A stretch of DNA of 49,732 nucleotides from positions 1-49,732 of the IMG/VR virus record IMGVR_UViG_3300047157_000135. One strand, written 5' to 3'. This document shows, piece by piece, positions 1-49,732 of the stretch; position 1 is the stretch's first letter; every line of letters begins with the position of its first letter. The notes beneath the pieces are model-generated. The model saw nothing but the letters and a program-made list of their open reading frames with translations, did no database searches and was not told where the DNA came from. The position numbers and the translations under genes are program-made. Source of the stretch: a virus.

Positions 1-94
1 CGTCTTTAACCTGCTCAGGATTAACCGCGAAGCCTGCTTCAAATTGTTTTGCTTCTGATCGATTTACGACCATTGTTACGTTTCTAGTACTCAT
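1..94 (-). CDS. Partial small hypothetical protein, cut by left edge
   Basis: An ATG on the minus strand at 94 opens a frame that stays open to the window edge, giving 31 residues that begin MSTRNVTMVVNRSEAKQ. The family is not recognised. It starts five bases after the end of the next minus-strand gene (stop at 100-102), so it is probably the next cistron of the same leftward transcript. The real length is unknown because the 3' part lies outside the window. Confidence 0.5.
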   Translation of the reverse strand, partial: MSTRNVTMVVNRSEAKQFEAGFAVNPEQVKD

Positions 95-99
95 ATTAT

Positions 100-315
100 T
101 TAATTAGGGATGATAAGTATAAACCATACTTGTTTTTGTTTGTATAAACCGCTTAAAATACTTTCGTGCATTTCAACAGTGATACCAACTTTAGATAATG
201 TTTTGTTATCTATGTTCTCCTGACAGTCTTTAATCTCATTTTCAAGGTGGCATAAGTTTGCAAAAACTTTACAGACTGCTCGCTCTTTCGTTTCTTTAAG
301 GTGATCAACATTCAT
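100..315 (-). CDS. Small hypothetical protein (71 aa)
   Basis: A 71-residue charged protein with a heptad-like helical stretch around residues 20-50 (VFANLCHLENEIKDCQENI) and a hydrophobic C-terminus. Its ATG overlaps the stop of the upstream gene by one base (TAATG), which is typical of translational coupling, so the two are almost certainly co-transcribed from the promoter-like element at 567-601. The family is not recognised and no catalytic motif is visible. Confidence 0.6.
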   Translation of the reverse strand: MNVDHLKETKERAVCKVFANLCHLENEIKDCQENIDNKTLSKVGITVEMHESILSGLYKQKQVWFILIIPN

Positions 316-542
316 TAGTCTTTAATTATTATATTGTCGCCGTATAGCACAGAATCTACTGATCTGTCGTAGAAGTCTGCCCACGTTTGCAGTTGTCTGA
401 CGTCGTCAACAGTTAATTGATACCACGCCGTGTGGCTCATTAGTCTGTATTTTAGTTGTTTAGCGGTGGCGTATTCCCTCGCGTTTGCATTTAGATTTTT
501 CTTTAATTCAGGAAATAATCTTTGGTAAAGTGATTTGCTCAT
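315..542 (-). CDS. Small hypothetical protein (75 aa)
   Basis: A 75-residue protein, mostly helical by composition, beginning MSKSLYQRLFPELKKNLN. It is the first gene after a copy of the 35-bp promoter-like element at 567-601; the conserved GG of that element lies 35 bases upstream of the ATG. Its stop codon overlaps the start of the next gene by one base. No known domain is recognised. Position suggests an early-expressed accessory protein, but this is inference from context only. Confidence 0.6.
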   Translation of the reverse strand: MSKSLYQRLFPELKKNLNANAREYATAKQLKYRLMSHTAWYQLTVDDVRQLQTWADFYDRSVDSVLYGDNIIIKD

Positions 543-566
543 AATTTAATTTTATTTAGTTTACAT

Positions 567-601
567 TTATATTATCCGTTTGTATTCGTATTTAGTTTGT
601 A
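567..601 (-). promoter_or_regulatory. 35-bp promoter-like element, copy 1
   Basis: Read on the minus strand: TACAAACTAAATACGA, eight variable bases, then GGATAATATAA. Six copies with identical spacing occur on this strand in the first 3.8 kb. This copy precedes the gene starting at 542. It could be a promoter for a phage polymerase or a phage-modified host sigma factor; which one cannot be told from this window. Confidence 0.65.
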
Positions 602-757
602 TTAAACCATTTCTTCAATCACACCAATTAACTCGCTGATTATCAATACTATAGTTGCCGCTATTATGTTGAAAGGTATTAGCGCATACCCGCCAATTCT
701 TACTGTACTCTTCAGAATCGACACATAAAAATGTTTCGTTGCATTTGGATATTTCAT
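602..757 (-). CDS. Small membrane protein (51 aa)
   Basis: A 51-residue minus-strand frame beginning MKYPNATKHFYVSILKSTV. It carries one long hydrophobic segment from about residue 22 to 47 (GGYALIPFNIIAATIVLIIS, then ELIG) and ends in an acidic tail, so it should be a single-pass inner-membrane protein. The ATG lies only three bases past the 3' end of the tRNA-Met gene, and the stop abuts the promoter-like element at 567-601. From memory, similar short proteins with an R-I-x-G-Y start to the helix are common in marine phages; their function is unknown to me. Confidence 0.6.
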   Translation of the reverse strand: MKYPNATKHFYVSILKSTVRIGGYALIPFNIIAATIVLIISELIGVIEEMV

Positions 758-760
758 TAG

Positions 761-832
<72 letters not shown>

Positions 833-837
833 TTTAG

Positions 838-1045
838 TGGAAGTGGGCGGAGTCGAACCGCCGTTTGAGATGTCGTGTACCGCAATCAAGCGAACAGTCT
901 CACTTACCATATCACTCCCATATTCAGGTGCACAGACTGGTTGATTTTTATCTGTACTTTAGTCCAGTAACGTGACCTGATATAGCTCGCCAGTCTCTTC
1001 TGCGTAGCTATTCATCAAACAATTATGTAAGTGTAATACACTTCC
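838..1045 (-). ncRNA. tRNA-like RNA, possibly a minimal tmRNA
   Basis: The 3' end is an excellent T arm (GGCGG-TTCGACT-CCGCC) followed by CACTTCC and a discriminator A. The exact complement GGAAGTG lies about 200 bases upstream at 1039-1045. After an 18-base gap comes GTTTGATG, which pairs with CATCTCAAAC directly 5' of the T arm, resembling tmRNA helix P2. A GCA codon then opens a 14-codon frame ending in TAA, and AGACTGG inside it pairs with CCAGTCT after the stop. Against tmRNA: the RNA is short, lacks the conserved D-loop sequence and any clear first pseudoknot, and the tag would end LLD. An 82-base alternative starts at 919 (GGGAGTG, one G-T pair) but has no good D arm. Confidence 0.35.
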
Positions 1046-1111
1046 GTCTTCTTTTGGGTAATTACTCCCTAGAATTCACATACACTTATAATTGGCTTCA
1101 AATCTACCTAA

Positions 1112-1326
1112 TTAAGCTACTCGTCTAGCCTCTGTTACTTTCTTCGCCAAGCTCGGTGAACGGCAATCGCTCACCTCTTGACTCACTATCTGTATTGTGT
1201 TACCTGTTTTATGTGCTATTATAGGTACATAAGAATTAGGTTTGGGTCTGTTGAACAAGGCATACAAGTTCTATATCCTAATTTGATTCGTACTTCGTGT
1301 ACTTTGTCGCCGCATTTACAATACAT
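1112..1326 (-). CDS. Zinc-ribbon small protein, frame shifted at CCCAAAC
   Basis: The ATG at 1326 opens MYCKCGDKVHEVRIKLGYRT, and two CxC/CxxC pairs (residues 3-5 and about 22-25) suggest a four-cysteine zinc ribbon. The frame ends at a TAA at 1219-1221 after 35 residues. The -1 frame continues open from the same place as PNSYVPIIAHKTGNTIQIV and ends at 1112, giving about 71 residues in total, the size I would expect for the family. The switch falls on CCCAAAC (1240-1246), phased as a -1 slippery heptamer. Programmed frameshifting or a missing base in the consensus are both possible. It follows promoter-like copy 2, whose GG is 35 bases before the ATG. Confidence 0.55.
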
Positions 1327-1350
1327 ATATTAATTTTTTATTTGTTACAT

Positions 1351-1385
1351 TTATATTATCCAATACTAATCGTATTTAGTTTGCA
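1351..1385 (-). promoter_or_regulatory. 35-bp promoter-like element, copy 2
   Basis: Minus-strand TGCAAACTAAATACGA, eight bases, GGATAATATAA. Its GG lies 35 bases before the ATG of the zinc-ribbon gene at 1326. The 3' end of the upstream 42-residue gene overlaps the element. Confidence 0.65.
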
Positions 1386-1494
1386 TCCATTGTGGAATAC
1401 CTGAGTTGTATCGTTCCCAATACTGTTGTTCCGCTGCAATTATTTGTGCTTGCAGTAATTTGTGGTGGCTAAACTTTCTCTTTTGTTTCTTCAT
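1366..1494 (-). CDS. Small hypothetical protein (42 aa)
   Basis: A 42-residue frame starting MKKQKRKFSHHKLL and ending in a Trp/Tyr-rich tail (YWERYNSGIPQWMQTKYD). The basic N-terminus and glutamine-rich middle suggest a helical, perhaps nucleic-acid-binding peptide; nothing is recognised. It overlaps the end of the upstream gene (1469-1660) by 26 bases and terminates inside promoter-like element copy 2. Its aromatic tail (WERYNSG) resembles that of the 43-residue gene at 2071-2202 (WNYNNSG), which also ends inside a copy of the element, so the two may be distant paralogues. Confidence 0.45.
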   Translation of the reverse strand: MKKQKRKFSHHKLLQAQIIAAEQQYWERYNSGIPQWMQTKYD

Positions 1495-1660
1495 ATAGTT
1501 TTCTTATTGCTAGGTTCATGACGTGCGAGTGTATAGCATTGTAGTTATCGCCTTCCGCTTCATACTCTGATAGTTGCCAATCAATACTATCATACATTAA
1601 TTCTTTAGTGACGTCTGCAATACCCTGTGCAATATCGTCTAATTCTTTCATTTTACTCAT
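1469..1660 (-). CDS. Small hypothetical protein (63 aa)
   Basis: A 63-residue acidic, probably all-helical protein (MSKMKELDDIAQGIADVTKE). It overlaps the upstream gene by eight bases and the downstream 42-residue gene by 26 bases, so it belongs to a tightly packed leftward operon. The family is not recognised. Confidence 0.55.
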   Translation of the reverse strand: MSKMKELDDIAQGIADVTKELMYDSIDWQLSEYEAEGDNYNAIHSHVMNLAIRKLYEETKEKV

Positions 1661-1883
1661 TGTAATAAGGTTTTAAGTAGTTAGTGTTATAATTAATTGA
1701 TTTTGCTACATTTTGTCTGAATTGCCACTCGTTTTTTCTGTATTCATAGCTTTGACACCATTTTTTCGTTGCGGTTACTTGTGGTATTGTACCGTATTTG
1801 GCTTCGTAGTCAAGACATTGTTGTAGTTTGTCTTGTAGTAATTCAGGTTTGTAGTCTTTAAATTCCATATTATAGGTAATCAA
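1653..1883 (-). CDS. Small hypothetical protein (71-76 aa)
   Basis: The frame gives 76 residues from the ATG at 1883 or 71 from the ATG at 1868 (MEFKDYKPELLQDKLQQ). The inner start reduces overlap with the upstream gene that ends at 1870 and may be the real one. The sequence is rich in Gln, Tyr, Lys and Asn and has a central TKKWCQSYEYRKNEWQFRQ segment. No domain is recognised. Confidence 0.55.
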   Translation of the reverse strand: MITYNMEFKDYKPELLQDKLQQCLDYEAKYGTIPQVTATKKWCQSYEYRKNEWQFRQNVAKSINYNTNYLKPYYNE

Positions 1884-2052
1884 TTATTCCGAATGTCGCA
1901 TTGTCCATTGCAGATGGGTTAGTTATTAAGTGGTATAGCAACTGAGCCATACCGAGTACCCACATTATCATTAAGATTGCAGTGGTAATTTTCAAGATGA
2001 TGTCTACTATTTTGTAGTCACTCATTTTTGATGTAAATATTGCTTTTATCAT
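1870..2052 (-). CDS. Small single-pass membrane protein (60 aa)
   Basis: A 60-residue protein with a basic N-terminus and one clear hydrophobic helix from about residue 15 to 44 (ILKITTAILMIMWVLGMAQL), followed by a polar C-terminus. It is the first gene downstream of promoter-like copy 3, whose GG lies 24 bases before the ATG. A second in-frame ATG at residue 10 (MSDYKIVD) is a possible alternative start. A role in the host membrane during infection is conceivable but not shown. Confidence 0.6.
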   Translation of the reverse strand: MIKAIFTSKMSDYKIVDIILKITTAILMIMWVLGMAQLLYHLITNPSAMDNATFGIIDYL

Positions 2053-2065
2053 AGTTATTATTTTA

Positions 2066-2100
2066 TTATATTATCCGTTGTTGTTCGTGTTTAGTTTGTA
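2066..2100 (-). promoter_or_regulatory. 35-bp promoter-like element, copy 3
   Basis: Minus-strand TACAAACTAAACACGA, eight bases, GGATAATATAA. It lies upstream of the membrane-protein gene starting at 2052 and overlaps the 3' end of the 43-residue gene, whose last codons GGA TAA are part of the element. Confidence 0.65.
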
Positions 2101-2202
2101 AGTCACACCTGAGTTGTTATAGTTCCATATTGTAGTATAACTAGGTTTCTTACGTTTACTGTAGTTGCTTTTTTGTTCAACTCGGTATCTTTTGTTACCC
2201 AT
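2071..2202 (-). CDS. Small basic hypothetical protein (43 aa)
   Basis: A 43-residue Lys/Arg/Tyr/Asn-rich frame starting MGNKRYRVEQKSNYSKRKK. It overlaps the end of the upstream 33-residue gene by eight bases and ends inside promoter-like copy 3. Strong positive charge suggests nucleic-acid or host-protein binding. The family is not recognised, and only the packed context supports it as a gene. Confidence 0.4.
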   Translation of the reverse strand: MGNKRYRVEQKSNYSKRKKPSYTTIWNYNNSGVTYKLNTNNNG

Positions 2203-2296
2203 AACCACTGCAAGGTCCGTGTACTTTGGCCATCTCATAGTGAGAATGAGCTCGTTGTTTTCTTTTTGCTTTGGTGAATGCGAGGAGTTCTTTCAT
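2195..2296 (-). CDS. Very small basic protein (33 aa)
   Basis: A 33-residue frame starting MKELLAFTKAKRKQRAHSHY, rich in Lys/Arg/His. It lies 23 bases after the stop of the upstream gene and overlaps the next gene start by eight bases. The length is close to what chance would give, so confidence rests on the tiling of short frames along this strand. Confidence 0.35.
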   Translation of the reverse strand: MKELLAFTKAKRKQRAHSHYEMAKVHGPCSGYG

Positions 2297-2319
2297 CGTC
2301 TTACATACATAGTAGGTTT

Positions 2320-2454
2320 TTATTTGTCATAGTGTTCAAGTATCTCTTCGACTGCATTACTGAAGTCATGGTGATCAATTGTTTCGTCTCTTAACATTTT
2401 AGCATGGAAATGTAGTTCGTTAAGTAGTTCGCGTAAGGTTTTATCTAGTATCAT
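2320..2454 (-). CDS. Small hypothetical protein (44 aa)
   Basis: A 44-residue amphipathic helical protein (MILDKTLRELLNELHFHAKM) with four His residues and an acidic C-terminal helix. It is the first frame after promoter-like copy 4, whose GG is only 17 bases from the ATG. The family is not recognised. Confidence 0.5.
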   Translation of the reverse strand: MILDKTLRELLNELHFHAKMLRDETIDHHDFSNAVEEILEHYDK

Positions 2455-2460
2455 ATTCAA

Positions 2461-2495
2461 TTATATTATCCGTTAGTTGTCGTATTTAGTTTGTG
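2461..2495 (-). promoter_or_regulatory. 35-bp promoter-like element, copy 4
   Basis: Minus-strand CACAAACTAAATACGA, eight bases, GGATAATATAA. It precedes the gene at 2320-2454 and overlaps the last codons (GGA TAA) of the upstream 43-residue gene. Confidence 0.65.
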
Positions 2496-2597
2496 AGTCT
2501 CGATTATACCTAGTACATCTTCTCTAGTTAGTTTATCTTCCATTTGCATACCTATTGCCCAAGTAAGATCGTTTCCGTAATTATCTGTATATATCAT
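2466..2597 (-). CDS. Small hypothetical protein (43 aa)
   Basis: A 43-residue frame starting MIYTDNYGNDLTWAIGMQME and containing a short helical KLTREDVLGIIETHKL segment. It overlaps the upstream gene end (2581) and terminates inside promoter-like copy 4. No family is recognised. Confidence 0.45.
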   Translation of the reverse strand: MIYTDNYGNDLTWAIGMQMEDKLTREDVLGIIETHKLNTTTNG

Positions 2598-2802
2598 TGT
2601 ATTCGTTTTCTATCATTCCTTGTTCTCTTTCACTCATTTCGTTGAAAGTATATTGTTCACCAAACATTTTTTTAGTTAATGTTTCTAATATTATATTATC
2701 TACAATTTCGTTTATTTTATCTTGTAATTCGTCACCGTCATATTCGTATTGTAAGTGAGAATAGTCTTGTATTACTTCGTTGTATATTTCTTCTCTATTC
2801 AT
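2581..2802 (-). CDS. Small acidic hypothetical protein (73 aa)
   Basis: A 73-residue, strongly acidic helical protein (MNREEIYNEVIQDYSHLQYE). Small acidic phage proteins sometimes act as DNA mimics or bind host enzymes, but nothing specific is visible here. It is separated by only one base from the upstream 48-residue gene, which suggests one transcript from promoter-like copy 5. Confidence 0.6.
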   Translation of the reverse strand: MNREEIYNEVIQDYSHLQYEYDGDELQDKINEIVDNIILETLTKKMFGEQYTFNEMSEREQGMIENEYNDIYR

Positions 2803-2803
2803 T

Positions 2804-2950
2804 TTATATTTTTTTAATTGATTTTATATTATTGTTTTTATAGTATTCTTTTACTTCTTCTATACTTTTACTTTTCATATAGTATTTAAAGTTAGTTGTA
2901 ATTCCTCTTTTATTCCAAGTGTTATTAGAAATTATTTCAAACATTTTCAT
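2804..2950 (-). CDS. Small basic hypothetical protein (48 aa)
   Basis: A 48-residue Lys/Asn-rich frame starting MKMFEIISNNTWNKRGI, with aromatic residues in the middle (NFKYYMKSK). It is the first gene after promoter-like copy 5, whose GG lies 32 bases upstream of the ATG. A second ATG at codon 3 is possible. The family is not recognised. Confidence 0.5.
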   Translation of the reverse strand: MKMFEIISNNTWNKRGITTNFKYYMKSKSIEEVKEYYKNNNIKSIKKI

Positions 2951-2971
2951 ATTATTTATTATTTGTTACAC

Positions 2972-3006
2972 TTATATTATCCATTTAACTTCGTATTTAC
3001 TTTGTA
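2972..3006 (-). promoter_or_regulatory. 35-bp promoter-like element, copy 5
   Basis: Minus-strand TACAAAGTAAATACGA, eight bases, GGATAATATAA. It lies between the genes at 3020-3139 and 2804-2950 and drives the latter. Confidence 0.65.
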
Positions 3007-3019
3007 AGTTGTATAGCAA

Positions 3020-3139
3020 TTAATGAAATTCATTATAGATTGCTAATACCTTTCTTTGTTCTTCTTTAGTTAGGTTGAAGACATTTTTGTTAGGGTAAAG
3101 TTTATTAGAGATTCTAATTAAAGCTGAGTGATTATACAT
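3020..3139 (-). CDS. Small hypothetical protein (39 aa)
   Basis: A 39-residue frame starting MYNHSALIRISNKLYPNKN with a C-terminal helix (LTKEEQRKVLAIYNEFH). It lies between the tRNA-like element at 3182 and promoter-like copy 5. The family is not recognised. Confidence 0.45.
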   Translation of the reverse strand: MYNHSALIRISNKLYPNKNVFNLTKEEQRKVLAIYNEFH

Positions 3140-3181
3140 ATTATTATATTTAAAAGTTATTGACAACACTTTGTTATCTTA

Positions 3182-3222
3182 GTTGACACGGTGAGAATCG
3201 AACTCACAAAAACCGTTGTGTC
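3182..3222 (-). ncRNA. tRNA-like acceptor/T-arm element
   Basis: On the minus strand a perfect T arm (GTGAG-TTCGATT-CTCAC) is followed by CGTGTCA and A, as at the 3' end of a tRNA. The only matching 5' strand nearby is TGACACA, about 40 bases upstream, leaving a 9-base linker (ACGGTTTTT) instead of D and anticodon arms. The acceptor stem has six pairs plus an A-C mismatch. It may be a tRNA remnant, a tRNA mimic, or half of an RNA I cannot fold. The surrounding 3140-3371 stretch has no other gene that I can support. Confidence 0.3.
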
Positions 3223-3371
3223 ATTTACTCATTCACATTTTTATACTTATAGAAACAAGTGGAACTTAAAGTAGGTAGTTTGTTTACTGTTGTTAATTTG
3301 TTTACAGATGTAACCCTTCACCTGTGTACCTGTAAAAGTGTGACATTAGGTACATAATGATTTAATAGTAG

Positions 3372-3695
3372 TTAGCTATTGTCACTGTTTTCGATTAGTT
3401 TAACTCTCTCGATTACTACATTTCGAACATTACTTGGCATGTCAGTTGATTGAGACCAGTAACCTCGTTTAATCCAGCAAGGTAAGATGTTTAGTTTAGG
3501 TAACATTACTTTTAATACCTCGTCGTGATTGTAGGTGATTTGTTCATGTTTGTTATTGATGAACGTAATGATTTGATTTCTACCTAACCAACTCTTTCTT
3601 ACTACAAAATTGTTTCGCATGATAGGTGGAAAGATCTCAGTTAATTGTTCGCTTGTTAAATCTTTAATTGCGTTGTTTACATTTAATTTACTCAT
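3372..3695 (-). CDS. Hypothetical protein (107 aa)
   Basis: The longest and first gene of the leftward cluster, 107 residues, starting MSKLNVNNAIKDLTSEQLT. It is basic in the middle (RNNFVVRKSWLGRNQIITF) with further aromatic and basic patches, a mixed alpha/beta composition that could be nucleic-acid binding. It follows promoter-like copy 6 with a 44-base leader. No known domain is recognised. Being nearest the divergent control region, it should be among the first genes expressed if the element is an early promoter. Confidence 0.6.
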   Translation of the reverse strand: MSKLNVNNAIKDLTSEQLTEIFPPIMRNNFVVRKSWLGRNQIITFINNKHEQITYNHDEVLKVMLPKLNILPCWIKRGYWSQSTDMPSNVRNVVIERVKLIENSDNS

Positions 3696-3728
3696 ATTAT
3701 ATTTATTTTATTAGTTACTTAGTTACAC

Positions 3729-3763
3729 TTATATTATCCAAAGTACATCGTGTTTACATTGTA
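3729..3763 (-). promoter_or_regulatory. 35-bp promoter-like element, copy 6
   Basis: Minus-strand TACAATGTAAACACGA, eight bases, GGATAATATAA. It is the outermost copy, 44 bases before the ATG at 3695, and marks the start of the leftward cluster. Confidence 0.65.
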
Positions 3764-3788
3764 AAAGGTAAAAACTTATAAAGAAAAG

Positions 3789-3819
3789 TTTAAAAAGGTG
3801 GGGGGGTGGGGTTTTTAAA
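3789..3819. other. A/T palindrome with G-rich loop in divergent region
   Basis: TTTAAAAA at 3789-3796 and its exact inverted repeat TTTTTAAA at 3812-3819 flank a 15-base loop made of G2, T, G7, T, G4. A run of 13 Gs in 15 bases is striking in such an AT-rich genome. It sits in the 266-base intergenic region between the leftward and rightward gene sets, where I see no gene. It could be a bidirectional terminator, a structured operator or an origin-type element. Confidence 0.5.
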
Positions 3820-3961
3820 GTGGTTTTTATTATAGGGTATACAGAGTGAATACGGTAGTGTAACCCATTACTCCTCTATACGACATTAGCCTGTAAAGGT
3901 ATATAAGTAGCTACCTAACGTCACTGATTAACAATTAGGTATAATAAGTAATAATAAGAGT

Positions 3962-4192
3962 ATGGCACAGAAACTATCAATTAAAGCCCGATTAGCAAAA
4001 GCAAAGCGAGACAAGAAGTATGCAATGAGCGAGTGGGGTAAATATAAGAAAAGAACAGCACAAGCTAAGAAGTGTAAGAAAGGATACGATTTCGATCACA
4101 GATTAGGTAAATGTATAAAAGCATCTAAGAACAGAGCCGGTGGAAAAGGCGGTACTAAAAACGAGAAGACCCAAAAGAGATACGGGTATTAA
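3962..4192 (+). CDS. Small lysine-rich protein (76 aa)
   Basis: A 76-residue, very basic protein starting MAQKLSIKARLAKAKRDKK, with two cysteines around a conserved-looking KKGYDFDHRLGKCIKASK segment and a Gly/Lys-rich tail. It is the first rightward gene after the divergent region. Charge and size suggest DNA binding or a minor virion protein that neutralises packaged DNA. No named family is recognised. Confidence 0.65.
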   Translation: MAQKLSIKARLAKAKRDKKYAMSEWGKYKKRTAQAKKCKKGYDFDHRLGKCIKASKNRAGGKGGTKNEKTQKRYGY

Positions 4193-4201
4193 AATATAAC
4201 T

Positions 4202-7200
4202 ATGGCTAGACTATCAACATACTTAAATGATAACAGCATATCCGGAGAAGACCTGTTAGCAGGATCTAATTTTGTAAGCTTCAATGCTTATGAAACTAAA
4301 AACTTCAAGATAAAGGATTTAACTGAATACATTCAAGGGCAAATATCTATATCGCCGTCAAACAGCACATTGAAAGCAAATGGAGGTATTGTAACGGAGA
4401 TTATAAACGGCACTAATAGCTTAGCTGTTGATTTATCAGCGACCAGTATAACAGGTCAATTAGCTAATTCAGACTTGGCAAACTCCAGTATTACAATAAA
4501 CGGTACTGCTGTTGCGTTAGGCGGAACAATAACAATAGGTGAAGTTACAGGTGTTACTGCTGGTACTTATTTAAACGGTGGAGGTACGGATGGTACAGTT
4601 ACTGTAAATCACGATAGCACCACCAGGTCCAACGCTACATCAACAGCTTCTCCAACATACGGAGCCTCGTTTACAGCTATAGATACTTTAACTACTAATA
4701 CAACTGGGCATGTTACAGCTGTAAATACTAAAACTGTTACTTTACCGGCCTCGGATGACACAACTTACACGGTAGAAGCTATAGCATCGACAAATGATTC
4801 TATAATAAGATTAATAGATAGCGACAGCAACAACGACGATATAAAACTTATTGCTGGTGATAATATAAGCTTATCTACAAGTGAAGCTAACGATACTATA
4901 ACTATAAACTCACAAGCTTTTGGTACTGTGTTCACAGTGGCTACAGAAGCAGCGATGATCTCTGCTACAACTACAGGTGGTGATATTGTAATAAGAACGG
5001 ACATTAGTAAAACATTTATACACAACGGCGGATCAGCTGGTGATATTGCTGATTTTTCAGAATTACAATTTTCAGGCATAAACAGTATTGATCTTACAGA
5101 AGGTGATGGAATAACACTTTCAAGAACAGGCACAGGTGCTTTAACTAATGCCAATAATGATTTAACTATAACAAACGCTTTAGCTACAACAACAGAACGA
5201 GGCGGTGTTAAAATAGGTTATACCACAGATAATAATGCAAGAAACTACGCAGTCGCCTTAGACACTGAAAAAGCATACGCTAATGTTCCGTGGGTTAATA
5301 CAACTTATGACGTTATGGGTGCTGGAGACCCCGCAGATTATTCTGCAGGTCTAGTTTTAGAGGGTAGTGCAACGCACGGAGATTCATTTTTAAGAAAAGA
5401 TGGAACTTGGGAAGTGCCCGTTGATACTGATACTACTTACAGCGCATTTACCACTTCCGCGGCAGGTTTAGCTCCACAGCTTCCGGATCCGCATGGCGGT
5501 AAATTTTTAAAAGCAGATGGAACTTGGGAAGTGCCAGCTTATATTGCTAATACAGATGTACAGTTGACTGCAGAGCAAGTTCAAGATATTATTGGTAATT
5601 CAAGTTTTATTTCAGGTACAGGAGCGACCACCGTTACGTATGATGATACATCTAATACTTTAGTTATAAATTCAACTGACAATAATGACAATGATAACAC
5701 TCAAAACACAACAACCCTCAGTTTTGTAGAAGAAAACGACGGCGCGTCTCCTCCTACAACCACAGGAGATATTATATTAAGAAATACAATTACGGGAGCA
5801 TCGTCTTCGACAGATGATATAAAATTTAATGCAGGCGATAATATTACTTTAACACATACCGACGCTGATAATATAACCATAACAGCAACGGATACGAACA
5901 CTACAAACTGGAATTTTCAAATTGATTCAGGTACATCAGAAAATATTGCATCAGGCAATACAGTTACATTTACAAGTGGAGATGGAATAACTTTAGCGCA
6001 AACTAATAAAACTATAGATATTGCAGCAGATTTTGATGGAGATTACGATAATCTTACAAATAAGCCAACCTTATTTGATGGAGATTACGATAGCTTGACC
6101 AGCTTACCTACATTATTAGTATTAGGAACGACAAGCACAACAGCCTTAGCGGGAGACACAACTATACCTAGCGGTAATCAAATTATAGATTGGACAACCG
6201 ATCAAGGTAATACTAATATACATACTGGCAATTATAATAACACTCAATTATCAACAGCACAAGTAAGGGGTAAATTTTCAGAAGGTACAAATATTACTAT
6301 CACTGATGGGGAAATATCTGCCACAGATACGAATACACAAAATACGGCGGCCGAAATAAGAACTAAAGTTGGAACAGGAAACAACGGTGTTGTTCCAGCG
6401 GAAGGCACAGCGGGTGAATTTTTAAAGCACGACGGTACGTTCGGGACTCCATCTTACACTACAAATACAAATACGCAATTAAGCACAGAAACAGTGCAAG
6501 ATATTGTGGGTGCTATGGTGTCAGGAAATACTGAAACAAATATAGCGGTGACTTACAATGATGCCTCTGGAAAACTAAATTTTGTTTCAACAGACACTAA
6601 CACTAACACCAATATATTATCAGGGGGTAGTATTAATGGAGATGTTTCGTTAACAGGCCATTTAACGGTGGGCGGAACAGGACATTACCTTTATGCTGTA
6701 AGTAATGCGGCAAATGTGAACCCTACTAATGCACATGGGTTGGCTTTTTCTTGGAATAGATCTGGTGGGAGTAGAGAGAGTAATATAATTTTTGCGCCAG
6801 GTTCTGATGCTAACTCTACGCAAGAGGCACAGTGTCAAATTAGATTTTCTTACAAAGCCGTTAACGGAACAATAAGCACCGCTGCTAAATTATGGAGTGG
6901 CGGTAATTTTAATACAGCAGGATATATAACTGTACAAAATGGTGCCAATACTATTACAAATACAAAAGTTGGTCAATGGAGCACGGCATACGGTTGGGGT
7001 AATCACGCTTCTGCTGGATACTTAACTTCATTTGATATTACAGCGCAGACAGATTCTAAGTATTTAAGAAGCAACGCTGATGACACATCAAGCGGCGATT
7101 TAACGGTAGTGTCTTATAAATTTAATGGAAACGCTAGCAATCCAACAGATACCACGGCAACAATATATGATCAAGCAAATCATGGGCCCAACAATATCTG

Positions 7201-7610
7201 GACTGGGTGTTTGTTTTAGAACAGGGAGTACACCGGCGCAAACAGGTAAATTAAATTCAAGTGGTACTTTTACAGTGTCGGGGGATATTGTAGCCTATGG
7301 TTCACCATCAGATATTAGATTAAAAGAAAATATTAAACCAATTGAATCAGCTTTAGATAAAGCAATGAAATTACAAGGTGTAACTTTTAATTGGAAAAAT
7401 AAATCAGAAGATATACTCGACATAAAAGAAGATATAGGATTTATAGCTCAAGACGTTCAGAAAGTTTTACCAGAACTTGTTAGAGAAAATGATAACGGTA
7501 TGCTATCAATGAGACATCAAGGTATAACACCAATATTACTTGAAGCTATAAAAGAATTAAAGGCAGAAATAGAGGAATTAAAGTCGAATAAATGTAATTG
7601 TAATAAGTAA
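4202..7610 (+). CDS. Tail fibre with S74 chaperone, one frame break
   Basis: About 1,135 residues if one frame break is repaired. The body is Thr/Asn/Gly-rich with repeats of the TNTQLSTETVQDIVG and TADGTWEVP kind, typical of beta-rich fibre shafts. The C-terminus, from SDIRLKENIKPI to the end, is a peptidase S74 intramolecular chaperone domain (Ser followed by Asp, then Arg-x-Lys), which trimerises the fibre and cuts itself off. It ends in a coiled coil (ELKAEIEELK). The first frame stops at 7219; the second frame is open from 7125. The break is at GGGCCC (7184-7189), where one extra C explains it: without it the reading is HGPTISGLGVCFRTGS. Confidence 0.75.
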
Positions 7611-8722
7611 TGGCATTACCAATAAATGGACCAATGTCCGCTACCGCAATAAACCTTGAAGCATCAAGAGTTGGATCTACAACTGGACCTTTAGCTGGAA
7701 CAGTTGGAACCACACCTACAGCTGTTTCGTTTGTAGGTTTGTATGCTAATTCAACGCCAGTATTTCCACCAATGAATGTTACGCCTTCTTATAAGTATTC
7801 TGATTTTTACGGTAGAACATTTGTTGCAGGAACAAGTCCTTGGTGGATAATAAACACTACTTATTCAGCCGGATTAAATGGTAAAAAATATACAACTAGT
7901 GGAAGTAATATAGTCCCTAACAATAGTGATACATTAACTACATCTGTTAGATTAGGACCTACTTATGAATGGTCAGCGACTGGTATTTTAACAATAAATG
8001 ATAATGAAGATTTAATAATAGTTGGTGGTGCATACTCTACATCAACTACTAGGTATTATCCTGTTTGGCAACAATATTTAAGATCGTTTTATACAAGTTC
8101 TATAACTAATTCTTTTAGAGGTATGTCAGATAATGGACATTTTATAGATTATGCTGGTACTATTAATCACGTTGCTGCTGATGCTATTTATTTAATGGAT
8201 GAAAATACGAAGATTTTTTGGTTAGATCAAGAATTTGCAACAACAGGGGACGATGGTGCTGTTGATATAAGAAGATATGGTGTTTTTTCTATAAACACAT
8301 CTACTTACGCAAGTAAAACATATCCAAAGCTTTGGCAGTATACAGGTTGGACTAGGCAAATAGATGATCCTACCCAACAACAAGGTTATCATTATTCTCA
8401 ACCTAGAGCTACTTCATTGTCTAATACTTATTTAAATATATTTAGAAGCCCTAGTAATCAATTAGATGATGATATAATTAATATATATGTTGTTAATCAA
8501 ATTAAAAATGAAAATCTAGCTAATGATAGAGAATGGAATGGAGGTATAACTAAAATAGAGTATGATAAAACAACTGCTACGGGTACTTCGGTTGCTTTAG
8601 ATTCCCCAACATTTAAAGTTTGGCAAATAAACAAAGGTGTAGGAACTGGAACAACAATGCCTAATTCAAACCATACAACATTTAATGATATATGTTCAAG
8701 TACTTCTTATGATCCGAGATAA
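7610..8722 (+). CDS. Structural or fibre-associated protein (370 aa)
   Basis: A 370-residue protein starting MALPINGPMSATAINLEASR. The ATG overlaps the stop of the S74 fibre by one base (TAATG), so the two are coupled. It is rich in Ser, Thr, Tyr and Asn with few charges and no membrane segment or signal peptide, as in beta-rich receptor-binding or baseplate proteins. The N-terminal region resembles, from memory, an adapter seen in other marine phage tail proteins that begin with a glycine-proline-containing motif and an SDFYG stretch. Function is inferred from position. Confidence 0.6.
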   Translation: MALPINGPMSATAINLEASRVGSTTGPLAGTVGTTPTAVSFVGLYANSTPVFPPMNVTPSYKYSDFYGRTFVAGTSPWWIINTTYSAGLNGKKYTTSGSNIVPNNSDTLTTSVRLGPTYEWSATGILTINDNEDLIIVGGAYSTSTTRYYPVWQQYLRSFYTSSITNSFRGMSDNGHFIDYAGTINHVAADAIYLMDENTKIFWLDQEFATTGDDGAVDIRRYGVFSINTSTYASKTYPKLWQYTGWTRQIDDPTQQQGYHYSQPRATSLSNTYLNIFRSPSNQLDDDIINIYVVNQIKNENLANDREWNGGITKIEYDKTTATGTSVALDSPTFKVWQINKGVGTGTTMPNSNHTTFNDICSSTSYDPR

Positions 8723-8739
8723 TATTTAAATAAAAAACT

Positions 8740-9657
8740 ATGAGTGATGTAACATTACACGCGGCTGGAACGTGTTTCCCACCCATACCATTAAGCAATC
8801 CTGTTGCTCCACAAAAATTTAGTGTAGGTCATATAGTTCAATTTGATCCAGATTTAACTTTTGAAAAATATTATGATACATATATAAAAACAACTGCATC
8901 TATAACAAGCCCTAATTATAACGCATGTTTTCAAGGTATTGCTAGTAATGGTAGTAATTTAGCGGCTTGCGGAGGACGAACTAGAGGTTGGAATAACTGG
9001 ATAGAGTATTCAACTTTTTTAGTTTGTTATAACCAAGATTCAGGTGGCGATTTAGGTTCGGTTAAATGGTGGAAAACAATTGAATTAAATGGACTTCCTA
9101 ATATTTGGCAGTTTGTTGTAGTGGATAGTGATTATGTATATGTTGCAACCCAAAATCAAACAATTAATTTAGCCCCATTAAATAACCCAGCAAGATCAAG
9201 AACAACTGGAACAGCCGGGGTAGCGGTTATAATGAAATTTGCTATTTCAGATGGATCTGTTCAATGGGCTAAAAAATATACTTTAGGAACTTTTGGTGTT
9301 AGCAAAGGGTTTACTAGTTTAAAACTGGTTGGTGACGTGCTCTACGCTTCTTTTTCTGTTTCAAACACAACAGGAGGTTTAGACTATATAAAAGTAGATC
9401 CTTCAAACGGTTTTGTTACACAGCAGTCGTCTATTGTTACAACAGCTACAATGACTTCAGGAAATCAATCAGGTCAATATCAAATACAAACAACTGATAT
9501 AAATGGAAACAATCTAGCCCTTGTGTTTAACGACTCTACGGCTAATTATTCAGTTACAGTAGCTAATACAACATTAGATGCAACAAGTCTTTCAACAGCT
9601 GTTTCTGATCAAGTTGAAATTAGAGCAAATACAAATAGTACACAAAGATACGATTAA
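8740..9657 (+). CDS. Probable tail or appendage protein (305 aa)
   Basis: A 305-residue protein starting MSDVTLHAAGTCFPPIPLSN. The middle carries repeated aromatic/Gly strands such as SDYVYVATQNQTINL and VGDVLYASFSVSNTTGG, a pattern seen in beta-propeller-like or carbohydrate-binding tail proteins. No catalytic motif is visible. It follows the 370-residue protein by 17 bases in the same fibre block. Family not named; role inferred from context. Confidence 0.5.
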   Translation: MSDVTLHAAGTCFPPIPLSNPVAPQKFSVGHIVQFDPDLTFEKYYDTYIKTTASITSPNYNACFQGIASNGSNLAACGGRTRGWNNWIEYSTFLVCYNQDSGGDLGSVKWWKTIELNGLPNIWQFVVVDSDYVYVATQNQTINLAPLNNPARSRTTGTAGVAVIMKFAISDGSVQWAKKYTLGTFGVSKGFTSLKLVGDVLYASFSVSNTTGGLDYIKVDPSNGFVTQQSSIVTTATMTSGNQSGQYQIQTTDINGNNLALVFNDSTANYSVTVANTTLDATSLSTAVSDQVEIRANTNSTQRYD

Positions 9658-9675
9658 TAAATTAAAACAATAAAA

Positions 9676-9729
9676 ATGGCAATTACTTACAAATGGGTAA
9701 CTACGCCATCTCCGTCCTGGCAGGGCTAA
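9676..9729 (+). pseudogene. Truncated copy of the MAITY-type gene
   Basis: The ATG at 9676 opens MAITYKWVTTPSPSWQG and then stops. The first codons and leader resemble the intact gene at 24117 (MAITYTWAIT). Skipping one base near 9727 would extend it by only about nine residues. It is either a decayed paralogue or a very short peptide. The 145-base stretch around it (9658-9802) contains nothing else I can support. Confidence 0.35.
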
Positions 9730-9802
9730 GCTGCAAGTTGCCCAGCGTTCTAATTAAAATACCTAACAACCACGTGATTATAGTATCATAAGACCAAAAC
9801 CA

Positions 9803-10099
9803 ATGACTTATTTTTACAAAACCTATTCCTGGGGGAACAACAGTACTCAAGGAATATCCGAAGAAACCAGAACTCTTTGGGAGCACATCGCTAAAAAAGA
9901 AAACTGGCGAATTGTTCAACTACCTAATGGATTTTTCCAAGCCGAATACAAAGATCTAAGTGAAGAAGAAAAATGGATCGATGTTACAAGGCGTGAAACT
10001 TTAGAAAGCTGTGAGGCAGCGATTGATGGAAGCATTAGTCATTACTCTAAAAAGCTTGAATTTTTAAAAGGACCTAAAGTTGTGAAAACATTCAAATAA
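9803..10099 (+). CDS. Conserved-looking hypothetical protein (98 aa)
   Basis: A 98-residue soluble protein starting MTYFYKTYSWGNNSTQGIS, with a Trp-rich alpha/beta N-terminal half and a helical C-terminal half (RRETLESCEAAIDGSISHY). It stands alone between the fibre block and the chaperonin genes, 23 bases upstream of groEL. I believe similar proteins occur in other marine phages, but I cannot name the family or a function. Confidence 0.6.
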   Translation: MTYFYKTYSWGNNSTQGISEETRTLWEHIAKKENWRIVQLPNGFFQAEYKDLSEEEKWIDVTRRETLESCEAAIDGSISHYSKKLEFLKGPKVVKTFK

Positions 10100-10122
10100 C
10101 CACTTACAATAAATTTAATTAA

Positions 10123-11689
10123 ATGGAATATAATAACCCAAGTGAGATAGTAAAAGATTTATCCTTCGGGATAGATGCAAGAACAAAAATAATGACAGGT
10201 GTTGAAAAATTAACTCAAGCAGTTAAATCAACCCTTGGTGCTTCTGGTAAATGTGTAATTTACGAGGACGCTCTCGGAAGACCGGTGATAACAAAAGACG
10301 GAGTAACCGTTGCGGAAAGCGTAGTCTTAATTGACCCGGTCGAAAATATGGGAGCAACCTTAATAAAGGAAGCAGCTAAAAACACAGTGAAAGAAGCAGG
10401 TGACGGTACCACTACGGCAACCGTCCTTGCTCATTCATTATTGAATTTAGCTAAAAAAAAGAAGATTTTACAAATAATATAAGAAGCATAAAAAACGGTA
10501 TTGAAAATGGTTTACAAAAAGTAAATCATTACTTAGATGAAGCTGCGGTTGAAGTCGAAGGTGATATGTTAGAAAATGTAAGTAGTATTAGCTGTAACAA
10601 TGATAAAGAACTCGGCAAGATAATATCGCAAGCCTATTCGAAAGTGGGTAAAGACGGCGTCGTCTTAATGGAAGAGTCTGAGACCGAAAAAACAAATGTT
10701 GAATTTGTTGAAGGCACACAGATAGAGTGCGGACTCAAATCGCCATACTTTGTAACCGACAAGGATAAAGGAAAAGCAGAACTAGAAAAACCGTACGTAA
10801 TGATAGTTTCTTCTCCAATCCCAAACATTCGTAAGATTCAGAATGTACTAGAGTTTGTTATAAAAGAAAAAAGAAGTTTGCTTATCGTAGCGACCGTAGA
10901 ACAGCAGCCATTAGCAGCATTGCTAGCAAATAAAGTTAAAGGCAATATAAAAGTCAATGTAATTGATCTCCCTGGATTCGGACCTACTAAGCAAGACACA
11001 ACTGAAGATCTTGCGATACTTACCGGTGCTAAAGTAATAAACGAAGAGCTTAGGTGATGATTTAGATTTAATTGAGCCTGATATATTAGGTGAAGCAATT
11101 AAAGCTGTTACAGATGATAAAAACACTGTATTAACAATCAAAGATCAAGGTCTGTATTAAACGAAAGAATAGAGTTAGTTGAAAGCAAAGTTAAAGATGA
11201 AAAAAATCCATTCTTTAAGAAAAGACTACAACAAAGACTAGCGATGTTAAATGGATATGTAGCTATTGTAAAAGTAGGTGCTAATTCAAAAGTAGAGTTA
11301 AAAGAAAAGAAAGATAGAGTTGAAGATGCAATATATGCAACTAAAGCAGCATTACAAGAAGGTATTGTTCCAGGAGGTGGAGTAGCTTTACTGGATGCAT
11401 CGTATAGCATAATTGTTGCGGATGAAGGTGAATCAATATCTTCTTGAAGCAATAAAATCACCTTACGCTACAATACTTGAGAATGCAAACTTAGAATATA
11501 AAGAGTCTGGCAAGTCGGGTAAAGGAATAAATGTAATCAACCGGTAAAACTGTTGATATGATTAAAGAAGGTGTTATAGATCCGGTACTAGTTACTAAAA
11601 CAGCGCTGAAGAATGCAGTTAGTGTTGTTAATACTATTTTCTCTGCAGATTGTGTAATTAATAATGTTAGGATACATGAAAGCAATTAA
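10123..11689 (+). CDS. groEL: GroEL-type chaperonin (Cpn60), frame broken by indels
   Basis: Reassembling the frames gives about 520 residues of a GroEL homologue, slightly shorter than cellular GroEL and lacking the GGM tail. Visible landmarks are LTQAVKSTLGASGKCVI, TKDGVTVAESV, the ATP-site AGDGTTTATVLA (about 10400), the apical domain to about 11050, KKDRVEDAIYATKAA with the catalytic Asp, and EGIVPGGGVALLD (about 11360). The frame breaks at about 10453-10461 (A8 then G), 11049-11054, 11149-11154, 11436-11446 and 11533-11538. The repaired frame ends SADCVINNVRIHESN at 11689. The protein would fold phage structural proteins; whether this copy is functional depends on whether the indels are real. 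Confidence 0.85.
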
Positions 11690-11934
11690 TTACTACGTAG
11701 TTATAGAGAAGATAAAAGAAGCGCCAAAGAAAGTTGGCTGGCTTAGAACTAACTGAAGATCAAAACAAAGATGTTAGATATTTAAAAGGCAAAGTAATAT
11801 CTGCTGGTAATTTAGTAGAAGGCCTTAATAAAGATGATATAGTTCATTATGATAAAGTAGCCGGTCACGGTATTGAATGGAAAGATCAACTGTATTATGT
11901 ATTGAAACTTGGTGACATAGTGCTTGTGGAATGA
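11676..11934 (+). CDS. groES: GroES-type co-chaperonin (Cpn10), one frame break
   Basis: The ATG at 11676 opens MKAINYYVVIEKIKEAPKKV, overlapping the groEL end by 14 bases. One extra base near 11733-11742 (GTTGGCTGGC) throws the frame; without it the protein continues GGLELTEDQNK and runs to 11934, about 85 residues. The Cpn10 pattern is clear: GKVISAGNLVEG, then DDIVHYDKVAGHGIEW, then the final strand YYVLKLGDIVLVE. It would cap the phage GroEL. The order groEL-groES is the reverse of the usual bacterial operon. Its stop overlaps the next gene start (ATGA). Confidence 0.8.
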
Positions 11935-12371
11935 GAATAAGTACAGATGACATAAAAGATTTAAATTTATTAAAATATTACAGGCTCATTCGTAAATGGG
12001 CCTGTAAAACTTATAATATAAAGGATGCTGATCTTGAATTACTGATCTACTTAGATTGCAAAGATCGATTTACACGTAATGAATTTATTGATGGTGTTTA
12101 CACCTACAGCTGGGACAAAGACAGATGGGAAAGATTAAGAAGAGATGGTTGGATCGATGTTTGGAGAGAACGAAAAGGTAAATTACAAAAATACACAATA
12201 TACAAAACAAGTTTTAAATGTAAGCAATTAATTAAACGAGTGTATCGTATAATGCTTGCAGAAGAAGACTTGCCAACAGGAACAAGAAGTAAATTTTTTA
12301 ATAACAGATCATATACAGATAAAGTTTATAATAAAGCTATAGATGATATGATTAAAGATAAAAACAGATAA
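11931..12371 (+). CDS. Possible winged-helix DNA-binding protein (146 aa)
   Basis: A 146-residue basic protein. An N-terminal helical half (LLKYYRLIRKWACKTYNIKD, ELLIYLDCKDRFTRNEFIDG) is followed by WERLRRDGWIDVWRERKGKLQ and YTIYKTSFKCKQLIKRVY. Alternating helices and a short Trp-rich hairpin resemble a MarR/PadR-like winged helix, hence a possible transcription regulator; this is fold guesswork. The ATG overlaps the groES stop by four bases, so it is translationally coupled to the chaperonin genes. Confidence 0.55.
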   Translation: MRISTDDIKDLNLLKYYRLIRKWACKTYNIKDADLELLIYLDCKDRFTRNEFIDGVYTYSWDKDRWERLRRDGWIDVWRERKGKLQKYTIYKTSFKCKQLIKRVYRIMLAEEDLPTGTRSKFFNNRSYTDKVYNKAIDDMIKDKNR

Positions 12372-12374
12372 ATT

Positions 12375-12716
12375 ATGGGAATTATGAAAATGGGTTCAAA
12401 AGAAAAAAACACCCCCGGACCTTTTAGCGAAAAAGATACTAAGGTAATTAGCAGCATGCCAAACGTGACAGTCGTTGGAAAAAAATTATCATCATCCGAA
12501 AGACTAGAAGCAGGTAAAAAAAGAAAAGCAGCTGGTAAGGAGGTTATAAAGCAAGCTCGTAAAGACAAAAGAGCTGAAAATAAATCAGCACGTAAAGCTG
12601 GTAGAGTAGCTAAAGTAGATGCAAAAAGAAAAGCAGCTAAAGAATCTGGCAATTACAAAAAAGAAGCTAGATTAACAAGAAGACAAGATAGAATGCAAAA
12701 AAGAAAAAAGGAATAA
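12375..12716 (+). CDS. Lysine/arginine-rich protein (113 aa)
   Basis: A 113-residue, extremely basic, helical protein (from about residue 40: ERLEAGKKRKAAGKEVIKQA) starting MGIMKMGSKEKNTPGPFSE. It heads a run of five small basic genes before the holin. The composition fits a DNA-condensing or head-interior protein. No named family is recognised. Confidence 0.6.
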   Translation: MGIMKMGSKEKNTPGPFSEKDTKVISSMPNVTVVGKKLSSSERLEAGKKRKAAGKEVIKQARKDKRAENKSARKAGRVAKVDAKRKAAKESGNYKKEARLTRRQDRMQKRKKE

Positions 12717-12718
12717 TT

Positions 12719-12808
12719 ATGCCAGGAAAAAGTAAAAAAGGTGGTGGGCTTAAAACTAAAAAGTCCTACAAAAAAATGTCGAAGAAAAAATCATACGGAA
12801 AAAAATGA
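12719..12808 (+). CDS. Tiny lysine-rich protein (29 aa)
   Basis: A 29-residue frame starting MPGKSKKGGGLKTKKSYKK, composed almost entirely of Lys, Gly, Ser and Tyr. The stop TGA overlaps the ATG of the next gene (ATGA). It is supported by the coupled arrangement and by composition shared with its neighbours. Confidence 0.45.
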   Translation: MPGKSKKGGGLKTKKSYKKMSKKKSYGKK

Positions 12809-12915
12809 AAAAAAAATTAACTGCTAACCAACTTAGAATAGCTAAAATGGCACCACCATTTAATAAAATTACTGGCGCTGATTTTGCTAAATTAAAAAGG
12901 AAAAAGAAAAAATAG
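12805..12915 (+). CDS. Tiny basic protein (36 aa)
   Basis: A 36-residue frame starting MKKKLTANQLRIAKMAPPFN and continuing KITGADFAKLKRKKKK. I recall the pattern LTA-Q-I-A-APP followed by KITGADF as a recurrent tiny protein in marine phages, without assigned function. It is coupled to the previous gene by an ATGA overlap and sits two bases upstream of the next. Confidence 0.55.
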   Translation: MKKKLTANQLRIAKMAPPFNKITGADFAKLKRKKKK

Positions 12916-12917
12916 TT

Positions 12918-13205
12918 ATGCCAAGTAAAAACGCACCATCAAGAAAAAAATCTTTAGGTTACTATAAAAAAGTAAACAAAAAAGGTGGCACTGGTAAAAA
13001 GGCTGGTGGCGGAATGACTAAAAAAGGTGTAGCTAAATACAGAAAAGATAATCCTGGAAGTAAGCTAAAAACTGCAGTTACAACTCCACCGTCTAAATTA
13101 AAGAAAGGAAGTAAAGCCGCTAAAAGACGTAAATCATTTTGTGCAAGATCAAAAGGGTGGAAATCTGAAAGAGGTAGAGCTGCTAGAAGAAAATGGAATT
13201 GCTAA
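12918..13205 (+). CDS. Basic small protein of DUF6321-like type (95 aa)
   Basis: A 95-residue basic protein. The segment from about residue 34 onward (TKKGVAKYRKDNPGSKLKTA, VTTPPSKLKKGSKAAKRRKS, FCARSKGWKSERG) matches my memory of a domain of unknown function, DUF6321, in marine viruses; the exact number is from memory. Two cysteines at FCARS and the C-terminal WNC are conserved-looking. Likely a DNA-binding or virion-associated protein. Confidence 0.65.
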   Translation: MPSKNAPSRKKSLGYYKKVNKKGGTGKKAGGGMTKKGVAKYRKDNPGSKLKTAVTTPPSKLKKGSKAAKRRKSFCARSKGWKSERGRAARRKWNC

Positions 13206-13370
13206 ATGGAAAGTAGAGGTTTAGGAGATTCAATAGCAAAGTTTACTAAAGCTACAGGTATAAAACGTGTGGTAGATAAAGTTTCAACTGGTTTAAACAT
13301 ACCGTGTGGTTGTGAAGCCAGGCAAAATGCATTGAATAAAATCGTTCCATATAAAATGAAAAAATTATGA
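13206..13370 (+). CDS. Small CGC-motif protein (54 aa)
   Basis: A 54-residue frame starting directly after the upstream stop: MESRGLGDSIAKFTKATGIK, then a cysteine motif PCGCEARQNALNKIVPY. A GLGD-x-I-x-KATGIK start with a CGC motif is, from memory, a recurrent small phage protein of unknown function. The stop overlaps the holin ATG (TTATGA), consistent with coupling to lysis genes. Confidence 0.6.
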   Translation: MESRGLGDSIAKFTKATGIKRVVDKVSTGLNIPCGCEARQNALNKIVPYKMKKL

Positions 13371-13765
13371 GTAAATTATTAGCTAAATTATTTGGAGGAG
13401 CAGCAGGCGGTGTGGTTGAAAAGCTAACCGGTATTGCTGATAAGTTTATTCAGACTAAAGATGAAAAAGCTGCATTTGAAAAAGAAATGACGCAAATATT
13501 TATCCAAGCAGAAGCTGAAATGCAAAAGAACGTTACGGATAGGTGGAAAGCGGATTTAGAGCATGGTAATTGGCTCACACGCTCTGTTAGACCACTTGTT
13601 TTAGTATTTCTAATAGTAACTACAGTTATAATGGTTTTTGTTGATTCTGGATCAATTATTTTTGAGGTAGAAGAAAAATGGACGGATCTTTTACAGCTTG
13701 TTTTAATTACAGTAATTGGCGCATATTTTGGCGGAAGGAGTGTTGAAAAAATAAAGAAAAAATAA
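13367..13765 (+). CDS. Holin, three-transmembrane-segment (Holin_3TMs) type
   Basis: A 132-residue protein. Residues 1-40 form an amphipathic region ending in an acidic/basic helix (TKDEKAAFEKEMTQIFIQAE), followed by W-R-ADLEHGNWLTRSVRPLVL and two strong hydrophobic segments (VRPLVLVFLIVTTVIMVFVD; DLLQLVLITVIGAYFGG). The WLTR-x-RPLVL motif and the terminal GAYFGGRSVEKIK are characteristic of the Holin_3TMs family. It would open holes in the inner membrane at lysis. No endolysin was recognised nearby. Confidence 0.8.
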   Translation: MSKLLAKLFGGAAGGVVEKLTGIADKFIQTKDEKAAFEKEMTQIFIQAEAEMQKNVTDRWKADLEHGNWLTRSVRPLVLVFLIVTTVIMVFVDSGSIIFEVEEKWTDLLQLVLITVIGAYFGGRSVEKIKKK

Positions 13766-14443
13766 ATGGCAAGAATTGGTAGTTATAATGTAGACACAGA
13801 TGTTTCTAAGAATGATTTACTTATTGGAACAGATTCTTCTTCAGGAACAAAGAATTTTAAAATACAAAGCATTGCTAATTTTTTAAATAATTCAAGTCTT
13901 ATAAATGTTAACGGTCAAGTTATTTATAAATATTCATCTGAATTTGGGCCTGGGGTTTTTAGTTTAGTTTCTGGGGGACCTGCGTTTAGCAGTATTACTC
14001 AATTAAAATTTCATCATTTGAACAGTAATCAAGATGATATTTCTCAATATTTAAATTATTTTAATGGATTATTTGTTTTATTAACACAAACAGACGATCC
14101 CAACACTTTTGCACAATATTCAGCAACAGTATCCTCTAACACGGCTAATCAAGCAGATTTTTTTTTAGATTTTAGAGAAGGCAATGGTTCTTTAATAGAG
14201 GGTAAATACTATGCTTTATCTTATTCACCTAAAGGCCAAACTGATAAAAACTTTACGTCTAATAATATAAATTTTTCGTCGGGTGTTGAAATTACTATAG
14301 ATCATGATTTAAATAAATTTCCATCAGTCACAACTGTAGATTCAGGAGGATCACAAGTTGTTGGTGATATTCAACATATAGATTTAAACACATTCAAAAT
14401 AACTTTCAAAGCTTCTTTTCAAGGAAAAGTATACGCAAACTAA
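13766..14443 (+). CDS. Tail-fibre-like structural protein (225 aa)
   Basis: A 225-residue protein whose ATG directly abuts the holin stop. Its N-terminus, MARIGSYNVDTDVSKNDLLI followed by GTDSSSGTKNFKIQSIANFL, parallels the N-terminus of the S74 fibre at 4202 (MARLSTYLNDNSISGEDLLA, then TKNFKIKDLTEYI), so the two share an attachment domain. The C-terminal part (GVEITIDHDLNKFPSVTTV) is a beta-rich end domain. Probably a short fibre or adapter in the fibre assembly. Confidence 0.65.
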   Translation: MARIGSYNVDTDVSKNDLLIGTDSSSGTKNFKIQSIANFLNNSSLINVNGQVIYKYSSEFGPGVFSLVSGGPAFSSITQLKFHHLNSNQDDISQYLNYFNGLFVLLTQTDDPNTFAQYSATVSSNTANQADFFLDFREGNGSLIEGKYYALSYSPKGQTDKNFTSNNINFSSGVEITIDHDLNKFPSVTTVDSGGSQVVGDIQHIDLNTFKITFKASFQGKVYAN

Positions 14444-14449
14444 TAAACT

Positions 14450-15454
14450 ATGGCACTTTCATATTTAACAGACATTAATTTAAACAAAAACGAATTACAA
14501 AATGCAGTAGTTCAGAAACTTGCTGCCGCACCATCATCACCCGCAGAGGGACAAATATATTACGACAGTACGGTTGGCGATAAATCAATTCATGTATATA
14601 ACGGATCATCTTGGGTTTCTGTTGGTGGGGACATAACTGGGGTTAACATAACAGCTGGAACTGGTTTAACTGGTTCAGTAAGCACAACAGGTGGACAACA
14701 TACTCAAACTATTAATTTAGAAGATACATCAACAGATTTAACTTCAACAAATAGTGGTCAATACGGATCTTCGTCGGCAATACCAGTTATAACAGTAGAT
14801 AGACAAGGTAGATTAACAGCCGTGAGCACTGCTTCTATAACAACTACATTAACAGTAGACGGCGATAGTACGACTTCAGATGTTGCTTTAGCAACTGATG
14901 ATTTAAAAATCTTAGGTACATCTAACGAAATAGAAACTGCTGCTTCTAAATCTGGCACAGATGTAACATTACAAATTGGTTTACCAAATGATGTTACAAT
15001 TGGAAACAATCTGACGGTAACTAACGATGTTATTGTTTCTGGAAATTTACAAGTTACAGGAACAACAACAACTAACAACGTAGAAACTGTAAGTACATCA
15101 AATGGTGTAATTTTTGAAGGTAATGCGGCTGACGCAAACGAACTTACTTTATTAGCGGGAGCGGTAACTGCAGACAGAACAGTAACTTTACCGGATGCTA
15201 CAGGCACAGTTGCTTTAACGACTGATATAACAGGTAGATTGCATACTGCATCTATTGGTGACGGATCAGCAACTTCAATAGCAGTGTCGCATAATTTAGG
15301 AACTAGAGATGTTATTGTTCAATTATATGATGCTAGCTCTTACGATACAGTTATGGCTGATGTAGTTAGAACAGACGCAAACACAGTAACGGTTGATTTT
15401 GCAGTAGCACCCGCAACAAATGACATTAAAGTTCTTATTACTAAAATAGGATAA
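14450..15454 (+). CDS. Tail fibre protein (334 aa)
   Basis: A 334-residue Thr/Val/Asn-rich protein starting MALSYLTDINLNKNELQNAV. It contains EGQIYYDSTVGDKSIHVYNG, a recurrent phage fibre motif, beta-repeat shaft sequence (TTTNNVETVSTSNGVIFEG) and a C-terminal domain (TSIAVSHNLGTRDVIVQLYD, ending NDIKVLITKIG) like receptor-facing tips of other phage fibres. No chaperone domain. It sits between the 225-residue protein and the first giant S74 fibre. Confidence 0.7.
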   Translation: MALSYLTDINLNKNELQNAVVQKLAAAPSSPAEGQIYYDSTVGDKSIHVYNGSSWVSVGGDITGVNITAGTGLTGSVSTTGGQHTQTINLEDTSTDLTSTNSGQYGSSSAIPVITVDRQGRLTAVSTASITTTLTVDGDSTTSDVALATDDLKILGTSNEIETAASKSGTDVTLQIGLPNDVTIGNNLTVTNDVIVSGNLQVTGTTTTNNVETVSTSNGVIFEGNAADANELTLLAGAVTADRTVTLPDATGTVALTTDITGRLHTASIGDGSATSIAVSHNLGTRDVIVQLYDASSYDTVMADVVRTDANTVTVDFAVAPATNDIKVLITKIG

Positions 15455-15469
15455 TATTAAATATAATAC

Positions 15470-18400
15470 ATGGCTAAAAAGTTTTTAACCGACATAGACA
15501 TAGCCGGAGGTATATACGATTCCAGTGGTGACATAGGAAACAGTGGGCAAGTATTGTCTTCTACTGGATCTGGTGTCAACTGGATAAATGCCACCTCCTC
15601 GGCAAGTGTAGTTTACCAAGATGGTTTTACTGGCGATGGCAGCACAACTGCTTTCACTTTAGCCAATAGTATAGACAACGAAAATAAAACACAAGTATAT
15701 ATAGATGGTGTATACCAACACAAGGATACATTTTCTTTAAGTGGTACAACTCTTACTTTCAGTACCGCTCCACCAAGCACAACAGACATAGAGGTTATAT
15801 CTTTTAGTAGCGTTTCAGCTGCTGATGATATTTTATATGACGACGACTTTTCGTCCGCTGGTTTAATGACAACTAACGGATCTGGTGTGTATAGCATTAC
15901 AACAAACAATTCATCAAACTGGAATACAGCATACACGTATTCTCAAGTCGGTCACTTACCTTTAGCGGGCGGTGCAATAACAGGAGCTATAACTACTAAC
16001 AGTACATTTGATGGTAGGGATGTTTCTGTTGATGGTACTAAATTAGACGGTATTGAAGCTAGTGCTACTGCAGACCAAACAGATGCTGAGATCAGAACAG
16101 CTGTTGAAGCAGCAACTGATTCAAATGTATTTACTGACGCTGATCATACTAAGTTAAACGCAATAGAGGCTTCTGCTGATGTAACGGACACAACAAATGT
16201 AACTGCTGCTGGCGCTTTAATGGATTCTGAATTAACGGATTTAGCTGGGATAAAAGCTGTAACAATATCTGATTTAGCTACAGAAACATATGTAGACACT
16301 GCAGTAAGTGATTTAGTTGATTCTTCACCTGCAACATTAAACACTTTAAATGAACTTGCGGCAGCATTAGGAGACGATCCTAATTTTGCTACAACGACAG
16401 CTACAAGCATAGGAACTAAGCTACCATTAGCTGGTGGTACATTAACCGGAGGATTAACAGGAACAACCGCTGATTTTTCAGGTGTAGTAGATTTCCAAGG
16501 AACTGCGGCTATAGAGGGTGGGACAAATACTGGTGGATATGGTATTTTTAATGGTTATTCACCAAACCATAATCACTTTATTGCGGTAAGAGGTGTTCTA
16601 GCTAACACATCAACTTATTCCATTACGGGAGGGCATCAAACAACTTTTGTTGAGCATGCTGATGCAGCAAATGAAGGTTGGTATTTTAAAAGCTTTACAA
16701 CTGGAACATACCGTGAAATTGCTAGAATTGACGGCTTAAATGAAATGTATTTAGGTGGTAATCAGGTTATACACACCGCTTCATCATCTTATAATAATAG
16801 CAACTGGGACACAGCTTATAGCTGGGGTGATCACGGGGTCGCCGGTTATTTAACCTCATCATCAACACAGAGTAAATACTTAAGAAGTGATGCAACGGAT
16901 ACAATGAGTGCCGCTGCAGGAACTAGCGAATTTCTTACTTTTTCTAATACAACTTCGGCAGGCGCGGTACAAATAGGTTTTCAACAGAACGACACTGATG
17001 GATTACACCATAGGGCATATTTTAAAGCTTTTAAAGGCACTGGGGCCGCAGCAGGTGCTTTTGATTTAATTGTTCGTAGTACTGGTGGTGGTATTACAGC
17101 AGATGTATTGTCTTTAAGAAATGGTAGTAATGATGCTACGTGGAGAGGACATACTATTTGGAATGCAGGTAACTTTACAAACAATTCTACTAATTGGAAC
17201 ACCGCATTTGGCTGGGGTAATCATGCATCCGCTGGATACCTAACTTCAGTTCCTGATCATTCTGCTGCAACTATAACATCTGGCAACTTAGCCGCAGCAA
17301 GGAATACAGCTAATTTAGTTAATGTAGGAGGTACTTCGGATGCTTCTGGTATATATTTTAGAAGTACAAATGAAGTAATTTCAGGTGAAGCTTATGCTTT
17401 AGCTTTTTATGCGTTCAATCATAATGATGGGTTTTTATTTTTAAACAGGGACACTAATTCTACAGCAAGACCAATATTTCATGTAGGTGGATTTAATAAT
17501 GCTTCAACCGCAGGTGATGTTGTTCTTACACTATCAAGAGGCGATGGTATTAAAAATAATTCGCTAACCAATGGATTAAGCAGTAGTTCTTATAGAACAA
17601 ATATTGTAAAAACAACTACAAAAACAATATTTACAGACACACAAGGCTTACACGAATTTAATGGTAGAGTAAATTTATCAGGCACAGGTTTAGCTTCTTC
17701 GCCAACTTTAAGTATCTCTAATTCGTCAACTAGTGCGTTCATGCACTCAGGAGAGCTGTTTACCCCTAACATGACAGCTGGCCAGGCTAATATATTTGTT
17801 ATTGGAAAAATAGGTAATACAAAAAATTCTGGATATATAGGGTATAATTGGGCATCTAATGCATCTAATAATAATTATATCACAATAGGACACTGGGGTG
17901 AAAATCACATATTTAGAGTATATGGTGATGTAGTAACATCACAAGTTAGTTTTAGAGGTTCTTCTGATGTAAGAGGTACCTTATTCTACGATACAAACGA
18001 TACAACTTATTATGTAAATCCTGCTTCAGAAACTAAAATTTCAAAACTATGGATTAATAATGGTGGACAAGGTGGTGTTCCTTGGTCGTCAGGATTTAAT
18101 CAGGGTAGCGGTTCTAATTATTGGAATCAAATTCAAGATGCAGGTGTAGCCAGACAAAGAAATTTTGGTACTGGTGGTTATGATTGGTTTAGTAGCGGTG
18201 GAACGCAATTAATGACTTTAAGTAATGGTGGAACTTTATTTGCATATGCAGATATGCGAGCACCAATATTTTATGATTCAGCAAACACAGCTTTTTTTGT
18301 AAATCCAGCCGCTGAAAGTAATTTAGGCGAATTAAGATTAAATGTTGGAGGCTTACAACTATATAGAGCTTATAATGATAATGCCATTTGGTTTGCAGCA

Positions 18401-19606
18401 AATAGTGATGCTAATCATGTTTTATGGAATGATTACTATGGTGGCCCCGGCACAAGACCAGGTGGAACATCTTTTGATGGAATAAAATGGAATGCATATA
18501 GAGGAATACATATTAGAGGTGGAACTGGAGGTGCTTACAATGTTATTGTAGCCCAAAACACAGCTAGTAATCTAAACACTCACACAGTAGCTTTATACGC
18601 GCATAACACAAAACAATTTGAAACTGTAAGTGGAGGTGCGGTAGCTAATAATCAAATGAGTTCGCCAATATTTTATGATTCATTGGCAACATCTTATTAT
18701 ATTGATCCCGGATCCGCAACTAGTGTTAATGTAGCCGGTACAGTTAGGGGTAATTATTATGTAGCTTCTAACTATGCTAGCACTGGTTATACTGTATACA
18801 AAGGATATGACAACTGGAACCACTTTATAAGTGTAAGGGGGCATTGCCGACCAGGGCAATCTAAAGCACAAGCTGCAATATTAGGTGGACATCAAACATC
18901 ATTTGTAGAATATGCAGAAAACAATTCAACAACAGGTTGGTTTTTTATAGGTTCAGCAGGTTCAACTTATGAAGAAATTGCAAAAATTACAAAAGATTTT
19001 GCGCAATTTACTCAATTAAGAGCTCCATTATTTTATGATAGTAATAATACGAATTATTATGTAGATCCGTATGGTACCAGTGTTATTAATGGTTTAACGA
19101 TGGCTGGTGCTTTGCAAACAGCGGGAAGCCACACGGTTGGTTCAAGTGGTACGTCAAATATATACATGGGCGGAACATCCGGCAATTACTTTAGGTTCCA
19201 CACAAATAACTCACACACATATTTTGATGGAAATGTAGGTGACATACATTGGCGACAAGGAGCAAGTACAAGGTTTACATTTTACATGACATCCGCTAAT
19301 ATGACTATAAATGGTTCATTGACGCAGAACTCGGATGAAAGAGTAAAAGAAAATATAGTTGAAATACCTAACGCTATTGACAAGGTAAAAGCCATGAAAG
19401 GTGTTTATTACAATAGAACAGATTTTAATACAGGTGTAACTAAAGTCGGAGTGTTAGCACAAGAGGTAGAGGCAGTATTACCAGAGTTGATAGTTGAAGC
19501 ACCTGATTCAGGATTAAAATCAGTTGCTTATGGAGAACTTACAGCTGTGTTAATAAACGCGGTAAAAGAATTAGAAGCAAGAGTACAAGAATTAGAAAAT
19601 AATTAA
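15470..19606 (+). CDS. Giant S74 tail fibre (1,378 aa)
   Basis: A 1,378-residue fibre with an intact frame. It starts MAKKFLTDIDIAGGIYDSSG, followed by DGFTGDGSTTAFTLANSIDN, a phage fibre N-terminal motif. The shaft has beta repeats and four FYDSNDT-type modules (about 17970, 18260, 18660 and 19020). The C-terminus SDERVKENIVEIPNAIDKVK, VGVLAQEVEAVLPEL and a coiled coil is a peptidase S74 self-cleaving chaperone. Central segments with NHFIAVRGV and GGHQTTFVEHAD occur twice with variation (around 16560 and 18820), indicating internal duplication. The S74 domain should release itself after trimer assembly. Confidence 0.85.
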   Translation: MAKKFLTDIDIAGGIYDSSGDIGNSGQVLSSTGSGVNWINATSSASVVYQDGFTGDGSTTAFTLANSIDNENKTQVYIDGVYQHKDTFSLSGTTLTFSTAPPSTTDIEVISFSSVSAADDILYDDDFSSAGLMTTNGSGVYSITTNNSSNWNTAYTYSQVGHLPLAGGAITGAITTNSTFDGRDVSVDGTKLDGIEASATADQTDAEIRTAVEAATDSNVFTDADHTKLNAIEASADVTDTTNVTAAGALMDSELTDLAGIKAVTISDLATETYVDTAVSDLVDSSPATLNTLNELAAALGDDPNFATTTATSIGTKLPLAGGTLTGGLTGTTADFSGVVDFQGTAAIEGGTNTGGYGIFNGYSPNHNHFIAVRGVLANTSTYSITGGHQTTFVEHADAANEGWYFKSFTTGTYREIARIDGLNEMYLGGNQVIHTASSSYNNSNWDTAYSWGDHGVAGYLTSSSTQSKYLRSDATDTMSAAAGTSEFLTFSNTTSAGAVQIGFQQNDTDGLHHRAYFKAFKGTGAAAGAFDLIVRSTGGGITADVLSLRNGSNDATWRGHTIWNAGNFTNNSTNWNTAFGWGNHASAGYLTSVPDHSAATITSGNLAAARNTANLVNVGGTSDASGIYFRSTNEVISGEAYALAFYAFNHNDGFLFLNRDTNSTARPIFHVGGFNNASTAGDVVLTLSRGDGIKNNSLTNGLSSSSYRTNIVKTTTKTIFTDTQGLHEFNGRVNLSGTGLASSPTLSISNSSTSAFMHSGELFTPNMTAGQANIFVIGKIGNTKNSGYIGYNWASNASNNNYITIGHWGENHIFRVYGDVVTSQVSFRGSSDVRGTLFYDTNDTTYYVNPASETKISKLWINNGGQGGVPWSSGFNQGSGSNYWNQIQDAGVARQRNFGTGGYDWFSSGGTQLMTLSNGGTLFAYADMRAPIFYDSANTAFFVNPAAESNLGELRLNVGGLQLYRAYNDNAIWFAANSDANHVLWNDYYGGPGTRPGGTSFDGIKWNAYRGIHIRGGTGGAYNVIVAQNTASNLNTHTVALYAHNTKQFETVSGGAVANNQMSSPIFYDSLATSYYIDPGSATSVNVAGTVRGNYYVASNYASTGYTVYKGYDNWNHFISVRGHCRPGQSKAQAAILGGHQTSFVEYAENNSTTGWFFIGSAGSTYEEIAKITKDFAQFTQLRAPLFYDSNNTNYYVDPYGTSVINGLTMAGALQTAGSHTVGSSGTSNIYMGGTSGNYFRFHTNNSHTYFDGNVGDIHWRQGASTRFTFYMTSANMTINGSLTQNSDERVKENIVEIPNAIDKVKAMKGVYYNRTDFNTGVTKVGVLAQEVEAVLPELIVEAPDSGLKSVAYGELTAVLINAVKELEARVQELENN

Positions 19607-22600
19607 TATGGCATTAACTAAAGTATCAGGTGATTTTATAAAAGCGGGTTCAGTAACTCAGGCACACTTGCATTCAAGTCACGGTATAACTACATCTCAT
19701 TTAACTGAAGGTGATAAATTGTTTTTCACTAATGCTAGAGTAGATTCTAGAATAGGTAGTTTAAGTTCTTCTGATTTATCAGAGGGTACTAATCTATATT
19801 ATACTGATGCAAGAGCTAGAGCAGCAATTAGTGGTACTGGTTCTTTAAGTTATAATAGCACAACAGGTGTCATGTCATTCACAATGCCCGCTCAGAATAC
19901 ATCGAATATTACTGAAGGCAGTAATTTATATTACACCGACGCAAGGGCAGATGCAAGAATAGCTGCTGCAGATACAGGAGACTTATCTGAAGGTACAAAT
20001 CTTTATTATACAGATGCAAGAGCTGATGCAAGAGTTGCTTTAATAGTTGACTCAGCACCGGGAACTTTAAATACATTAAATGAATTAGCAGCCGCTTTAG
20101 GTGATGATGCAAACTTTAGCACAACAGTTACAAATAGTATTGCTTTAAAAGCGCCATTGGCCTCACCATCATTTACTGGTAATGCAACTTTTTCAGGAAC
20201 AGTAACAGCTAATCAATTTATATCTACCAATAACGGTAATGGTACAAATTATAGAATAGGGGATGATGTTTGGATTGGGGATACTAATATATCTAATACT
20301 TTTAGAGTACAAGGAGTGCAAAACCCTAATAATGGATATATAACATTTGGTAATTCAAGTAACACTCAATTAGGTAGAGCTGGAACTGGTCCTTTAACTT
20401 GGGGTGGTGATGCAACTTTTGCAGGTGGTATTACAGTTAGTTCACCTGGCTCAAGTTTTTATACTACTTTTAAATCTGCAAATGATTATGTTATTGGATT
20501 AAAAGATTCTGCAAACACAACGCAGTGGTGGTTAAAAGCATACACAAATGGTGGTTTTGCATTACACGAAGATAATGTGGGTGATAAATTTACTATAGCA
20601 GCCGGTGGTAACGCAACTTTTGCAGGAACTATTGCAGCCTCAGGCTATTATGATTCAAGCAATACTGTTTATTATACAGATCCAGCAAGTAGGAGTAACT
20701 TATTTACTTTAGATTTAAATGCGGGAACGGTTTGGGATGCTACTACACAAGGTGTATCTAAAGGCGCATTACATTTAGATCCTAATAGTGCCACTGACCA
20801 CGCGGGAGCTGCGATAACATTTGGAGCTTCTGATCATAATAATGGTCAATCTGCAGATGCGGGTATATATATAAGATCAGATGGTAGTTATGGGACTAAA
20901 ATGTATTTTGCTACTACTGATAGTTATGCTACAGGTTCTCAAACAGCAATGAATATATTACACAATGGGCAAGTTAATATTACGAGAAGCAATCTTGTTG
21001 TAAACAGTGATGTTAGAGGAACTGCATTCTACGATTCAAATGATACGGGGTATTATTTAAATCCGAATAGTACTTCGGTTTTAAGTTTGGTAAATCATAC
21101 AGTAGGAGTGGGGACTAATCAATCTGGATCACAAACATCAAAGCATGGAGTTTCTCTTTATGGAACGTATACTGGTGGTGAACCAACTTATGGTATATTG
21201 TTTACAGGTGCAGCTGGCCATTTAGGTGGACATGGCTCTGTTACTGATGGATGGGCTACGTTTTTTACAATGAATGACAACAACGCTAGGGGTTGGATAT
21301 TTAGAAAAGTAGGTAGTGGTAATACGTCTAGTATTTCCGCTGGAGGTGTAGCTACTTTTGATGACAGTGTGAGATCACCAATATTTTATGATTCAGCAAA
21401 CACAGCCCAATTTATTAATCCAGGCGGATCAACATCACGAATGTTAGGATTTTTAAAAATTGGTAATAGTTCAACATATAATACAGATGATGGTAGTTGG
21501 GGCTCTAGATTACAAGTGGCTAGTAATGTCCATGCAAGAATTGACGTAGCACAAGACGCTAACGCGATGAGATCCTCTTGGTATTGTCACACTGGGCATG
21601 CAGGTTCTTATTTCGGTACAACAACAGCGCATCATCTATATTTAACCTCACATAACGCTACTAGACAAACTTTATTTTCAGGATATAGCCAAGAAGGTGG
21701 TTCGTATAGAGCACCAATATTTTATGATTCAAATGACACCACATACTTTTTAAATCCCTCTTCATCTGGAGGGAATGCATTTAAAACTATTGGTGATTGG
21801 CGACAAACTTCTGATAGTTGGTCTGGTGAAGTTGGAGGTAAAATGCAATACCATGGTAATCACTGGTATTTACAAGCAGCAGGCTATGTTCACTTTAGAA
21901 ATGCTTCAGGTACAAACACTTTTTATGTAGATTCAAATGGGGTTGGTTTTGTTCATGAGTACATAACTGGAAATACCTCGTTAAGAGCGCCAATATTTTA
22001 TGATTCAAACGACACGGGGTATTATTTAGATGCTAATGGAACATCTAGATTATACCATGCACAGACCCCAAATGGCAGTGAATTTATACATTGTAAACAT
22101 TCAGGCTCAGACTTTGCTAATGGTACTTTAGTAACAACTGACATTCCTGCTAATGCAACTAATGGAGCATCTTATGTTATAGAAGTCACCGGTAAAAGTT
22201 ATTCAGGAGAGCCACCTTTTGCTTTTAAAGCTCAAGGATATTTATATAATAATACTATAATTAATCACAGTGGTGTTAATTATGGAAAAGCCTTAGGTAA
22301 TAATCAAATAAAAGTTTTTAATCATTCTGATAACAAACTTGCTTTTTGGTGGCCACGAGTGTCTTATTGGAATTCATTTGAAGTAAGGGTAAGGGATGCT
22401 GGCGGAAGTGCTAGAAACAGGGCACTAACGGTTGTTAATTCAACAGAGCCTTCTTCAAGTAAAAAAGTTACAACAACACTTCACCAATCTACAATATTAG
22501 GTCACAATTATGGGGCTGGAAGTTTATATTCTGATCGATTGTATGATCAAAATGATACAGGTTATTATGTAGATCCTGCTAGTAAATCTTTCTTGAGTAC

Positions 22601-23160
22601 TATTCATTTTAATGGAAGTGTAAGTGGTACAGGCGCTGGTTCTGAAATTGGTAGAAACCATGCTTACGATACAATGGAACTGAAAGGCTATGGTGCTGAA
22701 TTAATGATTGGAGCTCAGCATGCGGAAATTAACATTAATTATAGAACTTGTAATAATAATGCGTCCGGCCACACTCCTACTACATGGAAATGGAGAGCTG
22801 GTAGTTCATCTAACTGGTCTGATCATTATATGGGGCTGATTCAATCTTCTAGTTCCATGAGAGCGCCAATATTTTATGATTCAAATGATACGACTTATTA
22901 TACGGATCCAGCTAGTACCAGTAGTCTTAAATTATTAAAAACAGGTCAAAATCATCAGGCGAACGCGCCAAGATGGGATACATCATTTTATGTAGCACAA
23001 AGTCAACATTATTATGCTCATAGTAGTACTCAAACGATGTACGTTGGTGAAAGCAACCATATTCATATACGATCAATTGGAGAAGCAAGTGGTTCATTTA
23101 GAGCCCCTATATTTTATGATTATAATAATACTGGTTATTATGTTAGATCCGCACTAGTAC
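17960..23160 (+). repeat. FYDSNDT-YY-DP module, about 12 imperfect copies
   Basis: Across the two adjacent S74 fibres the peptide pattern RAPIFYDSNDTGYYLDPxS recurs at about 17970, 18260, 18660, 19020, 20645, 21010, 21375, 21710, 21985, 22530, 22860 and 23100. Six of these contain the identical 18-base sequence CCAATATTTTATGATTCA. Spacing is irregular, with unrelated sequence between copies, so these are shuffled modules and not tandem repeats. Confidence 0.8.
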
Positions 23161-24071
23161 AAGTAATATTAGCTAATTTAACTGTTGCTAACACTATAAG
23201 TGGTGCAATTACTAGAACAGCTGGTACTAGTGGATATGGGCATCCAGGCACGGGTATGTGGCCATTTTACAACTGGGGAGGAAGTAATGGTGGAGGCTCC
23301 GCACCAACAAGTAGTTCATATACAACTGGTATTTCAATTGGCTCTCACCCTGGTGATCAAGCATACGGATGGCAGATGGCTAATAATATGTGGAACGCAG
23401 GTATTTGGTATAGAACTTATAATAGTGGGTTTAGCAGTTGGTATAAACTTTTAGATAACACTACTAATACACAAACAATTAATTCTAGCCTTTACGTTAA
23501 TAATGATGTAGGTATTGGTTTTACGTCAGGAAGCATTGGAGGTAAACTTAATATAAAAAGAACTACTGCTGGTATTAGTATTAAAAATGATTTAGGAGGT
23601 TCTCTAAGTAGTAGTACAATCGGTTTACACCAATATACATCTGCTTCTATGAACAGTGGTGGTTACCATATGGTATTCCAAGCAGCACCAACATCAGGTT
23701 CAGATACTAATATGTTGTTGTGCAATATAAATGGTAACCTAAGAAATAGAAACAATTCTTATGGCCAGTATTCAGATAGAAACATAAAAGAAAACATTGT
23801 TGATGCAACTAGTAAATTGGAAGATGTTAAAAAATTAAGAATTAGAAACTTTAATTTTATAGGAGACGATTTAAAACAAATAGGTTTAATAGCACAAGAA
23901 ACAGAACTAGTATTTCCTGGTTTAGTAGAAAACGATTTAAATCCGCAAGGAGATGAGGTTAAATCGTTGAAATATTCCGTGCTTGTTCCAATACTAGTTA
24001 AAGCAATGCAAGAACAACAAGCAATTATAGATGATCTTAAGTCAAGACTAGAAACTTTAGAAAATCAGTAA
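19608..24071 (+). CDS. Giant S74 tail fibre (1,487 aa)
   Basis: A 1,487-residue fibre, frame intact, starting one base after the previous stop. The N-terminal third holds three LSEGTNLYYTDARADAR-type repeats, a common phage fibre shaft unit. The middle is built of eight FYDSNDT-type modules separated by variable beta-rich segments. The C-terminus SDRNIKENIVDATSKLEDVK, IGLIAQETELVFPGLVEND and a final coiled coil (IIDDLKSRLETLENQ) is a peptidase S74 chaperone. Together with the upstream fibre it probably forms long trimeric receptor-binding fibres. Confidence 0.85.
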   Translation: MALTKVSGDFIKAGSVTQAHLHSSHGITTSHLTEGDKLFFTNARVDSRIGSLSSSDLSEGTNLYYTDARARAAISGTGSLSYNSTTGVMSFTMPAQNTSNITEGSNLYYTDARADARIAAADTGDLSEGTNLYYTDARADARVALIVDSAPGTLNTLNELAAALGDDANFSTTVTNSIALKAPLASPSFTGNATFSGTVTANQFISTNNGNGTNYRIGDDVWIGDTNISNTFRVQGVQNPNNGYITFGNSSNTQLGRAGTGPLTWGGDATFAGGITVSSPGSSFYTTFKSANDYVIGLKDSANTTQWWLKAYTNGGFALHEDNVGDKFTIAAGGNATFAGTIAASGYYDSSNTVYYTDPASRSNLFTLDLNAGTVWDATTQGVSKGALHLDPNSATDHAGAAITFGASDHNNGQSADAGIYIRSDGSYGTKMYFATTDSYATGSQTAMNILHNGQVNITRSNLVVNSDVRGTAFYDSNDTGYYLNPNSTSVLSLVNHTVGVGTNQSGSQTSKHGVSLYGTYTGGEPTYGILFTGAAGHLGGHGSVTDGWATFFTMNDNNARGWIFRKVGSGNTSSISAGGVATFDDSVRSPIFYDSANTAQFINPGGSTSRMLGFLKIGNSSTYNTDDGSWGSRLQVASNVHARIDVAQDANAMRSSWYCHTGHAGSYFGTTTAHHLYLTSHNATRQTLFSGYSQEGGSYRAPIFYDSNDTTYFLNPSSSGGNAFKTIGDWRQTSDSWSGEVGGKMQYHGNHWYLQAAGYVHFRNASGTNTFYVDSNGVGFVHEYITGNTSLRAPIFYDSNDTGYYLDANGTSRLYHAQTPNGSEFIHCKHSGSDFANGTLVTTDIPANATNGASYVIEVTGKSYSGEPPFAFKAQGYLYNNTIINHSGVNYGKALGNNQIKVFNHSDNKLAFWWPRVSYWNSFEVRVRDAGGSARNRALTVVNSTEPSSSKKVTTTLHQSTILGHNYGAGSLYSDRLYDQNDTGYYVDPASKSFLSTIHFNGSVSGTGAGSEIGRNHAYDTMELKGYGAELMIGAQHAEININYRTCNNNASGHTPTTWKWRAGSSSNWSDHYMGLIQSSSSMRAPIFYDSNDTTYYTDPASTSSLKLLKTGQNHQANAPRWDTSFYVAQSQHYYAHSSTQTMYVGESNHIHIRSIGEASGSFRAPIFYDYNNTGYYVRSALVQVILANLTVANTISGAITRTAGTSGYGHPGTGMWPFYNWGGSNGGGSAPTSSSYTTGISIGSHPGDQAYGWQMANNMWNAGIWYRTYNSGFSSWYKLLDNTTNTQTINSSLYVNNDVGIGFTSGSIGGKLNIKRTTAGISIKNDLGGSLSSSTIGLHQYTSASMNSGGYHMVFQAAPTSGSDTNMLLCNINGNLRNRNNSYGQYSDRNIKENIVDATSKLEDVKKLRIRNFNFIGDDLKQIGLIAQETELVFPGLVENDLNPQGDEVKSLKYSVLVPILVKAMQEQQAIIDDLKSRLETLENQ

Positions 24072-24116
24072 AACAAGTGATAATAAATTATAACACAAAC
24101 AATTAAAAAATAAATT

Positions 24117-24458
24117 ATGGCAATTACTTACACATGGGCTATCACGGCTATGAAAAAAGCACCCAGTCTCGACGGTTTGTCGGATGTGATTACACACGTA
24201 AATTTTAAATACGTAGGAACTGATGATGAAAATGATTCCGAAGGGAATCCTTACACTGCAGAATTCTCAGGAGCGTGCCCTATTGGTGCACCTAATTCTG
24301 AAACTTTCACTGCTTTATCTTCAGTTACAGAAGCAAATGTTATTGAGTGGGCTCAAGCTAATCACCCAGTCGATCACATGCAAGAAGTTATAACCAAAAA
24401 TATTAGCGAACAAAAAATACCAACAAACGAAGACGTCTCGGAAATGCCGTGGGCGTAA
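24117..24458 (+). CDS. Small conserved phage protein, MAITY type (113 aa)
   Basis: A 113-residue protein starting MAITYTWAITAMKKAPSLDG, with a strand-rich middle (VITHVNFKYVGTDDENDSEG) and a C-terminal helix. The layout, VVxxVxWxYxGTD followed by FSG and a Glu/Trp helix, matches small proteins found beside tail-fibre genes in many marine phages, of unknown function. A truncated relative of its N-terminus is at 9676. Confidence 0.6.
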   Translation: MAITYTWAITAMKKAPSLDGLSDVITHVNFKYVGTDDENDSEGNPYTAEFSGACPIGAPNSETFTALSSVTEANVIEWAQANHPVDHMQEVITKNISEQKIPTNEDVSEMPWA

Positions 24459-24500
24459 TAATTAAATTCAATTAAGTTAAATTAAAATTACATTAAAATT

Positions 24501-24785
24501 ATGGAAAACCAAGAAAACAAAATTAGCCAAGAACAATTAGAAGAACTACAAGGATTTGTAGGTAAGCTTAATCAAGCTGCTTCTCAAATTGGGAACCTAG
24601 AATTACAAAAACACCAGCTTAACCACGCTGCAGCAGAAGTTCAACAAGACTTGAATAAGTTGCAAGCTAAGCTAGAAGAAAAGTACGGTAAAATTAAAAT
24701 TGATATTCAAACTGGAAACTACGAGCCTATCGAAGAAGAAGGTGGAGAAGAAATTGTAGGACCAGAAGTATTAAAGAAAGTATAA
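24501..24785 (+). CDS. Coiled-coil protein (94 aa)
   Basis: A 94-residue protein starting MENQENKISQEQLEELQGFV. Residues about 8-70 form a long coiled coil (QIGNLELQKHQLNHAAAEVQ, DLNKLQAKLEEKYG), and the C-terminal 20 residues are acidic. Its two-base separation from the next gene suggests an operon with the terminase genes. Possibly a chaperone or assembly factor; unknown. Confidence 0.55.
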   Translation: MENQENKISQEQLEELQGFVGKLNQAASQIGNLELQKHQLNHAAAEVQQDLNKLQAKLEEKYGKIKIDIQTGNYEPIEEEGGEEIVGPEVLKKV

Positions 24786-24787
24786 TA

Positions 24788-25006
24788 ATGTCTTTGGTAA
24801 GAAAAATTAGTATAGGTAGAGACTATAAGAACGACGCTATGCATTATGCGGTTGGCCAAGAAGTATATGGTGGCCATACAATATGTGACATAGTAGAAGG
24901 TGATGATAAGTTCTCTATTTACATTAAAAAGAAAAATGAAGTATTACCGTGGAAAGATTTTAATAAAAACATGGCAATAGCTGTGGAATACAATTTAGAA
25001 TATTAA
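24788..25006 (+). CDS. Small conserved hypothetical protein (72 aa)
   Basis: A 72-residue protein starting MSLVRKISIGRDYKNDAMHY, with alternating beta strands (AVGQEVYGGHTICDIVEG, FSIYIKKKNEVLPWKDFNKN). I recall similar proteins next to the large terminase in marine phages, function unknown. The stop overlaps the next ATG by one base. Confidence 0.6.
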   Translation: MSLVRKISIGRDYKNDAMHYAVGQEVYGGHTICDIVEGDDKFSIYIKKKNEVLPWKDFNKNMAIAVEYNLEY

Positions 25007-25599
25007 TGCAAAGTTTATTTGATTTTATTATAAAACCAAAAAACGAAAGATACGATAATAAAAAATATATAGATGGTCAAGAGCTTTTAGTTAATACTGA
25101 AATCTCTGATCATCGATATGTTAGTCGTACTGGAATTGTTTTAAACGTACCTAAGTCTGAAGATAACGAAATACAAATTGGTGATGAAGTTATATTACAT
25201 CACAATGTATTCAGAAGATGGTACAATCAATACGGCGTGGAAAAAAATTCACGTGGCTATTATAAAGATGATCTTTATTTTGTTAAAGCAGATCAAATAT
25301 ACTTATACAAAAGAGATAACAAATGGAACGCACCTAAAGGCTTCTGTTTTGTTAAGCCAATCAAATCTACTGATATATTAAATAACGAGAAAGAACAAGC
25401 CCTAAGGGGCATTATAAAGCACGTTGATAACGACATTAGCGGTTTAATAGAAAAAGAAGATTTAGTTGGGTTTACACCTAGTAGCGAATACGAATTTATT
25501 GTAGAAGGCGAAAGAATGTATAGAGTATTAACCAATTCAATATCTATTAAATATGAACGTCAAGGAAACGAAAAAGAATATAATCCAAGCTGGACATGA
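25006..25599 (+). CDS. Possible double GroES-like protein (197 aa)
   Basis: A 197-residue soluble protein. The first half (FIIKPKNERYD, RTGIVLNVPKSEDNEIQIGD, EVILHH, DLYFVKADQIYLYKRD) and the second half (GFCFVKPIKST, LRGIIKHVDND, KEDLVGFTPSSEYEFIVEGE, RMYRVLTNSISIKYE) both follow the Cpn10 order: N-terminal strand, G-I-V strand, GD-V or ED-V strand, Y-x-V and a terminal strand. It may therefore be a tandem of two GroES folds, which T4 gp31 shows can be quite divergent. This is pattern inference and not a database match. It overlaps the next gene by 47 bases. Confidence 0.45.
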   Translation: MQSLFDFIIKPKNERYDNKKYIDGQELLVNTEISDHRYVSRTGIVLNVPKSEDNEIQIGDEVILHHNVFRRWYNQYGVEKNSRGYYKDDLYFVKADQIYLYKRDNKWNAPKGFCFVKPIKSTDILNNEKEQALRGIIKHVDNDISGLIEKEDLVGFTPSSEYEFIVEGERMYRVLTNSISIKYERQGNEKEYNPSWT

Positions 25600-25828
25600 A
25601 GCAGTCAAAGAACTTATTAAAGTTGCTAAAGAACCTATTGTTGAAACTGATGATGACATCTCAGCCGATAGACTCAAGAACGCTGCAGCCACTAAAAAGC
25701 TCGCAATATTCGATGCATTTGAGATATTAAATAGAATAGAAGAGGAGAAGGGAATGCTGGAAAACAAACCTAAAGAAGAAGTGAAGCATAATACTTTTAG
25801 TGGGTTTGCAGAAAGAAGATCTAAATAA
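25553..25828 (+). CDS. Putative terminase small subunit (91 aa)
   Basis: A 91-residue helical protein starting MNVKETKKNIIQAGHEAVKE with DDDISADRLKNAAATKKLAI and FDAFEILNRIEEEKGML. The helical DNA-binding look, the length, and the position immediately upstream of the large terminase (the stop overlaps its ATG by one base) fit a small terminase subunit that recognises packaging sites. Sequence alone is not decisive. Confidence 0.55.
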   Translation: MNVKETKKNIIQAGHEAVKELIKVAKEPIVETDDDISADRLKNAAATKKLAIFDAFEILNRIEEEKGMLENKPKEEVKHNTFSGFAERRSK

Positions 25829-28036
25829 TGTACAAACAAAGTTTATATGAGGTTATAGAGCCTATTAAAATAACTACCATTAAAAGATTAAACAAATCTA
25901 AAAATGGGAAGTACGGATATAACGAAGAACATGACGTTGTTGTTATATCTAAGACAGGTCAGATAGGGGAAGTGTATAGCATACAGAATTTAAAAATAGC
26001 ATTGCCAAAAGAAACAAACGTTGATAATCAGAATGACGCATGGACTCCACACGAGTATCCTAAAGAACTTAAAGCAATCAAGAGTATATTTGATTGGAAA
26101 GATTATCCGAATGAATTTAAACAGAAGTGGCATGGATACATTGATAAAGAATTTACTAAGCGAGATGAAGGGCATTGGTTCAAGAGTAAAGGGGTTTCTA
26201 CTTATATTACTGGCACTCACTATATGTACTTGCAGTGGACCAAGATTGATGTTGGGCAACCAGATTTTAGGGAAGCAAACAGATTATTCTTTATTCACTG
26301 GGAAGCTTGCAAAGCAGATAAAAGATGTTACGGAATGTGCTATCTTAAAAACAGACGTTCAGGATTTTCATTTATGGCATCCGGAGAGACCGTTAACTTG
26401 GCTACAGCATCATCTGATTCAAGATACGGTATATTATCAAAGTCAGGAGCAGATGCAAAAAAAATGTTTACAGATAAAGTTGTACCAATATCAATTAACT
26501 ACCCGTTCTTTTTCAGACCCATACAAGATGGTATGGACAGACCGAAAACAGAACTTGCATACAGAGTACCCGGCTTCAAAGTTTACTCGTAAAAGATTTG
26601 AGTCTAAAGACAAAACTCAAGAGATAGCTGGATTAGATACAACTATTGACTGGAAAAATACAGGAGACAACAGTTATGATGGTGAAAAACTTGCACTACT
26701 AGTACATGATGAAGCAGGCAAATGGGAACGTCCAGAAAACATTCTTAACAACTGGCGTGTTACAAAAACCACGCTTAGATTAGGTTCAAGAATAATTGGT
26801 AAGTGTATGATGGGATCAACATCAAACGCTTTGGATAAAGGAGGAGAGAATTTTAAAAAACTATATAATAATTCAGATGTTACGAAACGGAATAAAAATG
26901 GACAGACTCGTTCGGGATTATATTCTTTGTTCATACCTATGGAATGGAATTTCGAAGGATTCATCGATTCTTATGGAATACCTGTCTTTAACACACCGAA
27001 AGAGCCTATTGCCAACAACCAGGGAGATAATATCGACGTCGGGGTTATTGAACATTGGGAGAATGAAGTAGATGGTTTAAAGGGAGATCAAGATGGTTTA
27101 AATGAATTTTATAGACAGTTTCCCCGTACAGAGGAACATGCATTCAGAGACGAGGCTAAGAACAGTATATTTAACTTAGCTAAGATATACGAACAAATTG
27201 ATTTTAATGATGATATAACAACAGAAGCTAATGTTACAACAGGAAGCTTCTCTTGGCAAAATGGTATTAAAGATACTAAAGTACAATTCACGCCTAATCC
27301 AAATGGAAGATTTAAAGTAAGTTGGGTACCGAGCATTACATTACAAAATAACATCATTAATAAAAATGGTATTAAATACCCAGGCAACGAACATATGGGT
27401 GCATTTGGTTGTGACAGTTATGATATATCGGGGACAACAGATGGTAAAGGATCTAAAGGTGCATTGCACGGATTAACAAAGTTTAGTATGGAGGATGCCC
27501 CTCCTAATAGATTTTTTTTAGAATATGTAGCTAGGCCACAAACAGCAGAGATGTTTTTTGAAGATGTTTTAATGTCATTAGTATTTTACGGAATGCCAAT
27601 ACTTGCTGAAAACAACAAACCTAGGTTACTATATTATTTAAGAAGAAGAGGATACAGGGGATATTCTATGAATAGGCCCGATAGATTGTGGAATAAATTA
27701 TCGGTTACTGAAAAAGAAATTGGTGGTATACCGAATTCAAGTGAAGACATTAGACAAGCACACGCGGCAGCTATTGAAACTTATATAAATACTCATGTAG
27801 GTGTATTGTCAGATGGCAACTATGGTGATCTGTATTTTAATAATACATTAAATGATTGGGCTAAGTTTGATATAAATAAAAGAACGAAGTTTGATGCAGC
27901 TATTAGTTCAGGATTAGCTGTTATGGCATGTAATAAAAATAAGTACAGACCGAGTGCAGAAATACAAAAACAAAAAGTTAACATTAACTTTTCAAGATAC
28001 GAAAACAAAGGAATTACATCAAAAATAATTAATTAA
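25828..28036 (+). CDS. terL: Terminase large subunit, one frame break
   Basis: About 735 residues if repaired. Residues about 174-182 (KNRRSGFSF) are a divergent Walker A, and ALLVHDE at about 289-295 is Walker B with catalytic Glu. Motif-III-like CMMGSTSNAL follows. The C-terminal nuclease part has FGCDSYDISGTTDGKG with a metal-binding Asp, and MFFEDVLMSLVFYGMPILAE. The first frame stops at 26592; the other is open from 26021 onward. One extra base at CCCGGC (26569-26574) explains the break: repaired, it reads AYRVPASKFTRKRFESK. It pumps DNA into the head and cuts it. The sequence reminds me of crAss-like phage terminases. Confidence 0.88.
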
Positions 28037-28037
28037 T

Positions 28038-30461
28038 ATGGCTGAGTCAGTTATAAAAAGTTACTTCCCAAGCCAAACGGCTAGCGACGATGAAAAATTA
28101 GGATTGGATTACGGTCTTAATGTTGCTAGAGCTATTCAAAATGAGTGGTTTAAAAAAGATAGAGGATCAAACAGATTCTTCGTTAATCAAAACAATTACC
28201 ACAAATTAAGATTATATGCTAGAGGGGAGCAAAGTATACAAAAATATAAAGATGAATTATCTATTAACGGTGATTTATCTTATTTAAATTTAGATTGGAA
28301 GCCAGTACCAATAATTCCAAAGTTTGTTGATATTGTAGTAAACGGTATCGCAGAAAGAACTTACGATATAAAAGCACATTCTCAAGATCAAAATGGTGTT
28401 AACAAGAGAACACAATATATGGAGGGTATTCTTGCTGACATGAGAACTAAAGAATTTGGTAATTATGTTCAAGAACAATTTGGCCTTAATGTATTTAATA
28501 ACGATCCTGCTACGTTACCAGATAATGAAGATGAGTTACAGCTACACATGCAACTTAATTATAAGCAAGCTGTTGAAATAGCAGAAGAGCAAGCAATACA
28601 AACTATACTTAATCAAAATCAATACGAATTAATAAAGAAAAGATTCTTTTATGATTTAACCGTTTTAGGTATTGGTTGTGTTAAAACATTGTTTACGCCA
28701 TCAGAAGGTATTGTAGTTGATTACGTTGACCCTGCTAATATAGTTTATTCTTATACTGAATCACCTTATTTTGATGATATATATTACGTTGGTGAAGTTA
28801 AGACTATAACTATAAGCGAATTAAAAAAACAATTTCCTAATTTAACTAATGAGGAATTAAAAGCAATAACAGAGCAAGGCAATCAAGATTATAGTATTTA
28901 TAATAAATATAACAGCCAACAACAAAATCAAGATAATAATTCAGTGCAAGTTATGTATTTTAATTACAAAACTTACATGAACGAAGTTTATAAAGTTAAA
29001 GAAGTATCTACTGGGGCTGAAAAAATTATTAAAAAAACAGATGCTTTTAATCCACCCGCAGACAGTAACCTAAGGTTTGAAAGAATAGCTAAGAACATAG
29101 AAGTATTATACGAAGGTGTTTTTATACCCGGATCTAATAAATTATTAAAATGGGAACTTGCGGACAATATGCTCCGTGAAAAAAGTGATGTTAATAAAGT
29201 TAAACTTAACTATTCTATTGTAGCACCTAGAATGTATAATGGTAAAATTGAATCTTTAGTTAGTAGAGTTACAGGCTTTGCTGATATGATACAATTAACA
29301 CATTTAAAAATACAACAAGTATTATCAAGAATGGTTCCTGATGGTGTTTATTTAGATGCCGATGGTTTAGCTGAAATTGATTTAGGTAATGGTACAAATT
29401 ATAATCCTCAAGAAGCATTAAATATGTTTTTTCAAACAGGATCTGTAATTGGTAGATCATTTACGTCTGAAGGCGACATGAATCCTGGTAAAATACCTAT
29501 TCAGGAAATAAGTAATAATGGAGGTGCTAATAAATTAGCTCAATTAATCAGTACATATAATTATTATATGCAAATGGTTAGAGACGCTACTGGATTAAAT
29601 GAAGCAAGAGATGGAAGCACACCCGATAAAAATGCTTTAGTTGGTGTTCAAAAGCTTGCGGCCGCAAATTCAAATACAGCAACAAGACACATATTACAGA
29701 GTGGTTTATTTTTAACAGCTGAACTTGCTGAAAAAATATCATTAAGAATATCAGATGTTATAGAATATTCACCAACAAGAAACGCATTTATACAAAGTAT
29801 AGGTGCACATAATGTGGCTACGTTAGAGGAAATGTCAGAATTACATTTATATGATTTTGGTATATACTTAGAATTAGCGCCTGATGAAGAAGAAAAACAA
29901 TTACTTGAAAACAATATACAAGTTGCTATTGCCCAAAACAATATAGAACTTGAAGATGCTATTGATATTAGAGAAATTAAAAATACTAAATTAGCAAATC
30001 AAGTACTTAAGTTAAGAAGAAAGAAAAAGCTTGAAAGAGATCAAAAGGCTCAACAACAAAACATACAAGCACAGTCTCAAGCTAATGCCCAAGCGCAACA
30101 AGTTGCAGCTCAAGCAGAGGTACAAAAACAACAAGCTTTAACACAAACTCAAATACAATTAGCACAAGCTAAATCACAATTTGAAATGCAAAGAATGCAA
30201 GGAGAGGTTGAAATGAAAAAACAACTTATGCAATTAGAGTTTCAAATGAATATGCAATTACAGCAAATGACCATGCAAGCTAAGGATGCAGAAATGAATG
30301 CAAAAGAAGACAGAAAAGACGATCGAACAAAAATACAAGCTAGTCAACAAAGCGAGCTCATAGAGCAGCGAAACAGTAAAACACCTCCTAAAAAATTCGA
30401 ATCCAGTGGAAACGATATATTAAGCGGTGATTTTGGCTTAGGTGCGTTTGAACCTAAGTAA
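28038..30461 (+). CDS. Portal protein (807 aa)
   Basis: An 807-residue protein one base after the terminase stop. Landmarks are RLYARGEQSIQKYKDELSIN, GDLSYLNLDWKPVPIIPKFV, DIVVNGIAERTYDIKAHS, and later LKIQQVLSRMVPDGVYLDA and RDATGLNEARDGSTPDKNAL, the usual portal core pattern. Residues about 655-760 form a long Gln-rich helix (QKAQQQNIQAQSQANAQAQQ), probably the barrel extending into the capsid. It forms the ring through which DNA enters. Length is above a typical portal because of this tail. The order terminase-portal-scaffold-capsid supports the call. Confidence 0.85.
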   Translation: MAESVIKSYFPSQTASDDEKLGLDYGLNVARAIQNEWFKKDRGSNRFFVNQNNYHKLRLYARGEQSIQKYKDELSINGDLSYLNLDWKPVPIIPKFVDIVVNGIAERTYDIKAHSQDQNGVNKRTQYMEGILADMRTKEFGNYVQEQFGLNVFNNDPATLPDNEDELQLHMQLNYKQAVEIAEEQAIQTILNQNQYELIKKRFFYDLTVLGIGCVKTLFTPSEGIVVDYVDPANIVYSYTESPYFDDIYYVGEVKTITISELKKQFPNLTNEELKAITEQGNQDYSIYNKYNSQQQNQDNNSVQVMYFNYKTYMNEVYKVKEVSTGAEKIIKKTDAFNPPADSNLRFERIAKNIEVLYEGVFIPGSNKLLKWELADNMLREKSDVNKVKLNYSIVAPRMYNGKIESLVSRVTGFADMIQLTHLKIQQVLSRMVPDGVYLDADGLAEIDLGNGTNYNPQEALNMFFQTGSVIGRSFTSEGDMNPGKIPIQEISNNGGANKLAQLISTYNYYMQMVRDATGLNEARDGSTPDKNALVGVQKLAAANSNTATRHILQSGLFLTAELAEKISLRISDVIEYSPTRNAFIQSIGAHNVATLEEMSELHLYDFGIYLELAPDEEEKQLLENNIQVAIAQNNIELEDAIDIREIKNTKLANQVLKLRRKKKLERDQKAQQQNIQAQSQANAQAQQVAAQAEVQKQQALTQTQIQLAQAKSQFEMQRMQGEVEMKKQLMQLEFQMNMQLQQMTMQAKDAEMNAKEDRKDDRTKIQASQQSELIEQRNSKTPPKKFESSGNDILSGDFGLGAFEPK

Positions 30462-30492
30462 TATATAATGTATAATCATATAATATTTTATC

Positions 30493-31686
30493 ATGTCAAA
30501 AAAAATGGAAGCTAAAGCCGTAGAAGCTGAAGAGTTGTCTACAGCTGAAAGAGAGCAAAAAGTACAAGAAAATGCGGGAGTCAAGATTGACGACGGCGTT
30601 TACAAGGTGGATTTATCAAAACCACCAACAACAGAAGTTGAACCAGAACCAGAGGCGGTTGTAGAAGAACCCGTGGAGGAAGAGGTTAAAGAGGAACCAG
30701 TATTAGAAGAAAGTACTGAAGAACCAAAACAGGAAACTGAGGAGGTTGAAGAAGTAATATTAGAAGAAATAACAGAAGAGCCAGAGGCTGAGAAGCAAGA
30801 AGACGAAATTGTTGAACCTGAAGTAAAAAAAGAGGAGGCAATAAAAGAAGAGAAGCAGGATTATCCAGAAAACATCGAAGAGCTTGTCAAGTTCATGAAT
30901 GAAACTGGAGGAACTTTGGAAGATTATGTTAAATTAAATAAAGACTACGCAGGTTATGAAGACATGTCTTTGTTAAGAGAATATTACGAAAAGGCAAAAC
31001 CACATTTAACATCTGATGAAATAAGTTTTTTAATTGAAGACAAATTTTCATTTGATGAAGAAATTGATGAGCCTAAAGATATTAAAAGAAGAAAATTAGC
31101 GTTTAAAGAAGAGGTGGCAGCAGCCAAAAATCATCTTGAAGGACAAAAAGCTAATTATTATAAAGAAATTAAAGCTGGATCTAAGTTAACACAAGACCAG
31201 CAAAAAGCGGTAGACTTTTTTAACAGATACAATGAGGAGTCTGAGGAATCGCAAAAAATAACACAGCACCAAAGAGCTGTATTTAACAATAAGACTGACA
31301 ATCTTTTTAACAATCAATTCAAAGGTTTTGAATATAAGGTTGGTGACAAGAAGTACAGATTTAATGTTAAGAATGTGAATGAGATTAAAAAATCCCAAAG
31401 TGATATTTCAAATTTTACTAAGAAGTTCTTAAACAAAAATAATGAAATGAGCGATGCAAGTGGTTATCATAAATCTTTATTTACAGCAATGAATGCAGAC
31501 GCAATTGCAAATCATTTTTACGAACAAGGCAAAACTGACGCTATTAAAGAATCAGTTAAGTCTGCTAAGAATATCAATATGGATCCGAGGTCGGGTCACA
31601 AAACTATTGAGTCTGGCGGAATAAAAGCGAAAGTAGTTGGCGGTTTGGATTCAAAAAACCTTAAATTAAAACTTAAAAATTATTAA
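30493..31686 (+). CDS. Scaffold-like acidic protein (397 aa)
   Basis: A 397-residue protein. Residues about 38-125 are an unusually Glu/Pro/Val-rich disordered stretch (EPEPEAVVEEPVEEEVKEEP), followed by helical coiled-coil-like sequence (PENIEELVKFMNETGGTLED and onward) and a basic C-terminus (LDSKNLKLKLKNY). Position between portal and major capsid, acidic disorder and a helical C-terminus are classic for a scaffolding protein that assembles the procapsid and leaves. Confidence 0.7.
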   Translation: MSKKMEAKAVEAEELSTAEREQKVQENAGVKIDDGVYKVDLSKPPTTEVEPEPEAVVEEPVEEEVKEEPVLEESTEEPKQETEEVEEVILEEITEEPEAEKQEDEIVEPEVKKEEAIKEEKQDYPENIEELVKFMNETGGTLEDYVKLNKDYAGYEDMSLLREYYEKAKPHLTSDEISFLIEDKFSFDEEIDEPKDIKRRKLAFKEEVAAAKNHLEGQKANYYKEIKAGSKLTQDQQKAVDFFNRYNEESEESQKITQHQRAVFNNKTDNLFNNQFKGFEYKVGDKKYRFNVKNVNEIKKSQSDISNFTKKFLNKNNEMSDASGYHKSLFTAMNADAIANHFYEQGKTDAIKESVKSAKNINMDPRSGHKTIESGGIKAKVVGGLDSKNLKLKLKNY

Positions 31687-31689
31687 AAA

Positions 31690-33120
31690 ATGGCAACAAA
31701 CGTTTCATTTGCTGGCCCAGCGGCTGGCAGTATAATTAGCCCAAGTGCACAAAAACAAACACTTGCATCTAATTATTTAAATTTCCACGGTTCAGGTGGA
31801 GCAAATTGGTCACAACAATATTTACCTGAATTGTATGAACAAGAAGTAGAAAGATATGGAAATAGAACTATATCTTCTTTCTTAAGAATGGTAAGTGCAG
31901 AAATGCCTATGGCTTCTGATCAAGTTATTTGGTCTGAACAAGGTAGATTACACTTATCTTACAATGGTTCAATAAACCCTGCAAATGGAATTATTGACAC
32001 TATCACAGGAATTGACTCTGGGACTGCAGAGGCTCACGCTGTAAGAAAAGGAGCAACTGTAGTAGCTTCTATTGGATCTGACGTATTCAAAGCGTACGTA
32101 ACAGCTGGTATCGAAGCATCAACGTCTTCTTTAACTATCAAGCCTTACGGTGGTGCGAATGTAGAGGATATAGGATCTATCGGTTCTACTGATAATCAAG
32201 TAATTAAATTTTTCGTATACGGTTCTGAATACGGAAAAGGATCTGCAAGTATGACTGACGCTGTTGAGCCAACTTTCAAGTCTTTTACTAATAAGCCACT
32301 TATTATTAAAGATCACTACGAAGTTAATGGTTCTGACACAGCTCAGATCGGATGGGTAGAAGTATCTGGAGAGTCTGGACAAAACGGATTCTTATGGTAT
32401 TTAAAAGCAGAAGGTGACACAAGAGTAAGATATGAAGATTACTTAGAAATGGTAATGATTGAAGCTGAGAAAAAAGATGGTGGAGACGCTGCAGTACCAG
32501 ATGGTTCTGAAGGGTTATTTTCTGCAATCTCTTCAAGAGGTATCGTAGCAAGTAATCAATTTGACTCAGCTACACCAGCTGCTGATAAACTTCCTGAATT
32601 TGACTTATTATTAAAAGAATTAGACAAACAAGGATCAATTGAAGAAAACATGTTATTCTTAGATAGAGATGCAAATCTTTACTTCGATGATATGCTAGCA
32701 GGATTAAACCCGAATATTTCAGGTGGTTTATCATTTGGAGTTTTTGAAAACTCTCAAGATATGGCACTTAATTTAGGTTTCTCTGGATTTAGAAGAGGTT
32801 CTTATGACTTCTACAAAACTGACTGGAAATATCTTAATGATAAATCTACAAGAGGTTTAGTAGGTGGTATAAGCGGACTTTTAGTTCCAGCTGGTACATC
32901 TTCAGTGTATGACCAACAATTAGGTAAAAATGTTAGAAGACCTTTCTTACACGTAAGATATAGAGCTTCTGAGACTGATGACAGAAGAATGAAATCTTGG
33001 ATTACTGGTTCAGTAGGCGGTGCGCAGACTACTGGTGATGACAAAATGGAAGTTCACTATTTATCAGAAAGATGTTTAGTAGCACAAGCAACGAATAATT
33101 TTGTGTTATTTAACTCTTAA
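31690..33120 (+). CDS. Major capsid protein (476 aa)
   Basis: A 476-residue protein starting MATNVSFAGPAAGSIISPSA, then QQYLPELYEQEVERYGNRTI. It is balanced alpha/beta without membrane segments, with a long N-terminal helix region and a beta-rich centre. Its position right after the scaffold-like gene and its size fit the HK97-fold major capsid protein. No protease gene was seen. It is preceded by an A-rich leader and followed by a strong hairpin terminator at 33136-33162, as expected for the most highly expressed gene. Confidence 0.8.
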   Translation: MATNVSFAGPAAGSIISPSAQKQTLASNYLNFHGSGGANWSQQYLPELYEQEVERYGNRTISSFLRMVSAEMPMASDQVIWSEQGRLHLSYNGSINPANGIIDTITGIDSGTAEAHAVRKGATVVASIGSDVFKAYVTAGIEASTSSLTIKPYGGANVEDIGSIGSTDNQVIKFFVYGSEYGKGSASMTDAVEPTFKSFTNKPLIIKDHYEVNGSDTAQIGWVEVSGESGQNGFLWYLKAEGDTRVRYEDYLEMVMIEAEKKDGGDAAVPDGSEGLFSAISSRGIVASNQFDSATPAADKLPEFDLLLKELDKQGSIEENMLFLDRDANLYFDDMLAGLNPNISGGLSFGVFENSQDMALNLGFSGFRRGSYDFYKTDWKYLNDKSTRGLVGGISGLLVPAGTSSVYDQQLGKNVRRPFLHVRYRASETDDRRMKSWITGSVGGAQTTGDDKMEVHYLSERCLVAQATNNFVLFNS

Positions 33121-33135
33121 TACTTAACGTAATTT

Positions 33136-33183
33136 TTACCCTCGTTGTTCTGACGGGGGTAATCATTACTCTATTAATTTTTT
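33136..33183 (+). terminator. Terminator after major capsid gene
   Basis: TTACCCTCGT (33136-33145) and ACGGGGGTAA (33153-33162) form a 10-bp stem with one G-T pair around a 7-base loop. A run of six Ts follows at 33178-33183 after a short gap. It probably limits read-through or stabilises the capsid mRNA. Confidence 0.65.
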
Positions 33184-33196
33184 ATTATATTATATC

Positions 33197-33991
33197 ATGG
33201 CAAAAAAAGAAAAGGAAGCGGTAGCAGTAGCAGAACCGCAAATAAAAGAAGTTAAAACTTCTAAAACCCCAAAATGGGAAATAAAAGATAGGGTTTACGA
33301 ATTAACGTCAAAAAAAACACCTATTGTATTCATATTAAAAAGTAGAGGATTACTTTGGTTTGATAAAGAACTAGGGTACGAAAGAGAAATTAAATATTGT
33401 GAAAATCAAAAGACAGTATTTTTAGATGAAATGAAAGGACCAGAAAGATTAAGTCACATTATATTTAGAGACGGAAGGCTTTTTGTACCAAAAGAAAAAA
33501 CAACTTTACAGAAGTTTCTTTCTAATTTTCATCCGGATAACGGGAAAAGATTCATAGAACATAACCCGGTTCAAATAGCAGAAGATGACATTAGTTATCT
33601 TGAAACTGAAATTGAAGCTTTAAATTTAGCACAACAAATTGATATTGATCAAACAGAAGCAATACTTAGAACAGAATTAGGTAATAAAGTATCTACAATG
33701 ACTTCTAAGGAACTTAAAAGAGATTTATTATTATTTGCTAGGAGAAATCCAGAGCTATTCTTAGAGTTGGTTAAAGACGAAAACATAAGTATAAGAAATG
33801 TTGGTATAAAATCAGTTGAAATGGGTATTGTTAAACTTTCAAGTGATCAAAGAACATTTAAATGGGCATCGAATGACAGAAAACTTATAACAGTTCCTTT
33901 TGATGAAAATCCATATTCAGCTTTAGCAGCATATTTCAAAACCGATGAAGGTGTTGAAGTATATCAAACTATTGAAAAGAAATTAAAGTAA
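33197..33991 (+). CDS. Conserved virion-associated hypothetical protein (264 aa)
   Basis: A 264-residue protein. The N-terminus is acidic/basic and disordered (MAKKEKEAVAVAEPQIKE), followed by ELTSKKTPIVFILKSRGLLW, YEREIKYCENQKTVFLDEMK and a helical second half. It sits between the capsid gene and the connector genes, each separated by a hairpin. I expect a connector or head-completion role, but the family is not named. Confidence 0.55.
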   Translation: MAKKEKEAVAVAEPQIKEVKTSKTPKWEIKDRVYELTSKKTPIVFILKSRGLLWFDKELGYEREIKYCENQKTVFLDEMKGPERLSHIIFRDGRLFVPKEKTTLQKFLSNFHPDNGKRFIEHNPVQIAEDDISYLETEIEALNLAQQIDIDQTEAILRTELGNKVSTMTSKELKRDLLLFARRNPELFLELVKDENISIRNVGIKSVEMGIVKLSSDQRTFKWASNDRKLITVPFDENPYSALAAYFKTDEGVEVYQTIEKKLK

Positions 33992-34005
33992 AATGCTTAT
34001 AGTGG

Positions 34006-34029
34006 TTAGGCCGCAAGTAAGCGGCTTAA
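34006..34029 (+). terminator. Hairpin between 33197-33991 gene and connector genes
   Basis: TTAGGCCGC and GCGGCTTAA form a 9-bp stem with one G-T pair and a 6-base loop. The sequence after it is A/T-rich but has no clean T run, so this may be an mRNA-processing or partial terminator structure. Confidence 0.5.
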
Positions 34030-34050
34030 TCATTATATAAATAAACATAA

Positions 34051-34749
34051 ATGGCAATATCAGTAAATAAAGTATACAGAACCGTGCTTTCAATAATAAA
34101 TAAAGAAGGTAGAGGGTTTTTAACACCTGACCAATTTAACAGAATTGGAAGACAAGTACAGCTCGATCTTTTGGAAAGAGCATTTTTTGATTATAATAAA
34201 GCTGTAAATAAAGAAAAAGCTAATATAACAAACAATGGTTACGCAAATATTCCCAATAATATAAAAGAAAAAATTGATATTTTTTCAAAAGAGGCGGCGC
34301 TGGTTATTTCAACAGGAGTAGCGCCTGTACCTAGTGATTTATATAGAGTAACAAATATCACAGCTTCAAATAGGACAATAAACATAGAGGAAGTTAGTAA
34401 ATCAGAATTATCTTATGTAAATGCTTCTAAACTAACAGCGCCAACAAGTAATTATCCTGTTTATTACAGAGAGGCTAACAACATAAAATTATTTCCAACG
34501 TCAATATCTGCCGCTAAAGTGGATTATATAAAGGTACCAGCTGACCCTTACTGGGGATTTACAAAAAATTCTTCAAATGGATCCTACGAATATAAAGAAA
34601 ACTTATCTACAAATTTTGAAATACATGAGTCAGATGAGGTTGATTTAGTTATTAAAATACTAGGTTACACTGGTTTAATAATAAAAGATCCAACTGTTAT
34701 TCAAGTAGCAGGTGGAGAAGAAAATAAAATAATACAATTAGAAAATTAA
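34051..34749 (+). CDS. Probable head-tail connector protein (232 aa)
   Basis: A 232-residue protein starting MAISVNKVYRTVLSIINKEG, then RGFLTPDQFNRIGRQVQLDL, a helical N-terminal region like those of gp4/gp11-type connector proteins, and a beta-rich C-terminal half (NYPVYYREANNIKLFPTSIS). Position after the capsid gene and before large tail proteins supports a ring or connector role under the portal. Confidence 0.6.
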   Translation: MAISVNKVYRTVLSIINKEGRGFLTPDQFNRIGRQVQLDLLERAFFDYNKAVNKEKANITNNGYANIPNNIKEKIDIFSKEAALVISTGVAPVPSDLYRVTNITASNRTINIEEVSKSELSYVNASKLTAPTSNYPVYYREANNIKLFPTSISAAKVDYIKVPADPYWGFTKNSSNGSYEYKENLSTNFEIHESDEVDLVIKILGYTGLIIKDPTVIQVAGGEENKIIQLEN

Positions 34750-34754
34750 AATAA

Positions 34755-35894
34755 ATGGGATTAATAACAAAAACACATCAATCGTATTACAATAAATCAC
34801 AAGGGTTTATAGGTGATGGCTCAACCGCGGCTTTTACTTTAACGACTGTGGCATTTTCGACAATCCCTTCAAGTGTAATTGTATTTGTTGGCGGTAAAGA
34901 AATAAATACAAATAACTACAGTTACAGTTTACCCACAGTAACCTTTACTGGAAACGTAAGTAACGCCGATGTTTTAAATGCTAATGGAACACCAATATCT
35001 GGTAAAATTATAGAAATTAAACCGGCTGGTGCGGCAAATAAATTTGGTGATTATAGATATATATCTTTAAACGATATTATAAACAACTATATGGTTGCCT
35101 TTGTTGGCGATGGGAAGTTAATATCTAATGTAAAAAAACAAGACGTATTATTTCACACTAAAAGAGGTGTGCAAGAATTTAATTACGATATATCTAGAAC
35201 GGAAAAAATACAAGAAATTGAAGTTGGTACGAGTTTGTCAATACCAATGCCCCAAGACTATATACATTATGTTAGATTTTCTTTTGTAGACGCCATGGGT
35301 ATTGAACATATGATATATCCATCAAGGTATACATCAAAACCATCGGAATCTATATTACAAGATGATGATTATAATTATCTGTATGACGTGGATGGCACAT
35401 TGTTAACTGGTACACCTGTAATTAACGACAGATTTACTAATTTTGATAATAGAAAATTTACTGGCGAATTCGGGGAGGAAGATATGTCTTACGACGCCAA
35501 CACTGGTTTACAAAAATTAACAGCTCAAGGCGGTAGAAAAGGTATAAATCCTGAAACATCTCAAAAAAATGGTGTATTCATAATAGACGAATTAAACGGT
35601 AAAATAAGTTTTTCAAGTGAATTAGCTGGGAAAGTTGTAACAGTAAAATATATATCAGATGGCTTGGGTACAGATGATGAAATGAAAATACACAAGTTTG
35701 CTGAAGACGCTATATATAAATATATAACATATGGAGTAGCTAGCGCGAGAGTAAATTTTCCTGAATACATTATAAATAGATTTAGAAAAGAAAAAAGAGC
35801 AGCTATAAGAAATGCTAAATTAAGATTATCAAGCCTTAAAATATCTGAATTAGAACAGGTTATGAGGGGCAAATCAAAATTTATTAAACATTAA
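34755..35894 (+). CDS. Probable tail or connector protein (379 aa)
   Basis: A 379-residue protein. The N-terminal domain (SQGFIGDGSTAAFTLTTVAF) resembles that of phage fibre and tubular proteins, followed by PQDYIHYVRFSFVDAMGIEH and a C-terminal helical basic region (FRKEKRAAIRNAKLRLSSLK). Gene order (232-residue connector, this gene, giant tail protein) suggests a tail tube component. It starts 5 bases after the upstream stop and ends 3 bases before the next ATG. Confidence 0.6.
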   Translation: MGLITKTHQSYYNKSQGFIGDGSTAAFTLTTVAFSTIPSSVIVFVGGKEINTNNYSYSLPTVTFTGNVSNADVLNANGTPISGKIIEIKPAGAANKFGDYRYISLNDIINNYMVAFVGDGKLISNVKKQDVLFHTKRGVQEFNYDISRTEKIQEIEVGTSLSIPMPQDYIHYVRFSFVDAMGIEHMIYPSRYTSKPSESILQDDDYNYLYDVDGTLLTGTPVINDRFTNFDNRKFTGEFGEEDMSYDANTGLQKLTAQGGRKGINPETSQKNGVFIIDELNGKISFSSELAGKVVTVKYISDGLGTDDEMKIHKFAEDAIYKYITYGVASARVNFPEYIINRFRKEKRAAIRNAKLRLSSLKISELEQVMRGKSKFIKH

Positions 35895-35897
35895 TAC

Positions 35898-38800
35898 ATG
35901 CCAGAAATCAAGAATACCTTTCTAAAAGGTAAAATGAACAAAGATTTAGACGCGCGTTTAATACCTAATGGTGAATACGTAGATGCACAAAATATTCATA
36001 TAGCCAAATCCGACGGATCTGATGTAGGCGTTGTACAAAATGTCAAAGGTAATTCTAAGATTGGTAATTTAAATATAACAGGAGAGGTTATTGGATATAT
36101 AGCGGACTCCGAAAGTCTTTGCCAGATGGCAGTAACAGAATTTTTTATTTTGTCAAAGCGCCGGTGGTGCTTCAGATGATGCATATATATTACTATGAAA
36201 CGGGCAGCACTTCAAATCTAGTGAATCAATACCTATATAATATTGTCAAAGGTGCTTTCCTTAAACTTTCAGCATCAAGTCATTTAATTACTGGCGTTAA
36301 TATAATAGACGGATTTATTGTTCTGGACAGATGATAACAATCAGCCTAGGAAAATAAACATAGATAAAAGCTATTGAAAATTCGGTTCAAACTACAATAA
36401 TCTATTATTATAATTCGGAAGTTAAAATTAGTGTTGCTAAATATTTTCCTTATAACTGCGCCCCAGGTGCTTACATCCCAACTGTTGATTCTACACAACG
36501 TGGAATGCAAAAACTAACGACCACTGGAAATCTGTCAGCTAACTACCTCAAGTTCCGAGACAAATGTAACTTAGTACAGGCAACGTTAACTATGATATAT
36601 TATGTTGGCCAAAGTGGTTTCTGGTGCTGAATGTACCTGCAGATGACACCTTGGTTCAAGCAGTGTTAATCGACAAATGGGCTAACAATAAGTATTAACT
36701 TTAAGTAACCAGCTGGTGGACAGTGCTACATCAACTAATCCAACTTTTAACATTTACGTCACAAGAAGATAGGCTTGAAGAGGAGTTTATAAAATTTGCA
36801 TACAGGTATAAATTTGAAGATGGGGAGTATTCAGTAATCTCACCTTTTACGCAAACATGCTTTCTTCCTAAAACCTACTCTAATGGCTCTCAATGGTTTA
36901 ACCACTCCTCAGATAGCTTCGATGCCTGCTAACAACTACAGAAGTTGAGTCCTATTATAAATGATGTTGGCTTAGGGTGCAACTAAGAATTGGCTTGCCC
37001 TCGTACCTTATGTCACGTACTAGATTATGGTATAAATAAAATTGAAATACTTTATAAAGAGGCCGATAATCCCGGTGTTAAGGCCGTTGCTGAAATACCT
37101 GTTATCAGATACTGATGTCCCTATCAGTAGTAACACTGTCTTACAGCCTTAGTGGGTGATTTGCATTTACTTATACGACTATGAATTAACCTTGCCCTTT
37201 AAAACTTTAACAGAAGACCAGTTAACTAGAGTTTTTGATAATGTGCCTAGAAAAGCAAAAGCGCAGGAGATAGCTGGGAGTAGGCTTGTGTATGGTAATT
37301 TTCAAGAAAATTATAATTTGCCAGCTGTTGATTTTGAAGCGGGATATGTTACGCATAGAGCGGCAACTTCTGCGGATGCAAACGTGGAACGTTCAATACC
37401 CTTACCAATCTGTTAAATCTAGGAGAACATATCAAGTGGGTTAATAGTGCTAGCGGATAAATACGGCAGGCAATCCCCGGTTATTTTGCCTTCTGATAGC
37501 AACAAGTCTTCTGTCAGGGTGCCTGTGCACACCCCCAGATCCTGCATAACTGGAATGGGTATTGCTTGCGCGATTGAATTTAACGACACTAATTCCTAAC
37601 GCGTATACTGCTTCAACTAATGAATTTGGTTGGTATTCTTGGAAAACTGTTGTAAAACAAACCGAGCAAGAATATTACAATGTTTATGCACCCAGTGCTA
37701 TAATAGATAACATTCCCGCATGGAGTTATATCAGCTTCTGGCCAATTCAATACCGCCGCACAGTATCAAGTTATGGATGGTATACAAAGTACAGTATACA
37801 CTGATGACGACAGTAGATCCTGGCTGGTGTTGCATGGTGATAATGTAAACAAAGTGCCAAGAAGAACCTGGCGTTGGTGGAGTGGTATGACGGAACAAAC
37901 AAGTGCTAGTGAATGCCGTCTTTGTATCCCCGTAATAATAAACGGATGCTTTGCTTACACCCGCTGGCACATCTTCTGACCCTTACATATTTAATTCTGA
38001 AGGAGCTAAGGTGGATGTAATAAGTATTGGTACTGCAATGGACCATGGTTTAGTAGCTATTCAGCAACAAGAACTCAATCTGATGGTACTGTTGATCTTA
38101 TTTATGAGCCTGGAGAAGTTATGGCATTTATAAATGTAGGTGTTAGTACAAACCCATTGGTGGCTGAATTACCAAATGGTTACGGACATCAAAGACTCGA
38201 TAATGGTGCGTCTTTGCCCGCATTATCTATATGGGAAACTGAACCATTTAAATCAGGATTAGATATATATTATGAGACTTCCTTAAGCGGATTGGTTTCA
38301 GATTTAAATAGTGAAATTAGTGATGTTGCGAGTGGTTCTGGTGGAGCCACAAACATAACAATAGATTCGAATGAATTTTCAGAAGGCTTAGAGACTAATG
38401 TTAGCAATGCCACCAAGGGAATTATTGGGGCTTTAGGTGCAACAAACTCTGGTGGAAGCGCATTATCTAATTTAACATTTCAACTTAATAATGTTTTTGC
38501 ACAATCCGACTACAGCACAGATCTTGTAGCCAAATTTGACATAAATTCTAACAATTTAAGAATTATTTCAGATACTTTTTATTACGGACAAAATGGAGAA
38601 TCTTATGATGCCTCTATTACAGTAACAGATTCTAATGGGGTTTCATACACGGATACAGTGGTGATTCATTTAACTAATGCAGCCCCTACATTTAGTAATT
38701 CACTTACAACGACTGGCAATTCATTGCATTATAGCGTGGGCACTATTGCTGATTTATCTGTTGGAACAGAAAATGGAAGCAGAAGTGTTAGTCAAAAAAC

Positions 38801-40676
38801 ATTAGGGCTTACGTATAGCATAGTTTCAGTGCATCTAGCGTCGACCGATGTAACCAGCAGTAATTTATTTACTATAACTAATTCAGGTGATACTGGCAAT
38901 CCAGACCCAGGAAGACTTAAAAGCACTGGATATATGGCTCAAAATTTAGTTACGAATCAGTATACTATCATTGTTAAAGTTGTGGATGCTGGTCATACCA
39001 CGGCAGCCCCTTCGCAGGACACACATACAATAACTATAACAATAACCCCAGGTATTTTAGTTAATTATTTAACAGCCCCAAACGCGGCTCAATTATGTAA
39101 TCCAACAACTCAAACATTATATATAACAAAACCACAATTAACTGGCCCAACCACTATAGAAGTGGGGGACACAATATACACAAGCAACGCATTAGGAACT
39201 AATTATTTCTTTGGAAATATAGTTACTCAACCAATTGGAGGAGCTTATGATCAGGGACTTTATGCGAACGTCAGGTCCCAAAATGGTGTTGTTCAGGAGA
39301 TTGGCTTGAACATCTCATGTGCGCCGTAGGTTAGACATGACACTAAAACATGTAATATTTTAATTCATGGGTATAGCAAAGGAAATAGGGTATTTTAACA
39401 CCTTTATTATTAAAGCCCGCTGCTTCGAATACAAGCAGAAGTTGGCACATTGAAGAGTCCAGAATAAAAGGTGGCTTTAATAACCAATCTATGGAACTGG
39501 CTACCAGAGCTTTTGCCACTGACGAAAATTATAGCAGAAACTAGAAGAAAAAACGCTTTGATATATTCAGGCATTTACAACTCCAAAACAGGCGTTAATC
39601 AATTAAATCGAATTTGGCGTGGGTACAATCCAATACTAAAGCTGTGGACGACTCCCAGGGCAGTATTCAAAAACTTTACGCTGAAGACACAAATCTTATT
39701 AATATTTCAAGAAGATAAAGTTAGCAGAGCACTGATTGACAAAGATGCTGTTTTTACAGCAGAAGGTTCTCCTATAAAAGCTTTAAGCAAAATTGTTATT
39801 GGACAGGTTATACCTTTTTTAGGAATATACGGTATTGGTACAAATCCTGAAAGCTTTGCTGTCAAAGGCGGATTGAAATACTTTGCTGATAAAAAAAGAG
39901 GTGTTGTTATAAGGTTAACAAGAGATGGCCATACTGAAATATCATATTATGGTATGCGAAGTTGGTTTAAAGACTAACTTGAGATCATTCGAATAATAGC
40001 TAATAGGCATGTACGATCATGTTAAAGACCACTATGTCCTTGTCTGTGCAAAATAATACCTCAAGTTATGAATATACATTTGGCTTATGATGAGTCTTCT
40101 AAGGGTTGGACTAGTTTTTATACTTATAGACCTAATGCGGGAGGATTTACATTATCAAATGTATTATTTACACTTTTAATGCTGCCCAGATTTATATGGA
40201 AGCATTATGCAAACAAACGGATTACAACAAGTTTTATGGTGTCCGAATAATTCATCTAAAGTGCAGTTAATACTTAAATAACACGCCTTCGGTTGTTAAA
40301 GTATTTAAAACATTTATCTTACGAAGGCACGTGAAGGCTGGAATGCTAATGACATATATACTGATTTACGATGAGTGCTAGGATTTACAGACAGTGGCTT
40401 ATAGCATAGCTCAGTACTTACAATAACATATGCTTCTACGGGAATTTACGATTTGCCAGGAGCATACAGGCTTTCAGCAAAAAAGAAAACAAATATTCAT
40501 CGTATTTGACAAAATAGCATCTTCTATTGGCGAAAATGAAATAATCTTTGGTGAAGCAAGTTTCTGGTAGTTAAAGGTATGTATGTGTCGTCTAGTGTTT
40601 GAATCTACCACTGACGGATACATCAAAAAAAGAACTATTTGCTGTTTCATCTGAGACAGTATTATCATCAAATTAA
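35898..40676 (+). CDS. Giant tail structural protein, frame heavily broken
   Basis: About 1,590 codons if repaired. The N-terminus NTFLKGKMNKDLDARLIPNG, then EYVDAQNIHI and SDGSDVGVVQNVKG is, from memory, a recurring phage tail-protein start. Later IDGF and TDDNNQPRKINID (about 36310-36360) and VPRKAKAQEIAGSRLVYGNF (about 37240-37305) are family hallmarks. Frames switch many times in 36.1-38.1 kb and 39.3-40.67 kb. The stretch 38121-39329 is open for 402 codons and contains cadherin-like repeats (DSNGVSYTDTVVIHLTNAAP). The last segment ends KELFAVSSETVLSSN at 40676. Dense indels without substituted motifs suggest consensus error more than old decay. Confidence 0.6.
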
Positions 40677-40687
40677 AATAATAAATT

Positions 40688-41526
40688 ATGGCAATACCCT
40701 TTTTAGCAATGGGAATATCATCAGGTGTTTCTGCACTTAGTGGCTTGTTTGGAGCAGGTAAAGCAAGACGAGCTGCTAGAAAAGCTAGACAACAAGCAGA
40801 TGCTTTAAACAAACAAATAGCTAATCTTGAAAAAAATAGACAAGCTGTTATTAATCCTTACGAAGACGTGAAGGATCTTAGCAGTATGGTGACAAACCCA
40901 TTTGCTAATTTACAGGTAGCAACCAAAGCGGCTGAGATACAGGGTGCTGAAACTGACATAGCTTTAGCAACAACATTAGATACCCTAAGAGCTACGGGGG
41001 CGGGAGCTGGTGGAGCAACCGCATTAGCCCAAGCGGCTGCAAGATCAAAATCTGGTATTGCTGCTGGAATTGAAAAACAAGAAGCTCAAAACACAAGACT
41101 AAGGGCTCAAGGAGAACAGCAAATGCAAAGATTACAAATGAGTGAAGCGGCAAGAGTCCAAGGTGCTCGAGCGCACAGGGTAAAGCATTCAAATTTAATG
41201 CACAGGAAAGCAGAGACACTTCACAATTAAACAGGCTTGCTGGTAAAGCTGATATTGCCTCAGGACAGGCGGCTGCTTATAGTCAACAATCTAGTCAAAT
41301 GATGGGGCAAGCTTTAGGAGCCTTGGGTGGTTTAGCTGGGGCTGCGATTGGTGGAGCAAATTATAAAAAATCCTTAGCAAACGCACCAAACACGTCTGGG
41401 GTAGATGTTAGTAGTGCTTATTCTGGAAACGAAAATGTTGTTTACAATGTACCCAAGACTGCAGACTATTCCGATTTATACAGTGGTGGTGGTTCACAAT
41501 ACGGGTACGATTATTTAAATAAATAA
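40688..41526 (+). CDS. Internal virion protein-like, one frame break
   Basis: About 279 residues if repaired. It starts MAIPFLAMGISSGVSALSGL with a small hydrophobic Gly/Ala segment, then GKARRAARKARQQADALNKQ, a long helical Ala/Gln-rich middle, and ends GGSQYGYDYLNK. Composition and position resemble small internal core or ejection proteins of podoviruses (T7 gp14-like in type, not by match). The frame changes near 41174-41179 (GCGCACAGGG): a missing base or a duplicated CA would explain it. It is followed by the 634-residue internal protein after a short gap. Confidence 0.6.
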
Positions 41527-41530
41527 AATT

Positions 41531-43435
41531 ATGGGAGCATACGATAATCCAAAATCATACACAACAATAGACTACACTAAAGGTACTACGGCTTTTAATA
41601 CAACTTTTCAAACTGGCCTAGCCGCTGGTATTGCGGAAGGAGATAAATTAATTGCTGATAGAAAAAAATACGAAGATACTGTATACGCGCAGGGCGAGGA
41701 AATGAAAAAGGAGCTTAGTGCTGCAGTTGATAATGGCGAAAAAACAAAAGAACAAATAAACGCTGCATTAGAAGAATTTTATGCAGAGGCACTTAATGTT
41801 GAGCAACCAACTAAAAAAGGTTTAGGCGGGCTATTTTCTATGCCTACTGAAAATCGTATGGATCAGAAAGGTATGCGAGAAGCTCAGAATAGTTTTGAAG
41901 GCGCTGTAACGCCTATAAATACGGTTTTGGATTATATATACACATCGGACATGGATATTGATGAAAACAACGACAAAGGGCATGGGCTATACTCCGATAA
42001 AAAAAATATATACAATGCTATCAAAAATGGTGATGCAAAACCTACGTTTAAATACGACAATCAAACTAAAAAATTTACTAGTTTTATTGAGGTGGGTGGT
42101 AAAAAATATACAGAAGCAGAGTTGCAAACAATTTTTACAGCATCTGGAAAAGAGCAAAGAGATATAATTGACAGTGAGCATGATGCTTTAATTAACGGGT
42201 TGTCTACAAGAACCAAAGCTGATTTGAAAAATTACATTGCTGATAGAAAAGTTCGTGGATTTCAATCAGGAAGAGCTGACGCCAAAGATAAAGCTATGGA
42301 AAACGTTTACGAACAATACGGTTTAGATGAAAGAGGTGAAATTGATACTGAAAAATTTACTAGAAATAAATTGGGTGTTGCAAATAATGTTTATAATAAT
42401 AAACTTGATTTAAATGAGGATCTTAAAAAAGAAATGCTCGACAACGAGGTAAATGAATTTAATTTAACCGGGTCACAAGCAGATACATTATTAGATTTAC
42501 CATTAAATGTTGGCCCAAAAGAAATAGAAAAAAAATTAGGGGTTGACGCAAAAACAGCGGAAGATTTGTTTGAAAAATCAAAAAGTGCTAAACTTAAAAT
42601 GGTTGCTAAATATACTCTGAATAAAATGGAAGACGATGGATTACTTGATGAGTTTTACAGAAAAGAGCCTAAGCAGCCTACGGGTTCAGGGAAAGAAGTT
42701 AAAGTTGATAAATATTTGCCTCAAAAAGTTAGGGTTGAAACAGCGGGTATTGTTAATAATTTTGTTGATAATGGAAGAGTGTTTGACTCTATAAGAAGTA
42801 TAATGCCAGATAATTCTGCTATTAAATTTGTTAATGGTAAAGTAGCACCATCAGCAAGCGGAGGGGAAACCGGAAGGAATATCGATGAAGCTCAGGCTGA
42901 AGCATTACAAAGTTTAGGAGACAACTTTTTGAATGCAGAATTTACTTTTAGAGGAAGTAAAGAAAATGCATCTGGATTAGAAATTAACCCTAATGGGACC
43001 GTTACTATGACGTTTGATGGCAAAGAGGTTGAGGTTGACGAAAAACAAGCTGATGGTTCAATAGTTAAAACTAGAAAAATTCTTAAAGACAGTACATTAG
43101 AATACAATTTATATAATCCCGAAAGCATGCGTAAGTATTTCGATGCTATCTCTACCGAAAGTGGCGGCTCCGGAGACTACGCTCGTACGGCATATTCATC
43201 TGGATACGACACAGAAATGGTAAAAGAATATACTTCGTACGAAGGAATGAATAGGTTAAATCAGCCTAAAATGGAAAAATGGCTTAATTTTATTGATAAA
43301 AAAGGCGGTCAACCTAGACTGTTTGAGTTTGTTATAAATGCTGAACAGAGCGGAGTTCCATTATCTAGCGGGTTCCAAAAATATAAGACAAAATACGAAA
43401 ATCAAATAATGTTATATAAAGCCAGAAATAAATAA
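41531..43435 (+). CDS. Probable internal virion protein (634 aa)
   Basis: A 634-residue charged, mostly helical protein starting MGAYDNPKSYTTIDYTKGTT, with coiled-coil-like sequence (KKELSAAVDNGEKTKEQINA) and a beta-rich segment around residues 470-530. No enzyme motif. Lying between a gp14-like small protein and a 2,000-residue protein, it fits the set of proteins that podoviruses package in the head and eject ahead of DNA. The specific family is not recognised. Confidence 0.6.
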   Translation: MGAYDNPKSYTTIDYTKGTTAFNTTFQTGLAAGIAEGDKLIADRKKYEDTVYAQGEEMKKELSAAVDNGEKTKEQINAALEEFYAEALNVEQPTKKGLGGLFSMPTENRMDQKGMREAQNSFEGAVTPINTVLDYIYTSDMDIDENNDKGHGLYSDKKNIYNAIKNGDAKPTFKYDNQTKKFTSFIEVGGKKYTEAELQTIFTASGKEQRDIIDSEHDALINGLSTRTKADLKNYIADRKVRGFQSGRADAKDKAMENVYEQYGLDERGEIDTEKFTRNKLGVANNVYNNKLDLNEDLKKEMLDNEVNEFNLTGSQADTLLDLPLNVGPKEIEKKLGVDAKTAEDLFEKSKSAKLKMVAKYTLNKMEDDGLLDEFYRKEPKQPTGSGKEVKVDKYLPQKVRVETAGIVNNFVDNGRVFDSIRSIMPDNSAIKFVNGKVAPSASGGETGRNIDEAQAEALQSLGDNFLNAEFTFRGSKENASGLEINPNGTVTMTFDGKEVEVDEKQADGSIVKTRKILKDSTLEYNLYNPESMRKYFDAISTESGGSGDYARTAYSSGYDTEMVKEYTSYEGMNRLNQPKMEKWLNFIDKKGGQPRLFEFVINAEQSGVPLSSGFQKYKTKYENQIMLYKARNK

Positions 43436-43437
43436 GT

Positions 43438-46400
43438 ATGGATAAGCAAGAATATATTAATAGCCTTGTAAGTCAAGGTTTATCTGATGAAGAAATATTA
43501 AATAAAGTTAATGAAAAATTCAAAACCTCTTCGCTGGATTTTCAAACTCCCACAGCACCGGGTGCGGTTGTGGAGGAAACTGCAGCACCCGATATGGATT
43601 CCAGCTTGGATCCTGGTTCTGGGGATTTACAAAAAAATGAGTCGCCTAAGAAAGACTTTGATGCTGGTGAAGAATTATCAACTGCTGATGATTTATTCAA
43701 AGCTAATTTTAAAAGAGCTAAAGCAAACATAGCTGAAGTACCGGCTTTTTTAAATAGATGGAAAATGTCTTTGGTGAAAAAATTTGCTTTCTCTGACGAG
43801 CAAAAAGAAAATTTTGAAAAATTATCAGCTGAAGAACAAGACGCTTATGCACAAACAATGGGATCAATCCCTATACCTGGTAATATAGGGGCTTTTGCTA
43901 AAGATGGGCAAGAAGCCGCCGCTAAATTAAGAAGCGAAGCCGAAGAACTTGAAAAAAACTTAATACAATATGACAGCGATATAACGGACACTATATTTAA
44001 AGAAGGCAATATTACTGAGGGCACAACTAGGTTACTAACACAAGCTATTGGCGCGATGCCTTCTATAGGTCAAGCTATGATACCCTACATAGGTATACCT
44101 TCTATTGTAGCCGGTTCTGCGGCAGAGGCTTCAAGAGAAGCCGTATATGATGAAGGCAAAAAAATTGACTTAAAACAAAATTTATATGCATCAGGAATTG
44201 GAGCATCAGAAGGACTATTAGAAATAGTAACTAAACGTATAGGCGGCGCGGCTTTTAAAAATCTTATAGGAAAACCAAAAGAAGTAGTTAAAAAAACGAT
44301 GCTGCAAATGGCTACCGGAATAGCTAAGGCTGGGGGTCAAGAAGGAGCATCTGAATTAGGAACTTTAACTATAAATAAAATTTTAGAATCTAAATATTAT
44401 GATGATACTAAGGGTTTTAAAATGAGTGAAGAAAAATTTAATGAATGGTGGAATGAGGCTGGCGACACATTTTTAATAGGTATGGCAACAGGTAAAGGTA
44501 TGGCAAGTGCCGGAGCTGGTGGTGTAATAGTAAGGGATGCTATAGGCAATAGGGCTGTTAACAAATCTCTTAAAAAAGCTAATATAAAAGAAATATCCGA
44601 AGCTTTTACGGATAGCGAAATAACCGACGATGTAGTTGAATTATCCAGGAACCAATTTTCAGAAAAAGCATTAAATACAGAATTAGACAATAAGGTTAAA
44701 TTAGGTGATTTAAGCTTAACTGAATCAAATGAAATTAAACTTAATTTTAAAAATGCACAAGCGTCTATTAGAATAGCCGATAATTTAAAAATTGCGCCCA
44801 GCCTGGTAAACGAAACTGTAAGCTTGGTTCAAAAAAGAAATGAACTATCTAATAAAATAAAAGACGCCGGCGAGAATAAAGCTTTAGTTTCTGAAGATTC
44901 TAAAAGATTAATAGAAATAGACAATAGACTTGGTGAAATAAGCAAAGAAAATATATCAATTAAACTTGATGAAAAAATAACAAAACTTGAAAAGCCTATA
45001 AAAGAACCTGGTTCGTTGATGATGGATCCCTTGGGAATAATATCAGTAGCTGATAAAATAAGGCAAACTAAATTAGAGGAAGCCAAAAATGAAAAAATTT
45101 CAAATGAGGTTCAAGATATTTATAACGAAAAAGGAATTGATGGTGCTTTTGAAATAATTGAAAAATTCAAACCTATAGTTAAAAAATTAGTAAATAAAAG
45201 AGAAGGGGCTCCTAATTTTGATAGAGAATTATTAACTAGTGAAATTGAAATTGGTTTATTTTCTGATAAAAAGAATCCCAAAACAGGTGAGACAAAACAA
45301 AGAAGTATACTGGGCCTTATAAGAGAGTATCCAGCTTATGTTAAAAAACAAAAGCAGGCTAACAAAGAAGCTAAAGCAAAAGGACAAAAGCAAATCAAAA
45401 TAGCTCCATTGTCTGGTTTTATAAATAAGCAACTGCCTAAAAGAATGATTGAGGCATCTAGAAAGATATTAGGCAAAGAATTTACTGAAGATATAGGCGA
45501 AATAAAAGAATCAAGAATTGAATTAGACAACACCACTCAAGAGGTTTTGGATTTGCAAGGCACAAGAACGCCTGAGCAAAACGCTAAGTTAAACAATATA
45601 GCTGGAATTACAAAAGAAGAAGCTCAGCAAAATGCAAAACAAATATTAAAAAGCAAACTGCCTGGAATATTAGAAAAATCTGGTAGAGATAAAAATCAAA
45701 TCAGAACCGCAATAAACAACGCTAGTGTTTTAAAAGTTTCAGACAAAATACTTGAAGAAATGGGAGGGAAGTTTACGGCTAAGGAGGGCGCTAATAATCA
45801 ATTTGCATCTTTTTTAGGGGTTAATTATGATATGTTATTTGGCGATAATAATATTATACCCGACTATGTTAAAAACAAGCTTGAATTATTTAAACCAAAG
45901 CAAGTTGGAAGAGAAAGTATGACTGAAGGCGATGCCTCTGGTAAAGGTAAGTTTGAGTATGACAATCCAACATTTGAAGATGTCCTAAATTTTTACACCG
46001 ATGAAACAAAAGGGTTAAGTACATTAAGAGCTAGAAAAGAAAGATTAGCCGATATAATTTCCCCCGAAGTTATAAAAAATGAAATAGCAGAAGCTCTAAC
46101 CGATCCTATTGTTAAAAAAGATTTTTTAGATAGACAAGAAATTTTAAAAAAAGAAATACCAAAAGATGCAATACCAAAACTACTAGAAAGAATAGACAGA
46201 GCAATAGCGGCTGTTGATCAATTTGGAAAAACGACTTTGCAAGGTGGCCCAATACCTATTGTGCCTGCTACTAAAATATTTTTAAAATCTTTAAAAACAT
46301 TAATAAAAAGTGGAGTTAAATTTGGAGAAGCACTTAGTAGATCTATAGAAAAATTTAAGCAAGCTTTAAAAGGCGCAACAAAAAATCAAAAATCTTTAGC

Positions 46401-49400
46401 TGAAAGAATTTTAAATTATCATATTAAAAATGAAAATGATTTAAAAAATTTACAAGTAAACGATTTAATTACGGATTTAAACATCTTTATGACCAACGAT
46501 ATTTTAAATTCATCTGATCTTGAAGATTTTGCCGCTAACAATAAAGATTGGAAAAAATTAGTAAAGAATATAAATGAAGATTATGCTGCTATAAATATGA
46601 ATACCGAAGCTGGTCGAAAAAAGTTTTTAAAAATAGCGGAGGAAAATGGGTTTGTCGAACAAATACCAAAATCAGTTTGGTTAACACTTCAAGGTACTAC
46701 CAATAGTTTATTGCCTGATAAATTAAAAAAAGAATTAAATTTAGATAAAGAAGAGCGTAAAACAATAAGAACCGCAGACGAGTCCAGCCTTAGGACATAT
46801 GGTGGAAATTTTCCATTTAGAAGCGTTAAAGAGGCGGAAGCCTGGATAGATTCAGTTGAAAAAAGAGGTAAGAAATTTGCAGAGGAAGGTGTGTATAAAG
46901 ATATGACGACAAGAGTTACAACATCTCAATATAATAATTTAGAAAATTTATTAGATGATAAAGATTTTACCCAATCACAAAAAAATTCTTTAAAAGGCTT
47001 AAATAAATTATTTTTAACTTTTGAGTCTTTAATGAAAAAAAATCCTGAACAAAATATACCTTTTGTTGCGGCTATGCTTTCATCGACTAGCGCATATCAA
47101 GGACACTTCATGAGAGCTTCTTCTCCTGTTACTTTTTATGAAAAAGGATATAAAAACGGTTCTTATACCCAAGAACACACGCTGCCAGCAAGTTTAGTTG
47201 CTAAATATTTATTTTTAGAAGCAGTAAACGGGAATATTAAAAAATCATTTAAGCATGTTGCACAAAATTTTCAACAAGGTGCTCTATCAAATGCGTCGGA
47301 TAATAAACTTGAAGGAATAGGATATAACGGAGAAAAATTCACATACAAGGAAAAAACACCACAAAATTGGTTTATTAAAGATAACATATGGGCTAGATAT
47401 TTTAACATTAATGTAGCTTTGCAGAATGGCGGGTGTCAAACCTGAGAATATTATAATGGCTAATGGTAAGGCTGTTGCCGATATTTATAAAGTTAATAAT
47501 GCAGGTTACGGCATAAAAGGAGTCAATTTTAATGACAAAATTATAGAAGAATTTAAAACCGACAAAGCTAATAAGCAAAAAATAAAAGAAGAAACAGACG
47601 CTGTAAACTTAAGCAAAGATTTTAACGATATAATTGAAAATAAAACCAACATTGGGTCTGAAAAAAGATATGCTAAAGCAAAAGCCGAAGTTGCGGGTAA
47701 AGACAAAGGGTCTTTTGATTATATAGGCATACCTCCATCTGCACAAGATTTTATGGGTTTAATTTACAAAATGGTAGGTAAAGGTAAACAAGGGGACTCC
47801 CAGTTGGCTTGGTTTAAGAAAAATTTATCTGATCCATTTGCTAAGGCAATGGTTGATATATCTAATACTAGGGTTGCTCTTGCTAATGATTTTAAAGAAA
47901 TTAAAAAAATAGCTAATATTGCACCAAAAACGTTAAAAAATAAATTACCCGGTGAGCCATTTACGGTTGAGCAGGCTATAAGAGTCCATATTTGGAATAA
48001 ACAAAATATGAATATTGATGGCTTGGCTAAATCAGATTTAAAAACATTAAATGATTACGTGCAAAAAAATAAAAACTTATTATCTTTTGCTGATAAATTG
48101 ATACAAATAAATAAAGAAATGGGGTACCCTAAGCCAGATAAAAATTGGTTGATGGGTACAATGACAACAGATTTACTGCAGGGTTTAAACACTACCACAA
48201 GAAAAGAAGCGCTATCACAATGGCAATCAAACGTGGATATAATATTTGATGAAGCTAATATGAATAAGTTGGAGGCTGCATTTGGAAAAAATTATAGATA
48301 TGCATTAGACAACATGCTGCAGCGTATGAAAACCGGTAAAAACAGAGGTTATCCTGGTGATCAATTAACAGGTAGATTTGTAGATTGGCTTAATGGTTCC
48401 GTCGGAGCTATTATGTTCTTTAACATGAGGTCCGCAGTGCTACAAACTATATCATCCGTTAACTTTGTAAATTTTACTGATAATAATCCATTAAAAGCAG
48501 CCGCAGCTTTTGCAAACCAACCGCAGTTTTGGAAAGATGTAATGTTTATAATGAATTCAGACTATTTAGTTGAAAGAAGAAATGGATTAAAAATAAACGT
48601 TAACGAAGCTGATATTGCTGAAATTGCAGCTGAATCTAAAAACAAAGCTAAAGCGTTTGTAAATAAATTATTAAAATTAGGATTTTTACCAACACAAATT
48701 GCGGATAGTTTTGCTATTGCAACGGGCGGTGCATCGTTTTATAGAAACAGAGTAAAATCTTACATTAAAAAAGGTTTATCAGAAAAAGAAGCACAAGATA
48801 AAGCGTTTTTAGATTTTAGAGAAATAACAGAAGAGAATCAGCAATCAAGTAGACCTGATAGAATTAGTCAACAGCAAGCTGGCCCATTAGGTCGTATTAT
48901 ATTAGCTTTTGCAAATACACCAGCTCAGTATGCTAGAATTATACAAAGAGCCGCTAGTGATCTTAAAAACGGGCGTGGGGATGCTAAAACTAATATATCT
49001 AAGATAATTTACTATGGTGCAATACAAAATGTTATATTTAATGCCATGCAGCAGTCTTTATTCGCTATTGCTTTTGGTGATGAAGAGCCAGACGATGAAA
49101 AGGAAGCTGAAAAATACGGTAATATTGTAAACGGAATGGTTGACTCACTATTGAGAGGAACTGGGTTTGCTGGTGCAGCTGTTTCTACCGTGAAAAACGC
49201 TATAATAAAAATAGCTAAAGGAGGTAATAAACAAGACGTAGCTATAGATTTAATCAACATATCACCTCCAATATCATCTAAGATAAGAAAGATAAGATCA
49301 GCCGGAAGGACGTTTGATTGGAATAAAAAAGAAATAGCCGAAAAAGGCTTATCTTTAGACAACCCTGCTACGATGGCTATAGGTCAATTAGTGAGTGCAA

Positions 49401-49630
49401 CAACAAATGTACCACTTGATAGAGGCATACGAAAGCTAACAAATATAAAAGACGCGTTGGACTCTGAAAATGAAGAATGGATGAGAGTAGCTAATGCTTT
49501 AGGCTGGCAAAAATGGGAATTAGAATGGGAACAAAATAAAAGAAAAAAGAAAAAAGTTGTAAAATACAATACAAACATAAGTAGATCGTCATTAGATAGA
49601 TCATCATCAATAAAAATTAAAAGAGATTAA
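43438..49630 (+). CDS. Giant internal or ejection protein (about 2,063 aa), one frame break
   Basis: The frame from 43438 (MDKQEYINSLVSQGLSDEEI) stops at 47445; the frame from 47426 (AGVKPENIIMANGKAVADIY) continues to 49630. The join reads VALQ-N-AGVKPENIIMANGK when one base is removed from AATGGCGGGT (47426-47433), so it is one gene. It is helical and Lys/Glu-rich, with a Gly/Ala hydrophobic part around residues 195-225 (LLTQAIGAMPSIGQAMIPYI) that could insert into membranes, as expected for a DNA-ejection protein. The C-terminal half has WLNGSVGAIMFFNMRSAVLQ and AGPLGRIILAFANTPAQYAR. Likely equivalent to large cargo proteins of short-tailed phages. No polymerase or lytic transglycosylase motif is convincing. 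Confidence 0.7.
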
Positions 49631-49632
49631 TT

Positions 49633-49732
49633 ATGCCAAAAGATGCGTGTTATTACAAAGTAAAAAGACAGTACAAAGTGTTTCCATCCGCTTATGCAAG
49701 TGGAGCTATAGCTAAGTGTAGAAAAAACAAAG
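49633..49732 (+). CDS. Small basic protein, DUF5872-like, cut by right edge
   Basis: A frame starts two bases after the giant gene stop: MPKDACYYKVKRQYKVFPSA, then YASGAIAKCRKNK, open to the window end. The motif YKVxPSAYASGAxxKCRK is, from memory, a DUF5872-type domain common in marine phages. Function is unknown. It matches the set of small basic proteins at 12.7-13.2 kb. Confidence 0.65.
   Translation, partial: MPKDACYYKVKRQYKVFPSAYASGAIAKCRKNK

Follow-up and report, generated by a model that had tools for sequence, protein, structure and literature searches.

Gene content of the window and identity of the broken tail genes

The stretch of DNA analysed here (the window) comprises all 49,732 bases of a virus record in IMG/VR. 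Between 25 and 36 kb it carries terminase, portal and further virion structural genes, as assigned by PHROG matches, and these are followed by two tail genes, termed here gene 1 and gene 2, whose reading frames are broken over long stretches. A chaperonin pair at about 10-12 kb is also broken. The features that the following sections refer to are these:

10123..11689, + strand: groEL, intact in the relative L082, with five frame breaks (three by an extra base and two by a missing base compared with L082)
11664..11931, + strand: groES-type gene (89 aa in L082, where it matches PF00166 Cpn10; phrog_3188), with one frame break
25828..28036, + strand: large subunit of the terminase, interrupted by a single isolated break near 26.6 kb (eight alignments)
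28038..35894, + strand: portal, capsid and connector-type genes, clean and used as a control inside the window
35895..39329, + strand: gene 1, encoding the N-terminal portion of a muzzle tail protein of crassvirus type (PF25731), intact in relatives and in the window broken only over its first half
36114..38070, + strand: dense zone 1, with 140 bases inserted in 51 runs and a single base deleted
38071..39326, + strand: clean middle of gene 1, 0 frame changes against the five closest relatives and the most divergent part compared
39367..40676, + strand: gene 2, encoding the C-terminal portion of the muzzle (relatives: about 415 aa; PF25729 in L006 and L014), broken over most of its length
39410..40640, + strand: dense zone 2, with 56 bases inserted in 31 runs and 0 deletion runs

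Relatives were collected from IMG/VR by using as queries the protein encoded at 34755-35891 (best 80 of 105), part of groEL (best 80 of at least 597) and part of the broken gene 2 (best 80 of 135); some contigs are present more than once among them. Frame changes were counted with a purpose-written protein-to-DNA alignment program that permits them, and the break map of the whole window rests on 300 relative proteins, the best few per 100 bases from the 3197 with a match. The five closest relatives for gene 1 are L006, L012, L014, L015 and L021 (67-69% identity), and L005 (52%) together with the distant L004, L009 and L013 (38-39%) were also aligned. DNA identity to the relatives of the dense zones is only 73-80%. 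The closest relative for the gene upstream of gene 1 (L002, 92% at the amino acid level, among the best 80 of 105) has no DNA match longer than 200 bases past 36.0 kb. A near-mode search of the phage collection with 25.0-49.7 kb found no matching record, and a search with the clean middle of gene 1 gave 11 pattern hits, none of them confirmed, and no closer relative of the dense zones.

The original prediction had described a single giant tail gene at this position. Judged from profile matches and gene layout, it is instead two neighbouring putative muzzle genes. The window's own 35895-36116 matches PF25731 (crAss_MUZ) with 43.2 bits against a cut-off of 27, and in L006 and L014, the two relatives scanned, gene 1 matches PF25731 and gene 2 matches PF25729 (crAss_MUZ_C, 43.7 bits in each). 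The window fragment 39471-39974, which may not include the domain, does not match PF25729, and the piece 39471-39977 matches phrog_14478. Both genes match phrog_14478, each in a different part, and this PHROG covers the two muzzle parts in one profile of 1474 positions. Gene 1 was measured from stop to stop, 35895 not being a start codon and the stop lying at 39327, and its product has 1067-1087 residues in the five closest relatives. After the upstream gene, 16 of the 17 listed relatives carry one frame that measures 1056-1237 residues from stop to stop and then a distinct frame of 407-434; in the exception, L038, the first frame is in two pieces. The likeness to the crassvirus muzzle (PF25731/PF25729; gp44 of PhicrAss001) lies in the match of both Pfam models to the proteins of the L006 and L014 loci and of the N-terminal model to the window itself, and the difference lies in the use of two adjacent genes by the window and its close relatives. 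This arrangement (about 1080 plus 415 aa) is seen in the window, L006, L012, L014, L015 and L021. In a solved crassvirus, the muzzle is described as a hexamer at the tail tip, and the tail-tip assembly is thought to control ejection (PMC10172136). Other layouts are found further away: at L200:3101-9284 the relative of gene 2 is a 518-aa gene behind a 1527-aa frame without a Pfam match, and L082 and L083 have at the muzzle position a 1521-aa frame of 35-43% identity, in pieces only. The clean middle of gene 1 is strongly diverged, and a cadherin match to it in L014 falls below the cut-off.

Number, edges and direction of the frame breaks

Many frame switches had been predicted for 36.1-38.1 and 39.3-40.67 kb, and this is borne out by 25-32 and 23-25 changes, respectively, against the five closest relatives. 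For gene 1 the counts are 29 (L006), 32 (L012), 25 (L014), 30 (L015), 28 (L021) and 27 (L005), and 17, 16 and 17 against the distant L004, L009 and L013; with all nine relatives the changes fall in 36118-38081 and no in-frame stop is met. Gene 2 gives 23, 23, 23, 25, 25, 20, 11 and 14 changes with eight relatives, spanning 39412-40619, and 0-2 in-frame stops. As expected of an artefact, such breaks are nearly absent from relatives: 60 alignments of relative against relative, covering six relatives and both genes, yielded no frame change. A frame of at least 900 aa directly follows the upstream gene in 129 of the 132 fetched loci with enough sequence, or in 102 of 104 distinct stretches once repeats are removed; of the two exceptions, L041 carries a frame of 1069 aa that begins further on and shows no break in frame-tolerant alignment, and in L038 the muzzle gene is broken twice.

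The edges of the damage are abrupt. The first insertion run of dense zone 1 is at 36114 and the last at 37941; the last frame change is placed at 38054-38060 by the five closest relatives and at 38078-38081 by the distant three. No frame change is found with the five closest relatives in 35895-36110 or 38071-39326, the flanking and middle parts of gene 1, for which the rate of dense zone 1 predicts about 33 runs. The dense zones hold about 15-17 frame changes per kb, a density some 75-120-fold higher than in the rest of 25.0-49.6 kb, which has 3 or 4 break places in 20,462 covered bases.

Outside the dense zones the predicted confinement of breaks to a few zones holds only in part, given that isolated breaks lie at 2.2-2.3 kb (two), 7.2 kb (one alignment), 26.6 kb, 41.2 kb (five) and 47.1 kb (one). 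The two stretches said to be clean are so. In 13.4-24.1 kb there is no break, homologues covering 3213 of 10,701 bases and the rest being judged by its long frames (1378 and 1487 aa), and in 28.0-35.9 kb the only calls, at 30.47 and 35.88 kb (two alignments each), were dropped, all four being matches to opposite-strand frames. Calls at 13.2 kb (three weak alignments of 54-67% identity) and 41.0 kb (one alignment only) were also dropped. To the left of 9.7 kb homologues cover 1764 of 9700 bases, so that little of this part could be assessed; 1.0-4.2 kb, compared with L082 and L083, consists mostly of small frames, and only a 96-aa gene at 2.1-2.4 kb was counted there.

Insertions and deletions had both been predicted, which is true of groEL (three and two) and not of the dense zones, where almost only insertions occur. 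In frame-tolerant alignment a single extra base accounts for 17-19 of the changes in zone 1 and 17-18 of those in zone 2, two extra bases (or a missing one) for 6-12 and 6-7, and a missing base for 1-2 and 0, respectively. When the window was added to a codon alignment of the five relatives, the two zones together proved to hold 196 extra bases in 82 runs and to lack only 1 base, the excess of untemplated bases expected of an artefact, which is weaker in groEL. In the clean middle, treated as DNA, each of the 5 insertion runs is a multiple of three and the deletion runs measure 3, 5 and 7 bases; in ten leave-one-out controls all gaps are multiples of three, save four odd-length runs in gene 1 of L012. 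The net length excess amounts to +147 to +189 bases in zone 1 and +44 to +65 in zone 2; it is 18-39 bases in the clean middle, and gene 1 varies by -33 to +54 between relatives. Among the 82 runs 17 are multiples of three, which may include natural ones.

The inserted bases (A 54, G 47, T 44, C 51) fit an even use of the four bases (p = 0.76) and not the composition of the window (p = 2.9e-5). Some of the indels had been placed in homopolymers; among the single-base insertions, to which this comparison applies, 9 of 38 equal a neighbour and could lengthen a one-base run, and 29 of 38 differ from both neighbours. In made-up data the neighbour-equal share is 0.30 with random insertion and 0.79 with copying. 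Homopolymer slippage is therefore unlikely, because the insertions are evenly composed and most single ones are unlike both neighbours. Runs of one base make up only 38 of 82, against 161 of 210 in a simple insertion model, and the remaining 44 are longer; therefore, the insertions come in bursts. Their spacing in zone 1 is not exponential (p = 0.013), and in zone 2 they are unevenly spread (p = 0.004).

These properties bear on which technical source could have produced the patches. Any low-quality source yields frame breaks missing in relatives, and the mixture of insertions and deletions in groEL would suit homopolymer-type errors of nanopore, 454 or Ion Torrent reads, or a chimeric or misjoined patch. 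Such an origin is nonetheless improbable, in view of the few insertions that copy a neighbour and of the ratio of deletion to insertion runs, which is 0.01 in the dense zones and 4.06 in a deletion-heavy model; no misjoin is seen, since protein similarity keeps its order through both genes. Made-up noise like that of raw PacBio reads (8% insertion, 3% deletion and 1% substitution, rates of our own choice) gives a ratio of 0.28, and therefore a plain raw read does not fit either.

Selection between the breaks and the groEL/groES region

The codons between the breaks, as judged from substitution patterns, are still under apparent purifying selection. At codons away from the breaks, pN/pS of the window against the five relatives is 0.18-0.26 in zone 1 and 0.14-0.19 in zone 2, as compared with 0.16-0.21 and 0.12-0.13, respectively, for the control, L012 against four relatives at the same sites; the window values are thus equal to or slightly above those between relatives. 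In the clean middle they rise to 0.38-0.46 (0.30-0.33 between relatives). Because pN/pS is lower in the dense zones, the broken parts of the genes are the conserved ones and the clean middle is the variable one. At sites away from gaps where four relatives agree, the window differs at codon positions 1, 2 and 3 by 0.117, 0.079 and 0.331 in zone 1 (L012: 0.091, 0.075 and 0.290) and by 0.082, 0.058 and 0.295 in zone 2 (L012: 0.059, 0.027 and 0.237). Extra wrong bases therefore amount to a few per cent at most. G+C exceeds that of the relatives by about 5-7 points in both dense zones (36111-38070 and 39367-40640) and by 1-3 in the clean middle, a rise for which even insertions account only in part.

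The prediction of about six breaks within 1.3 kb of groEL and groES was accurate, with five in groEL and one in the groES-type gene, spanning 10.45-11.74 kb. They are seen with five relatives, L082 and four others, L083 being left out as an unclean reference. The groEL of L082 is whole (521 aa) and 97% identical to the window at the DNA level; the groEL of L083 (9176-11122) differs from it by a 2-base indel that leaves a 479-aa frame, so that breaks are not wholly absent from relatives. Over this groEL stretch, 29 substitutions and 8 indel columns set the window apart from both L082 and L083, which themselves differ by 43 substitutions and 7 indel columns. Within groEL, the changes private to the window are 14 synonymous and 6 non-synonymous, against 13 and 1 between L082 and L083. 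This is the result that leans most towards relaxation, and a few wrong bases would also give such a mild non-synonymous excess.

Two further observations concern the chaperonin genes. DNA identity to L082 and L083 is 97-98% over 9.75-12.4 kb, and the near-identical stretch (9744-12448) stands against a muzzle region only distantly related in the same two relatives, a contrast that suggests a possible recent exchange between phages. At 25006-25599, adjoining the terminase gene, a 197-aa gene matches phrog_13932, labelled co-chaperonin GroES, and has no Pfam match; a Cpn10-type gene is already present after groEL at 11.7 kb.

The preservation of selection weighs directly on the idea that groEL and the muzzle genes are true pseudogenes, decaying in this phage. 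The frames are broken as written, and the groEL changes and a zone 2 pN/pS slightly above the between-relative value would accord with it. Selection is nevertheless clear in the dense zones (0.14-0.26 against 0.12-0.21 between relatives), stops are almost absent despite 82 insertion runs, and decay would neither halt abruptly within one gene nor spare deletions; loss of the muzzle would, moreover, probably be costly, to go by the tail-tip role described for it (PMC10172136). Ancient decay is thus contradicted by persisting selection and by the near absence of deletions, and pseudogenes are a highly unlikely explanation. Real local hypermutation, or a mixed population collapsed to one consensus, has in its favour that host-contact genes vary in phage populations and that the middle of gene 1 is divergent. 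It is hardly credible, in that real relatives have gaps in multiples of three, save for the four runs in L012, and in that the dense zones coincide with the conserved parts and the variable part is clean. No mutator is known to us whose sole effect is the patchy insertion of random bases, and it is extraordinarily improbable that a phage or host activity adds untemplated bases densely to defined stretches of a tail gene, and weakly to groEL, with intact copies elsewhere in the population. Programmed frameshifting or bypassing and a diversity-generating retroelement, which alters bases and not lengths, were considered and rejected, and a changed genetic code cannot account for frame changes.

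Origin and meaning of the broken patches

That the breaks are an artefact of one kind or another is almost certain. More specifically, scattered extra bases introduced by sequencing or assembly into two patches (about 36.11-38.07 and 39.41-40.64 kb) of a mostly accurate contig are very probably their cause. The original preference for locally poor consensus over ancient decay is in this way upheld by the whole genes of relatives, the abrupt edges, the retained selection and the untemplated insertions. The suggested long-read sequence with weak polishing keeps its core, poor consensus, and may be refined to shallow, insertion-prone long reads, and not homopolymer-type errors. Such patches are suggested by the randomness of the added bases, by the scarcity of deletions and of wrong bases and by edges that are sharp inside a single gene, and a handful of insertion-prone long reads is the likely source, a view of platform and depth drawn from the error pattern. 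Under this proposal, a few reads resembling PacBio subreads would have supplied the consensus of the patches, filling, for example, gaps left by short-read or hybrid assembly. Given a deletion/insertion ratio unlike that of raw reads (0.01 against 0.28), a few-read consensus step must be assumed. By our reasoning, a consensus of very few reads would repair deletions and keep the extra bases of any read, leaving damage made of insertions only; groEL and groES probably carry a thinner, mixed form of the damage.

PacBio subreads are reported to carry an excess of insertion errors, and both short-read and hybrid assemblies to have been fragmented by a microdiverse phage (PMC6487183). The worst long-read virome assemblies are given averages of 474 and 519 indels per 100 kb (PMC6487183, PMC10926689), the figure of up to 519 being for PacBio (PMC10926689), and hybrid mock assemblies have under 2 (PMC6487183, PMC10926689). 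The dense zones, where 82 insertion runs in 3,234 bases correspond to about 2,540 per 100 kb, exceed these values, but averages and local zones are not the same measure. The window resembles the indel errors reported for long-read or long-read-patched virome assemblies (PMC6487183, PMC10926689) in having indel-broken genes that are whole in relatives, conserved protein pieces left between the breaks and an enrichment in insertions as in PacBio subreads; unlike in the cases described there, its breaks lie in sharp patches that are almost insertion-only and hold frame changes some 75-120 times more densely than the rest of 25.0-49.6 kb. A literature search found no published case like these patches.

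It is important to remark that a good-looking contig can hide kilobase patches of sharp-edged, insertion-only noise, and that such patches might pass for decaying or split genes or for novel small ORFs. This is relevant because searches for split genes, pseudogenes and hypervariable tails draw on virus catalogues. A simple test, in which insertions far outnumber deletions, inserted bases are evenly composed and selection is intact between the breaks, separates artefact from biology. The dense zones described here would be an ordinary artefact, to be masked before evolutionary claims of any kind are made.
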